A stretch of 64,000 bases of DNA from Mesodorylaimus sp. YZB2_4 (taxonomy: Eukaryota > Nematoda > Enoplea > Dorylaimida > Dorylaimidae): contig JASANH010000770.1 of assembly GCA_030248295.1 (NCBI GenBank), forward strand, positions 62,001 through 126,000, given 5' to 3'. The position numbers and the translations under genes are program-made. The notes under the pieces are model-generated. The model did no database searches. It had not been told where the DNA came from and saw nothing but the letters and a program-made list of their open reading frames with translations. Positions 1-64,000 of this stretch are shown piece by piece (position 1 is the stretch's first letter; each line of letters opens with the position of its first letter).

Positions 1-1
1 T

Positions 2-202
2 CAGGCCGGCGGAAAAAGATACAAGGCCAATTCCGTTTCGTTAGCTGGCATGGGTGCTCTAATCGACCCAGAAAACTAACGTCAGAAGGACGAAGTCGAC
101 GAGGACCGCAAAATGGACTTGGTCGACGAAGATATGCTCTCAAAAATGCCCTACACCTCGCATATGACGCGAGAAACTGGACGAATGATGCAAGCCAGAT
201 AA
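2..202 (+). pseudogene. coding-like fragment broken by one stop
   Basis: One frame reads through from the window edge to a TAA at 200-202, with a single TAA near 77-79. After that stop the frame is rich in D, E, K and M, with no low-complexity repeats. It could be the 3' end of a retrocopy or an old exon lying inside the PDE4 intron on the opposite strand. The product is not recognised. The fragment is too short to exclude chance. Confidence 0.22.
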
Positions 203-926
203 ATGGTTTTAGGCCTAACTGGAGCGAGATCGTAGTTAAAACGTCAAACAGCGGATTAGCATACCTTCTCAGACATAGACTTCATAATTTTCTGACTGAC
301 AATGAGATTTATTTCGAATAAGGTTATAAAAATGTGAAAAGCGTAGAAATAACCCTCAGAACTTGCAGTCTGAGAATTTTCAGCAGATTTTCTGTTCCAA
401 AGTAATCTCTGAATTCGAGAAAACAATTTTCCGACCACTCTCCGCAAGGTTCTATCAACACAGCGGACTGCATGAGCTTTATTTTTCTGCTCTACCTCAA
501 ATTTGGACAGGCGTGTGTACTCGGTCCGCGATTGATGGTCGGCACGCTTTCCAAAGGCCGAATTGCGCCAAAATCGGTTTTTTCCAAACCACGTGACGGC
601 TCCAGCGGGTTTTTTGGTTACATTTGGATAGCAGCCAATTGACTAGCTCTGACGCAGTGACAAATTAAAACATGGTCCTACGAGTGTGCTAAAAAGAATA
701 GTTGTTTTTGAGGATGACAAGAAAAGAAGCTTTCTCTAAAAGGGCGATGTTTTCGGGGACATTAATGAATGGACGGATGCATGGTTCCGGCGATAGCCGC
801 AAAAGCATTTCAAAAAGGATGGAAAAAGGGTAATTGTCTTTTTTGTTGTGCTATTATGTCTGTTTAGTGCTCCAACATAAAGGCGTTGCATTAATTTTTT
901 GTGCAAGCCATAAATCTAATTTTTAC

Positions 927-1188
927 CTTAGAAGAAGCCATTTCTGAGACGGATCGATGTGTTTGGATGGTTTCCAATTGTTCTAGACACCAGTCCAATT
1001 CGTCCAATGTTTCGCTGGCTAATCGAACCATTTCTTCGGGCATCGCTGAGCCTATATTAGCTTGCTCGGAACCGCCCCCGCCACTAGCACCTGAAGCAGT
1101 GGCTGGTGCCCCGTTCGGTGGGTGCTGTCGATGGTGATGGTGATGATGGGGAGTGACCGGCGATGCATTCACTGGTGTTTTCTTGAAT
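927..1188 (-). CDS. PDE4: PDE4 exon: UCR2 start
   Basis: The acceptor is a T run ending in TTTTTTAG and the donor is AAG|GTAAAA. The exon is 262 nt. It encodes a histidine run and a Gly/Ala/Ser-rich linker, then the UCR2 signature [18 protein letters not shown] and the SVSEMASSK segment. The first base completes a codon begun in exon 1546-1451. The linker is variable in PDE4 proteins and the six-histidine run is a local feature. The next exon is not visible within 1-926. Confidence 0.92.
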
Positions 1189-4100
1189 CTAAAAAAAAGG
1201 GATGATTTCGCACCACTTTAAGAACATACTGAAACTTGGATAAAACGACCTAGAACCCGAAAATCAGCTAGAATCTATCTTATATAGCGGAGAAGATAGG
1301 ATGTGCCGTTGACTTAAAGCAACCTACGATGGGGGGCAACGGTTGCTATCAGGGGACAATACACTTTAGAAATGCCAAGCGAAGCCATAATGGGGCGCAT
1401 CATATTCACCCATAATCGAGAGGCCCTCTCCGACAATACAATCCACTTACTTTGGTGCATTGGTAATGACTGCGAAATTATTCCGAACGTTTCTCAACGT
1501 GGCGAGCACCTGAGCGAACGGCGTCACGATCAAGTCTTCCCCATGTCTAAATGCAGATAAGGTCTTATGTCATTGCGCATTTTCAGTACTTCACACAGCC
1601 TTTGGTGTCTGTTACTTTACACTCACTCACACAGCCGTGCAAATCATACTTTACACACCGATCTCATCCAATCGGTTTCCTATGCACATTCAGTCATCTG
1701 TACAACCTCATACTGCACCCAGTCAGAAATGGCATCTGGTTCATACTTGAGGCATTCGTGGTCTCTGATCAAATGTGACCTCGCACTTCGCCCAACCGAT
1801 GCACTCATTAAAATGACATGGGTCCCAGGCGAAGATACAGTCCACGCTTTACTGCGCGAAATACCGCGAGCAAGATGCTTGAAAGCTGCAATATTTTTAG
1901 GTTCCATTGAACAAGAGGTCTTACGATTAGAACAAAGAATCGGATTAGCTTCAATTCGTAAAAGATCCGTTCAGGCACAAAATGTCATAAATGTCGTCAA
2001 AATAATATAAAACTTGTGAATAATAGATGGATAGAGGAAAGAACGGGCCTGGGTTCAAAGGCTAGGCGTCTAAAATCGGCTGGGCCACGCTGATAGAGTG
2101 TCCGCTAGGACATAGGTCAATGACCAGGTCAGATAATTGGACCCGAATGTCCCTGTTCTCTCACTGCACTCTTCTGGGACAAGCAAGTCCTCGAACCGAT
2201 TCTATACGTTCAGGAAAAGGACGACGAAAGACCAAAGCAAATACGAGTCGTAGGTCGGAGAAAGAGCCTTGATAAAAACTAATCCAACTATAGCGACCTT
2301 GAGGCGTTGTGGGAATTTTAAAACAGGAGAAGGACCGGGCACCATGTTTTCAACGCTCTGCCAGTCGAGCACAAACGCCTCTACCTAAGCTGCAACGTCC
2401 TACGCGTTCAATAAAGTGCACAGGAAGAAGCTCCCTTTCACTCCCCCGAGACACGGCCTGCACCGACTTGAATATGGTAGTGCGGACCAAGGTGTATACA
2501 GTCCTGTTCAACATGTCATATCCGTAGCTACCATCATATTGAACCAGCCTCATAAAAAGTCGATTCGATCTTCGTCGACACCTGTGTAACTACCTTCAAT
2601 GCACTCCCATAAAAATACGATGATGCAAGATACAAACTGAGAAGAGAAGAAAACTAATTTTCGACTGTTTCGATCTTTCTTAAAGGAGACAAAATAAAGC
2701 TCGAGAGAAAAAGATGGCTGAGTACCAGCTTTACCAAAGTCACGTCACAAAACAGCCTCCCACTGTACATGCCTGATGGCTATTATGAGCAGGAAAAATA
2801 AAGATAACAAGGCAAGACAAAGTTAATGAAACGTCATTAAAATCATCGACCGGCTTTCAATAGAGCCTTACTGTGGGAGTAAGTTATGGGAAAATTTAAA
2901 TCTCACGATCGTTACCTGAAAGCCACATTGAGCAAATCATCTGCTCTTGAGGTTACCTAAAGTAGAAGCCCACAGAAACAAAGTGGCCGCTGGCCACATC
3001 ACACCTGCTCACCCAAGTTTTTCAATAGGCTCTGATCTGGGAGATACAATAAGAAACCTCACAAAACTGGGCATATAAATCAGGAAAAAGAAATTCAAGG
3101 CAGTCAGAACCAGGGCAGGATTTTCACCATGCCTATGCTTAAAGGACATTCTTATTGCACTTTATGAACCCCGCCATGTAACCCAGACCCGTATGGTCTC
3201 ATAAGACTCCTGGGGCGGGAAAAGGTGATTTCTTCAAACCCATCTAGGAGGGAGTTTATTAGAGCGTAGGTGCATCTGAGGTGGACATAATCGAACAGGT
3301 ATGTGTGCTACCAAGCTGTTACTCTATTTACTATAGTGCACACAACCACACACTTGACCCCACAATCCCCAATCATGAAATTCTAGTTCCAATTCCAGCG
3401 CACTACGTATTTGAGCCCTCGCCTCATCTACTCTTCTGCAGGACGATGCATATCCCCTGACCTCTGATCCACAGCATACTTTCCTTAAAACCCATCCATA
3501 GCTTTGGATATATTCACGTAATTAGGAATAGCGGAATCAAACTGAAACCTTCGATATTCCTATGTGCACAGAATTTTTCAAGCTCCTCTCGATCAAGGAA
3601 TCTATATACACTCCAAATTGTAGATATGAAGCAATTATCGAAGGCGTTGCAGAGGTCGAGTTACCTAACGAAAAAGATACGGGGGGGGGGGGGGGCTCTG
3701 ACGGATTCACAAACAAAACCTGATCGTGAGAACGAATGCGAGACCGTGCGCATCACTTCCACGCCGCATCCACACCATATACCCGCCCACACCAAAGTCA
3801 CCTCGCGCCGCTCTAAAAAAGCGTAATCTCCCAGATCCTTCGCGTCCCTCGATTCATTAGCACTGACTCTGAAAAAATGCCTATGCTCAGTGCAGGTCTT
3901 GCTATTGCCCTAGGTGCTGTATTTCTAGCATGGCCATCGCTTGCAGTCTTTTCCTCCTGCACTCTTCTAAACGATTCAAGGAACACATACACTTTCTTCC
4001 AGAATTGCGACCTTTTCCGAACAGCGAGAGCGCTAGTGCTACACGCTCGACGGAACACAGCTGGTGTAGGTCGTCCTTTGGCAGAGTTAATATCCGCATC

Positions 4101-7100
4101 TGACGAAGCTGCGGCTAATCTCCTCTGAGCCGGTATGGCCGGATGAGACATGGACGTTGAAAAGCGAAAAGGACGAAATGGTCGCGAAACTGGTGATATT
4201 GGGGCAGTTGCTGGCCCAGAATCTTGTTGTCCTTCTTTTCTCTTCAATATTTTGGCTCTTAGCTGTCGATTAAGACGTTCATGTTCATTGCTAGTTTCAT
4301 CTTGCATTTCGACCATTTCTTCTCCGCATTCTTCATCATCGCCTTCTTCTTCTTCATCAAATACTGGTCCCATGTGAAAGGGCGATAATTTTCGACCCGA
4401 AGACCAGGAAGACGACGATGACACTCGGTGCTTGACCCGAGCTTTCTCCAATGCCATTATCGAATCGTCAATTCCCGATTGTTCCTCTTCGTAATCATCG
4501 TCTTCATTTCGGTTCCCTCTCCCTTTCGCCTCTTTCGCTTCATTTATGGCCATTTCTAGCTAGAATCTTCGAAAAAGGAACGTGCCGCGTCTTCAAGTCA
4601 AGGTCGAAGAGTAGAGTCGATTCGATTCGAGAAAGAGGGGGAAATACAAACGTCGCTTTTTTCTTGCAATGTTCACTTTTTCTGATTTGAAACGTGCGTA
4701 ACCTGGGAAACTATGAGCCGGGGCACCATGGATAATCGGGTTCGTTCTCGTCAAGAAATTAAAAATTGGTAATAAAATGAATCAGCTGACGTAAAATGAA
4801 CGAAAATTCTTGAACTTAATGCCAGTAACTGCTTGTTTTTCTCTTCGAAGCGAGTGGGAAGTAAGGAATAGGAGGTTTTTTGCTTTCCCTTCCACAAAAA
4901 TCTTCAGCTTCTCGAAAAGACAACTAGGAATTTTCTACCTAATCAATATGGTGATTAGTCCAAATAATGATTTGTTCACCAGGGTGACACCGAATCAACC
5001 AAGAGGAAGAGGCAGGGAATAATGTTTAAAAATGGGTAGTCCAGTTGAAGTGAACGAGTTCATACAGGCACTTATTTATTTTAGATAATGCTCGTCGATA
5101 GGAGCAGTACGAAAAAGTTCTTTATCGCTCTGCACCACTGGGTCTAGCACAATATGCTGTAGGAGCCAAGTAACCAGCCAGCAGCTACCTAGCTAGAGCT
5201 GATTATTCAAAACGTGGCAAGTACAGTGTCAGAGAAAATGCAGCAGTCAGATTACAATTGCTGATAATAGCCTACGTGGACTATGAATAGAGAAAGCTAT
5301 AAAAAATTTTTTAGCCGCGCTTAAACTGCTTGTGCCAATCAACGCGGAAGGGAAGGGTGTAGGAGGAGTGGAGGGCAGGTGAGCTAAATAAATGCGAAGG
5401 GGGAAAGGGTGCGCTGTCAATAGGAATTTGGATAACCTGAAATCAGAGGCGTCTATTCAAGCTTGTAAAGCGAGGTGTTCAGCGGACGAGTAAGATACCA
5501 AAATGAGAAGCCACAGTGCAGGTGCCCCATATGTTAGTTGAAATTTAAGGAAGTAAAAATGAAGGAAACGTGACAGGAAGTGAGAATAGTCAGGCGGGTG
5601 GCCCCCATTTATTCACTGTCGATGAAATAACTCTTAAATCGAGTGATAAGAGCCCCGTAATACCTCAAAAGTAGCATTGCATGATATGAGGACGCATGGA
5701 TGAAATTTAAACGGCCGATCAGTGAATTTTAAACCCAGCGCGATTGCAACCAATATTTTTCAAGGATGTTTCCTTAAAAATTTGATTGCAATAAAGCTTG
5801 GCGCATGTACGACGCAAGAGCTTGTAAGGAAAATTCCTCGGGCACTGAACAAGAAAGGGAACAGTTCTTAGCTTTTATCGTTAGCTACTAGCTACTTCTA
5901 CTCAGAAGGCGTGAAAAATATTTTAGCACCTTCCTATTAAAGTCAACACAGCAGCTAGCTGAGCTAGTCAACATCAGAAGAACGCGCATCACGTGCTACT
6001 TCGGCATCTTGATAATCACGCAGGCCAAGAGTTACAAAAAATCGAACTGGATGGAAAAGCATGGTAATTTGTAACTTAGTCCAGGCGAGATGCACATGAG
6101 CACCACATGACTATTTGGCGTTATACCAAAAAAAGACAACAACTGAGGGTTTACTGCTAGATTGTACAAAAAAATGTGATAGATGGAAATATTTTGGGTC
6201 TTCCTCACATGTGATACGGATAATCCATCAAAAAGTATGGACTGTGAAAGCGCTGGGCGAGGCGCCGTGAACAAATACTGTTGTTCACTCTGCTCTGTTT
6301 AGACCTCAGAAACTGGCAAACGAAGCAGCAAAATGAGAAGAGCCGCTTGACGAAGCCAATCAGAGCATGTTCAAGTGCAGAAATGCTCCCAGTGGTTATT
6401 AGCCAGTCACACTCACACTCACGTTCTCCCACGCACCCTCAAGAATTTACACAGAAAAGAAACATCGTTACTTACATTTGCGTTGCTTCGGAAGCAATCG
6501 ATGAAGCCCTGGATGCGGATCGTGGTGATAAATCAAAGTCTGAATCGGATTTGTACAAAAATGATTCTCGTCTAGAGTGTGGAGTGGCCGCGTGATGTTG
6601 AAGCACGACTCCAGCAGGGAGCGGACTGCCAGATCCATCCTTGCCCATCGTATTATCCACGTCAAAGCTGAAAAAAGACACAAAATCAGGCAAATAAATC
6701 TATTCCTTAAATCAAGATATTTTCACTAAATCTGGTGTGTTTCTTTTCGTTACCCTCTCAGCCAATCAAATTTAGGCTTCTAATCTATGCAAATTTTAAC
6801 ACCTCCTTCGCATCATGGCGTTAAAACGAAACGTGGGAAATTCAAGCCCTCAGCCGTGTTTAGAGTTTTAATAAGCATATCGCACATCTGAAACAAATGT
6901 GAACATTTGACCTTTGGATGCTGTCTAACAGTTCAACAGATCAAAACTGAAACCCAATATGAGGACATGCAGCTAGGATTTCCTTGCCTGAATACACGGG
7001 GTCTTCCAAGAGAGGAAGATAATGAAGACGACACCACGCATCTGTCCAATAGTCTAGTTTCACTTCGGCAATGAATCGTGCGTTTGACGCGTACGAGAGG

Positions 7101-10100
7101 CGTCGGTGAATGCATGACGACTCTACAGATATCGATGGAATTACATCCGAGTCACTCGACCGAAGCAAGCCATATTGGTTAAACAAGTACTGGGCAATGC
7201 CATCCTGCAATTTCTACGGCAGGAAACTAAATCTAGGAGCAGAGAAACTACAAGAATGTAGACTATGAGAATATGATAAAATCTTGTAGACGGATGAAGT
7301 AGGGAGCGCCTCGAAGAGAAGCTAAGCTCGAAGAAGCTAGTAGGAATGAATAAGCTCTCATCGAGCGTTGCACTAGCAACCAAGCAAGCACCTAATCTCG
7401 CTCAGACGTCACTGACAGTTTCCACATGTCAACAACGTGTAGACAAGCTGCCCCCTCAAAGTGATCCGAGATAGTCTTATATGACATTTCGTTCGCACAA
7501 GATATACGAAGCTGGTGATCGAAGACGAGGCGTCCTTTTCACCCAAGCCAAGCGACGAAGACGAGTTTGCACAATGTCGGCGAGGACTTTCCTTAACGAA
7601 GCCTTCTCACTAGCAGTGACGTTGAAGGCTCGTCTTCGTGTAATGGAGCCTTTAAAGTCGTTTTTCTGCTTGCGACTCTCAAACAGGCTTCAATGGCACA
7701 CAGTATAGGTTAGGGTCTCGCTGGGCGAACAAGCCATATGAGGCCCCTCCTTTCTCTTCCGTTACGAACCACATTTGCGTCAATGCGCTTAGCCTCTATC
7801 ACATATCTTATATGGGAAACTGCGGGGTGTCCCCGTTAGTCGAGTGCTGGCTCCACCATGGCCTCAAATGCGAAATGCAGGAATACGTTATTATTAAGGT
7901 CTCGCTATATGAAGTAGAGTGCTGCCAGGCACTGAGTACCGCTGAATCACTACGCAGGTCCCTACATCAGAATTACCAGGAAATCATGGTCTTTGGTGGA
8001 TCCCACGCTCGAAACAAGGACGCGTCACTCCACAATCACGCACTAGCATCTGCCAGTCGTAGGCGGCGAGAATCTAGTTTCATTTAGTTTCAACCTTTTA
8101 GCACGTGCCAAAATGTGTTGCAGGGTGTTAACATCCTTTCTTCTTTTTGACGAGTTTGCTTTCTTGTTTTTACGAGTAAGGGTGGAAAGGAAGTGGGAGA
8201 AAACCTGCTGGCACTTTAGTGCTTATCTACGTCACACCTGCTTCCAGCGGAAGCAATGGCAGCAGGAACTAGTCTCTGACCGACAACCAATGTCGAGGAG
8301 AATGACTACAATGTAAGGAAAAACGTGACTCACAAAGGGGCATGTATTGACTGAGTGATTTTCACTGATGTAAGTGCCCTACACAATAGTATCAGCGTAA
8401 AGAAAGTTAGCACACAAGAGTGAAGGCCGCATTTTTTTTTACATTTTTCAAAAACTAGTACCTACTCGAGTGGATACAGAAAAGTGGAAAAAAGGTTTTT
8501 GTTGCATAAGACTTCTTAACGAGAAATCTGCATCGCTTTTGGGAGTGCGAAAGAGTTGGTTGGCTTAGTGGTGTAGAAAGCGGGTGGGAGCGGGTGGAAG
8601 AAAAATAGTCGTGTTCGATGATGTGAGGATGCAAGAAATAGCTTCCACTAAAAGTGGAACAAACTGGAGCTATTGTAGAAAGTAGCGCAAAGCAAAAAGT
8701 ACAGTGAATTTAGAATATAGGATCAATAAACTGTAAAACTTGACTTGACGTACTGCGCCTGGCTATATCTCCTTGCCATATCTAACCTCGTAAAATCCTA
8801 TCAGGAAAAAGGAGCATTTTATACAGCTGAAGTGGTAAAATTTACGATTATTGATTGATGCGCAAAATTTTACATGCACGTATAAAAAGATATAAGGACG
8901 CTTAAAAATTTGCGATCCCAGGGAGGTATGCACCAAGTAATAACCAGTTTATGTATTCTACGTTGCGAAGATGCATTACAGGCCCCCCCCCCCCCCGTGC
9001 TTAGCACTGTTGTGACGTCAGCTGCGGAAGAATACAGTTTTGGAGGTGACATTCTTTATTCATAAGAGCAGCGAGACGATTTTTCCAATGCGTTTTTCTG
9101 GGCTAGGATAAAGATGGTCCCACTCTTAGTTTCGTTTAGTCTCACAGGACAATATCATGAGACCCCGACTACGATTGCCCGTGTAGCAGGGACAGTCCAT
9201 GCTTATTGAGTCGCAAAAGATGCTAGTTCCTTATTTTTAACCGCCTGGGTTCAGAAATTTGAAAAGTACAACTTTTTCCAGCTCTCGGCAGGATAAGAAA
9301 TACGGCCAAGTAAAGAAGCTTGACATAACGAGATGTGCAATGATGATCGTTTTGTTTTCTAACTATTCACCCGGCTTCCTGTCCGATTAGGAGGTAGGGA
9401 GATCATTAGGCTGGCTATGTGCGTCAATCAGCCAATCTAATCAGCGAAAAGACAGCTTAATTGAAAGAAGGCGACAAGACAGCTAAGCCTCGTCAATGCA
9501 CTCACTCACTTGATTATAGGTTGATGTTCGGAAGAGTGGAGGCGATCTCGCGATGGGCTCGTATCATGTTCATCATCGGGTTTGAGCAATTTAGGGCCAT
9601 TAAGAGGGGGAGAATAGGGCGCGAACCAAGGTGCTGCATAATTATCGTCGCACCCACTCTCTTCCCTATTATCGCACGCGTGTCCATTTAACACTGGAAG
9701 ACACCCTTGCCAATATTGATTACGTTTACGTCGCGAAATCTCCCATGCACTTCGAGAACGTGGCCGACACAATTTTTTGCTAATTTTTTCCGAACTTCTC
9801 AGATCGTAGACGCTTCGCCGTCGACGTTTTCTTCCTCGCCCTTCGTTCAGCTCCTCATTCTTGTCCTTAACACCAGTCATTTGGGTCGATAGAGTCGGAG
9901 AAGGCGGTGATAAAAGTGATTTACGCCGAACACCTTTTTCGGCGTACCATACGCCCTGAGCTTCTTCTATAGCCATAATAGTAGCAGAGTAAGAGCATCG
10001 ACATCAACGAGTCGAGTCTTCCAATTCGATCAAAACTAATACTTACAATATCCGTATTTAGAAGAATTCAAAAGTAGGCCTTCGTTTTAATGTGCATAAA

Positions 10101-12355
10101 AAGCGAGCGTCCACCAGTCGCTCTCTGCTGGATACAAGCCCGCCTAAACCATACGACGTCAGAACCCCGCGAATAATTCGCCTTTAAAACTGCTGTTGGA
10201 AGCAGACTATTAGAAGCGAGTGACTAGACACGTCGCCGAGTCCTCGTTTTCGTCAGCAGCAGTAGGGGCAGAGGCGAGAAACGAGACGAATAGAATGTTT
10301 CCAAACCGCCATCGAACGAGTTGTCTTCAAAGTTCCGACAACGAGGGGATGTAGTGCGGGCTTCGCCGAAGAAGATACACGCAGTAAATCGCCTTAGTCA
10401 TAACACATTTCACCAGCTCGTCTCGTGCCGACGTCACATGGGAACAGTTAGCAGATTAGCCAATAAGCCTAATCCCTAATGCTCCTTCACTAGCAGAAGG
10501 CGAAACCGGAAGGGAAGAAGGAACGACGTCGGGACTAACCATAAGCTTCAAAAGCGCCAATTTCCCCAAGTCGACTAGAGTAAAGCCGCCGGAAAGACGT
10601 AGCTGCCAACTTTTTTGCACACTCAAGTCTATCTGCCAAAGAGGCGTGGCTGTTGGGAACAGACACAAGCACTTTGTGTTGATTCAAGACATACGCGGAA
10701 TGGATAAGGAAAAATTGCTTGTGTCACGCGAGACAGATGTCCTTTCGCTGAGCGTGAGTGCCGATGAATACGTCAGAGGCGTTGTTTTCTGTTAAGTACA
10801 CACTGATAAGATCGAATTGCTATTGTTTGGGTGTAAAAATCATGGTGTGTCGGTGGGAACCATTAGATGCTTCGCATAACGTTTCGAAGATCAACAAAAA
10901 TGTGGGTGAGATAAAGATGACCAAACTGATAAGAGCAAGAAGAGGGGCAAGAAGAGATCAGTCCGAAGTGGGAAAATTTCAAACCCACAGCCAACCAGTC
11001 GATAACAAGGCGAGGACTGCAGACAATCACGGACCAAATCCAATTAGCAAATCAGTGAAAGGAAACAAAGCAGTCAATCAAAATCAAAATAGGAATAAAC
11101 ACAAAACCCAATCAAAGAACAAATCAAAATTTGCCAACCAGAGCACAGAATTCAAATTGGTCAGTCAAAGCATATAAATTCAATCGATCGAGGGCGTAAT
11201 CAATAATTCAGTAGTTTGCGAATACTCTCAAAGTATTCGAAAAACTTGCTGTTCGAATGATGAAAATGTTTTCCTTGTCCTAAGCGAGACAACGAACCAA
11301 TATACTTGGAAAAAGCAGAAAGTCAGCCAGCGTTTTTAGAAAAGGAAGGAAATGCCCCTTGTCACTCGCCTGTGCCTTATTGCATGTTGATTATCTACAG
11401 TAGGGCACAGAACTTAAAAGGCTCATCCGTCAACACGAACAGTGCACAGGAATTCTCGCTTGACTGACACGAAAGTATCTCAAGAATTCAACCTTCTTAT
11501 TATGCTTTATTTTTAATGGGCGCTAAGTGGGTGACGCAGAATAAAAGAGAGATTGGTATCTCGTTATTGTAAAAACAAGTTTCACAGGCCTTCTAACCAC
11601 TGCGTGACGTCACATATGACGTCGCAGTGTGAGCAGGTATCGAGTGGCCTTTTCGTTTCCATTGCCTCGTTGGACGAAAGGGTCGGCGAGTGATAAGGGA
11701 AGGCATCGCGTGAGTGTGGGCACATTCGTGCGTATGATGAATATGGAATCAGTTCCGCCCGTCGTTCTCCATGCTCGTGAGACCAACATTTGAAAAGGCC
11801 GCTAGTTAGATATTTGTCATGCGCGGAGAGGCCACCCGCTAGCCAGCCAAACACTTGGATAAAGGCCTAATGGAATGCTCCCTAGCGACAAGACCAATTT
11901 GACGATTTCCGAAAAGCCAGATGACGGAACAGCGTGAGAGAAAATGGACAAGTTCCATCATTCTTTTTCATTGCGTTTCCGAACTTACGGTCTTAATAAT
12001 AAGATTTTCAAACTTACCCTAAACCTGGGCCACGAGTAAATAAATCTGCTGAATGCCTTCGATTATTCAAGAGCATATAACGAGGAACAGACAAAGTCAT
12101 TTGTGGCACAAATTGTCTTTTTGAATAAGCGTTTTGATCATTGGTAGTCGCAGTCGAAGGTGATGTAACTATGGAAGGCAATGGTAACGTGCCAGGTGGT
12201 TTCTTTATATGACTCGGTTTAACGCCAGTCGTGGCACAATCGACGCATAATCCATCATCTTTTTTTCGGGGCGACATTATGTTTGCATCAACGCCATCTC
12301 GGCGTTCATCATCGTGATCTTCGACGACAATATTGGGTTTCAGTGCCGTTGTCAT
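927..12355 (-). CDS. PDE4: cAMP-specific 3',5'-cyclic phosphodiesterase, PDE4/dunce type (5' part of gene)
   Basis: PDE4 enzymes hydrolyse cAMP to AMP. Long forms carry two regulatory regions, UCR1 and UCR2, ahead of the catalytic domain. The minus strand shows UCR1 in exons 6667-6476 and 1546-1451 ([28 protein letters not shown]) and the UCR2 start in exons 1546-1451 and 1188-927 ([27 protein letters not shown]). Phases agree at every junction: 2/1 into 6667, 2/1 into 1546 and 2/1 into 1188. Three candidate first coding exons (12355-12018, 9976-9705, 4553-3991) all end in phase 2. The first two therefore join to UCR1 and the third joins directly to exon 1546, giving a short form lacking most of UCR1, as known for mammalian PDE4. 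The RRESF serine motif in UCR1 is the known PKA site of long PDE4 forms. The rest of UCR2 and the catalytic domain are not in the window and should lie to the left. The family call is very secure; the exact start sites are less so. Confidence 0.93.
1451..1546 (-). CDS. PDE4: PDE4 exon: end of UCR1 and start of UCR2
   Basis: This 96-nt exon runs between the acceptor ATTTAG|ACATGG and the donor CCAAA|GTAAGT. It encodes [20 protein letters not shown] and then [11 protein letters not shown], the most conserved block linking UCR1 and UCR2. One base at the 5' side and two at the 3' side complete split codons. It is missed by simple ORF scans because it contains no start codon. Confidence 0.94.
3681..3695 (+). 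repeat. poly-G tract (15 bp)
   Basis: An uninterrupted run of 15 G. It lies in a PDE4 intron close to the short-form first exon, downstream in the sense of transcription. Confidence 0.9.
3991..4553 (-). CDS. PDE4: PDE4 alternative first coding exon (short form)
   Basis: An ATG at 4553 opens 187 codons plus two bases before a donor at GT|GTATGT, phase 2, matching the exon at 1546-1451. The peptide is acidic at first (a D/E/Y cluster near residues 17-25 and an E/D run near 66-80), then Ser/Arg-rich, and ends with RKRSQFWKK. The exon lies between the UCR1 exon and the UCR1/UCR2 link exon, so transcripts starting here would lack the PKA-site half of UCR1. Promoter and splicing are inferred. The open frame continues past the donor to a stop at 3813, so a different donor or a read-on terminal exon is possible. 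Confidence 0.65.
6476..6667 (-). CDS. PDE4: PDE4 exon: UCR1
   Basis: The exon is 192 nt, from acceptor TTTTTCAG|CTTTGACGTGG to donor CAAAT|GTAAGT. It encodes FDVDN, then [31 protein letters not shown] and [11 protein letters not shown], a near-textbook UCR1 start. The serine in RRESF is the known PKA site that activates long PDE4 forms. The acceptor phase needs two bases from upstream, which both upstream alternative exons supply. Confidence 0.94.
8983..8996 (+). repeat. poly-C tract (14 bp)
   Basis: An uninterrupted run of 14 C in PDE4 intron DNA (poly-G in the transcript). Confidence 0.9.
9705..9976 (-). CDS. PDE4: PDE4 alternative first coding exon (long form b)
   Basis: An ATG at 9976 opens 90 codons plus two bases up to a possible donor GGCAAGG|GTGTCT, phase 2, matching the UCR1 exon acceptor. 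The peptide begins MAIEEAQG, is Ser/Arg/Lys-rich and ends RRKRNQYWQ. Its start and end echo the short-form exon at 4553-3991 (MAINEA; RKRSQFW). The donor is not optimal and the frame stays open to 9506, so the 3' boundary is uncertain. Assignment to PDE4 rests on strand, order and phase only. Confidence 0.5.
12018..12355 (-). CDS. PDE4: PDE4 alternative first coding exon (long form a)
   Basis: The exon ends at a strong donor, TTTAGG|GTAAGT, in phase 2, so it joins the UCR1 exon in frame as ...RGPGLG-FDVDN. The first in-frame ATG is at 12355, giving 112 codons. The frame is open upstream beyond 12436, so the exon could instead be internal with an acceptor near 12460. Features include a D/E/R cluster, a paired Cys motif (LCVDC) and [10 protein letters not shown] near the end, a basic-plus-serine context common in PDE4 N termini. 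Confidence 0.6.
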
Positions 12356-15300
12356 GGTTCGCGCGATTGTGGTGATCAGCTGGCCGATGATAGCCTGGAG
12401 CGTGTTAACTCGTTTCGTTGCTGTATTTTCCCCCAAGTCTCTTCTCAGCCGTTCTCCTCGCTTGTTTAAAAAGCAATAGTGTAGTGAAAAGGGAGGCGGG
12501 AGGTGGCCAAGGTGGTTAGCGATCGAGAGGCGAGTCTCGTGGCCGCGGGCGTTAAAAATCGAAAAGGAACGCGTGCGTTCGTCTTATGACAGGAGAGCAA
12601 ACCACCAAAACGGGATGCAGAAATCGAGCCCGCTCTTCTCTGTACTGCGCAACTCCGAGGTTAGAGCGAGAAGGGAGAGACGCTTTTCACGTAAATCGAC
12701 GGGTGCGAAAGATGTACTCAGCATGAGTAGGAATCGAAGTCGTCACGCAACCAACTACTAGACCCGCCACCATGTTAGGAAATAGTCGTTTTTATGAATG
12801 CGGGTGAAAAATACACATCGTAGTCCATTCCTGACGACCCAAATTGACAGTTTTTTACAAAATAACGACGTAATGATCATAAAAAGAGGAGATAAGAGAT
12901 TTTAAATGACTGGTAAATTGAATCAACCGTTTCGAAAGGACGTCTTCTTTAGAAGTAAGTCTACAAATTTCAGCCAGTTGATAGGAATGAGTGTAAAGTG
13001 GACTGGACATGGGTCGAGAGCAGACGAGCGTGTGTCAGAACTCACTCGGCGAGGTGTCGCATCCGCGAGTGCCTAGACGTTTACATTCGTTGTCAAGTTC
13101 ACTGGCGAGGTATGCTTGACACAAAAGACCGTTTCACTCACGCCAGCGCGACGAGACGTGGCGAGTGATGGGTGAATGCTGTGCTCGACGCAGGTTAGCT
13201 ACCGCCTAGGTACACATATATATTGTGAAGAACTTTTTTCGATTAGTCAATACGATGTGAAGACCAGAAGCAACTGAGTACATTCGCCTTGAGCGCACGC
13301 ATGTTCGCCTCTCTGAACAAACGTTTGTAGTAATATGTGTACGCGACCGACACAAGGTCCAGGTAGTAGGCTTATTTCCAATTCACGCCTTGCGCCCATC
13401 GCCGCTCCTTTGCTGACCAAGTGTTTAGTACCAAGAGAATACCTTCCCTTCCTTCCATTCTATCCTGGCTTATTCTTTCGGCAACAATAAACAGGAAATA
13501 TAATCAACTTTGATGACTTTGCACAGTTTTGGCACATCCCAATGGAAATTTTACGTCACTTGAGAGCGTCATAAACGCCAGACGGCCATCAGATAGTGCT
13601 TGCGCAATTCAATTGACTAGCTGGCATGGCATGGTGCCTCTTCCTCGAGAAGCCCTGAGCGAACGAGACCAGAGTACGAGTTGGATCAAACATGAACTCT
13701 TGTCAATGCAGGGCACCGAAAACGTGCATCGGGGCGTGGGACTCCGGTGGACTAGCTTTTGCGGTTCAAGAGCTTTGGTAAGAAGATCCATTGGACCATG
13801 TCAACTAATGTATTCAGACCAACAGAAAAAGTAAACTCTTCGATGCAAAGACCAAGTACGTGCAATGTCTCAATGCGCATTGTTTGCTCGCGGCCTAGCG
13901 TGTCTGAAGGATTAAGTTCAACAAGCAACTTCTCAAGCAGAATGGGATTTACCGAGGTAAAAAACACGTCAATAGAAACCTGACTAAAAGAGATCGAATT
14001 TCTTCGTCGGCTTGTCGAACTAAGCCGCTTCTCTTCAACATTCTTTTCCCATGTGTGTGGCATATAAGCCTTTTAGGATTGCAACATAGGTCTCGTCTAC
14101 GCCATTGATGACGTCAATTTTTTCTTCTGTCTGTATTGTCAAAGGCGGGTCTCGTAAGATTTTCTAAGCATAATTTATGCAGACAAAATACAAAAATCAA
14201 TCATTCTTCAAGTGTAAAAAAGCACGAGTGGGCTGTGAAAACGAGTGCATCTAAAGTGCATATTTTAGGAGCCTGGTTGTGATAATCGGGTTTGGTGTGG
14301 TCGATCGTAAAAAGTGCAATATATTTGCAAAAATTTGTGCATATATCCTTTTCAGTTTTGCATGTTGCATTTGCAGAAAATCAACCCATTTTTCGCGAAT
14401 GCAAATGCCAGAATTACCAGCCGCGGTCCATCATATGCCAAGTAAACCCTTTCATGTTCATCGTCAGTTGCGCAGGCAAGGACCAGACAGCAAGAAAAGC
14501 CGAGCAAAATTACAGCAGAGCTAAATTTTTACACACTGTATGTCCACTGTATGTTCTTTTGACCCTCGCGTGCACTCTTATGTGTTTGATCAAAAGTAGA
14601 TTGATTGGTCCAGAGCAGTTCTACCTTTACCAATATGTGCGCCGCTGCTAAGCAAATCTGAAACCATATTTTACCCTCCACCGAGCTGCTTTTAAACCCA
14701 AATACATCTGCTGAGCACACATTTTCTATTAAGCAGGATCACCTGATCGTGAGCCAATAAATTTTTCTAATCGAAACATAAAAAACTTTATTTCTTACCA
14801 AATTGTGTGCCGCCTGGAGAATAACGAAGACGGCGCGCTTCTAGTTGCTGGAAGACCACGCTGTCTAGCCAATTCATTGATTGAGCCTTTTTCTGCCAAC
14901 ATTACGAGGGATTTCAGAACAATAGTGCAAAATTTTGCGGAGTAAACTCAAGGAATAAAGCAATGCAGTCCCTATGAAAAACAGATTCAAACTCAAATCT
15001 TTCCACGTCGTTAGGGTAGAGAGCCGCTTAAAAAAATCGAAACAGCTGGAATCGATGTATGAGTTTAAAACAGGCCGACAAAGATTAAAGAAGTTCAATT
15101 GATAAATGAGAGCGATTTAAGACTGGCCTACCAGCCCCTCTTAATCAATGAACGCCACTAGACCAGGTGCCTTTGGTTTTGAGTAACCAAGAGCAGCTGC
15201 GAGAAACTTTCAGAAATTGGTTACGTTCAGGAGATTTTCGAAATTTTTTTCAACTCAGAAAATGTCATATGAAGGGGAATAACAGGCAATGCGAATGCCC

Positions 15301-17669
15301 GACCGAGCTACATAGCACATGACCAAAAACGCCCACGTCGACTGTGCCAACGATGTTCAATCAAATATTTGGCAATAAATGATTCTCGTATCAAACCCCT
15401 TTGTTAGCCCTGGAAACTAGATTTGAGGCAGCAGCGGCCTCCGAATTCAACGACAGCGAATGCCTTTTATTCGAAAATCGTTTCTACGAATGATGAAATT
15501 CTAATCGAGGAAAAAATGACAATAAACTGAATAATATCATAAAACAGGCCGATTTTCGGTTACTCCACCCATGAAATTAAACGAGCAATTATAATCCGCT
15601 AACGACGGCAGCAAGCCGCTTCAAAGCACTGATATCAGGCATTGTGGAACTGGTTCTCTCGTGATCAAAACGCGAGTACTCTTAGCTCTAATATTCAGCC
15701 TGAATCGCAAAATGACAATAAACTTTAGGCATGTTTCATTTTTCAAGTGAGACACTAGCGCAACTACGTTTCTGATTAGTAAACGAGCTAAAACCACACC
15801 ACACGCCCGGTCCAAAAGCCATGTATGAGTCCATCTGCAGAGCAAGCCTGCAGAGAAACCTTCCAAATCAGTAGCCTTGAGCAAATGAAACAATACCAAG
15901 TGCCAGCAGGTTTCTTTGCCCATTTGGAGCATCCAGGTTTAAGGAAAACTAAAACACTTAACACTGCTTACTTCCAAATACAGTGTATACTTCTAAAACT
16001 GCTGTAAAGTACCACGGACAAAGTTCGATACGCGACTTTCACTTTGAGCCGTGACACTGCTTCAAGCCCTCATTACTCATCATCAGCCGATTTCTAAGAA
16101 GCAAGTAATTCAAATTCATCACGGCTCCCTTCAGCCAAACAGCAGCCGCCTGATGCACAAAATCAATCACTTGATTGAAGTTATTCCCCAATTACCTGAA
16201 ACTTTTCCCACTCTTCTTCCAACGTTGCATTCGTTGAGAGTAATTCCTCAAAGGCGAAGAAATTCTATCCATATAATTATTATTACCGTTCGTCAGTGAA
16301 CCAGCGGTCAAAGCAATGGCCATTTACGACATTTGTTTTCGTGATGTAATAATGGTGTTTCCCGAAAATCACTTTAGCGCACGATTAGTGGCCAGAGTTA
16401 AAAAAATAAAGCGTAGAAAAATGATCTGAACCTGCCTTGTTGGAGATTTGGGGGGCAGAGTCAAAAATACGACCAAATACGAAAGCACTGGCAAACGAGC
16501 AGATATGCAAGTCTATATTGACTTTGCAGCGTGGTGCTGAGGGTGGAGCACCAGCAGCAACTAAACTTCGCCTCTTTTTCTTTTTATCTTCACGCGGGCC
16601 GACGTGGAACCAAGGTGGATGGTAGTCGAATTCCAACCATCGAGGCAAACGAAAAGCAGCAACCAACATCCGTCAACATCTTTCGCTGGTAAAGAACTAA
16701 GCCTCAACCTGACATGCCGTGTCAAGTTCAGACGCATCAAAAGTGCCTTTATCACTCACGAATTCAACATTCGACTCAGTTTGAATTGCTCAAATTTATT
16801 TCAAAGCAGCCTTCCAATATCGTCATTGGTCGAAACTGAAAACTCGAGCAGACACGAGTTTAGACGTAAAATTCGAGCGCCAAAGCTTTATGCGATGAGA
16901 AAGAGACGGCGACTGGTGCGACCATGATTGGGCGGATTGGCTTAATGGGCCCTAAGGTCATTTTCACTCAATCCGGAAAGGAAATGTTCGCGTGTAGATG
17001 CATGTATGCTTTTCTAATTTTCCCGCAAGGGCCCGCTCGTAAAAGCAAGCGAAAATTGGCATGCACATACTCGGAAAAGGAAAATGTTCGCTTTTCGTTC
17101 GTTTTCAGTCGAAGGGCACAAAATTAGATTACGTCCTAATCTGAGAAAAAAACCTCGGCTTTTAATGCTGATCCGACAAAGTCGAACACCAAAAATATTG
17201 TTTTTTGCACTGCGTCTTGAGAGGAGGGAAAATCGAAAAGGCATCCGAGTAATCAAATATGTGCTCGGCTTGCACAAGTGATGATGGCGCAGTGACGCAA
17301 ATGCTGGCCATGATGAACACTCGTGGCATTATTAATAATGCCTTTAGCTTTATCTTTGGCTACTTGCCTAGATTAAATGGAATATATAATAAAAATGGGA
17401 CACGTAATTACTGTTAGCTCAGCTTATGTTTCACTTTTAAGCGTCTAAGACAGTGAGCGAGAGAAATGCACTCATGAATACTTTCCAGGGGAGATGGTGT
17501 AAGATATCGAATGCTCTGAAATTGTTGCTGATTTAATGCAGTTTCTAACTGCTCATCACCCAATTCCGATGCACATTGTTAGCCATCTAGGAAGTATCCT
17601 ATGTAGTGCAGCAGGGCAAACCGGGACTCAGAACAAGAGCTTCATGGGCATTTGGCATTTATGTGTGTG

Positions 17670-18080
17670 GTTCCAGCATCGACTGATCCGACCCTAGGCC
17701 TGGATCTTGATCCCGATCCGATCCAGGGCATGGATCGGCCCAATCGCGATCCGACCTGGCCGATCCACTTCAAAGAATAGAAGATAGATAGGGATGACGT
17801 GTTTGGCCATGCGTCATCACCAACCTGCCATGGTTCGTAGCTGTCACTCTTTGTTAAACCACTCCAAAGGACACAGGAGAGCTAAGCAGCACCTAAACCG
17901 GGATTAAATACTGATTTGAGAGAAAAAAACCAGGTTTTCTCGTTACAGTTTGTCACACTTTATCATTTCCCTGCAGATTTAGCGCGGAAAATATTGGTTG
18001 CTGATCTGGCTGATCCAGTTGTTGGATCGGATTGGGAACCAATCCACCCCTCAGATCGGCGGATCGGTCGATGCTGGATG
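17670..18080. repeat. dispersed repeat C, GATCC/GATCGG-rich copy
   Basis: The unit has GATCC-rich ends at about 17690-17765 and 18000-18075. The middle (GTGACG..., CTCACCAACCTGCC-like, GCACCTAAAC...GAGAGAAA) is shared with 55886-56190. A possible third, shorter GATCC-rich relative is at 42940-43025. It carries no coding capacity and is probably a non-autonomous element. Confidence 0.5.
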
Positions 18081-19916
18081 TGGCCACGACTAGAATAATC
18101 ATGGTCACTAAGCTTGCCTACACAGTATGTGACCAGGGGACCTCAAACAGGCCATCCGATCCAGCCCGTGGCAACGTGTATGGTCCCTGCCACTTTAACA
18201 GACTCACTGGGTGAGTGTTCAACTCTCGGTCGAATAGATGGGTTCGTGTACGTTTTGTGGCCATTCACTTTCGGGTCCGCATACCCGCGTTTTGCGATGT
18301 GATAAAGCATGATCATGAACACAAGCATGGCATACGGATATAGTCTGCTAATTAGGCACACGAATATGACATAATGCATCCTTTGCGTGCCCACTTACTC
18401 AGGTACAATAGTCGATGCTATTGCAGACTACTTTTTTTGCGCATTGATGATTTTTTAGGGATGAACCCCACAATTTTTTTTCGATACGAATAATTTTCGT
18501 CTTACAGTGCACGACATTCAGACATTGGTAAGTATACAGTACACTAAGATATGTGGTCTAGGCTTAGGAAACCTAGACAATAAAATTTGTAAGACTGTGT
18601 TTTGATTAGCACTGACACATGTAGCGGCTTGTTATAATTGCTTCTTCTAATAAGTACCCCCTGGACTAGGTTTCGTCGGATGATGATTTCCGAATTACAA
18701 TTGCGATAGCATGCACATTTTGAAAAGAGTTGAATGGTATCAGTAAAATTGATACCCACGTTTATGCCCCGAAATCTGATAATACTGTAAAGTCACCAGC
18801 GCCACTACTTACCCTGGGTCTGTTGACGGCTCTTGCCCGGTCTCGTCACTTTCTTCTGTAGGCGAAAAAAGTACTTTCGGGCCGATCCACAAACCACCCC
18901 AACAGCTGCGACGTCTGTGAGCAACTCGGGGAATATGGCTGATCGGTGGTCGATATACCAAGACCACATTGCCACCCGAGCGCAAGTCACGTTGAAATGT
19001 GTATCGACCCTAAAACGATTGTTTAGAGATACTTAAGCGAAGAAAAACGGTTTGGGGTAGAAGGTACACATTAAAAAGCTTTGCAGCCAACGAATTCTAT
19101 CGAATCATGAGGAGTCTGTTGTGGTTTGAGAAAGCTGTAGATGCTTGAGAAGTCACTCGTCGTCAGACCTGAACAATTTAGCTGGTTCCGTTGCTGCCAT
19201 GCGTCAAACCTTCACAGCCCCTGGTACACGAGCCACGCAGCTTCTCATTGGAGTGCCTCCACCCACTGCACGTATATACAGAATGTACAACGTCAGAGTT
19301 CTAAGCACTCCACACCTGCAACGCCCTTCACAACGGTACCTCTTTCTGGGCTGGATTTAAGCAGGACGCCTTAAGGCTCGTTGTTCTGTTATCGAAGAGG
19401 AATTCTTGGTCAGCTGTGGAGCACGAGGTCCCTGAGAGGGCCCAAAGAGGGCTTCAAATCAGGAACGCCCATGAAGTGCTCATCTTGAGTTGCCAGCCAC
19501 ACAACAGGGTCTCAATTCGAGAATCGACCGCTCACGCTAGCACATGGAGGTTTTGATGGCCCACGGCAGCATTGCCCGAAAAGCAGTTCTGGTCAGGAAC
19601 AGTGGAACCAGCTACGACCTCGACTTTGCTCTCCGTCTCGTGCCTGACCAATTAGGGACTATATAGTAGGTGCAGATGAGGACATCACGCCAGCTCCTAT
19701 TACAGTCTCGCCTGTGGAAAGTCGTTACCTGACGGAAGGATCCAACCTGGAGGCAAATGACCATTGATGGTACTCCTGACCCAGGTTCCTGACAACTATG
19801 GTCCAGAGTTTCAAAAAAGCTCTCCACGGTTCCTAGTTGAACCTTCAGATGATATGCTGAGCAATTAACGATATCATGAATTAAAGGTTCTCGAAGAGCC
19901 AATTTTTTGTCGCAAT

Positions 19917-20090
19917 TTTAGCCACCTTCTATTAGCGAGGTCCCGGTCCTCCAAATACCAAAGTACATTCCCAGAACCGTAAAAAGGGTCACGTTCAGAA
20001 TTTTTAGGCATCGCCATCGCTTCAAAGGCCCAAGTTTGTAAATTTAAGTCATCACGGTCTTCAGGTTCCCACACTCGAAACTGTTGGGCC
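19917..20090 (-). other. unrecognised open stretch
   Basis: A minus-strand frame encodes a W-, D- and R-rich peptide containing VWEPEDRDDLNLQTWAFEAM. The composition looks protein-like, but no family was recognised. No good splice sites bracket it, and it stops within 30 codons of the next ORF. It may be an exon of the same gene as 20333-20506 or a transposon relic. Confidence 0.25.
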
Positions 20091-20332
20091 CCTTACATGA
20101 CGAGCAAGTCGAGGCGGGCGGCAGCCGACAGCACGAATCAAGGTAAGGCAATCTCGACTTCTCCACGCATCCACCTTCAGAAAGGGCTTCTTTTCAGCAA
20201 GAGCACCTACGTGCCTGGCCGCGATACGCCCCGGGAAGGCCTACATATTTAGATTTATAATGTTTCTTGAGCTAAGAATTTCTAATGCAAATCAAAAATC
20301 CTGATTAGACCTTCTAATATCCTGTTTCTTAC

Positions 20333-20506
20333 CTTCTCGAAATAACCTTCAGAACGACGCCGGTCATCGCATCTCGAGTAGACATCGCCGTCGTCTTGCT
20401 CCATGCTAGCCATAGTCGACTTTAGCTTGGAAACATCCCAGTCCGAATGGGGCATAAACCCGACTCGCCATGACTTTTGTGAGTTTTCGAAACCTTCTCG
20501 ACTCAT
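20333..20506 (-). CDS. orphan first coding exon
   Basis: An ATG at 20506 opens exactly 58 codons ending at a strong donor, GAGAAG|GTAAGA, phase 0. The peptide begins MSREGFENSQKSWRVGF, is acidic in the middle and ends RRRSEGYFEK. It looks like a genuine N-terminal exon. A phase-0 partner on the minus strand could be the open frame upstream of 12436, through a weak AG near 12460, which would make this the most upstream PDE4 exon. That link is speculative. No other candidate partner was recognised. Confidence 0.4.
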
Positions 20507-23300
20507 AATCAACTCAACCCCTAATCCGAATGAATTAGTTTTAAATTACTTCTTCGCGAGCCCTTCTCCTGGCTTATCCGCTCAATAACTTGAATAAACT
20601 ATGCTCGAGGTCAATATTCATTTATTTCCTTCAAGTACAACAAAGATTTCCTTGTTCGCACCAAATTATTCTCAGATCTTCCAACTTCGACCAACTTTCC
20701 CCAAAGAAGAAATCAGAAAATCGAATATTGCCTAAAGCGAATCGCAGAGCTCCAATAAGAGGAAAGGGAGAAAACGCATTCCTATCTTCTCTATTTTCTT
20801 GGCTCACGAGTGGCTCGAGTTCGTTTTTCTATACATAGGCAAGAATAAAATGGCATTTTTCTTAGCTGGCCAGAGAAGATATATAAGTCGAAGAAATGAA
20901 GAAACCTAATTTCTCCCTTTCTCCGTTGCTTAGATATGAAAGATAGAAGAGCCCATGCTTGACGTACATATTCAAAGCCTTGTTCCATACAACGAATACG
21001 AATGGGCGTTAATGAAATACCAGCTTCTATCAAACTCCTTCGACAAGTCCGTTCGTCAAGGAGCAAATAGCTAGGTAGATTTCCAGTTGAAAGCTGGCCG
21101 ACACGAAAACTATAATAGGTATCCTAGGTAGCCCGCGGAAAAGATTTATTCACAAGATGCTAGTTATTAACTAATTATTGCGCAATCAATCAAAGGTAAA
21201 TTACAGTGACTAAATTTGATAAATCCACTTCATTGGGAATATTTGAAAAACTTTGCAATCTCTGGTCGACTGATGGGGGAAAATTAGCTTATCCATAAAC
21301 TTGGGAAGCTTTGAATTTCTTGGTTCCAGCGGACTATGTCAAAGGGGTTTCGTTCTACTAGAGCCATACAGTATAAACATTTGCAGTGATTTTAACCGAA
21401 TGTCGATTCAGATGCTTGAAAAATTCTTGCTCTGGTGATTAATAAGTAAAATTTCACGAAAGAAGTAGAAACATAAAAAATAGAAAAAATTTTTCACCTA
21501 CGTTTGGTTTCGCTTGCTTGCCATGTTTTGTAAGAAAAAAAATATGTGTGTTGATTTATGACCAGGTCGAAAATATTTGACAGATTTATTATTTCTTTAT
21601 CACCCATAAAATTTCGCAAATAATCAAAAAAGTACTATTATTTAAGTAAATCTAGCAGATAACAAGGCTTGCACTACAACCACTTTGGGGCACGAATGAC
21701 CGGGTGCGAAGACAAAAATGATGGGAATAGGTAAAGCACACAAAAGATGAAAGCATCGACATTTGCCATGGGCCGAAGAAAAAAATATTGCTTTTAGGGG
21801 AAGTGCTGAGAAACAGGAACACATTTTTTTGTAGCGTAGGAATAATCAGGCAAAGGCAGCTCATCAATAAAAAAATTTGAGGATTCGTAAGCAAATGAAC
21901 TAATGATGAACTAATTTTTATACTGTACGCACAAACCCATTATCAACCCAAAAGGCGTCAGCGCCAAGCAGAAGACTCTAAATATGATAAGTTCGCTATC
22001 AGTGCCTGAAAGCTTCGATGACGCGTGGAGAGAGCTCAAATTAGGTCTCACTATCTTATCACAAAAAACACCTTTCAAACTGAAGTTATTGTTTTCAGAA
22101 GCTCTTTCGGTCAAAAAAGCGATTTTGCTATGGGCAATAGGCTTAAAACTCCAACGCACTTCCTGTTCCATAAGTACAAAAAGAATGGCTGCTCTGAATG
22201 ATCTTGTGCTGCGTGCAACTGTCCTCTAAATAGGTGCAGCATAAAGCATGCTAGATCGGTGCCAATCAAATTTGTAGCCTTTGTGATTACTTTTGCGCTA
22301 TAATGCCCTGATTCGTAAAAAACTTGCTTCTCAAAGCATTGATGGAGTTCAGTCTGTACTAGCGTTCTCAAAGGAGTGTGCCTGTATTGTTTATTCGTAC
22401 GCTTACAAAACATGCCGAGACTTACATCAAAGACTTCATGTACTTCTATTTCGATAGCTGTAAATACTGTGCACCTTGGAAATTTGAGTTCCATTTCCTG
22501 CAATGTGCCTCCCTCCCAGAGCAGAATTTTAAATCCCCAGAGAATTTCGAGTGAATACAGTAGGTATGTCGTTCAGATAGCCGCGCCAGGATACTGGCTG
22601 GTTTGTTGAGGAAAGACATGCCGCGGTTGCTTGTAACCAACAGGCCAGAAAAATCTGGTTCATATCCTGGAGGGTGCTTCATCTTGCCATCCCTCCCAGG
22701 GTCCATAAATGACGAAGCTAACTGACACCGCAGGATCAACGAACGATTTTTTCACAAGCCAAAGGTAATCAGACCAGCGATCGACCAGGTCATCGACGGC
22801 GAGATCATTCCAATCACCCGGCAAACGGTATTACCCTTCAGATCAACGATGGGTCAAGGGCGACCACCACGGCTGCTTTACCCAGCCGCGAACTCAAAAA
22901 CTACGGTTTAAATTGATTAATGAAGCCCAAGAGCGACAACCACAACGACCCAATAGCCACAACGACCAGCGACAACCTAACAGCCACAACGATGGACGAG
23001 AGCTGAGAGAAGACGAAACTGGCGATATGGTGAAGTCGTGGCATGGCAATGTGCTGATTCAGTGAAGCTGTAATGTGGTCAGGGATCCGGTAAACTTAAA
23101 AAGGTGCTTGGGGTTTTGAAGCTTGCAGTGTCTAAAGAATTGGCTGTGATGAACTAGGGAGTGACGACGACGATGAAAAAACAAAAATGCTCTTTACTAT
23201 TCAACGCAAAGAATTATTTGTTGCATGCTCATTCGGCGCATTGATCCAACGCCATGAGGTTCGTGAACACGCACTTACGAGTATGTCACAGTCAATTTTG
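20507..23300. other. no gene seen
   Basis: AT-rich, non-coding-looking DNA. A short tRNA-like repeat piece lies at about 22610-22690 (minus strand). No family-level protein similarity was recognised. Confidence 0.4.
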
Positions 23301-23319
23301 TCTGTGCAAAATAGCCTGG

Positions 23320-23920
23320 CGGGTATAGCGTGGCCGACCGAAAACTCCAACTAACGCGTGCAAGTCTTGCCCTGCTGCTGAAACATCAACCCGATGGGTT
23401 GATGTCTCCCAACCAGGGGAGATTATCGATCATTCTCTCTGACTCGCCAAGTCCGCCAGGCACGAAGGTTGCGTCTGGGTTGATGACAAAATGTCTTGTG
23501 ACATTTTTCGCTCGCGCTCACGCAATAAAACATACGGGCCGCAATATCCTGATAAAAACGTCAGAGCGGAAGCCTCCTCTCTCGCTTAGGATGGCAGTCA
23601 AGTCCGTCGCTAGCCTTGCGCCTTAGCTCTGGGCGACTCACCTGGTACCGTCAAGTGGCGGGCGCCGAACGGGTAGAGAATCAGGAAACTGGTTCTCAAA
23701 CACTAATCCGGAAGGCCCTTCCCTTCTCGCCCAGTATCATCCTGGGAGACTGGTGCTGGCACAAGATGCGTTCCTGTGGAGGTGCTCCTAGTGGAGACAC
23801 TCAGATGGACCTGCCGTGAGAGCTGGTCGCCTCACGGCCTCGCTTATCATATCAAGACTGCTGGCCGGCTATAGTAAAAACAGGCTGGAAGTCCCGTGGC
23901 GAACTGGGGCGGCACTGTGC
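23320..23920 (+). repeat. dispersed repeat A, copy 1
   Basis: This shares blocks in order with the copies at 24775 and 43150: CCGACCGAAA, GAAACATCAACCCG, TCTCCCAACCAGGGGAGA, a CTCGCCCAGTATCATCCTGG block, GGTGCTCCTAGTGGAGACAC, GGTCGCCTCACGGCCT and a tail at TGCTGGCCGGCTATAG. It has no coding capacity. The best-preserved copy has a tRNA-like head, so this is probably a SINE-type family. Confidence 0.6.
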
Positions 23921-24239
23921 CTAAACGAATCAGTATGTGCAAGAGTGCAATTACTGACAGTTAACGAATTTCACCATATGTCATGGAAACTAGCGCAAAA
24001 GCTATACGGATTTCAACTTCTTTGAATCCTTTTCCTAAGCAGACAATTGTCTCGAGAAATCTACCAGTACAGTCTACAGCAGAATGAAATATCTATACTG
24101 ATCAAACCTAAGCCTAAGCCTAGGATCACATACAAGCATCAGATGAATTGAGAGTCAAAAAAGGGAGGAGGAGCAGTCACAAGATTCTCTGTGAGAGCAG
24201 AAAAAACAGCAGCTAGGCAGGACTGAATGGTTGTGGCCA

Positions 24240-24417
24240 GTTTCTCTGTGGAAGGTGGTACAAAACTCCGGGTTATTGCAACAAGTCCCTACTCCCCGAT
24301 TTTTAAGCTATAGTATGTTTTACGTGTATTTTAACGTCGGATAATCGCAACTTTGTCTAATTGCAACTTATTTTGGCGTCCGGAGCGGTTGCAGTTATTC
24401 GAGGTCTACTGTACTGC
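24240..24417. mobile_element. partial pogo/Tigger-like inverted-repeat element
   Basis: The right end reads GGTCTACTGTAC, and its reverse complement starts TACAGTAGACCTCGAATAAC, the typical end of pogo/Tigger-type MITEs. The interior GGATAATCGCAAC and CTCCGGGTTATTGCAAC repeat the same theme. It resembles the fuller element at 56673-57141. The left end is degraded. Confidence 0.5.
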
Positions 24418-24499
24418 AACCAGATTCTCGTGTCTGCGTGGCTACCTTCTGTGCGCATAACGTTAGAAGGCACCTGCTCAGCTGGATTATACTTCCCAG

Positions 24500-24596
24500 C
24501 ATCGACCGACCCACCGACCCGGTCGAACCGACCCGCCGATCCGGGCCGGATCGGTTTGGGGGAACCGACCCAAGCTGTGGGTCGGCCGGATCGGAA
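24500..24596 (-). repeat. degenerate GGGTCG-type short repeat
   Basis: CCGACCC/CCGATCC units alternate across about 95 bp. It is the opposite strand of the motif at 25480-25600, so the two tracts are inverted relative to each other about 1 kb apart. It is simple-sequence-like, with no coding support. Confidence 0.7.
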
Positions 24597-24774
24597 TTTT
24601 GAATTCCCGCCAAAATTTTTTCTCTGGCGTCCAGTCATGTCTTCATGCAGGCAGCTAGGATCGACACTTCAACCCACTGAACTGGCCGCCCATGCATGAA
24701 ATCGACGTTTTTTTTGCAAGTTTCGACCCCACCCACCTTCTGTCCACATAGGAGCGCGGCTCATTTGGCTTGTG

Positions 24775-25182
24775 AGAGGTTGATGGGGGCAACCCTGACT
24801 GAAACACATCAGTTCTATTCTGGCTGAAGACGTCAGTTTAGGAAGCCCGTTCTCAAAGAACTGGCTGTGGGCGATTCACCAGGAATTCAATTGGAGGGTG
24901 GAAGTGGTGCCCTCGATTGAGAAATCTGGTCCTAATTGCCAGTCGGGCCCTCCGTTCTTGCCCTCTATCATCCAGAAACGCCGATTCTGGCGCAGGATGC
25001 CCTCAGCGGTGATGCTCCAGCGGAGCAGCTTTAAGTGAGGCCGTCAGAGGGAGCCTGTCATGAGAGTTGATCGCCTCACACACTGCCGCACCTGTCATTA
25101 TGACTGCTGGCTGGCAACTGGCAAAACCCATAGGAAATTGGGGTAGGTGGGGGGCCCAGCCCAAAAACATTTAAAAAGCTGT
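24775..25182 (+). repeat. dispersed repeat A, copy 2
   Basis: A diverged copy of the family at 43150-43915. It preserves the CCCTGACTG head fragment, the GATGCTCC block, the CTCACACAC...GACTGCTGGCTGGC segment and the CCAGCCCAAAAACATTTAAAAA tail. Confidence 0.6.
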
Positions 25183-25479
25183 CATCATACCGGCCACCTT
25201 CCACTCTAAGAAGTCAAGTCTATAAGCGAAACGGGATATTGCAGGTGCAGTTGGACAGTAAAAATTTGTGAAATTCTACGCTGTCGCCTCAGACAGCATG
25301 AGGCAAGGGACGATCACGTTAACTTAGTCTTAAAGTTCTCCTCCTCCTCTCCCTCTCCGTTTTTGTTCGAAATCCGTCAGCCACTTCTTCCTGACTGCGG
25401 GTGTCTGTTATCGATGGTTATCGATTGAAGAAACAATGCATCATGCCAGAAAACAAATGAGTGGGCGCAATACAACGTT

Positions 25480-25600
25480 GGGTCGGGTGGATCGGGTCGG
25501 TTTGGGTCGGGTCAGTCGGATCGGGTCGGTTCTGGATCGGGTCGGGCCGATCCAGACCCTGGGTCGGGTCGGGTCGGTTTGGTGACCTCACACCCGGGTC
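25480..25600 (+). repeat. degenerate GGGTCG-type short repeat
   Basis: Repeated GGGTCGGGTCGG, GGATCGGGTCGG and related units over about 120 bp, just upstream of the HDHD2-like gene. The tract is G-rich on the coding strand of that gene. It is inverted relative to 24500-24596. Confidence 0.75.
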
Positions 25601-25698
25601 GGTCGATGATGGTATAGTTCCATTATTTTCCGCGTGCTTCTTTAGATTTGACTTGACTTCCTTCCGCAAGTCACAAGTTGTCTGCTAGAACCGCCGAA

Positions 25699-25731
25699 AT
25701 GCACACTAATGCAGCAGCAGCCAGCGCCTGA
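25699..25731 (+). CDS. 10-codon upstream ORF of the HDHD2-like gene
   Basis: An ATG at 25699 followed by ten codons and TGA, ending two bases before the main ATG at 25734 and in another frame. It encodes an alanine-rich peptide. If the transcript starts upstream of 25699, ribosomes would meet this ORF first. Expression is inferred only. Confidence 0.35.
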
Positions 25732-25733
25732 CA

Positions 25734-28700
25734 ATGTCTCTTCATCGAAGCACAATGTGTTCAAGCATGAGGCAATTAGCAGTTTTGGTGGACCTTAGTG
25801 GCACAATTCACATTGGCAACAACGCAACTCCAAACGCGGTCCAAGCTTTGAAACATCTTCGCTCACTGCCTGGTGTTCACTTGAAATTTGTCACAAATAC
25901 CACGAAAGAGAGTGGCCGATATTTGTTTGAGCGACTGAAATCGATTGGATTTGACATTGAAAAAGATGAAATTTTTACTTCGTTAACGGCTGCACGACGA
26001 TTAGTGGAAACCCGTAATTTACGCCCCTTATTACTGCTAGAAGATGTGGCTTTGGAAGATTTTGAAGGCTTAGATTATTCATTACCGGGTACAGTATTGT
26101 TTTATGCATTCTTAGACGCTCGAGCAAAACCAAAGGCTAGGTTGCAGCTGGGATTTGAAAACTTGCGGGCGGTGTGTGCGATCTTCTAACAAGGGAACAT
26201 CGCCAACCTTAAAGTCGAACTTTAAGAAACCAAAAATTTTAACATGTTCCTGGGTGCAAAAGAAAGCAATGTGCAAAATGTAAGAGGCGTCTGGCCAACT
26301 GGTCAGCAGTGGTCAGCGTCTAAAGTCCCGAATTTTTGTGCGTTAACGAAGCTGAGCGTTGAGAAGAACACGCAAAATTCTTTCCAAACTAGATTTTTGG
26401 GTTCGGAGTTTTTAGACAGCAGCTGGTTGGCTTTCCTTTAAGCTTTCAACACCCGGGTTTGGGGTTTTTTTTCTGGAAAAACAAAAAAATCCAGCAGAAT
26501 TTGAAAATTCACTGCACTCTTCGCGCTGACCACTGCTGACCAGTTGTCCAGACGCCTCTGATATTTTGCACAGAGCTTTCTTTTGCACCCAGGAACATGT
26601 CACAATTTTTGGTTTTCCAAAATTCGACTAAACGGTTGGCGATGTTCCCTTGTAAGTTTTACATACAGTAGTTATCCGTGGTTCTAACGAAGGAACATCG
26701 TCAACCATCAAGTCGAACTTTAAAAAAACAAAAATTTTAACATGTTCCTGGGTGCAAAAGAAAGCTCTGTGCAAAATATTAGAGGCGTCTGGACAACTGG
26801 TCAGCAGTGGTCAGCGCCAAGGGTACTGTGAAATTTTTAAATTCTTATGGAGGTTTTTAAAGAAAAACTCCTAACCCACGTGTTGGAAGCTCGGAACCCA
26901 AAAACCGGGTTTGGAGAGAACTCTGAGTGATTTTTTCCAACACTTGGCTTCCTTGCCACACGAAAATTTAGGACTTTAGACGCTGACCACTACTGACCAG
27001 TTGGTCAGACGCCTCCAATATTTTGCAGACAGCTTTCTTTTGTACCCAGGAACATATTACCATTTTTATAATTTCCTAAAGTTCGGCTTAAAGGTTGGCG
27101 ATATTCCCTCGTTAGTGAGGTCGACTATACAAAATTGTAATGAATATACATATATCTATCCACTGTACGTACATGTATATGCAAAATGTACTGGGTATAT
27201 ATAGTAAATACAGTGTATAACGACATAGGTGCATATATGTATACGTACATATCTGCATCTCTCTCTCTATATATATACATACATGTATATGTTGGCGGCA
27301 AAGGCCGAAATCAGGCATTACGTGGAATGCCTGATCACCGCCAGGCATTTCGCGAAATGCCGGCGCGGCCAGGCAAAGGCCGAAATGCTCGCGAAGACTG
27401 GCGATTACGAGAGTTGCCTGAGTGACCAGGCAATACGCGGAATGCTAAAGCCCCGAAGTTGGTATAACCCGTGTTAGAAATAGTGAAATAGTATAGGTAC
27501 TTCTAGTCTGTCTTTGCGCATCCTCGATTCGTAAGCATATAACGTACTGTATTTGTAAAGCATGCACAGGATGATTGAGAAGCCCACGCTTATTTACACG
27601 ACAGCTTGAGCTTATGACAGCGACTGTTACACAACAAATTAGCCGACTTGCATTTACATATACTTTTGCAACCTCCCTTGCACTTGAATTTTCAAAAACT
27701 CTTTGCAGTCTTCCAGTGATCGATGCAGTAGCAACAGTTCCGGCAAAAATATTTCCCTACTAGAAACGTTTTCGGCTACAAAAAGGTTTTCTTCTTAAAT
27801 TTCGAAGTCGCTTTGTACGGGAGAAGAAACCGTCTTTTGGTTCCGAGCTTGTAGAAGCCCATTTTGTGGACTAAATTCGACTTCTGCCTAAACTCGGCAT
27901 TCCGCGTTTTGCCTGGTCACTCAGGCAACTCCCATAATCACCAGCCTCCGCGAGGTCATTTCGGCCTTTGCCTGGCCGCGCCGGCATTTCGCGGAATGCC
28001 TGATTTCGGCCTTTGCCGCCAACATATATACAGCATATATCTGTGTGTGTATATATCAGATTTTGTAGGTATAATTACACCGCTTCACTGTTATATGATA
28101 TGTAGACTTTTTCAGCATATTGTAGCGCGTTCTTAGTCGAATGATTTGCTTTCTGTGAATTGCACATAACATAAGTTTTGTACAGCACCAAAAGGGTAAA
28201 GTGTCGTTACCGCGCCTGGACCAATATCAGCTTCCCATTCCATGTCATTCCTACCTTAGGCTCTGAAGCTGCTCCCAACGCCTCTCCTCCCAATGCTGTC
28301 GTTGTCGGTCTGGCACCATCGCGCTTCAATTACAACGAGATCAACGAGGCGTTTCAATGCGTCTTACACAACAAAGCCGAGCTGATCGCTATTCACAAAG
28401 GTCGGTACTACAAACGCGAAGATGGGGAACTCGTTCTCGGGCCAGGTCCTTTCGTAGAAGCTATCGAATACGCCACTGATCGAAAAGCTGCCGTCGTTGG
28501 GAAACCGGAACCTCACTTTTTCAAGGATGCACTGAAATCCATGAAATTAGGACGAGAAATTGATCTAAAAGATTGCGTAATGATTGGTGACGACGCGCGG
28601 GACGATGTCGGTGGAGCCCAAGCGATTGGAATGAAAGGGATTTTAGTGAAAACTGGAAAGTACAGGCAAGGCGATGAAACGAAGATCAGTCCAGCACCTT

Positions 28701-28765
28701 GGGCCGTAGTTGAGAATTTCGCTGAGGCTGTGGAGAAAATTGAGCAGGACTTGGTCAAGAAGTAG
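25734..28765 (+). CDS. HDHD2: HAD-superfamily phosphatase, HDHD2-like (two exons)
   Basis: Exon 1 is 25734-26088 and exon 2 is 28260-28765. The donor is CCGG|GTACAG and the acceptor CCTTAG|GCTCTG, with one glycine codon split 1/2. The protein is 286 residues, against about 260 in vertebrates. Motif I is [12 protein letters not shown] (residues 17-28): as in other HDHD2 proteins, a serine takes the second aspartate position of the usual Dx[12 protein letters not shown] follows, then [12 protein letters not shown]. Exon 2 has [48 protein letters not shown] and the metal site [14 protein letters not shown]. These give a secure family assignment to a cytosolic HAD phosphatase whose substrate is not established. 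The start could also be one of the in-frame Mets at codons 8 or 12. A possible poly(A) signal ATTAAA is at 28945-28950. The intron (2171 nt) is unusually full of inverted repeats. Confidence 0.93.
26188..26654. mobile_element. fold-back MITE, copy 1 (HDHD2 intron)
   Basis: The ends are perfect inverted repeats: ACAAGGGAACATCGCCAACC on the left and its reverse complement on the right. The inverted similarity runs inward through TTTGCACCCAGGAACATG-type sequence and the CAGCAGTGGTCAGCG block, about 200 bp per arm. It has no coding capacity. Confidence 0.85.
26689..27118. mobile_element. fold-back MITE, copy 2 (HDHD2 intron)
   Basis: The same family as 26188-26654, starting 34 bp after it. The left arm begins AACGAAGGAACATCGTCAACC and the right end is GGTTGGCGATATTCCCTCGTT. 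The arms are diverged from copy 1, so this is an independent insertion or an old duplication. A degraded single arm of the same family is at 52330-52520. Confidence 0.83.
27288..28027. mobile_element. GC-rich fold-back element (HDHD2 intron)
   Basis: The arms 27288-27455 and about 27893-28027 are inverted copies: GTTGGCGGCAAAGGCCGAAA at the left and its complement at the right. The left arm carries an extra unit of about 30 bp (a second GGCATT...GCC block). The arms are GC-rich with NGGCATTNCGCGGAATGCC palindromes, flanked by TATA-rich sequence that may be the target site. The centre (27480-27890) is ordinary AT-rich DNA. Confidence 0.8.
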
Positions 28766-28950
28766 AGTGATTCATGTTGAAATCAGATTTTTGCGGCGAT
28801 TTTTATTATAGGCTGGAATTAGTACGCTACGAGTACAGTATTCAAAGAAGACCCTGGTGGAGGTTTTTGTTTCAAACTTTGTTCAAGAGGTGCATATTTA
28901 TAGGGGTCATATCGTTACGATGAACCTTCGATGGAAATTATTTTATTAAA

Positions 28951-30345
28951 AACCTTGCAAATCCATGAAGCAGTCTCACGCCTCGCATTTCAGTATTTTC
29001 ACACTCAAACCCTGTCTCTCAGCTAATGTGAGAAAAAAAGCGAAACGCCATGCATTCACACAGCCCTCCCTCCCTGGGGGCTTACTCAAGGGGGGACATG
29101 CTGTATGATTCATGACGCTCTTTGACTTTGTATTCATGATTTGGGTCTCTCGAGACTGCCTATTGATTGCATTTCGTCAACCCCATCGAAACACTTTGCT
29201 GGCACTGCGTGAGGCAATGAGTCGCGTGCGACCAACTTTTGCAAGGACCGAACCCAAAATGACGAGAGACGAGACGAGCCGCCAATAGTATGCCGAGGGG
29301 GCCGTGGAACCAGGGGACGCAGGGTATAAAAAAGAGGTCTTGGACAGGATCAGACTGAGGTAGCTTGGAGCACTTTCAAAAAATGACTAACCTTCATTAA
29401 TCTTCATAAAAATGGCTACTTTGGGATTGCCAAAGCCATGCAATTTTGCACCATTTCACTTGAGCAGCATGCAACCAGTTTTCCTTGGCCTCTGGACATT
29501 ACGAACTGCACACATTTGCAAAGTTTGCACTTGCTCACGATGCAAAATCAGTGATCTCCTGTCATGAGCAGTTGCATATTGTAGCGCTTTTCCAAATTTT
29601 CTAAATATCTGTGACATGAACTGTCTATTTTCTTTCATCTTTTCAAGAAAACAGGCGAAGATACACTACATTTCTCTGCTGACTCTGCCAATTTGAGCAT
29701 GGAGTCATGAAATTCTATCGAATTTTTAGCTGAGCCCATGGTTAGCTGTTTCCACTCACAGCACGCATTGCGCAGCTCTTATTTCATCTTTTAGCCTGAT
29801 ATGTGTGAACTGGAAGGTGTAGCAATCGAGAGGTTTCACTGTAGGCTATTCATTTTTCTGTCATAACCTTCCAGTAGTGTTTGAAAGATGTTGACAACAT
29901 TTTTTGGAGTTTTGGAGCAACCTGACTGAACCTCGCGAGTTAGTTATTTTATGGCGCGTCGCAAAACCGCGTGCTTTGCCCTCGATTACTTTTTCCAATG
30001 TGTTTCATTTGTCCATCATGCAACTGGAGGCTTCACAAAATTTTGCCGTCACCTTTTGATGCAGGAAAATTTGCACACTGGGTGCAGGTGAAAATTTGAT
30101 TAGGTAACATACAATAGTTGTAATTAGCGCAACTGTAGTGAGGACGTTTGAATTGCCGCGCATCAGGTAGGACACTTGGCTGTGTGCTCGGTATGTGGGT
30201 GCAGTGTTGTTGTCACACCGATTGGGAGTTTTGTGTGTTTGTGTGTCAGAGAAGAAGACGGTCCTCGTTGTGAGTGGTTGCTTGTCTCCGTCGGCTGTGT
30301 CTGCAACGGACGAACCTGGATCGATCGCGCCCGTACTCCATACCT
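28951..30345. other. no gene seen
   Basis: Intergenic DNA between the HDHD2-like gene and a small inverted-repeat element. Several short ORFs on both strands are not conserved-looking. No splice-bracketed exon, RNA gene or recognised repeat was found. Confidence 0.4.
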
Positions 30346-30510
30346 CGCCGTAAGGGGCCGTTCAAAAACGACGTCGTATGCAAATCAGCAATTTTTGACC
30401 CCCCTCCCCCCCTATCGTATTTTGTCGTTTTGCGCCTGACCCCCCCTTTTCGACGTCGTACAAGCCAAGACCCCCCCCCCCCCCACACTGCAAGGGGGGA
30501 GTAAAGACAT
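30346..30510. mobile_element. GGGGCC-type C-rich MITE, copy 1
   Basis: It begins GGGGCCGTTCAAAAACGACG and contains ACCCCCCTCCCCCCC and a 14-plus C tract. This layout (GGGGCC[A/G]TYCA end, ACGTCGT, C-rich centre) recurs at 54446, 55745 and 56225. Such elements are widespread in invertebrates; the autonomous source is not identified here. Confidence 0.55.
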
Positions 30511-31109
30511 ACTTCAAAACATTTCATGAGTATCGGCGCACTTCACCCTGCCGCTGCTCATGCCCATACTTCGTACGAGTCCACATGTTCCCATCCTCAT
30601 ATTGGTATACATTCCAACAATGTTTTTCGGAATGTTTACAGCAGAGACATTTAGTAATTTGATTTTAGTGACAATTTGGCAGAGGTAAAATGTGCTGATG
30701 GTTTCACAGCTTGACTCTACGCCTTCAGTTCCCAAAGATTGTTTGTCAATTTTTGAAATGCACTCGTCGAAAATCGAATAGCAGCATAAAAGCAAAACGA
30801 ATAACTCTTTATGATAGAGCACATTTTTCTTTATCAAACTTTAACTTTTTTGCTTTAAAAAATGTTTTGGACCGCGTGTACATTCCCAAAGAAAACAGGT
30901 AGTACTAGCTCATCCTTCCCTTTCCCACTACTCTCCAGCCCTTCCACTGCACTGGATGGTCGAAATGGAGTTGTGTGACGTTCTACTGGGTGCGTCCGGA
31001 GTCTTTCCTCGTCCAGACTCTGTAGTAAAAGTTCAACCATGGACGAAAAGCAATGTCTACGAAACAGGCCACAAACAATGCTCTGCTCTTGCGTGACCAG
31101 ATTAAGATA

Positions 31110-31549
31110 CTGTAAACGTAGAACATTTCGTGCGTACAACATTTCGCGGTTGAGGCTCGCCACATTATTCGCGGGTACTACATTTCGCGGTGGTCGGCAG
31201 ACATTAGGCAACTTAAGTTTTTTGTCATGTCATGTCATGTCATGTCATACTTTATCCATAGCCAAGCACCATCAGACGCTAGCCGGCCTGGCGTCCCTGA
31301 GAGGAAATCCACTTTTGAGATATTAATATGCTAGTTTGAATTTTGGTGATTTGTAATTTCAATTACCGTTTATGCAAGATCAGTTGTTCTTCCGACAAAA
31401 GAATATGGAAAGGTGTATAGTATAATAAAATGATGTTAATGTACTATATCTACTCATGTTTTGAATCGCGGATACTACATTTCGCGGATTTGGACCAGAC
31501 CGCGAAAACCGCGAAATATAATACACCGCAAAACGTTCTACGTTTACAG
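31110..31549. mobile_element. TIR element with CTGTAAACGTAGAAC ends
   Basis: The left end CTGTAAACGTAGAACATTTC and the right end ...GTTCTACGTTTACAG are inverted, and each is flanked by TA. The ends continue with TTTCGCGG motifs on both sides. A TA target duplication suggests a Tc1/mariner-type non-autonomous element of about 440 bp. Confidence 0.8.
31223..31247 (+). repeat. (TGTCA)n microsatellite
   Basis: Five tandem TGTCA units inside the TIR element at 31110-31549. Confidence 0.9.
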
Positions 31550-31649
31550 TATTTTTAAACTCAAGCAATGACATTCAGGTTGGACGCATATCTTAGGCCC
31601 TGTACCATAACTTGCACCATTAGCGTGCAGGAGCCATAATCATTCATTT

Positions 31650-32014
31650 TGTAACGCCCCTTCTCTGTCAAGCAAGGGCCGCTACGGAAAAAGACCAAAG
31701 AGAACTTCCCTTGAAGTCCGTTTATTCGTCCGCTCTCAGCCAGAGCATCACCCAAAAAACCCCTAAATCACCCAAAAACACTCCTTATATAGGCGCAGCA
31801 CACCACGAGCACTAAAGTACATTCGTACAGTCAGCACTAAACCTGTTCGCACATTCTAGTCGAGTGGTCAATCAACGACCACTCCATATCTAAAGGATAA
31901 ACACCCAAACAAATACACACGAAGATGAGCAGAGAGGCTAAACAATCAACGCCCCTCCGCCCAAACACACATGCCGGCTTATCTTATCTTTCGCTTCCTC
32001 TTACGACCATTACA
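31650..32014 (-). repeat. LTR (3' LTR of the element)
   Basis: 365 bp, TGTAA...TTACA at its ends. In element orientation it contains a TATA motif (CTATATAAGG) and an AATAAA in GAATAAACGG, consistent with U3-R-U5. It differs from the 5' LTR at one position (A for G in a run near 31757). Confidence 0.95.
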
Positions 32015-34199
32015 TTCTCCCGCCCGGCGGTTGTCTCGTCCCCGTGACAGTAGCCGCCGGTCCCTTGTCCTGATCCGCGAACTGAACCTTGCGTGACCGC
32101 AAATTGTAACCTGGCTGCAGGGTGGGCGCTTTTTCGCTCTCTTTATTGGACGGCCTGGCCGCCTGCGTTGACTGCCCTTGCTTGTCCGGCGTCGACGGTG
32201 CGGGCTTCGTACGATTGATGTGCACCCATCGCGCTTCCGTTTGCGATTCCTTTGGGGACCTGACCAACAGGTCCACACCATTCACGTCCTCGACCACTTT
32301 TGGTCCCAGCCAAGGTACTTGGTTCACTTTGTTTATTCCCTTTTCATGCAACGGATTCCTTACCAACACGCTGTCGCCTGGCGTGTATGCATGGTCGATT
32401 ACGCGTTTGTCGTACTGTAGCTTCTGCCGTTCCTGTGCCTTTTCTACATTCTCCTGGGCCAAGGCGTGCATGGCCGTAAGATGCTTGTGAACGTTTCGAC
32501 AGTAATCCTCCTGGTCCACCAAGTAAGGGTTGTCCTGATAGTCGAAGGCAATATCCGATGGAGATCGTGGTGTGCGACCGTAAGTCAGCTCGAAAGGCGA
32601 GAACTTTGTACTGGTTTGCTCCGTAGTGTTGTGCGCATGAACTGCGTATGGTAAGAATTCATCCCAGGACTTTGTGCTGTCTGGTGGGTAGAAACGTAAA
32701 GCCGTTGATAAGCTACGGTGCCAACGTTCTACCAGCCCGTCGGTCTGGGCATGATAAGGAGTCGTAAAAATTTTCTTGGTGTTGCATAATTCGCAAATAC
32801 GTTGCAATAAAGGTGCAGTCAAGTTAGCTCCTCGATCTGATAGCAATCGCACTGGCGGCCCATGGCGGAGGACAATATGGTCCACAAAAACTCGAGCCAC
32901 AGTTGCGGCTGAGACTTCTGGTACAGGTATCGCTTCAACATACTTCGTTGTGTAATCGATAAAACTGATAACATATCGATTGCCGTCAGCCGTAAGTGGG
33001 AGCAGCCCTTTGATATCAACTGCTACCAGGTCCCACGGTTTGGCGGGTGGTGGGATTGTTTGTAAAGGCGCATGCAGGTATGCTGGCGGTGGTTTGTTTT
33101 GCGCACATGGCAGGCAACTGCGAACATGGTGTTCCACGTCTTTGGCCAAGCTGGGCCAATGATAGTACATTCGGATACGGGCCAGGGTGCGATCGATGCC
33201 CGGGTGGGCAGCGAATCGGCTGTCGTGATGCATGTGCAGGATATCTTTTACCAAGCTGGTGGGTACAGCCATGCGAGGTCCAGTCACGCCGTTACGAGGA
33301 TGCCAGTACAGTATTCCATGCGACAAGTCGTAATTTAACACGTCTGTGCAAACTTGTCTACGAGCATTGGCGTCGTTAGGTAGAGCGCCGTGTAGACAAA
33401 AGTCCATGATGGGGCCCAAATACGGATCTTTCTGCTGCAGGCAGCGGATCGTTTCCGAGTCCAGCGACCGCTGAACTGGGGTAACAGCTTCATCCACAAT
33501 GGTGTTTATGTACGCATTATACCACGTATTTTCTGATGTATCCGTGAGCCAAGTCTGGTCCGGTTGATCGAGCGATAATTTTTTCTCTACATTTTCATTT
33601 TCTGGTGTTCCCGACGCGGACAAGTATCCCAAGGCCTCGTTCAGCTTTGAAATGAGTAAAAAGCAGTTTTCCAGCTGTTGGTTCTTCTCTGTGATGACCT
33701 TTTGAATGATTGTGTGCTCCGTGAGCATATCTTCGATGTCACGCATGGTTTTATCAGCCGACGTTGGTATTCCGGATGCGAATGGTTTGCGTGAAAGAGG
33801 GTCCGCATTATTGCGCGCCCCTGGGCGGTACTCAAAAGTTAGATCGTGCTGTTGCATAATGATACCCCATCGGGCAATGCGTGGATTAGGGTTCGTCTTC
33901 TCAAATATGCCCTTCAGGCTTTGGTTGTCAGTAACGACGGTAACCTTTTGCCCATAGATAAAGGTCCGAAAATGAGTAACTGAGGCCACTACAGCTAGTG
34001 CCTCAAGTTCCCATGCGCTGTAATTCTTTTCGTGCTTGCTCAGAGCCCGACTATAATAAGCCACTGGTCGGTCCTTCCCGTCATATTCTTGTGATAGAAC
34101 GGCTCCAAGGCCTTCAAATGACGCATCGGTCTGTAGGATCCATGGTTTAGTAAAGTCAGGGTGGGCAAGGATTGGTGCTTTAATCAAGTGCTCTTTCAT
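32010..34199 (-). CDS. RNase H and integrase part of pol, after an in-frame stop
   Basis: This is the continuation of the large frame after the TAA at 34232-34230; the ten codons between lack a start. RNase H shows ILQTDASFEGLGAVLSQE, a central glutamate in WELEALAV and VVTDNQSL. Integrase has a zinc site (HHDSRFAAHPG...CLPC) and the DDE residues in VAVDIKG, LLSDRGANL and GLVERWHRS. A basic C-terminal tail follows. The integrase is full length, so only the nonsense codon separates it from RT. No chromodomain was recognised. Confidence 0.93.
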   Translation of the reverse strand: MKEHLIKAPILAHPDFTKPWILQTDASFEGLGAVLSQEYDGKDRPVAYYSRALSKHEKNYSAWELEALAVVASVTHFRTFIYGQKVTVVTDNQSLKGIFEKTNPNPRIARWGIIMQQHDLTFEYRPGARNNADPLSRKPFASGIPTSADKTMRDIEDMLTEHTIIQKVITEKNQQLENCFLLISKLNEALGYLSASGTPENENVEKKLSLDQPDQTWLTDTSENTWYNAYINTIVDEAVTPVQRSLDSETIRCLQQKDPYLGPIMDFCLHGALPNDANARRQVCTDVLNYDLSHGILYWHPRNGVTGPRMAVPTSLVKDILHMHHDSRFAAHPGIDRTLARIRMYYHWPSLAKDVEHHVRSCLPCAQNKPPPAYLHAPLQTIPPPAKPWDLVAVDIKGLLPLTADGNRYVISFIDYTTKYVEAIPVPEVSAATVARVFVDHIVLRHGPPVRLLSDRGANLTAPLLQRICELCNTKKIFTTPYHAQTDGLVERWHRSLSTALRFYPPDSTKSWDEFLPYAVHAHNTTEQTSTKFSPFELTYGRTPRSPSDIAFDYQDNPYLVDQEDYCRNVHKHLTAMHALAQENVEKAQERQKLQYDKRVIDHAYTPGDSVLVRNPLHEKGINKVNQVPWLGPKVVEDVNGVDLLVRSPKESQTEARWVHINRTKPAPSTPDKQGQSTQAARPSNKESEKAPTLQPGYNLRSRKVQFADQDKGPAATVTGTRQPPGGRM
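32015..32027 (-). promoter_or_regulatory. polypurine tract
   Basis: In element orientation GGGCGGGAGAA lies directly before the 3' LTR, the expected plus-strand primer site. Confidence 0.75.
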
Positions 34200-34229
34200 C
34201 TTGTCGAAGGCGTTCTGCTGGGCTGAGTC

Positions 34230-37200
34230 TTATATGAATTTGGCCCCCTTCTTTAGTAGAGCGGTCAATGGGTGCGCAAGTTTTGAATACCCTTGCAAAA
34301 ATCGACGGTAATAATTTGTGAGCCCCAGGAAGCTAAGTACCTCATCCCCATTTTTCGGAACGGGACAGTTTTTTACTTTTTCGATTTTAGACGGGCTGGG
34401 TGCGATCCCTTCTTTCGATATTTTGTGACCCAGGTATTCCAGATTTGTTTGCGCGAAATGGCATTTGGATAGTTTGAGTTTGAGGCCGGCATCTTGCAGT
34501 TTGGTCAAAACGAGTTCGAGTCTGTCATTGTGTTCGCTCATGGTACGTCCGAAAATCAAAATATCATCCAGATATGCTAAACAGATTTTCCATTGTAAGC
34601 CTGATAAGACCACGTCCATTAGGCGTTGAAAGGTGAACGGTGCACCTTTCAGCCCGAAAAACATTCTGGTTGGCTGGAAGTGTCCATGGTGAGTTACAAA
34701 CGCTCCTCTTTCCTTGGACTTGTCATCCAAGGGGACTTGCAAGTAACCCCAGGTTTGGTCGAGTGCGGTAAAATACTGAGCCCCGTTTAGCGTTTCGATC
34801 AAATCGTCAATGCGTGGCATAGGATAGGCAGGATGCTTACCCAGCTTGTTGATGCGTCGATAGTCAATGCATAAGCGAAGTGTTCGATCACGTTTTGGGA
34901 CCATCACAATAGGACAGGCCCATTCGCTGTGTGATGGCTCAATGATCCCCGACTCGAGCATCTCATTGACCTGGCGTTCAACTTCCGCCCTGATTGTAGG
35001 TGGGGTACGGTGTGGGGGAGTTCGTATCGGACGGTGCCCGCCGACATCTATGCAATGTTTGATCAAGTCCGTTTTTCCTATATCCATGGCGCTTTTGGAA
35101 AACAAGTGGGGAAACTTCGCCAGCCTGTTCAACAAGTCAGCTCGATCAGCGGGTGTGATGACCTCTGGTAAAGCGAGTTGCTCCAACTCTTTGCGAAAAT
35201 CAATCAAGTCCACCTCCTGTTGGGCCGCGTTGTCTTGAATACTTAGTATTTTGCGTTCCATGTCCGGATCTACGATCGAGATAGAACCCAGTGTGGTTCT
35301 CTGGAACAGTTTGATCGGTGCTGTAGCCGGGTTTAGGATACGTGTGAAGATTTCACCTTTACGAACTGTGGCCACAGCTCTGGTGGCCATGATGCCGTGC
35401 TTCATCAGCAGATCGTCCGATGGTTCAAACATTACTGCGGTACCGTCAGGTATGCTTACTGACAATCGAAAACACGGAGCTTCGTGTTTTGGTGGTAGCG
35501 TAAAATCTTGTGCGGCTCGTGCTATCGAACTCGAGACCGCTGGTTGCGCTAGCATCACGCCACTGATTGGCAGTCTGATATGCGTGTCCAGTCGTAACTC
35601 TGACGCTTCCCAATCGAACATGCAGGACTTGTGACGATATAAGAAATCGGTTCCGATGATCAGCGTGCACGGTAATTCTCGGACTACTAAGGCACCAATT
35701 TCCGTCTTGTAGGATCCAAAGTCGAGGTCGATAACAGTTATGCCCTCGACCGTCAAGCGATTGCCGTCTGCTGCCATTGGCATGGTTTCTGTCTTGTGTA
35801 GTGGGTTAGCTACGCCCGATTTCACCAGCGTAGAGTAGTCACGGAGAGAGATAGCTGTGAATGCTGATCCACTATCCCATAGTGCCTTAGCGTCGGGTAT
35901 CCCATTAATGGCTACTTCACTCCATGGAGTTTCCTTTCGTGGCCCCTTGGTGTTGTGTACGATTTGAAAGGCAGCATTACCCGTCTTATGTTTGTCGACA
36001 GCAACCCAATGTCTGGGTTGATCAATTTCTGAGCGTGCGGTGTTCAGTTGTTTAATCAGAATCTCCCCTATCGACGGATGTCTGGGGTCGCTGGTAGTCC
36101 ACAGCAATTTAGGCGAGGTATCTTGCGGAGTGGTCGATTCATCCAGGCGAGAACTGGGTGGTTGTTCGGTCGCAGGTGTTCCTGCGCAGGTTTCCTGATT
36201 CGTGCGTTTGCACAAGTAACCCCTCTTCCATCGGAGATACACCACAAAAAGGAGTCCCGCGATAATCAGTATCGGTAGTAGGGAGTTAATTATCAGCTGC
36301 AGTGGGCCCTTCAGCAATACGTTCACGCCATCAGCGGCTCCCCTTACGGTACCTGTGAAAAACCGAGCGAGCCCATCACCGGCCCCTCTATAAACATTTC
36401 CGATACCATTGCCTAAGTCGGATAGGCTATCGTACACCGTTTTTGGATCCCACGACATCGCCGCTGTATATTGCATCACCCTATCTAGTCTGGCTTCGAG
36501 ATGCATTGTACGATAAGTGTAGTGCTGCAGCATCTGCAGGGATGTCTCCACATTGGTCAATTCATGTTTGAACAGCGCTGGTTGGTCAAACGAGAACGGC
36601 TTTAGGTTATTTTGGGCTTGGACCGAGTATGGTAGCGATAACACGAACACAGTGCCGTTTGCACTGACCCAGGTACTGTTTGTTTTATGCATCCCAGCAA
36701 TATGATGGTGGCATGGAACTGGCAAGGCCTCCGCGGTTAGGTCTTTACTCCCAGGTACTACAAACATGATTTCTCCGTCGACCTCAACTGGCAGCTCGGT
36801 GTAACACGTGTTCGCAACCTTGTAGTCCCAAAAGAAAGTAGAAATATTAGCTGGCCTACACTGCCAGATCATCAGGGCCTCTCCCGCAAAACGGGCATGT
36901 ATATCACTCCGTTGTAATAAGGCGCGGGCCCCAAGAGTGGGGTCCAGCCGTAACAGCTGCCAGATAACCATGAGATGGCTTTGGGCTAAGTGGCACAGTT
37001 GAAGCCACACGTTACGGAACAGCGACTGACTCATTTGCAGCAGTGTCAGTTCAAGATACTGCAACTTTCCATTGACGGGATCATTTTGATACACAGAACC
37101 GTCTATGTCTGATGCATGTAATTTGTGCGTAAGTGTTCTGCTCTGCTCATCGTAAGTTGGGAGGGATCCCTGATCGTGCGGTAGCCTCAGGAAGATACCT

Positions 37201-39758
37201 TGCTTCGTTTGGTGCAAATTTATTCCGCATATATGTAATTCGCTCGTCAAGGTCAAAGCGCTTTGCAAAGCGTCAATTACAACAAATTGATCCCGTATTG
37301 TGGCATTGTAAACACCCTTACGCGTCAACCAACAGTCAAGAGCAATCTTGTCATCGTCCCAAATTACAATCGATTCACGCGACGTGCAGTGATTTTCTCC
37401 GAGGCATTCAGATACGTCTCCAAGGTCTGATATCCGCGTGGTTTGGTCAGGTGCCGCCACTGAGCCGAGCTCTAAGAGGAAATTGGACGTGGTGTAAACA
37501 TGAGTGTAGCAGCACCACTTAAAAGGCGGGTCAACGGTATTATTGCTAGACCAGACCCCTTCCTGTATCTGCACTAGGGGGTGGTCGTGGTAAGTATGGT
37601 TTGCCCACGCTGTTCGGCAATCTGCCTCAGGGACAGGTATGTGTATGGTTTCGTCAAATAGGACACTTTTGGAGCCCAGAAAGCCCACGTAAGTATGGAC
37701 AGTTCGGGTATGCAATGAGCATCGTGCCGCCTCTGTACGGACAGGATCTGACTTCAGAGTCCATACTTCAAGTATGACCTCGTGTGATGGGGTGGTAAAA
37801 TTGTCTGGGATCACGCACATTGTGGAAGTGGGTATGTCCACCGCAAACCCTCTCCTGCCTTCTCCACAGATATAGTATGTCTCGGTCATGGTAGGGCACA
37901 CCCAGAGGCCCATGAGTATCAACAGAAGCCAATACCGCATATTATAGGTCAAAGTGAGTACATACCATTGGTCCGTTTTGCTCCGCCTCGAGCGGTTTCG
38001 GTCTTTCTCCGAGTCTCGAGCATCTGTCCCTGCCTCTGCCTCGATTACCAGCGTGCCGTCCAAGTGTGACTTGTCATTCTCTTCGAAGTCCCCGTATTTC
38101 ATTGCGTACTCCTCCACAATCTTTTCGCAGATCGTACTGGTGCTTGGGTGAATGCCCAGGTTGGCTTGCGCGATATCGCACAAAAGTCTGTACACTTCGC
38201 CGATTTTTGTGTCTGGTGCCTTGCTCAAGCGAATAAGCAGTTGATTCAAGTCTGGCTTTCGGTCCTGTTTGACTACGTGGTCCTCGTCGACCATGGTGAG
38301 AATCATCTCTTCCCAGTTGTCCATCGGGGGTTTGGTTGGTGAGGTGGCTGCGTCCCGTTTTGACATGACCACCTTGATTGGAGACGTGGCTGTACTGGTC
38401 ATTCCCTGGTGGCTCGCCACGTAATGTCCGAATGCTTGGTCGTACTTCCTTTTTGCTACGACGATCCGCTTCGGACTAAGTTCTGGGTCGTTTTCGATTT
38501 CGTTGTCAGCCAAGTTGTCCATCATCATGTATGATGGAGAACGGTTGTCGCGCGTCGTTTTCCTTCTCGGGCAGTCCCGTGCGATATGCTCGATACTCCC
38601 ACAGTCGAAGCATGCCTTTGGTGCTTTCGGTATGAATGGTGCAGCACGCGCATTCAGGCCGATCTCCTTATCAGCTTTCGGCCCCATCGAACGGCAAATA
38701 TCGGCCGTATGTCCTCGCTTTTTGCACAGTTGACACGTGTCCAAGTTTTTAGGCATTGCGGCCAGTGCGCCTGAACTCTCACGGCGTTTCCGTCCGCAAT
38801 CCATGTCGTAGTGGTTGTTGTACACGAATCCGCGATCTCGACAATGCGTGCATATCGGTCCAGTGAGGGTACAGTCGCTTGAGCGTCCCGCTGGGCGACT
38901 GCGACTCCGATTGCGCTGGTGATCTAGATCTCGTTGCATGTTTCGTGCCCTGTCGCTTACCTGCAACAGTTCAGTAAATGTAGTAAGGAAATTCGTCATA
39001 TCTGGTTCCTTTGCTACATGGGTCGTCTTATCCGCGAACGCGCCTGCTTGGGCCAAGACCCCGTTGGGTGCCCACAACTCCATCTGCATCGCGCGTCTGA
39101 CAAAATCGTCCAAACTCGGATTAGGTAATTCAGAGCTGGCTACGTGCTGTCTCAGTGTGGGTGACGCCAGTCCTCTTAGGAACTGAGATTTGGTGAACCT
39201 CTCTCGTTCTGCATTCGTAGCATTGTGGAAAGCTTGCCGCGCTAGGTCCTTCAAAGCGGTAGCGAAAGTATCGGGGCTTTCCTCAGGTTTTTGCACTCGA
39301 TTGAAGAATGCTAGCTCGCGTAAGGCAGCGTTCCTTTCTTCTGGAAAGCGTGCCTTCATCGCGTTTTCATAGTAAGCCCAGTCAGTGGCTTGAGCTGGAG
39401 TAGCCGTGGCTCGCAGCTCATCGAATGCGGCTCGCGCTGAGCCAGTCAACAACATCCGTAGATTCTCGATTTTTCCAACCGCGCTCAGTTGAGTTCTGTT
39501 CGAGAAGTGCTCGAATTCGCGTAACCACTCAGTCAGGCTCTCCGTCACTGATCCTGAGTAAGTTTGCGGAACACGCGCCAAAGCTAGCAATTGGGCCATC
39601 GGGTTTACTGGCTCCATGTTTGCTGGTGGTGCAGCTGGTTGCTGCAATGCAAGAGCAGCTAAGGTTTCTTGGGCCGCCTGTCTGGCCACGTTCATCAGTG
39701 CCTGGTCAATCACTGCTGCTTGTGGGCCCGGTGGGTCCCCATTCCCAGGGTTCACCAT
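34230..39758 (-). CDS. gag-env-pro-RT polyprotein
   Basis: The first good ATG is at 39758 (MVNPGNGDPPGPQ); the frame is open back to 39893 without an ATG. Gag: a capsid-like domain with SGSVTESLTEWLREFEHFSN, then two CCHC knuckles at 38735-38694 (CQLCKKRGHTADIC) and 38612-38571 (CFDCGSIEHIARDC). The env-like region starts at 37940. The protease has DSGSAFTAI with DSG at 35876-35868. RT shows PHRTPPTIRAEVERQVNEML, CIDYRRINKLG and the catalytic YLDD at 34574-34563. The frame ends at a TAA (34232-34230) at the RT/RNase H border, where related elements read on, so this copy probably makes a truncated product unless the stop is read through. Confidence 0.93.
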   Translation of the reverse strand: MVNPGNGDPPGPQAAVIDQALMNVARQAAQETLAALALQQPAAPPANMEPVNPMAQLLALARVPQTYSGSVTESLTEWLREFEHFSNRTQLSAVGKIENLRMLLTGSARAAFDELRATATPAQATDWAYYENAMKARFPEERNAALRELAFFNRVQKPEESPDTFATALKDLARQAFHNATNAERERFTKSQFLRGLASPTLRQHVASSELPNPSLDDFVRRAMQMELWAPNGVLAQAGAFADKTTHVAKEPDMTNFLTTFTELLQVSDRARNMQRDLDHQRNRSRSRPAGRSSDCTLTGPICTHCRDRGFVYNNHYDMDCGRKRRESSGALAAMPKNLDTCQLCKKRGHTADICRSMGPKADKEIGLNARAAPFIPKAPKACFDCGSIEHIARDCPRRKTTRDNRSPSYMMMDNLADNEIENDPELSPKRIVVAKRKYDQAFGHYVASHQGMTSTATSPIKVVMSKRDAATSPTKPPMDNWEEMILTMVDEDHVVKQDRKPDLNQLLIRLSKAPDTKIGEVYRLLCDIAQANLGIHPSTSTICEKIVEEYAMKYGDFEENDKSHLDGTLVIEAEAGTDARDSEKDRNRSRRSKTDQWYVLTLTYNMRYWLLLILMGLWVCPTMTETYYICGEGRRGFAVDIPTSTMCVIPDNFTTPSHEVILEVWTLKSDPVRTEAARCSLHTRTVHTYVGFLGSKSVLFDETIHIPVPEADCRTAWANHTYHDHPLVQIQEGVWSSNNTVDPPFKWCCYTHVYTTSNFLLELGSVAAPDQTTRISDLGDVSECLGENHCTSRESIVIWDDDKIALDCWLTRKGVYNATIRDQFVVIDALQSALTLTSELHICGINLHQTKQGIFLRLPHDQGSLPTYDEQSRTLTHKLHASDIDGSVYQNDPVNGKLQYLELTLLQMSQSLFRNVWLQLCHLAQSHLMVIWQLLRLDPTLGARALLQRSDIHARFAGEALMIWQCRPANISTFFWDYKVANTCYTELPVEVDGEIMFVVPGSKDLTAEALPVPCHHHIAGMHKTNSTWVSANGTVFVLSLPYSVQAQNNLKPFSFDQPALFKHELTNVETSLQMLQHYTYRTMHLEARLDRVMQYTAAMSWDPKTVYDSLSDLGNGIGNVYRGAGDGLARFFTGTVRGAADGVNVLLKGPLQLIINSLLPILIIAGLLFVVYLRWKRGYLCKRTNQETCAGTPATEQPPSSRLDESTTPQDTSPKLLWTTSDPRHPSIGEILIKQLNTARSEIDQPRHWVAVDKHKTGNAAFQIVHNTKGPRKETPWSEVAINGIPDAKALWDSGSAFTAISLRDYSTLVKSGVANPLHKTETMPMAADGNRLTVEGITVIDLDFGSYKTEIGALVVRELPCTLIIGTDFLYRHKSCMFDWEASELRLDTHIRLPISGVMLAQPAVSSSIARAAQDFTLPPKHEAPCFRLSVSIPDGTAVMFEPSDDLLMKHGIMATRAVATVRKGEIFTRILNPATAPIKLFQRTTLGSISIVDPDMERKILSIQDNAAQQEVDLIDFRKELEQLALPEVITPADRADLLNRLAKFPHLFSKSAMDIGKTDLIKHCIDVGGHRPIRTPPHRTPPTIRAEVERQVNEMLESGIIEPSHSEWACPIVMVPKRDRTLRLCIDYRRINKLGKHPAYPMPRIDDLIETLNGAQYFTALDQTWGYLQVPLDDKSKERGAFVTHHGHFQPTRMFFGLKGAPFTFQRLMDVVLSGLQWKICLAYLDDILIFGRTMSEHNDRLELVLTKLQDAGLKLKLSKCHFAQTNLEYLGHKISKEGIAPSPSKIEKVKNCPVPKNGDEVLSFLGLTNYYRRFLQGYSKLAHPLTALLKKGAKFI
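36150..37940 (-). CDS. env-like glycoprotein region inside the polyprotein
   Basis: An internal Met at 37940 starts a signal-peptide-like stretch (MRYWLLLILMGLWVCPTMTE). About 600 residues follow with many cysteines and N-glycosylation sequons (NFT, NHT, NNT, NAT, NIS, NST, NGT). One membrane span lies at about 36294-36238 (NSLLPILIIAGLLFVVYL), then a basic cytoplasmic stretch. A Gly/Ala-rich amphipathic segment precedes the span. A motif of the form CYTELPV...PC lies near 36810-36720. The overall layout resembles class III fusion proteins such as those of chuviruses and herpesvirus gB, but this is only an impression. The exact 3' border with protease is not defined. Confidence 0.75.
37960..37965 (-). 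promoter_or_regulatory. possible 5' splice site before env
   Basis: CCAATG|GTATGT on the element's coding strand matches a donor well and lies 20 bases before the env-like ATG. If used with an acceptor near the protease start, it would remove env and fuse gag to pro-pol. A usable acceptor was not identified with confidence. Confidence 0.3.
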
Positions 39759-39893
39759 CCGCAATATGATTTTCCTATTCCTGGTTATCCGAATATCACT
39801 AGTACTGAGCAAAGCCTCTGCTTGTGCTCTTCGCTCAATATCGTTAAATAGTTCCGTTTCGGTTGCCGTTTTCCGGGTAAGTTTGGAAGACAC

Positions 39894-40116
39894 CTAATCC
39901 TAGTGTTTGTCAGTTAGGTACAGTAAATAGCCGTAATCCAGCAAAATCAGACGATACTGCAGTCAGCTTTCTTGTAGCTAATCGGTTACTAGAAAGGGCG
40001 ATACCTTTCACTAGTATTGTCGCTCTGACCAACCAGGCCGATACCTGCAGTTGATGTCCAGAGTCGTGTCCAATAAAACTATCAACCCGACCAGAAGTGC
40101 AAGGGGTATCTCGCAC
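39894..40116 (-). other. untranslated leader of the LTR element
   Basis: About 220 bp between the primer site and the gag open frame. It would hold packaging signals if the element is mobile. No ORF of note. Confidence 0.6.
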
Positions 40117-40135
40117 TCCTGCCAGGCTCGCCAAA
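40117..40135 (-). promoter_or_regulatory. primer-binding site
   Basis: Right after the 5' LTR the element strand reads TGGCGAGCCTGGCAGGAG. It starts with TGG, as needed to pair with a tRNA CCA end. The implied tRNA 3' end ...GGCTCGCCA looks like a tRNA-Arg, which is unverified. Confidence 0.65.
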
Positions 40136-40500
40136 TGTAACGCCCCTTCTCTGTCAAGCAAGGGCCGCTACGGAAAAAGACCAAAGAGAACTTCCCTTGA
40201 AGTCCGTTTATTCGTCCGCTCTCAGCCAGAGCATCACCCAAAAAGCCCCTAAATCACCCAAAAACACTCCTTATATAGGCGCAGCACACCACGAGCACTA
40301 AAGTACATTCGTACAGTCAGCACTAAACCTGTTCGCACATTCTAGTCGAGTGGTCAATCAACGACCACTCCATATCTAAAGGATAAACACCCAAACAAAT
40401 ACACACGAAGATGAGCAGAGAGGCTAAACAATCAACGCCCCTCCGCCCAAACACACATGCCGGCTTATCTTATCTTTCGCTTCCTCTTACGACCATTACA
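40136..40500 (-). repeat. LTR (5' LTR of the element)
   Basis: 365 bp, same length and sequence as 31650-32014 except for one base. The TGTAA/TTACA ends are inverted. Confidence 0.95.
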
Positions 40501-42065
40501 AAAAACAGGTGACTGATGCCTGCAGGCTTCATTACCAGATATGACGCACAATGCTGCATTAAGAAAGCAAACTATGGCAAAATTGAAAACATCCTGCAGA
40601 GTAATCCAAGCCAGCTGTGCATATGTAAGTGCTCTCTGCAATTTATCTTGACCACACGCGTTGCCCAATGAGAAAACTGCAAAGATCACGCATGCTTGCT
40701 TGTGGATGGCCAAGACTGGTAGCGTGCTGATGTGCGTAAGCGACAGATAAAATGAAAGGCTACGCCTGATGTGTGGCAACAAACATGCTGCGTCTTTTCC
40801 CTGGATATACCCATCGGCTATGTCAATCTTTCATATATAAACGTTTTCGTGTAACTATTTTGGGGCACAAGGGGGCAGTTCTCTGCGTGCTGCCGGTTAG
40901 ATTTTCTACTGTGTATTCTTCTTTGCTGCTTGAAAGTACTGAATATCGCTTTGGCAAGCTCTGATTTCCCGCCAGCTTGTTCAGTGAAACTTCCCAAACC
41001 CTCTCCTTCCCCCAAAAGTGTCTTGCTTCTTGGTCAATTGCCACAGCTCTCATGGCATGAACCTAATATTTGCGTAAGTACATTTTGCATAATCCGCAGT
41101 TTTTCAACGATTTTAAACCCCTTCTTTGAAAAATGAGCCTGTTTTTTAAGAAACAGCTTTAAACTTTTTATTTATACTGTATAGCAAAACGATCAGCGAC
41201 AGTGCAATATGTACTGTACACAGCTCTTTTTCATTGTTCTTGCCCCTCCCAGTCGTCCCAGGGAGGGTCGATTTTCGTAGGCTAGAGGGTTGCTAGTTGA
41301 CAATATCTTGCTATCGACTAGTGTTAATGTGGGATGCATTCCGGTCAACAGCGCGTGTTAGTCGCTACTTTGCGGCGTGCAAGGCGCAGAGTTGAACTCT
41401 GGGCCGACCGATTTGCAGCTCTGCCAAGCAAACTGTGACAGACACCTTTAATCGCTACATAGCACATAGTGATTCTTGATACTCTGCATTGTCATGCAGC
41501 CTAGTATGCTATTTGGGTGTCATCAGATCGTGAGCAGTGATGCTGCCATCTTTAACAATGTTGATAGGCCGAAAAATTCAAATTTGGCGCCATTTTAGAA
41601 TATGTGGCATGCTATTTTGCAATAAAAAGCACAATTTTTAGTCCAAATTATTGATGAAAAGAACAGGATAAAATCAGTTATCTGAAATCAGATAGCATTC
41701 CTGCCAATACTTTGTACGACAGGGCTAAACAGAAATTTCATTAGCTAATAATTTTCAAAAGTTTTAGCTTTGTTTTAATTGCCATTTAAATTGAAGTACA
41801 ACTTTTCCCGCAAAAATGAAAATGAACCAAATTGACGCATTTGCTCTGAAGATGCATATCATGGGTATCGATTTGCATAATTTGAAAAACAACACCGGCA
41901 TACATGTTCTTCGTACAATACCATCCTCCTTCTTTACGCCCCGTCAGTTTCTAATAATGACGAAAATGTGTTGGCGGCAAGACCTGCACAGCTAGCTAAT
42001 TGAACGTGGGCGATAGGTGACTCCGAGATATTGTGTGGAGACCTCTGGTGGGCAGTGACGGCCAT
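40501..42065. other. no gene seen
   Basis: AT-rich DNA right of the LTR element. A short tRNA-like fragment is at about 41385-41410 (GGCGCAGAGTTGAACTCTGG). No coding exon or inverted repeat was recognised. Confidence 0.4.
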
Positions 42066-42074
42066 GATATATAA
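42066..42074 (+). promoter_or_regulatory. TATA box of the secreted peptide gene
   Basis: ATATATAAG, 81 bases before the ATG at 42155. Transcription would start near 42100, with no other ATG before the gene's start. Confidence 0.5.
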
Positions 42075-42154
42075 GTAGCTAATTCCTTATACTCGTTGAA
42101 CCTTGGTCCCGTCCCGTAGTCACTACTTTGTGTTGACTCAGGCAGTCGACGATC

Positions 42155-42523
42155 ATGGAGCCATCCAGAGTGAGCTCGGTTCCCCAACATTTTGGTCAGA
42201 AAGTCATGAATTGCGTTATCTTATCAGTGACTATCATCTTCATATTGCCAGCTCCATCATCGTGTCTGCTCTTACATCAAGGCCCTCGAAGTAGACACGC
42301 GGTGCGGACACGTGATCACGACTTTAAGCCACCATTACCCGCCATCGCCGCATCTAGACCAGCATTGGGAAATGATGAGATGGTATTGATTTACGAGGAT
42401 GACGAAAACTTGGAACCACCGAGAGTCAAGCAGATATCTGCTGTAACGACGCAGAGAAGTAGGTTACTCAGCTTAGATGATTTGAAAGTGATGAAAATTT
42501 TGATGGACGGAGGCAAGAAATAG
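42155..42523 (+). CDS. small secreted protein, possible amidated-peptide precursor
   Basis: 122 residues in one exon. The N terminus has a hydrophobic stretch (MNCVILSVTIIFILPAPSSC, residues 18-37) that suits a signal peptide, either from Met1 with a long n-region or from Met18. After it come basic sites (PRSRH, RTRD), an acidic block (YEDDENLEP) and QRSR. The protein ends LLSLDDLKVMKILMDGGKK. A C-terminal Gly-Lys-Lys is the usual signal for dibasic trimming and amidation, so a 17-18 residue amidated peptide after QRSR is plausible. There are only two cysteines, both in the signal region, so the mature chain has none. No known neuropeptide family was recognised. A TATA box upstream supports a real gene. 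Confidence 0.55.
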   Translation: MEPSRVSSVPQHFGQKVMNCVILSVTIIFILPAPSSCLLLHQGPRSRHAVRTRDHDFKPPLPAIAASRPALGNDEMVLIYEDDENLEPPRVKQISAVTTQRSRLLSLDDLKVMKILMDGGKK

Positions 42524-42939
42524 CCTCGTGCAAGTGCTTACAATTAGTTCCAATTGCTTTACTGACGATACTTTCAAAAAGGTGATTTTATTTGTGAGTC
42601 ATTTGCAGTTTTGTTGTCTTGTGAGCTAAAAATCGTGCTGCGGGTGAAATACATGTGGAACTTAAAAAGCTGTACCGCAATCAATCAATCATAACATTTC
42701 CCAGCACCCAGCGTCCACTGATCTGACAATTGATTCGGATCACGAGCTTACCCCGATCCAGTCTAAAGACATACATGGCGCACAACTGCTCTGTTTTCTC
42801 GAGTCACCACCCTCCCACCACCGAGCCCATTGCAAAGAGGCACAGAAGAACTGTGTATAATCAGCGCCTAAAGCGAAATTACACTGGGTTTGCGACATAT
42901 TGGATAGTATGCCACACATTGTTTCCCAGCATATAAAGG

Positions 42940-43025
42940 CAAAAACACACTGTTGATCAGGCCGATCCAACCCTCCGATTGGAAGATCGCTTCGACCAGA
43001 CCAGTGGATCGGGCAATGCTGGCCA
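42940..43025. repeat. GATCC-rich fragment of repeat C type
   Basis: GATCAGGCCGATCCAACCC...GTGGATCGGGCAATGCTGG resembles the ends of the repeat at 17670-18080. It is short and degraded. Confidence 0.35.
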
Positions 43026-43149
43026 TGAGCCCCTAGCACCTAGCCGATAAAAACAAAGCCACCTTTCAGCGAACGCCCTTGAGCGTCTTCGGCGGACAGA
43101 ATCCAGAACAGTCTTTCTAATTGATGGGAGTCCGCCCTCAACATTGAAG

Positions 43150-43915
43150 ACACGGAGCCGCGGTGGCTCAATTGGTTTAGGCGTTGGTCCCGCATTGCTT
43201 GGGCCAGCAACCCTGAGCGGGAGGCTCTATTCCGGCTGCGGACAGCAATTCAGCAAGTCTGTCGCAGCACACCTGGCTCTGGGCGACTCACCCAGTAGAT
43301 ACTGAGCGAGTTTGTCCCTCCCTTCTCGCCCAGTATCGTCCTGGGAAGCTGGTTTTTTTAATCTTTGTGGGGGCTCAGTGCCTCGTTCTTTATGGGACTT
43401 CCAACCCGTTTTGCCTATATATGACCAGTGTAACCAAGCCTTGCAGGCGCAGGAGGGAGGCGGCCGACCGAAGTCAGCGGGACAAAAACTCCGACTGAAG
43501 TAGGCAAGTCTTGCGACAATACCTACGGCTGAAACATCAACCCGAGGGGTTGACGTCTCCCAGCCAGGGGAGAGTATCGATTACTCTCTCCCACTCGCCA
43601 TGGCCTACCAGGCATGAGGGTTACACCAGCAGTCTTGATATGATAAGCGAGGCTGTGAGGTGACCAGCTCTCACAGCAGCTTCCCCGTGTGTCTCCACTG
43701 GGAGCACCTCGACTCGACGGCATCCTGTGCCAGCACCAGCCCTGTGGAGGTGCTCCTAGTGAAGACACACAGAAGGAAGCTGCCGCGAGACCTGGTCGCC
43801 TCACAGCCTTGCTTATCATACCATGACTACTGGCCGGCTATAGGCAATAACAGGTTGGAAGTCCTGTGAAGGAACTGAGGCGGCGCGGGGTCCAACCCAA
43901 AAAACTTTAAAAAAA
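43150..43915 (+). mobile_element. dispersed repeat A, fullest copy, tRNA-like head (SINE type)
   Basis: The head GGTGGCTCAATTGGTTTAGG carries a good Pol III A box, and a weaker B box follows in GAGGCTCTATTCC. The body continues with CCGACCGAAG, GAAACATCAACCCG and AGCCAGGGGAGAG, and a tail of CCAACCCAAAAAACTTTAAA. A-rich tails and tRNA-like heads suggest a SINE. The segment 43652-43805 is an inverted duplication, so this copy can fold on itself. Confidence 0.65.
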
Positions 43916-45158
43916 CATTGGAGCAGGATTCATCAGTGAAGCTAGTGAATACCTCTATCCTAACTTTGGATTTTCACATTTCACTGCCATGAGATGCAGA
44001 CGCTTAAAAAATCTAAGACGACGGCTAAAAATATCAGGATACGGAATGTTCATCCCCACATTTCATCCTTTCCCCTACCTTTAGTTCCCGCTCAGTTCGT
44101 CAAAATGTCAAGGGGAGAAAACACTTGGAGAGAACCACTTTTCCATCAGTGCATCGCAGATTCATCACTCCACGCCTTTCCAGAATGGCTCTGTATGTTG
44201 CCATATGGGATTCTAGTTTCCACGCCAAACACATGGATCCATAACCTTACACGCGGGTTCCACAACGACCATGACCCCACATGCAGCCACTCTGGGTTCT
44301 GCACTGTTCCACATGGAACTGACCTTGGATCTAGGTTGGAAATTTCTCTTTGATTCCAGAAAAAACCACCCAGTCCGCATGGAACCGCTCTGGATGGCTC
44401 CGTCTTTACATAAATATATATTTATATCCAGGCCCTTCGCAAGATATTCTGAACACACTTTTCAAAAACAGTTTCTTTAGCGCCAAAATTTTAAATTTAG
44501 ACAAAAATTACTGATCAAGAATTTAAATTTAGTTAGCTTTTTTTGGCGCTTTGACATACGCTCTTTGGAAAAACAGGGACCTTTTTGCAGCTGATCCCTT
44601 CTGGGACCCCGTTCGCTGATCCTGTCACCCACGCAGTCGAGTGCCGCAAATGACTGGGAAAATTTTCTATCAGTCCATTCCCATGAGAACATCAATTCTA
44701 CTTGGTCTGAAAATCGCTGACCCTATGAGGACAGGGCAAGTAGGACGACATGAAAGCAGAAACACAGCTTCGATTCCCCTCAAAAGTGAATTTTTGCGCC
44801 GATTCTGACCGCTTATTTCGAAACACAGGTTTTGAAATTTTCTTGATGCCATTTTCGCCTACATTGAAATAATAACCCCACAATTAAACATCTAGCATAC
44901 GACACTTAGCCTGACGCCATCAGACACACGTCACAGAGCCAGAAATGCCAAAGAGACTTGTAAGCGTAACAAAAAGCATGGAAATATGAAGACTTATTGA
45001 ATTCCAGCCTAATAGTCACGCCTTTTGATATTCAACCAGGTCAGAGAACAAGACGGGCTGACCCCGCACACACGCTCAGATTGACACACACCAGCACATA
45101 AGCTATCAATAAATATATCCAACCAGCAATGCATATTAATCAGCTTCCATGGCAAAGT
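43916..45158. other. no gene seen
   Basis: Downstream of ACTR10 (3' side). AT-rich with short ORFs on both strands and no recognised exon or repeat. Confidence 0.4.
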
Positions 45159-48100
45159 TCAAGCGTCAATAAGGTAAGTCAAGGAATTGTCGAAGCTTGT
45201 CCAATCGGGAATGTGCGCGTTTTGCTGATACTGCTCCTTGCTAACGCTGCGATGTGGAAGGACTTCCAGTGCACCGAACATGCTCCCTAGAACCAAAGTG
45301 ACTGGAGCAAGTGTTGCTTCCTGACAGTTCTTGTCGTTAGTGCCTCCCACACCCTTCCCTGTTTCGCATGAGTAGGACATGACTTAGATATCGGTCGGGA
45401 TCACTTCTTTTTTTTTCATCGGGATTGGAATTTCTTGCATTTTTCTGTTTTTTGCCTATGAGCCTGTACTACCACTAAAGCACCAGCTCACTGAAGCACA
45501 CTTTTCGTATCAAGGTTTCTTTAAGCTTTTTCTTGGGCCGATTTTCAATCATTACATAAAAGCTAAAATTGATGAGTACATTTGCAGTTTTGACACACGT
45601 CCAGCAAGGTCAGCATGGACTAAGCCAAACCAGTGTCGCATTTATCATCGATTTGAGCTGATGTCGCTGTTGCCTCTTTATCGCATTTTTTAAAATTTTT
45701 GTGAACTGAAGCCCGTTTTGCCAATAGCCGCCCAGCAGTCAAAACTTATAAGCAGGGCTGTGCCGGGGATAAGCACACACAGCAGCTTCCCTCTCCACTA
45801 GGAGCACCTCCACGCGAGGGCATCCTGAATTGGGCACCGGCTTCCTCGAACGATGGCGGGTGGGCTGTGGACCCTGTCGGTGTCAGCCGAGACTGTCCCC
45901 TCGTTTGGCTCCACTCGGAATACCTGGACGCTACTGCGTGAGTCACCCACGGCCTGGCGAGTAAGGTCAGTGAGGGTTTATGGTTCGCAAACCGACCTCC
46001 ATCACCAGGGATCTAACCCGGGACGAGTCCAGCCACTCGCTCCCAAGCAATACGGAGAGACGAATGCTGAACAGCTGTACCGTCGCGGCCGCACTCGACA
46101 TCGCTACTGCTGTCAGCCTCTGAACTATCATCTCCTCGAACGATGACTGAGCCAATCGTTCCGATGTAGGTTTGCGCAAAGTGTACGAAGTGTGCCCATA
46201 TGTGCAGAATCCCGATGCCTCAATGTCAGGATCCCGACCTATCCCTAGAATGTGTAGAGTATCCTTCGCATTTATGCGGCATGAATGCGAGTAACATTGC
46301 TGACTGGGTATACAAGACAATGCGAATCCACCCCTAAAAAATTTTGTCAAGGGGGACCTTTGTGGTTTCTAAGACTCTCATGTTTTGGCAGGTGTATTAA
46401 GGTAAGCTTAATTTGGCTCCCTTGCCCACACCCCAAAAGGAGTTGAGGCTTTTTGGGGGCAGCTGCCGCTACTGGGGCTGTTTTCCTGAAGTTGCCATTA
46501 TTTATGCCCAAAGTATAACGCTGACTGCGCTTGTATTACGCCTGCAACAGCAAATTATCACACTCACTTTCCATCCAGCGCAGAAGGATGCAACTCACAT
46601 CTACCCGATAGTACGAAATTCCAGCAGCATCACGTGCCAAGGTAAACATTCGTAGGGATGCGCTCCCAAACCCCCTGCTGACAAGTTTCCAAAACCATGG
46701 GTAAACACGAGTGGCAACATCTCCTCAGCCTGGTCGGAAAGAAAGTTGTCATGGACCCTTGAGCATATTCTACGCCCACCACTACTCCAGGGGCGCATAA
46801 GTTTGTCTGCAATCCTCTTTGTTTTCAAAGCTACTCGTAGGTAGTGGAAAATACATATTTTCCACCAGGAAATTCAAACTTGAAAACGGCGGGAAAATTT
46901 TTAAAATCCTCTCTCTGCATCCAGACTTTGCCCAAAAACATGTGGAACCAACAGGGCCAAATAGCTACCACATCCCACATCAGCATGCATTTCTGCTTGA
47001 GGATGCAAGATATGATGAGCCTCCGAATCCAACAGCTCTAAAAGAACCAATTGCAAATGCGCTCACCTCCTAACCAACCCACAAAATTTTCTTTCGCTGG
47101 CGCTTTGAAAAACTTGACGGTTTTTAACGGTAATTTAGCAGCGTATGGTTTCGTCGTGTCTGATAGAATATCCAATATTTCCGCTTTCAAACGCGCTAAA
47201 AATCCAGGCGCCATTGCAGTACCGCCAACCACAAGGATACGTTCAGCCAATGGACGGCGCAAATCAATTGGACACTGAAAAATAAAAACAAGTTGCAATA
47301 CCCATTCCCAGTACGCTCCAGCACAATAGAGCCCAAGCGCCAATAAAGTCAGAGGCGCGAGTTCGAAAGGCAAAAGCACTCTCCCCTAGCTAGCCTCTAC
47401 TTACCCGCAGCAGTGAGTCGATGATCAACTGTGGAATCGATTTATCATCGCCATCGCTTTCAAACAAGCATTCGTGACACGCCTCACGTACTTCGCCTTT
47501 GACAAGCAGTGTTTTGTCACCATCGATTTGATATTCGACTGACGGGACTGGTTTTGGCAACTAAAAACGCAAAAAGTAGATCCTCTTCATCAAAAGGATT
47601 CAGATTTTGCTTTCTTGGAACTAGTCCCAAGGATGCTTACTTTGTCAGCCAAACTAGCATCGGCTAAAGCAGCTTGCAATTTTCGTCCACGATCCATATG
47701 AGTAACGAAACTTGTCCGAACTAAAACAGAAAAAGGGTTCAACGAGGCTTCTATTGCCATATTTCATCGAAACGTGAAAAAAAAGTTACTGCCCCCCGGG
47801 CCACTTTTCCCAGCCTCCCACTAAAGATTAGTTTTCACAACTACTAACTACTTGGCCCAGTATGTGTGAAACTGGTCATGGCTATAGTATATATCATAGA
47901 TCACACACAATAGCCACACACGCAACAAGAGAAGCTTAGATGCTATAAAGCGCTTCAACAAAATGGCGGGAAATTTAGAAAATTTGAGTTCAACAAAACT
48001 GAATTGCTCTCTTAGATTCTGTGATAAGTTGCTGCATAGAGATTCTGAACAGCAATTACACATTGAGAAAATGCTTCAAAAATGATTGTGCTACGGTAAA

Positions 48101-49617
48101 ATTGTGATCTCCTGGACAAAATCTTTTATTTTGACTAAACCAATGCAATGACTTTTATTTGTTCACCCCGAATTTTTCAAATTTTTCAGCCTACAGTTTA
48201 GCACTTTATGACACCTTGAAACTTTTTTATTGTTTATGCGCGGCTACCCAGTTTCGCAATACAGAATGGACCGAGCTACTATATTCTTCAAAAAACCCCG
48301 GTAAAAACTAGACTAACCTTTGATATCTTCTAAAGCATCCTCGTTGAGAACTTCGGGACAGTCAGACAATGGTAGCTCGCCTGACGTCGTTCGCACATTG
48401 CATTTTGATTTCAAAAGTTTCTCAATCGACCTAAAACTAAAAATTTTAAAAACATAGTTTTTAATCATTAAAAATTCGAATGACTTACTTATGAATCGCT
48501 TTCGCAGCCAATGGCGACGCTTCCCAGCAATTCAGCATCGGAACTCCTTCAAACACCTAAAATTAAGTTTCATGTTCAATAGTTTCCTTGAAAACAATGT
48601 TCCAAATAGTTCATACCGGCAGAACAAGAGTTTCAGTGTATCCGACGTTCACGACCAGACTGCTTTGCGTTCCGAGTGGAAAACATGCTAAAAGATGGAC
48701 CGGGGCGAAAACGACAGAAGGAACCTAAAAAATTCCACAACTACAACATTTTAAGGCTCGTAGCATCCGAATCTGAAATAAGCAGGATTCCATGCTTTGG
48801 TCATGTGGGTGCTGACATAAGTAATTCTCCCGCCATTTTTTAAATGTGCTTTTTGGCGAGTATTTCCTTAAAAAAATTATGAAAGAACCTTCGAGCGATA
48901 ATTGAATCGATGTTGATCAATCATTTTGGAACGGGGGACCCTTGACAACTTTTTGGACGGCGAAGGCAAGGACGATAGGTACATGCCAAAGCTCCGAAAA
49001 TTAAACATTTCTGACTTACGTCAAAGTAGTCGAAAAAAACTTTTGCTAAGAGATTCCTGTAATCGGTTGGTGTAAGCACGCTTTCAACAATAACCACTCG
49101 TCGCTCCTTGGGATTCACCAACAAATGCCTGAAATCGAGGGTTTATAAAAGTTTCACAACACAATTTTTATAGACTGCGTAGTTTAAAAATTTTTCGAAT
49201 GGAATCGAACAATCATTTCAAAAAATTCCGAAGATGTTTTGGCAAAATTTGGAAAGATTTTTGGTCTCCAAAATTAAAAATTGTTTCCATTCTCACTTGA
49301 AATAAAGTTGATGTAAAAATTTTGCAAAAACTTTAAATTGTTCTTCTTTTGGACGATTGTAATCCACGACTTTTGTCGTATTTTTTGCTTCCAAATCGTT
49401 CAATGATCCGTCGGCTACGATACTGGGAATTATAGCGCGTGGAGAAAATTCAGTTGCGAAACCGCATCTAAAAAGAAAAAAATTTAACTTTAGAATATAG
49501 CGAAAATTTTGACAAATGCAGTAATTAGCATTCTTTTTACTTCGTATATGAGGATCCAATATCAAAAATAACGGCATGCTTATCACCAACTAATCCAACA
49601 CCTTCGTAAAGTGGCAT
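45159..49617 (-). CDS. ACTR10: actin-related protein 10 (dynactin pointed-end Arp), ten exons
   Basis: Arp10/Arp11 caps the pointed end of the Arp1 filament in dynactin, the dynein activator. Exons: 49617-49541, 49467-49297, 49128-49020, 48724-48617, 48556-48489, 48430-48318, 47720-47641, 47560-47405, 47274-47067, 45286-45159. All introns are GT..AG and phases match throughout, giving 405 residues (vertebrate proteins about 417). Family segments in order: [135 protein letters not shown] and HIPDWTSFD. The last exon sits 1.8 kb away across a repeat-filled intron and would be missed by ORF reading. The gene looks intact. Confidence 0.95.
45389..46243. mobile_element. repeat B (GGTCGGGATC TIR element) split by an insertion
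   Basis: The ends are TCGGTCGGGATCAC and GGATCCCGACCTATCC, inverted. The middle (CAAGGTTTCTTTAAGC, ACACGTCCAGC, GATGTCGCTGTTG) matches the copy at 55076-55501. About 410 bp of another repeat lies within, at 45685-46097. It is located in the last ACTR10 intron. Confidence 0.7.
45685..46097 (-). mobile_element. SINE-like insertion inside repeat B
   Basis: Flanked by ATCGC on both sides, the probable target-site duplication. The left part is the A-type tail in reverse (TTTTTAAAATTTTTG...GCCCGTTTTGCC, CTCCACTAGGAGCACCTCCA). The right part matches 57745-57950 (GACTGTCCCCTCGT, CACGGCCTGGCGAG, AACCCGGG). On the minus strand GGTTAGATCCC resembles a Pol III B box. Confidence 0.6.
46244..47066. other. 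ACTR10: ACTR10 intron remainder
   Basis: The last ACTR10 intron runs 45287-47066. Outside the nested repeats no gene or repeat is recognised. Confidence 0.5.
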
Positions 49618-49694
49618 TTTATAGATTGAATCGATTGACAGACGGGCTTTTCAGGTCGATCGATTGAATCATCGTCCCATTCTTCGGTATCCAT
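49590..49694 (-). CDS. upstream ORF overlapping the ACTR10 start
   Basis: An ATG 77 bases before the ACTR10 ATG opens 34 codons (MDTEEWDDDSIDRPEKP...) in another frame, ending inside ACTR10 exon 1. An AG after a T run near 49748 could be a 5' UTR splice acceptor, cis or trans. A strongly acidic start might also be a real alternative N terminus, but it is out of frame with ACTR10. Confidence 0.35.
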   Translation of the reverse strand: MDTEEWDDDSIDRPEKPVCQSIQSIKCHFTKVLD

Positions 49695-49748
49695 GTGTCA
49701 CGTAAATATCACCCGTTTAAATCCGTTCATGGTTCTTGCCTCTTGTTC

Positions 49749-50689
49749 TGAAAAAATAATAACACGTTCATATGTAACTTCTCTTTAGATTGATTTATTG
49801 ATAACATGTGCACTCACATACAAACTTTTGCAGGAAATACCGTGTTATGATTTTTTCAGCTGGTGATAAATAACGCGAGCCCGCAGCTGTTTGTCAATAA
49901 AAGATGAGTGGCGGGAAATTTAAAAATATTAATAGGAACTGTCGACAAGGGTCGGCTTTTTTGACCCGTAGCCATACCGATACAAGAATCATATACTGTA
50001 CCAAGCGAGTATACAGTTCATGCTCGCTAGGCATAGACAAAACTATGCTTTCAGCGCTGCCTTACAGTACCCCCTGCGCGGCGGTACGAGTAGGTCGACT
50101 GTGGGCTGTGCTGCAGAGTACTACTGTTAAAAAATGCGCTCTTAGCTGGGAATTTAAAACACACATGTTAGATGGGCTAAGTTAGTCATGATTAGAGCAC
50201 TAACAGCGATCAGCCATGGGCCATGTCGTCGCGTCCAATTACACTACCCGCGGTGCCGAGTGAAGTGTTTTCGGACAGTCAAAAATGCGAGCACAACAAG
50301 CCACCTCGCCCAGTCCAGAAAGCGGACGCTATGACAAGTTCTAGTGACAGGCTAATGGTCAGGAACGGCCATCAATCGAGGTGTGCAAAGCTTGAAGTTG
50401 ACAGAAACGACCGCGCTTTGCACTCTGCTCCTTCGTGTTCTCTTTCACATCATTCCACGGGCTCATGCAGACCGAGTGGTGCAAATTCTGTCCATGATGT
50501 GGGTAGGATTGATTTGGCTTTGACCAGATCGAATAAGATGCAAACTCAAACAAACTTCAAACATTTCAAAAGCGTGTTATATCCTATTATAATAATGATA
50601 GTTGTAAAAAGAATGGAAACGTGTTTAATATCAGACAGAGTCTTATATTCAGACTTATTGTAGCCGGTAGCCGTATCGGACTGCCGGAA
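49749..50689. other. no gene seen
   Basis: Upstream of ACTR10. The 5' end could hold its promoter; no TATA box is evident. A plus-strand ORF at 50223-50663 has no family resemblance. Confidence 0.4.
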
Positions 50690-51100
50690 TACGTATCTGC
50701 TGCCTCAGTGACTGGACTATTCCCTACGAATCTGCTTTAAATAAATTCGGTAGGCAATTTCTTCAAACCCGTCGTCAGCAACTGATGCTTATCCAGCTTT
50801 ATAAATTTCTTCATGGAATTCAGGAATATCACCACCAAGACAAGAATTAAGTCGATTCTGGCCATCATCACAGCCAGAGATTAGTCTAGCCTGACCATAT
50901 TGTGGTTCCTATTCGCCTTACAGTCGCTACACGCAGTCGTTCGATTTTTCCGCAATCACCTTATGGAACAAGTTACCAGTGGGCATAGCCGAGAGCAAGC
51001 TTGGGAACTTTTTATCGTCAATCAAAAACATGATTGCGTAACTTTTCGATTGGTTTTTTGCCTGGTTTGTCTCTTCCTTTACCAATATTTATTCTGGTAG
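50690..51100 (+). pseudogene. non-LTR retrotransposon C-terminal fragment
   Basis: Frames read RRQQLMLIQLYKFLHGIQEY and later FDFSAITLWNKLPVGIAESK. Both are typical of the end of Jockey/CR1/RTE-type reverse transcriptase ORFs (the LIxxYKxLHG and LWNxLP motifs). Frame changes between the pieces mark it as dead. The 3' end is AT-rich. Confidence 0.6.
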
Positions 51101-51199
51101 TTTTTTAGTTTTTAATGTTCTTTCTCTTTTCCATGTCTTACAATGCCGAAGTGCAGTGTAACTGCTTCATTGAAAGTTAAGTCACAAGTCACACACACA

Positions 51200-51720
51200 A
51201 GTCACACAAGTTTACTTTGTGCAACAGCGATGAAGTCAAGTATGTGCGACGGCCAGTTGGCAAAAGGTTCGATCCTAGAACACTATTCCGACAATTAAGC
51301 ATGGCCGAGGGTCTGTAATGGTTCGGGGCTATTTCTCTAGGAGAAAGTTGGGCCCAATTCATAACATAGGTGGCAACACGGACAAGCACGTGTGCACGGA
51401 CATCATGGAGAATTTCATGCTCCCGCACGCTCATCGTTTCATGTCCAAAGGCTGGATCTTTCAGCAGGGCAACGATCCGAGGTACTCATCGGCTCGTGCA
51501 AAGCAATGGCTCCAGCGCAATAAGGTCAATGACCAGCTCAATCCCCGGTTCTAAAGCCGATTGAAAACTTGTGGGATGAGGTCGAAAGACGTATCCGAGT
51601 GACCACATACCAGAATTGCAACTAGTTATTCGATGCCATTAAAAGAGCGTCGGCCGAAATTCCTCAGTCAGTCATTGATTAACTGATCCATGAGGAGCAG
51701 ATGAGAGCAGGTGATAAAAA
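51200..51720 (+). pseudogene. Tc1/mariner transposase fragment
   Basis: Translated pieces in shifting frames: VMVRGYFSRRKLGPIHNI, GWIFQQGNDPRYSSARAKQW, then PIENLWDEVERR. These are the DD34E transposase core. The second acidic residue, normally D in the QQDNDP motif, is G here, and a stop and frameshifts separate the parts. No intact TIRs were found. Confidence 0.8.
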
Positions 51721-52329
51721 ATTTCGGTTATGCTACCAAATACTGGAGCTTTAGAGTCTCGATGTCGATGTGTGTATGCCTCGGCCCATTAGCGCTCTCG
51801 TCGCTCGATCGTATTCTGAATCGCCTCGGTTCGACGTCTGGCAATGTTTGCTTCCATCGCAGCTGCCGCAGCGCGCTCTAGGGACTGCGACACCTCGTCG
51901 CGGACGCAGCAGAGATCTACTGTCGACGACTAGTGCTGGGTTGATCGATCTTGGCTGACGATTGCTGGTCGTTTTCATAGGCGGGTGGATCGACTGCCGC
52001 AATCTGGACTATCGTTCCTTCGGGTGGCTCTCCATCGGTGGCCTGATCAACTTTGCATGGTTGATCGGCCATTTCGAACGAAATAATCGGCAGAGCGTGG
52101 CTTGCAAAGCCTGGCTGACTTCGGGCGGGAGTATGATGACGAATGGGTGAATAGATGCACGGCTCACACGGTTTGGAGACCGGCAATGGGAGCCATTAGA
52201 AGACCTTGTGTCTCATAATGGGGAGACCAATTCCACACTCAGCTATCACCAGATATCACCATACAGGCCTGACATCAGCCGAGGTCTACTCATTTGCATT
52301 TGATTTTCATCCCCCTTACAACTCGGGTT

Positions 52330-52520
52330 CGAGAATTATTCCTCGAAAACCCCAAAAGATCCAAAAGCATTCAAAATTTTCACAGGGCTTTGTACGGTGA
52401 CCACTGCTAACGTTAGTCAATTAGCCAGACGGCTCTGATATTCTGCAGAGAACAACAATTTACAATTTGTACTTTTGCAAAGTTCGACTTGACGATTAGC
52501 GATACTTCCGTGTCAGAGTA
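52330..52520. mobile_element. half copy of the fold-back MITE family
   Basis: Reverse-complement similarity to the arms at 26188-27118 (GTCTGGCNAATTGACT, AAGTCGAACTTTG..., ATCGCTAATCGTC). Only one arm is recognisable. Confidence 0.5.
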
Positions 52521-52842
52521 CAGGGCATACAACTTTGCAGAATAGTCTGCAGAGTTTTTCCTAATCGCATCTGAGACGCGCTAATAATCGTTGCTGTGGT
52601 ATACGAATGCGCCTTAATGCAAATATACAGCATAGGCAGTAATTACACGGACGCATGTAACGAAACAGAGCAAAACCCGACACTAATGCCACTGTCACTG
52701 GTTTTTGTGGTGAGATTTAATTGTCGTGATCGTCATGCGCTCGTTCACGCACTAGCCAGCAAAAACGCAACGTCACAAAGAGCACCATGCGATCAGGCAG
52801 AAAGGACACTCATGGTCACAGCATCATTCACTCATTGGTTGA

Positions 52843-53899
52843 TCATTCATTCTGCTTGGTTTTGGATTTCGAGCTTGGTTTCGTCGACTTTATTTTGCCT
52901 GTTTTCGCGTCCATGCGGCCACTAGCTCGCCTGCGTCGTTTGCGTCGATGTTTCTTGCGAGTGGTGATGATGAAAGCGACAGTGGGAATGGCCACGATGA
53001 CGGCCACCAAAGTGATGACGATGACGGCAATGAGCCAATCAGGCATGCCTTCTTCTTCACCCTCCTCGTGAGTGAGCCAGCTGACCATGCGCTGCGGTTC
53101 CCAGTCAGGTGTTTCCTCGGCCTCCTCATATTCTTGACCAGCGCGTACTTTGACTTCAAATTCTTGTCGGTGGCGTTCCATGTCTTCTCGCCGAAACTTT
53201 TCCTCTTCTTCGGCCATTCTTTTGGCCTCCTGCTGCTGCCGGTAGTAGTCCATGATCGGATCGATCATCACATCGGCGTTCTCCAACACGAACCTGCCAG
53301 CCTTTATAACGTATTTCCCGATGATCCTTCCAACCTTGACTGCAAATTTTAAAGCCTTCAAGACGTATTTTCCCACGAATTTCAGAATCTTCCAGCCAAG
53401 TTTCAAGATAAACTTGGCGATACTTATGCAGAACTGAAAAAAATTGATCCTTATTAGTGGCGAAAATTCTTATTACGCCTATTATGTATTTTGCACGCAC
53501 CTTGATGATTTTGATGATAAAGACGGCAACTTTTACGGCGATTGCGACGAACTGGGCAAATTTGAATTGATCTCGCCGCCTCTTAGCCTTTTCCACACGG
53601 GTCCCATTGCCCACAGTTTCATTCCAGGCCGACGTCGAGTTGCCACAGAGGGCGCTGGTCCCGTTGCTCTCCACCAGAGACGTGCAGTTCGAGTCCAGCA
53701 TCGACCACGGATCAGTGTCGTTCGACTCCTCATTCAGGATGCGTTCGATCATAGCAGCCGTCTCGTTGTCGATCGTGCTGGAGTTCTGGTCAGCGAAAAT
53801 GACTCGGCCCATGGCCAAAAGCAACGGCAGATTCTGAAGCGGATTGAACAGCAGAAGGCAATAGAACAGAGCCAGGCGACTCGAAACCGATGACATCAT
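52843..53899 (-). CDS. unrecognised membrane glycoprotein with amphipathic core, paralogue A
   Basis: Exon 1 is 53899-53501 (133 codons) and exon 2 is 53433-52843 (196 codons plus stop), joined in phase 0 at AAG|GTGCGT and TTTTTTCAG|TTCTGC. The protein is 329 residues. It has a signal-like N terminus (residues 1-36) and a short ectodomain with eight N-x-S/T sequons in about 60 residues and two cysteines. A basic site EKAKRRR follows, resembling a furin site. A long cationic amphipathic region comes next (QFVAIAVKVAVFIIKIIK... GWKILKFVGKYVLKALKFAV), then the charged helix RQQQEAKRMAEEEEKFRRED, one membrane span (WLIAVIVITLVAVIVAIPTV) and a polybasic tail. No family was recognised. It is a tandem paralogue of 62606-63688. 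A start one codon later (53896) is possible. Confidence 0.85.
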
Positions 53900-54250
53900 T
53901 TGGTCGTCTGCAGCAGTCAAACGTGAAAAGGAACAAGGACTTTGCGAAATCAACCGCGCGGTAGCCGACAGGAATCAAGAATGAATTCGCTCAGTAACTC
54001 TGATCGTGACTGGTTACAAAAAGGCACTGTAAAGCATTGTACTCCAAGTGTAGCGTCATAGAGCATATTGTAAAGAGTTTGAGGATCACATATTCAGGGC
54101 TTACATCTCCTCTTGTCCTCCCCGCGTGCGAAGATTATTGAACGAGCAGGTGCCAGATTCACGATCAGTCATGACATGTCGTAAACAAGACATTCTACAT
54201 CATGGTGATTCCAACGTCCTGAAGTAAAGACACCTCCTAGATTATTGTAA
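53900..54250. other. upstream region of paralogue A
   Basis: GACGACCAAATG before the start echoes ACGACAAATG in paralogue B, so the leader is partly conserved. CTGCTGCAG just before it could be an acceptor for a 5' UTR intron. No TATA box was assigned. Confidence 0.35.
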
Positions 54251-54440
54251 AACTGACCACACGCCTACGAACTGCGATGTGGTTCAGTATTTCATTTTTT
54301 AAAATTTAGCCCGTTTGGGCCTGCGGTCAAGCCTTAAAAGCTGTATGGATATCAGCACACAACAGCGTTCCTCTGTGCGCCTTCACTGGGAACACCTTGA
54401 CAGCAGGGCATCATTATCAGACTCTGATTTCCTGGGACAA
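54250..54440 (-). repeat. dispersed repeat A tail fragment
   Basis: The TTTTTTAAAATTTAGCCCG tail in reverse, then CTGCGGTCAAGCC and CACTGGGAACACC blocks. Closely similar to 56390-56570. Confidence 0.55.
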
Positions 54441-54445
54441 TGGCA

Positions 54446-54560
54446 TGGGGCCATCCATAAAGGTCGACCGCAGCCTAGGGAGGGGGGTGGCTGGGGGGAG
54501 GGGGCTAGCAAAAAGTGGTCAGCTGCGGTCGGGGGAGGGGAGGAGTAGCGGCCAATGGTC
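54446..54560. mobile_element. GGGGCC-type G-rich MITE, copy 2
   Basis: It begins GGGGCCATCCATAAAGGTCG and has a G-rich centre with GTGGTCAGCTGCGGTC. It is inserted at the end of the repeat A fragment at 54250-54440. Confidence 0.6.
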
Positions 54561-54754
54561 GAACGCAGCAAATTTTTAAACTTTTGATGACAAAAAACAC
54601 CTTTTATCTTCATCAGAAGTGCGCTCTCAACCCTTCAAAACTTTTTGTCTTCTCTTCTCCTTCATCGTTCATTCTCGATAATGCAATTTCGAGGTTCATC
54701 AGGGCTCTTATTCCCGACTGGAATGGCACCTGATCCGAAAGGGAAAAGCTGGAA

Positions 54755-55072
54755 GGTGATGGCCCAGCTGGTTCAGGCGTTGATCCGCCTTGCTGGGCCG
54801 CAACCCTGACTGGGAGGCCGAGGTTTTATTCCGACAGAGGATGGCAGTTTAGCAATAAGAAGTGGGTGGCTTTGGACACCGGGCTCTGGGGGAGTCCCCT
54901 GCTACTGTAAAATGGTTGACGCCCACCCAAGGAGCAGAGAATTGGGAAACTATCCTCAAACACCAGCCGGAAAGGTCCCAAAGCTTAGCCTGAGCCCCTT
55001 CTCACCCAGTATGGCCTCGTGTTGAGGTGCTCCCAATGAAGACACAGGGAACCTGCCGCGAGAACTGGTCAC
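54755..55072 (+). repeat. dispersed repeat A, copy 4, left part
   Basis: The head GCTGGTTCAGGCGTTGATCC...CCCTGACTGGGAGGCC and a B-box-like GAGGTTTTATTCC match the head at 43150. The element is cut by repeat B at 55076 and resumes at 55502. Confidence 0.65.
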
Positions 55073-55075
55073 CTC

Positions 55076-55501
55076 TGGGGATAGGTCGGGATCACCTTTT
55101 TCTGGGATCGGGATCAGGGCAATCCTGATCGGGATCGGGATTTTTGTTTGAGGTCGTGCATTGTTTGCACACACGAAGAAGATGAGTCTTTTTTCTCACT
55201 AAAGCTCGCTTTCGTCATCCAGGTTTCTTTAAGCTTTTTATCAGATCGAGCTCGAGTTTCATTTATTATAAATAAGCTGAAATGATGTGCATTCGCGGTT
55301 TCGATACGCGTCCAGCCTAGGCTAAGTAAAATCAGTGTTGCAATCATTATCGATATTAGCCGATGTTGCTGTTGTCTCTTCATCGCTACTGCTTCATGAT
55401 GGATCGGAGTGTACCTGCCATGCTTATGCATATCATAATTGTATGCAGAATCCCGATGCCTCAATGTCAGGATCGGGATCGGGATCCCGACCAATCTGTA
55501 A
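55076..55501. mobile_element. repeat B, full copy, nested in repeat A
   Basis: A 7-bp direct repeat TCACCTC lies on both sides (55069-55075 and 55502-55508). The ends are inverted GGTCGGGATC / GATCCCGACC. The interior matches 45389-46243. It is about 426 bp with no coding capacity. Confidence 0.75.
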
Positions 55502-55610
55502 TCACCTCACAGCCTCGTTTATAATGACTGCTGGCCAGCTAATATGATTGGAAGTCCCATGGAGAACTGAGCCGGCGCAGCCCAACTCGCAAAACTTTTA
55601 AAAAATATGG
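55502..55610 (+). repeat. dispersed repeat A, copy 4, right part
   Basis: It resumes with TCACCTCACAGCCTCG, then TGACTGCTGGCCAGC and the tail CAGCCCAACTCGCAAAACTT. With 54755-55072 it makes one element. Confidence 0.65.
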
Positions 55611-55744
55611 GGAAAACTTGTGGGAAAAGTTTGCAGAGGCTTTTACAAAATAGAAATCCGCTCCATAAATCAAAAAAGATTTGTCTTCGAAGGAGATGGC
55701 ACCTTGTCGAGCTCGAGAAAGCATAAGATGAAACATTTCACAAA

Positions 55745-55880
55745 ACTTCGTTTGGAAGGGGGGTATTGGTGAAGTGGTCGACCATTTTTGAGGGGGCCCC
55801 GCGAGAAGTGGTCGGCATGCGGTCAGGGGGGGGGTCAAAAAATCGAGATTTTGTGCGGTCGACCTGTATGAATAGCCCTA
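55745..55880. mobile_element. GGGGCC-type G-rich MITE, copy 3
   Basis: A G-rich centre with GAGGGGGCCCC, AAGTGGTCGGCATGCGGTC and AGGGGGGGGG, ending in GCGGTCGACCTGTATGAATAG. It matches the middle of the copy at 54446. Confidence 0.55.
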
Positions 55881-55885
55881 AATGG

Positions 55886-56190
55886 GGGTGACGTCTTTGG
55901 CGCCACGCCCTCACCAACCTGCCCTCCTGCGAGCCTGTTTTCTCGCTGTCACTGTCTATGACAACTTTGAAAACTCAGCACAACTAACATGCACCTAAAC
56001 TAAAGCGGTATTCAATACCAATTTGGGAGAAAATGCATGATTTGTCAATTGTATGTTGAACAGTATGTTCGACATCACATCATTATTTTCAAGCACTACG
56101 AGGCAAAAAATTTTAGTTGACAATCCGGCAAATGCAGCAGTCGGATCAGACTGGAGACCGACGCCAATCGTTACGGCGGGTTGGTCGACG
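55886..56190 (+). repeat. dispersed repeat C copy
   Basis: GGGTGACGTCTTTGGCGCCA, CACCAACCTGCC, GCACCTAAACTAAAGCGGTA and TTTGGGAGAAAA follow the same order as the middle of 17670-18080. Confidence 0.55.
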
Positions 56191-56224
56191 CTGGGACAAA
56201 TGTTTTTTTTGGAACAAATATTTG

Positions 56225-56375
56225 CTATGTAGGGGGGTCCGCTAAAGTAGACGTCAATTTTTAGGGGGTGGGGGGGGGGGGGTCAAGGTTAAATGGACGG
56301 AAGGTGGGTAGGGGGAGGGGGGAAGTCGAAAAAACGCGTTTTTTGGCGAACGTCCTTTATGGATGGCCCCAATGT
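56225..56375. mobile_element. GGGGCC-type G-rich MITE, copy 4
   Basis: Starts GGGGGGTCCGCTAAAG, with a G-rich centre, and ends ACGTCCTTTATGGATGGCCCC, the complement of the 54446 end. That gives inverted termini of the form GGGGCCATCCATAAAGGACG. Confidence 0.65.
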
Positions 56376-56389
56376 GTCTAATGCACTTC

Positions 56390-56570
56390 ATTTTAAAAAA
56401 TTTCGTGCGCTTTTAGCCCATTTCCGTCAGCAGTCAAACCTTAAAAGCTCTATGGATATTAGCACACACTAGCGCTCCTCTGTGCGTCTCCACTGAGAGC
56501 ACCTTGACTGCAGGGCATCCTTATCAGACACTGATTTCCTGGGGTAATGGCATATGAGCTGCGGAACCCT
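56390..56570 (-). repeat. dispersed repeat A tail fragment
   Basis: TTTTAAAAAATTTCG...AGCCCATTTCCGTC, CAGTCAAACCTTAAAAGCTC and CACTGAGAGCACC, a near copy of 54250-54440. Confidence 0.55.
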
Positions 56571-56672
56571 GCTGGTTTTTTTTTTTGAGTTCATGATTTC
56601 AATGTGAAAAGGGATTAGTAGGGAGGTTTGGTACACGCTTTGGTATTAGATCATTCTGAGAAGGAGCATTTA

Positions 56673-57141
56673 CAGTCGAGTCCACTTATAGTCACACCGG
56701 ATAATGTAACAGTCCGGTTATTATCACAGGTTTTTAAAGTCCCGAATTTCTTCCCTATACATTTTGTAGTAAAAGAGTAAAAGGCTGGATAAGTAGTAAA
56801 AGAGCGTGACATTTCCACTCTTGTCAGTCTGAAAAAAGTGCAGAATCGTCAAAAACTAGGATTTCTCGAGAGAAAGCCGCGGGCATGATTGCGTATGGCA
56901 CCTTTATGCTTCGACTAATTCGACTGATGGTCATTTTTTGGCTTTCTTTGGTTACAAAAACTTTTGAAAAAGCGTTTCGTCTTTTAAAACGCTGGGTATA
57001 TGAAAATAATACGAAATGACGATAGAACGCATAAAAGTAAAGTTTTGGCCATTTTAGAGTGTACTTCGGTTTTAGTCACAGTCCAGTTATTGTCACATTT
57101 TCTTCCCGTCCGGAGCTGGTGATACTAAGCGGACTCGACTG
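56673..57141. mobile_element. pogo/Tigger-like TIR element
   Basis: The ends CAGTCGAGTCC and GGACTCGACTG are inverted with TA on each side. Inward, ATAGTCACACCGGATAATGT and its mirrored partner continue the arms. It is about 470 bp with no transposase. Confidence 0.8.
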
Positions 57142-57169
57142 TACATGTAAGGTTTCCAAAGATATTCAC

Positions 57170-57741
57170 CTGTCATTTAGTTCGAGCAACATGCCAATGA
57201 TCAAGTGGGAAACGCTTCACATGTGAAAGGTGTCCCTCGACATGGTCGCGGATTGACATTCGCGTTGGCTTTACGTAAATAAGTAGTACTTTAGCAGCAG
57301 TGATTACATTTAGTCGGTGTCGTGTTGGTTGTGACAAGAAACGACAATCATGAACGAAGCCAAAGATCAGATGCAGTTGTGTCCTCGTCAAGGTCACATC
57401 TTCCTGCTGAATAAAACCTGCGAGCACGCTGTTCCATACCTGTGCGGAGCGAGGACAGATTACCAGCATATGTTCAATGTCGTCGTTAGCCTCTCCGCAC
57501 GCGTAGCACTCGCTGCTGTCACCAATACCCACTTGTGCAAATCGGAGGGGCTAGCCAAGATCCTGTGCAGTATGTCGAATTGAAAAACTCGCAGTTTGTT
57601 CGGAACTTCTAGTTCTGTGGGCATCCGCCAAATTAGGGTCCACGGCCAGTCTCCCAGAGTTGCGTGAAGCGTGCACCATTCAGCCTGCCCTGCCGGAGTA
57701 GTACGCCTACTTGCAATATATCGCAGCTTTGCCCCATTCAC
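57170..57741 (-). pseudogene. non-LTR retrotransposon C-terminal (zf-RVT) fragment
   Basis: Minus-strand frames read VPNKLRVFQFDILHRILASP, then after a frameshift near 57530 GIGDSSECYACGEANDDIEH and ICPRSAQVWNSVLAGF. This is the C-terminal zinc-binding module (IxxFxWxLLHxxLP...CxxCxxxxExxxHLxxxCP). The copy is broken. Confidence 0.8.
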
Positions 57742-57744
57742 GTA

Positions 57745-57950
57745 CTCCAGGCGAGGCTGATAAACTGGAACCCTGTTGGTGTTTCAAAGACAGTCTACTC
57801 GTCCGTCTCGGTACTCGGAGCGTTTTAGCGGTACCTGGTAAGTCTTCCATGGCCTGGTGTGAAGATTCAGAGAAGATTTATTGATCTCTGGTAATTCAAC
57901 CCGGGTTGAGCCTAACCGCTCTTCACTTTGCAATTTGGATAGAACGCAGC
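57745..57950 (+). repeat. SINE-like repeat piece
   Basis: AACCCTGTTGGTGT, CTACTCGTCCGTCTCGGTAC, CATGGCCTGGTGTGAAG and AATTCAACCCGGGTTGAGCC match 45850-46060 in order. It abuts the LINE fragment's 5' side. Confidence 0.5.
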
Positions 57951-58799
57951 ATTTCGACATGTCCGTGTCACTTTAGCCTTCGGTGAACGAGCGTTGCGAG
58001 TCAGTTCTAAAATTCCGCAAAATCATGATCAATGTACAGTACAATATTGCAAGTATTACATTAGAACACCTACACGCTTTCATATAAACAGGCACGGTAG
58101 TTGCCTGTTTAGCCCAGCCACACAGATGCGCAATGTTAAGCGGACAACTTTGCTCGTCCATAAGTCGAATACAAATTAACAAAAATGCAAAAACCTGCTA
58201 GCACGCTGTTCCAAATGCACAAAATTTTGAGGAATGCTATGTTTGCCATGGCCAATAATCGTGCAAAATTTTGTTGGAAATGGCTTGGCCGTTCTCGAGA
58301 TCCAAAATGCACGTTTTGCTGTTCCAGAGATGACGACGACGACGACGAAGTACTTAAGACAAGTCCACAGCAATAACCACTGAAGCTATGGACAAATGAG
58401 TTAGTTTTCCTGAAAGCTCTCGTAGTGCGAATTATTCTTTTGAGGACGTAAGAGTCGGGCTAATTAATAATTTGTGCTCGAAAAACTGGATTTTAACCCA
58501 TACCACCGGCAGGCAGAATTTTTCATCAGGCGTGCGGCGCGTAAGTCCTGTTTCGCTTAGCCGTAGTTACCCTCCGTTAAATTACTGGCCGAGACGAGTG
58601 TTCCTTTCTGTTTAGTTTGGTTAAATTTTTTGCTTCAGTTTGGTGGATTAGTTGGCTTGCTTTTTGTTGTTTTGATTTCTGAGCCCAAAATTTTTGAAAA
58701 ATCGACCTGCGATCTGCTGTACATTCTCTGTATCAAAGAAAATTTGTTGCGGAAATTGAGGCCATTTACCACCAAAAAATAACTCGAATGTTGATTTCA
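57951..58799. other. no gene seen
   Basis: A minus/plus ORF pair at 58176-58376 includes a (GAC)n codon run giving DDDDDDE. No family is recognised. Confidence 0.35.
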
Positions 58800-59010
58800 G
58801 TGCTGGCACAACCGGCAACGGAGTGCTTTAAGACTGTGAAAACCCCCTGCCAACAGCCGCATTCGTTGCCTCTGTAGCCCAGCCACTCTGGAACTTATGC
58901 GCGGTAGGCTACAGTGACAGAGCACAACGTGGCAGCCTTCCTTGTACAAAATTTGCGTCAGCTCAGGAGGGACTAGACGACAAATTTCTGTTATCTATTC
59001 TGAATTCCTA
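58800..59010 (+). pseudogene. possible LINE-tail relic
   Basis: A frame around TAAFVASVAQPLWNLCAVG recalls the xFxxRxxxxWNxLP end of LINE ORFs. The match is weak and broken. Confidence 0.2.
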
Positions 59011-59062
59011 GCCCAAATCTAGGTGCGAGAAAGCACTATTATTTCTAAAAAATTAACAACGA

Positions 59063-59519
59063 AAAGGTTAGCCCAGCCACCTTACTCTAACCAAATGCGA
59101 GGCGAGACGAAGCTGGCTAGGCTCCCTTGGCGGCGATTACCTTACTGCAGCATGTCCTCACTGTTCCCCAAGTAAGTTCGAGGTAATAGAAGGGGATCGT
59201 ATTCCAAAACTGCAAACTTCCATACTTACTCCAAAATACGAATAAGTGTATTCATGTGGGTACTAACCTTTGGTAAAAAACAGAAAATAAAACCCCGCAG
59301 GGAGTCGACCCCATGACTCCACGATGCATCGATTACACATCGCAGAGACACGCGTTGTGCGTGAGTGTGGGAATACGATTGTGAGCCTGAAGGCAACATA
59401 AACGGAGATATATCACGTCCGCATAAGTATAACCCACTCAAGCATGTGCCGCCGAGGGAGCCCAGCCAGCCCCGTTTACCTCGCATTTGCTTAGAGTAGG
59501 GTGGCTGGGCTGACCTTTG
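59063..59519. mobile_element. fold-back element with about 80-bp arms
   Basis: The left arm AAGGTTAGCCCAGCCACCTT...CTGGCTAGGCTCCCTTGGCG and the right arm ...CGAGGGAGCCCAGCCAGCC...AAGTGG-like to GGCTGGGCTGACCTTT are reverse complements with few mismatches. The centre of about 290 bp is non-coding. Confidence 0.8.
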
Positions 59520-60755
59520 GGTTGTCTGATGACAGATTTTTTTTTAGAAATCACGATATACCAAGCAAGTGCCCAGGAGGGATAGGTTACGCCTTACCAT
59601 TGGATCAACTGTTACACAGTTCCCATTCGAGACTACTTGCATGTGTCTACTGTAGAGCCAGCGATGGTGATACTGCCATCATCGGCAGTCGCGAAAGGCA
59701 ATACAAATGCTGGCCTTGATATAACCCTGCTAAGCATTCCACTTGTGCTCTATTTCCGATGCCCCTAAGCAAAGGATCGCCATCGACTAAGTTTTCAGAA
59801 TACGCACTCACAGCGAGCGCATTCAAAAAATTTAACCCAAGGGCTCATTGCCGAAGCAGCGGCCCAGACTTAGTGCATACCAGTCAACTTAGGGTTATAA
59901 CCAATGAGAATGCTGCGGCTTGCGAGTGACTTATACGTTTGAAACATCAGGTTCTGAGGTTTCCTCTGCTCTTATTGATTGGTTTCAGTGGGTTGTTCTT
60001 GCAATGTCCTTCTTGTGTTCATGTTCTCATCTGCAATGTGCTGCAATATTCATTGCATTTTCTGCTGGACGGGCAAATGTACTATTTCGAGCACCGCGAA
60101 CCGCCTTCCCCATGATCATCCGTTCTCCTGCACGGCGGCGCGTAATATCGAGCGAGAGGTCGATGCTGCTGCTTTAGCCAGCGCCATCATGTAATCGGGC
60201 AGGCCAGGAACGAATAGAAGAGGCTTGTTTGCAGTGGTGATTGGCGACAAGTGGGAACGAAGACGCACGAACAGCCCAGCAAATGGATATCGAGAAGCAA
60301 TCAGGATTAGTCAGTATCTGTAGAGTGCTGTACGACTACTGTAAAGTGTGTTTGCACGACTACTAGTACGCTTGGTTCATGTTCATGCTTGACCACATCA
60401 CCGAGAGCTGGCACATGATTCATCCGGCCTTGAGTCGAACTCTCGCACCTTCCTCCCCGCCTTCCGTTTGACCGCGGCATCGCCTAGTTCAACATTAAGC
60501 TATCGTGCCCTTCTTCTTTTACCGAGTAACTGACGCCGCCCCACCTCGTCCGCGTCTGATCGTCTTTTCAATGACTTCGATCAGGCACGAATCCGAATTT
60601 TCAACCCATGCTCTTAACTGCTTCAAATCTTTTTTTGTCAGTCATGGTGGCTTAGACAGCTTATTTGTGAAATTCTTGAGATTTCGCTGATCGACCTCGA
60701 GTAGCCTTCTGGTTTACTATTGCCTGATCGACTGTGGCTGGCGGACTCCGTTCGA
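59520..60755. other. no gene seen
   Basis: Mixed DNA with short ORFs only. No exon, RNA gene or inverted repeat was recognised. Confidence 0.4.
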
Positions 60756-60799
60756 TCTAGCTAGAAATGTCCTCGAGGTCGAGTTCAGAAACTATCAAA

Positions 60800-61745
60800 A
60801 CTCTGCTTGACCGACCCCTCGTCAAAGTCAGGGTCAAGGTCAGAAAATTTTTAGGGGCTTCGTCAAGATCAGGGTCAGGGCAGAATTTTTTGCATCCAGT
60901 CAGCGTATTCTGGCGGTGAACGAACATTAATTTAGTAGAATCCTGAGAAGAAATATTCGTGCCCCGTGCATTCTTGTGTAGGAATCTGCTGATTGTGAGT
61001 CTTGCTTGTACCATCGGAAGGTACTGTATCTTACAGTAAGCTACCAGCATAGCCAGACCACGCTAGCGTAGTGCTCGCTCATGTGTGCCCTACATGATCT
61101 ATGGTTTTTCACACAGCGCGATGTATACTCGAAAACGGAGCATGAATGGGAAAATTGCGAATGGACGGGTTCCAAGTGGGCCATTCCAAGTTTTGTGCAC
61201 ACGAAAAAAATGTATGGGTCACCACTTACATTTATATTTACATTTTGGCATTACAATGAAAAGGCTTAAAAAATACATTTGTGTTTGAAGAAAAAACTTA
61301 CTTCACTTTAGTGATTTCGTGAATTTTCAATTGGGCACATTTGGCTATCCCTCAATAACGTCCTAATTTAAGGCTATTGAGGTATTTCTTACGAAATATT
61401 CAATGTACAGTACTGTACGAAATTTCAGAACCTATTTTCAAGTTCTCTCGTCGCGGGCGGCACTAATGGAGACAGTCTCGATGATGCTTCCCATCTCCAT
61501 TCGCACAAGAAACTGTCAGCTATAGTAAAATATGTTTCGGTGAACAGGCAACAGATTTGTTGCTCGTGCCGATTACGATCAACATTTTGCGTCTGATCAC
61601 GACCAAAGTCAAAGTCAGAAAAATTTATGAATTTTTTAAGGTCAATATCAGGTCAAGACGTTTATTTTTTAAATCCAGTCAAAGTCTGGGTCAGGCCAGA
61701 AAATTTTTTGATGGGTGGGTCAAGCTCAGGGCCAGGTCAGAGGTA
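60800..61745 (+). repeat. pair of GTCAAGGTCAGGGTCA-type tracts
   Basis: 60810-60895 and 61590-61745 share GTCAAAGTCAGGGTCAAGG, CAGAAAATTTTT and GGGTCAAG units in the same orientation. They could be the ends of one element of about 950 bp or two simple repeats. The interior has no recognised ORF. Confidence 0.45.
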
Positions 61746-62495
61746 AAAAACTCACAGTCTAATACGAACACTAGTTAGATCAGATGAAGCGTCCAAGCAT
61801 TTCGTCACAATCTGCTCCAAGCACTTGTTGATCGAGGCATAATGGCCTTCTCGCGTCTCACCAGATCAGATCTTTACCGCAGCCTGACTTGCGCCATATG
61901 GCCATATTGCTCCTAATCTGTTGTTGTCGCTCTTGCAAGGCTTTTCGAAATGTATTCTTCCAGCGTTAACTAGGTTATTCGATCAAGAAAAAGGAAACGC
62001 TGATGCCGCAGCTCGAGGCTACGCAAACATCGAGTCATCGCTGGTTCAGGCGATGTGAAGAATGAGACTTACGTACTTGGAGCTAGAGCTTTTTTAGCTG
62101 ACTTAAAACTAATCTGTACGCGTGCCATGTGGGACTGCGAAGGTTCTGAAGCATAGAATGGATCAGTAGTAAATCATACACCACGTGCCGGGGGTGAATC
62201 ACACACCACGCCACACGCCACCATGTGCCTTGCACGGGAGAGCAATCTTACAGTTTAAATTTATTCAGGGTTGGTAGATTTTTGAAAGAAATAAAATTTG
62301 CCGCATAGTTGTTTGCAAGTTTTACTATGAAAATATCACAAGAACCCTGCAGCCCAAAGGACTCGCTCAACAATGAGCAAGTTTATGTGCATGGAAAAGG
62401 AGTTCTAATAACGAAGTGATCGCATTTGATTCACGCCATCACAACAATCGGCGGCATAAGAGCGCACGAATAGGGGCGGATTCAATTTTTCAAGA
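61746..62495. other. no gene seen
   Basis: The 3' side of paralogue B, with CACACCACGYGCC-like short direct repeats near 62180-62230. No gene recognised. Confidence 0.4.
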
Positions 62496-62605
62496 TCGTC
62501 ATGCACTCACGAGCACACCACTCAAAATCACGTACAGTACAGTGGAGCGAGAGAATGCATGTTTGCTTAGAAAACACACGCTGATGGCCCGACCGTCATT
62601 TTCGA

Positions 62606-63688
62606 TCACCCTTTCTTCTTGCTCTTCGATTTCGATTTGGATTTCGACTTGGACTTGGACTTGGACTTCGATTTCGGGCTGGTTTTTTTCGATTTCATCC
62701 TTCCTTTCCTGGTTTCCGGGCTGCCACTGCCTCGCCGGCGCCGTCGTCGTCGTTTCTTCCTCTGATTGATGATGATGAAAGCGGCAGTGGGCATGGCCAC
62801 GATGGCGGCCGCCAGAGTGATGATGATAATGGAAATGAGCCACCCCGGCATGCCGTCTTCTTCAACTTCGCCCTGGTTGATCCAGACGACACTGCGTTGT
62901 GGCTCCCAGTCGGGCTCTTCTTCGACATCGTCTGTAGCAGTGTCTCCTCCCCTGGCTTCAAATTCTTGACGCTGGCGTTCCATGTCTTCTTGCCGGAACT
63001 TTTCCTCTTCCGCGGCCATCCGTTTGGCCTCCTGCTGTTGCTGGTAGTAGTTCATGACCGGATCGATGATCACATCGGCGTTCTCCAACACGAACCTGCC
63101 AGCCTTCAGCACGTATTTCCCAATCACTCTTCCCGCTTTGAGCGCAAACCGCGCAACCTTCAAGATTTGTTTCCCGAGAGTCTTCAGTATCTGCCAGCCG
63201 ATTCTCAAAAGTATCCGGGCGAATCGCATGCATGTCTAAAAAAATTCATCTAAAAAATTTTGGCTTATAAGCGGTAGCTGCTGGCTTACCATAACGATCC
63301 GGACAATAGCAACGGCGACTCGGATGGCCGCCGCGAAAAACTGGGCAAATTTGAATTGATCTCGCCGCCTCTTAGCCTTTTCCACACGGGTCCCATTGCC
63401 CACAGTTTCATTCCAGGCCGACGTCGAGTTGCCACAGAGGGCGCTGGTCCCGTTGCTCTCCACCAGAGACGTGCAGTTCGAGTCCAGCATCGACCACGGA
63501 TCAGTGTCGTTCGATGCCTCATTCAGGATGCGTTCGATCATAGCGGCCGTCTCGTTGTCGATCGTGCTGGAGTTCTGGTCAGCGAAAATGACTCGGGCCA
63601 ATGCCGAAAGCAACGGCGCGTTCTGAAGCGGGTTCAACAGCAGAAGGCAATAGAACAGGGCCAGGCGACGCGAAACCGATGTCATCAT
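62606..63688 (-). CDS. unrecognised membrane glycoprotein with amphipathic core, paralogue B
   Basis: Exon 1 is 63688-63290 (133 codons) and exon 2 is 63235-62606 (209 codons plus stop), phase 0, donor ATG|GTAAGC, acceptor TTTTTTTAG|ACATGC. The protein is 342 residues. The signal-like N terminus is residues 1-36. Eight sequons lie at N39, N45, N60, N71, N79, N87, N93 and N98, with cysteines 72 and 85. The basic site KAKRRR is at 104-109. The cationic amphipathic region is about 111-185, with heptad-like Arg/Lys spacing (FALKAGRVIGKYVLKAGRFV). Then come QQQQEAKRMAAEEEKFRQED, acidic residues, a membrane span at 264-289 (WLISIIIITLAAAIVAMPTA) and a polybasic tail ending in Ser-Lys repeats. The paralogue shares every element. 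Function unknown; membrane perturbation or lipid binding are possibilities only. Confidence 0.87.
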
Positions 63689-64000
63689 TTGTCGTTTCCA
63701 AAGTCGCGAATATGTATACAAAAACCAGTCTTCGAGACAGCGACCGCACAGCAGCTAAGAAAAACCGAAAATGGCATTCACTGTGAAACCACTTGGATTA
63801 AAAGACTTACTGAAGCTATGTGCGAGTATACCATTGTAAAGTGTGCATCGCCTGTCCACCACGTGTTTGTCGGCTGGAAAGTTTAGAACATAGTTTAATA
63901 TAAAAGCTCACAAGGCTTTGCGCCATCGCTTTGGTTGCTTTTTTCCCCAAAAGAAAAAAGACTGTCATAAGTGAACAGCACTCTGATGCCATCTCACACC
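63689..64000. other. upstream region of paralogue B
   Basis: On the minus strand TTTTATATTAAAC at about 63893-63907 is TATA-like, roughly 210 bases before the ATG. The sequence is otherwise unremarkable. The gene appears complete within the window. Confidence 0.35.

What the first reader, a model, noticed from the sequence alone, without database searches (positions are those of the whole stretch)
31650..40500. Ty3-type element with an env-like gene between gag and protease
Seen: one open frame runs capsid, two CCHC knuckles, a signal peptide, a sequon- and Cys-rich ectodomain, one membrane span, then DSG protease and YLDD reverse transcriptase. Known: retroviruses, errantiviruses and env-bearing LTR elements normally carry env after pol. 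Inference: a lineage captured a viral glycoprotein gene at the gag/pro border and keeps it in frame. The two LTRs are almost identical, so this form was mobile recently.
Basis: partly seen in the sequence, partly recalled or inferred. Interest (0 to 1): 0.87.

Follow-up and report, generated by a model that had tools for sequence, protein, structure and literature searches.

The report
Retroelements with env before pol
A nematode genome carries several families of retrovirus-like elements in which a glycoprotein gene related to those of negative-strand RNA viruses sits, in the same reading frame, between the capsid gene and the protease-polymerase gene, an order I did not find in the papers I could search.

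Summary
Confirmed and widened. Window 31650-40500 (minus strand) is an LTR element (LTRs 1 mismatch in 365, tRNA-Arg primer site) with gag, env, protease and RT in one frame; an in-frame stop at 34230 separates RT from RNase H/integrase. The middle piece is a viral glycoprotein: Pfam Monjiviricetes_fusion (4e-23), with class III (gB) fold matches from low-confidence models. It is no lone chimaera: the nematode host genome shows 77 env pieces, 28 with an RT match within 4 kb downstream and none downstream of the 74 RT matches. Eight diverged families have env before protease-RT (gag seen upstream in five), and two unnamed public contigs carry gag-env and env-protease-RT fusions. Env is mostly under purifying selection (dN/dS about 0.19-0.36 for most pairs at moderate divergence; some broken or very close copies 0.4-1.0). 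Two families share env 51-59% alike on RT 31-32% alike, so the env cassette has been exchanged. I propose a flavivirus-like polyprotein: an internal signal peptide frees Gag, the ectodomain enters the ER, Pro-Pol stays cytosolic. That step is inferred. Ten paper searches showed no such gene order; a 2023 survey found no clear capture of such glycoproteins by Gypsy elements.

The parts
40136..40500 (-). 5' LTR of the element (TG...CA on the element strand)
   Evidence: the repeat finder; 365 bp, 1 mismatch to the other LTR; LTR search lists 41 places in the genome, 11 of them (the window's two included) at 98-100% over the full 365 bp
40116..40133 (-). primer binding site, 18 nt complementary to the 3' end (with CCA) of tRNA-Arg(ACG)
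   Evidence: 6 genomic places, reversed-pattern control 0; 2 of the 6 places fetched; ARAGORN tRNA-Arg acg in both
37941..39893 (-). gag: capsid (about 39168-39455), CCHC knuckle (38568-38615), linker up to the signal peptide
   Evidence: Pfam PF03732 1.6e-5, PF00098 1.1e-4
36102..37940 (-). env: signal peptide (about 37881-37940), class III-like ectodomain, membrane span (36222-36308), cytosolic tail; in frame with gag and pol, no stop of its own; ends chosen by eye
   Evidence: Pfam PF24664 Monjiviricetes_fusion 4.3e-23; hydropathy; fold
35637..35918 (-). aspartic protease domain (DSG)
   Evidence: PF13975 0.0014 (below curated cut-off)
34419..34901 (-). reverse transcriptase
   Evidence: PF00078 1.3e-29
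34230..34232 (-). in-frame stop between RT and RNase H in this copy
33849..34226 (-). RNase H
   Evidence: PF17919 4.3e-35, PF17917 2.2e-34
32751..33266 (-). integrase: zinc-binding (33090-33266) and core (32751-33041)
   Evidence: PF17921 2e-21, PF00665 4.6e-8
32015..32025 (-). polypurine tract candidate directly before the 3' LTR
   Evidence: read from the sequence
31650..32014 (-). 3' LTR

Best explanation
It is a member of a lineage of envelope-bearing Ty3-type LTR elements of nematodes whose env gene, related to the class III fusion glycoproteins of negative-strand RNA viruses (class Monjiviricetes, chuvirus/mononegavirus-like), is fixed between gag and protease in the one polyprotein frame. 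Shown: the order, the single frame in several families, its presence in eight families and in two other contigs, mostly purifying selection on env, and exchange of the env cassette between families. Inferred: capture from such a virus, and a polyprotein made flavivirus-style. Gag is translated in the cytosol, the internal signal peptide takes the chain into the ER membrane, signal peptidase frees Gag, the ectodomain is glycosylated in the lumen, and after the membrane span protease-RT-RNase H-integrase emerges on the cytosolic side and is later cut free. Env then serves particle entry into other cells, as in retroviruses.
Against: No RNA or protein data. An equal supply of Gag, Env and Pol is unusual for this type of virus, and Env without a stop would stay joined to Pol until cut. 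The splice scan was a simple consensus match, and the absence of donors is hardly below chance. The structure models are poor (mean pLDDT 51.8 and 57.0), with whole-chain TM-scores of 0.2-0.3 and rmsd about 30 or more for the longest alignments. In the careful RT tree family 3 falls in an unresolved fork with env-less elements, so a single origin of the order is not shown. No signal peptide was found in family 4, where a LINE-like sequence adjoins env. Some env pairs have high dN/dS: 0.62-0.65 with the broken C12:1936 copy, 0.69 for C717 v C269, 0.99 for window v C935. The window copy has a stop in pol, and most copies fetched are broken.
Confidence: 0.62

Rival explanations
1. Env is in effect an in-frame retained intron: splicing removes it to give an ordinary Gag-Pol, and the unspliced or differently spliced RNA gives Env.
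For: Would give separate control of Env and Pol. The frame is kept on both sides, as in-frame removal would require. Two weak acceptor-like sites were seen upstream of env, one each in families 3 and 6, where chance gives 0.3 and 0.5.
Against: No donor of 8 of 9 or better in the eight border stretches scanned (five upstream, three downstream, from four families), though chance would give only 1.3. The one deleted copy examined (C70:89778) lost env imprecisely and out of frame, keeping residues 510-572, not at a clean splice junction.
Confidence: 0.2
2. Env no longer serves entry: it is kept as a membrane anchor or sorting part of Gag-Pol for purely intracellular mobility.
For: Lies inside the polyprotein, so Pol is tethered to the membrane by default. 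LTR elements can do without entry (recalled).
Against: The ectodomain keeps its cysteines and a core motif (invariant columns between residues 171 and 384 in 11 sequences) and is mostly under purifying selection; an anchor would not need it. Env has been exchanged as a unit.
Confidence: 0.12
3. A unique chimaera, a nested insertion or an assembly error.
For: The window copy has no visible target-site duplication and a stop in pol; several copies end at contig ends.
Against: Three near-identical env copies in three contigs, one with two LTRs and a 4-bp duplication; eight diverged families; two fusions in other public contigs.
Confidence: 0.02
4. An ordinary env-bearing element of the errantivirus or Anakin kind.
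For: Anakin also captured a chuvirus glycoprotein (PMC7642597, passages read).
Against: Env is before pol in the cases seen here and after pol in none of 77. Anakin is BEL/Pao; here the pol pieces match Ty3-type Pfam models and no BEL-type model was listed (that the models are Ty3-type is recalled).
Confidence: 0.04

Closest known systems
Anakin (BEL/Pao elements of mosquitoes with a chuvirus glycoprotein; PMC7642597, passages read)
   Same: LTR element that captured a chuvirus-type glycoprotein; solo glycoprotein genes also in the genome
   Different: BEL/Pao, not Ty3-type. The paper says that env-like proteins of three other BEL/Pao elements lie downstream of the polyprotein; Anakin's own map is in a figure I could not see.
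Errantivirus / gypsy (recalled)
   Same: Ty3-type LTR element with an env
   Different: env after pol with its own stop, of baculovirus type
TelKA elements of bdelloid rotifers (PMC5408684, passages read)
   Same: retrovirus-like LTR element with a fusion protein of negative-strand RNA virus origin
   Different: paramyxovirus F type, class I; presented as an ORF3, the type the paper places downstream of pol
Flavivirus polyprotein (recalled)
   Same: capsid, then internal signal peptide, glycoprotein, membrane span, then cytosolic protease and polymerase in one chain
   Different: unrelated virus group; works-like comparison only
Monjiviricetes glycoproteins (chuviruses, nyaviruses, rhabdo-like viruses)
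   Same: Pfam family and predicted fold
   Different: there a separate gene of a negative-strand RNA virus (recalled)

Membership tests
Ty3/gypsy (Metaviridae) LTR element | pol order protease-RT-RNase H-integrase | tested here: met
   protease match below its curated cut-off
Ty3/gypsy (Metaviridae) LTR element | LTRs with TG...CA ends, tRNA primer site | tested here: met
Ty3/gypsy (Metaviridae) LTR element | 4-6 bp target-site duplication | tested here: met
   4 bp GAAC at the C90 copy; not seen at the window copy; no other copy was looked at
Ty3/gypsy (Metaviridae) LTR element | RT groups with named Ty3 references in a tree | not tested
   trees hold only elements of this genome
Env-bearing LTR element of the errantivirus/retrovirus plan | env downstream of pol | tested here: not met
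   0 of 77 env pieces downstream of any of the 74 listed RT matches within 10 kb
BEL/Pao (Anakin) | BEL-type pol | tested here: not met
   no BEL-type Pfam model among those listed for the pol pieces
Monjiviricetes class III fusion glycoprotein | match to the family profile over its curated cut-off | tested here: met
   PF24664 81.6 bits against 27
Monjiviricetes class III fusion glycoprotein | class III fold | tested here: met
Monjiviricetes class III fusion glycoprotein | membrane fusion activity | not testable with these tools
   needs experiment
Monjiviricetes class III fusion glycoprotein | place in a tree with named chuviruses and mononegaviruses | not tested
   no named virus sequences were aligned

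The most novel reading that the evidence does not exclude
A nematode lineage of retroelements has turned the retroviral gene order round (gag-env-pro-pol) and uses one flavivirus-like polyprotein, in which signal peptidase, not a stop, a splice or a frameshift, separates Gag from the rest and Pol is made as the cytosolic tail of the envelope protein, with the env slot serving as an exchange site for glycoprotein cassettes.
Probability: 0.4. Interest if true: 0.88.

Novelty: new variant of a known kind. Interest (0 to 1): 0.78.

Why it matters
Retroviruses and env-bearing LTR elements are described with env after pol, which separates the membrane protein from the cytosolic Gag-Pol, in retroviruses by splicing (recalled). 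A lineage that keeps env inside the polyprotein, with families only 31-55% alike in RT, shows another solution and makes a direct question testable: how are Gag, Env and Pol separated and dosed when they share one frame? It would also extend capture of chuvirus-type glycoproteins from BEL/Pao to Ty3-type elements, and it shows exchange of the env cassette between lineages.

Tried and rejected
Rejected: artefact or one-off chimaera; env after pol in this genome (within the 77 and 74 listed matches); C70:89778 as an env-less ancestor, since a remnant of env lies between its gag and protease.

Led nowhere: scans of viral contigs (3) and genome contigs (2) found no relatives, so the contigs of P0003 and P0010 could not be read and their hosts are not known. 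PDB search by sequence gave only two weak matches to unrelated proteins. A clean single-capture history: env and RT identities of seven families correlate poorly (r = 0.20 over 21 pairs), which I lay to the env exchange. Family 4's gag side (L045) holds a LINE-like reverse transcriptase, so it says nothing on gag (by eye).

Results against my reading: very close env pairs have dN/dS from 0.29 to 0.99 (window v C935 0.99), and the broken C12:1936 copy 0.62-0.65 with most others; the careful RT tree does not place family 3 with the other env-bearing families, although the quick one does (0.894); the models are of low confidence; donors are absent where chance gives only 1.3. One RT match that one search counts as without env (C657:28327) has an env piece upstream that one search did not list (L020). 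The quick RT tree left out L027 (89 columns only), and the dN/dS counts used only pairs with at least 60 shared codons and skipped stop codons.

Full report
WHAT IS THERE. The element occupies 31650-40500 on the minus strand. Its LTRs (31650-32014 and 40136-40500) are 365 bp with one mismatch. Two bases after the 5' LTR lies an 18-nt primer site matching the 3' end of tRNA-Arg(ACG); the tRNA-like sequence occurs at 6 places in the genome, and ARAGORN calls tRNA-Arg in the 2 of 6 that I fetched. A purine-rich stretch precedes the 3' LTR. One frame of 1887 codons holds gag, a glycoprotein, protease and RT; after an in-frame stop at 34230 the same frame continues through RNase H and integrase. 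Of three partial copies at contig starts, C134 and C296 lie in open frames of 931 and 930 aa and C933 has a stop, so the stop is not general.

HOST. The genome (145 Mb, 1067 contigs) has 133 matches to the cuticle collagen domain PF01484, none in the 14 control genomes, a COX1 stretch that reads by the invertebrate mitochondrial code, and two of six env relatives found with the profile are from the mermithid nematode Romanomermis culicivorax. That PF01484 is nematode-specific is recalled. I take the host to be a nematode.

NOT A CHIMAERA. By DNA, the env stretch has 23 matches in the genome, three of them full length and 99-100% alike in three contigs. The C90 copy has LTRs at 155522 and 164005 and a 4-bp duplication GAAC. 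By protein there are 77 env pieces, down to 28-30% identity (72 of 312 candidates scored), and 74 RT matches (71 of 749 candidates scored), so numbers are lower bounds. 24 of the 74 RT matches have env within 4 kb upstream on the same strand; seen from env, 28 of 77 pieces have RT within 4 kb downstream; no env piece lies downstream of a listed RT match within 10 kb. Of the 22 best RT matches, 17 have env upstream, one (C70:89778) keeps a remnant of env between gag and protease, three start at a contig end inside RT, and one (C411) has env only 6 kb upstream. Of the 50 RT matches that one search lists without env, 43 are 32-43% alike; C657:28327 among them does have an env piece upstream, in three (C53, C48, C92) I read the upstream side and found gag followed by protease without env, and the rest were not read there.

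HOW MANY FAMILIES, HOW OLD. The quick RT tree has 19 env-bearing rows (C70:89778 counted for its remnant) and 9 rows without an env match; the env-bearing rows lie on one side of a split with support 0.894. I count eight families: the window's; C356/C101/C85/C324/C44; C96/C12/C40/C312; C476/C480; C70/C234; C113/C838/C595; C436; C511. Env before protease-RT was seen in all eight; gag upstream of env was seen in five (window, C356, C96, C70, C595). In a careful tree of 14 rows, seven of the eight families form a clade (100/98), while the C96 family sits in an unresolved fork with three env-less rows. Single origin of the gene order is therefore open. The continuous frame gag-env-protease-RT is stop-free in the window and in C96 (1861 aa), env-to-integrase in C12 (1939 aa), and kept with two stops in C356; many other copies are broken by stops or frame changes.

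OTHER ORGANISMS. Of 5.77 billion proteins, few are relatives (3, 6 and 1 in three searches, with overlap), but two matter: P0003 is gag with a CCHC knuckle, a signal peptide and env in one 927 aa frame, and P0010 is env, protease and RT in one 1130 aa frame. Neither contig is named. The orders gag-env and env-protease-RT thus exist in other records; neither of the two shows the whole.

SELECTION. Pairwise Nei-Gojobori counts: env C356 v C324, 578 codons, 59 synonymous and 42 nonsynonymous differences, dN/dS 0.19; C356 v C109 0.22; C312 v C96 0.32; window v C269 0.335, v C717 0.32, v C664 0.36. Gag in the C356 family gives 0.25 and protease-RT 0.15. Against this: pairs with the broken C12:1936 copy 0.62-0.65 (0.39-0.46 with three others), C717 v C269 0.69, and very close pairs from 0.29 to 0.99. 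I read the high values as drift after insertion and decay; no formal test was made. Env is held like gag and less tightly than pol.

ENV CASSETTE EXCHANGE. The C113/C838 copies have env 51-59% identical to the env of C96 and C312 though RT is only 31-32% identical; the other pairs of families have env at 31-51% and RT at 32-55%. AU tests: RT data reject a clade of the C96, C113 and C436 families (p 0.0001), and env data reject the RT grouping (p 1.8e-25), while env puts those families together with 100/98 support; the groups were named after the identities were seen. The C595 copy of that family has gag 39.7% like the window's and 24% like C96's; higher similarity to C96 runs from the signal peptide (residue 625; 38%, then 52-55%) to just past the membrane span (1229). 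So the exchanged unit looks like the env cassette.

HOW IT MAY WORK. A hydrophobic stretch stands at the signal-peptide place in 3 of 4 families read there and at the membrane-span place in 6 of 6, and in the open frames env has no stop of its own. This gives the topology of a flavivirus polyprotein (recalled): Gag cytosolic, ectodomain lumenal, protease-polymerase cytosolic. Signal peptidase would free Gag, the element's protease would free Pol. Simple scans for splice donors near the env borders in four families found none at 8 of 9, where chance gives 1.3; this hardly lowers the odds of splicing. All of this paragraph beyond the counts is inference from anatomy.

WHAT IS IN PRINT. Ten searches of open-access papers listed no paper whose title or abstract start reports an element with env between gag and pol. 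Passages read: PMC7642597 (Anakin, BEL/Pao with chuvirus glycoprotein); PMC10084718, which states no clear evidence of capture by Gypsy or Copia elements and reports glycoprotein remnants in Nematoda and near Gypsy fragments; PMC5408684 (rotifer elements with a paramyxovirus F); PMC12440569 (outline and passages). The rest were seen as listings only. Subscription papers and Repbase were not searched, so prior description is possible.

VERDICT. Observation and interpretation hold. The finding is a new variant of a known kind: an env-bearing LTR element, but with env inside the polyprotein, in a diverse lineage.

Noticed in passing
L046 2819-4585 (C70), L051 2721-4700 (C392), L050 3666-5339 (C450): Env-like open frames of 588, 659 and 558 aa with no gag or pol match in the few kb fetched around them; the first two have a signal peptide and a membrane span. 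They group together in the env tree, apart from the element envs; possible host genes of viral origin.
   Followed up: partly
L053 (C53:220900-224800), reverse strand: An env-less lineage has two hydrophobic stretches with a basic segment between its CCHC knuckle and its protease, as if a small membrane piece occupied the same slot (by eye).
   Followed up: no
C935 copy (L003/L010): The protease after env is only 54% like the window's although gag and env are 96-99% alike: a mosaic copy.
   Followed up: no
L045 (C476:26500-34000): A LINE-like reverse transcriptase lies in the frame directly upstream of env where gag would be (by eye).
   Followed up: no
window 31640-31649 and 40501-40510: No target-site duplication at the window copy, unlike the C90 copy.
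   Followed up: partly
window 25734-28765 (+): Two stretches of a haloacid dehalogenase-type hydrolase gene (PF13344, PF13242), a likely host gene.
   Followed up: no
C73, C273, C741 and other contigs: 15 matches to mitochondrial COX1, some in contigs far larger than a mitochondrial genome and several degraded: likely nuclear copies of mitochondrial DNA.
   Followed up: no
P0002: A gene labelled as from a Gammaproteobacteria MAG is of this env family: probable animal DNA in a bacterial bin.
   Followed up: no
genome C92, C271, C78, C123, C435: Other LTR elements with very long single frames of 2842-3108 aa; C92's upstream part is a long gag-like stretch without env.
   Followed up: partly
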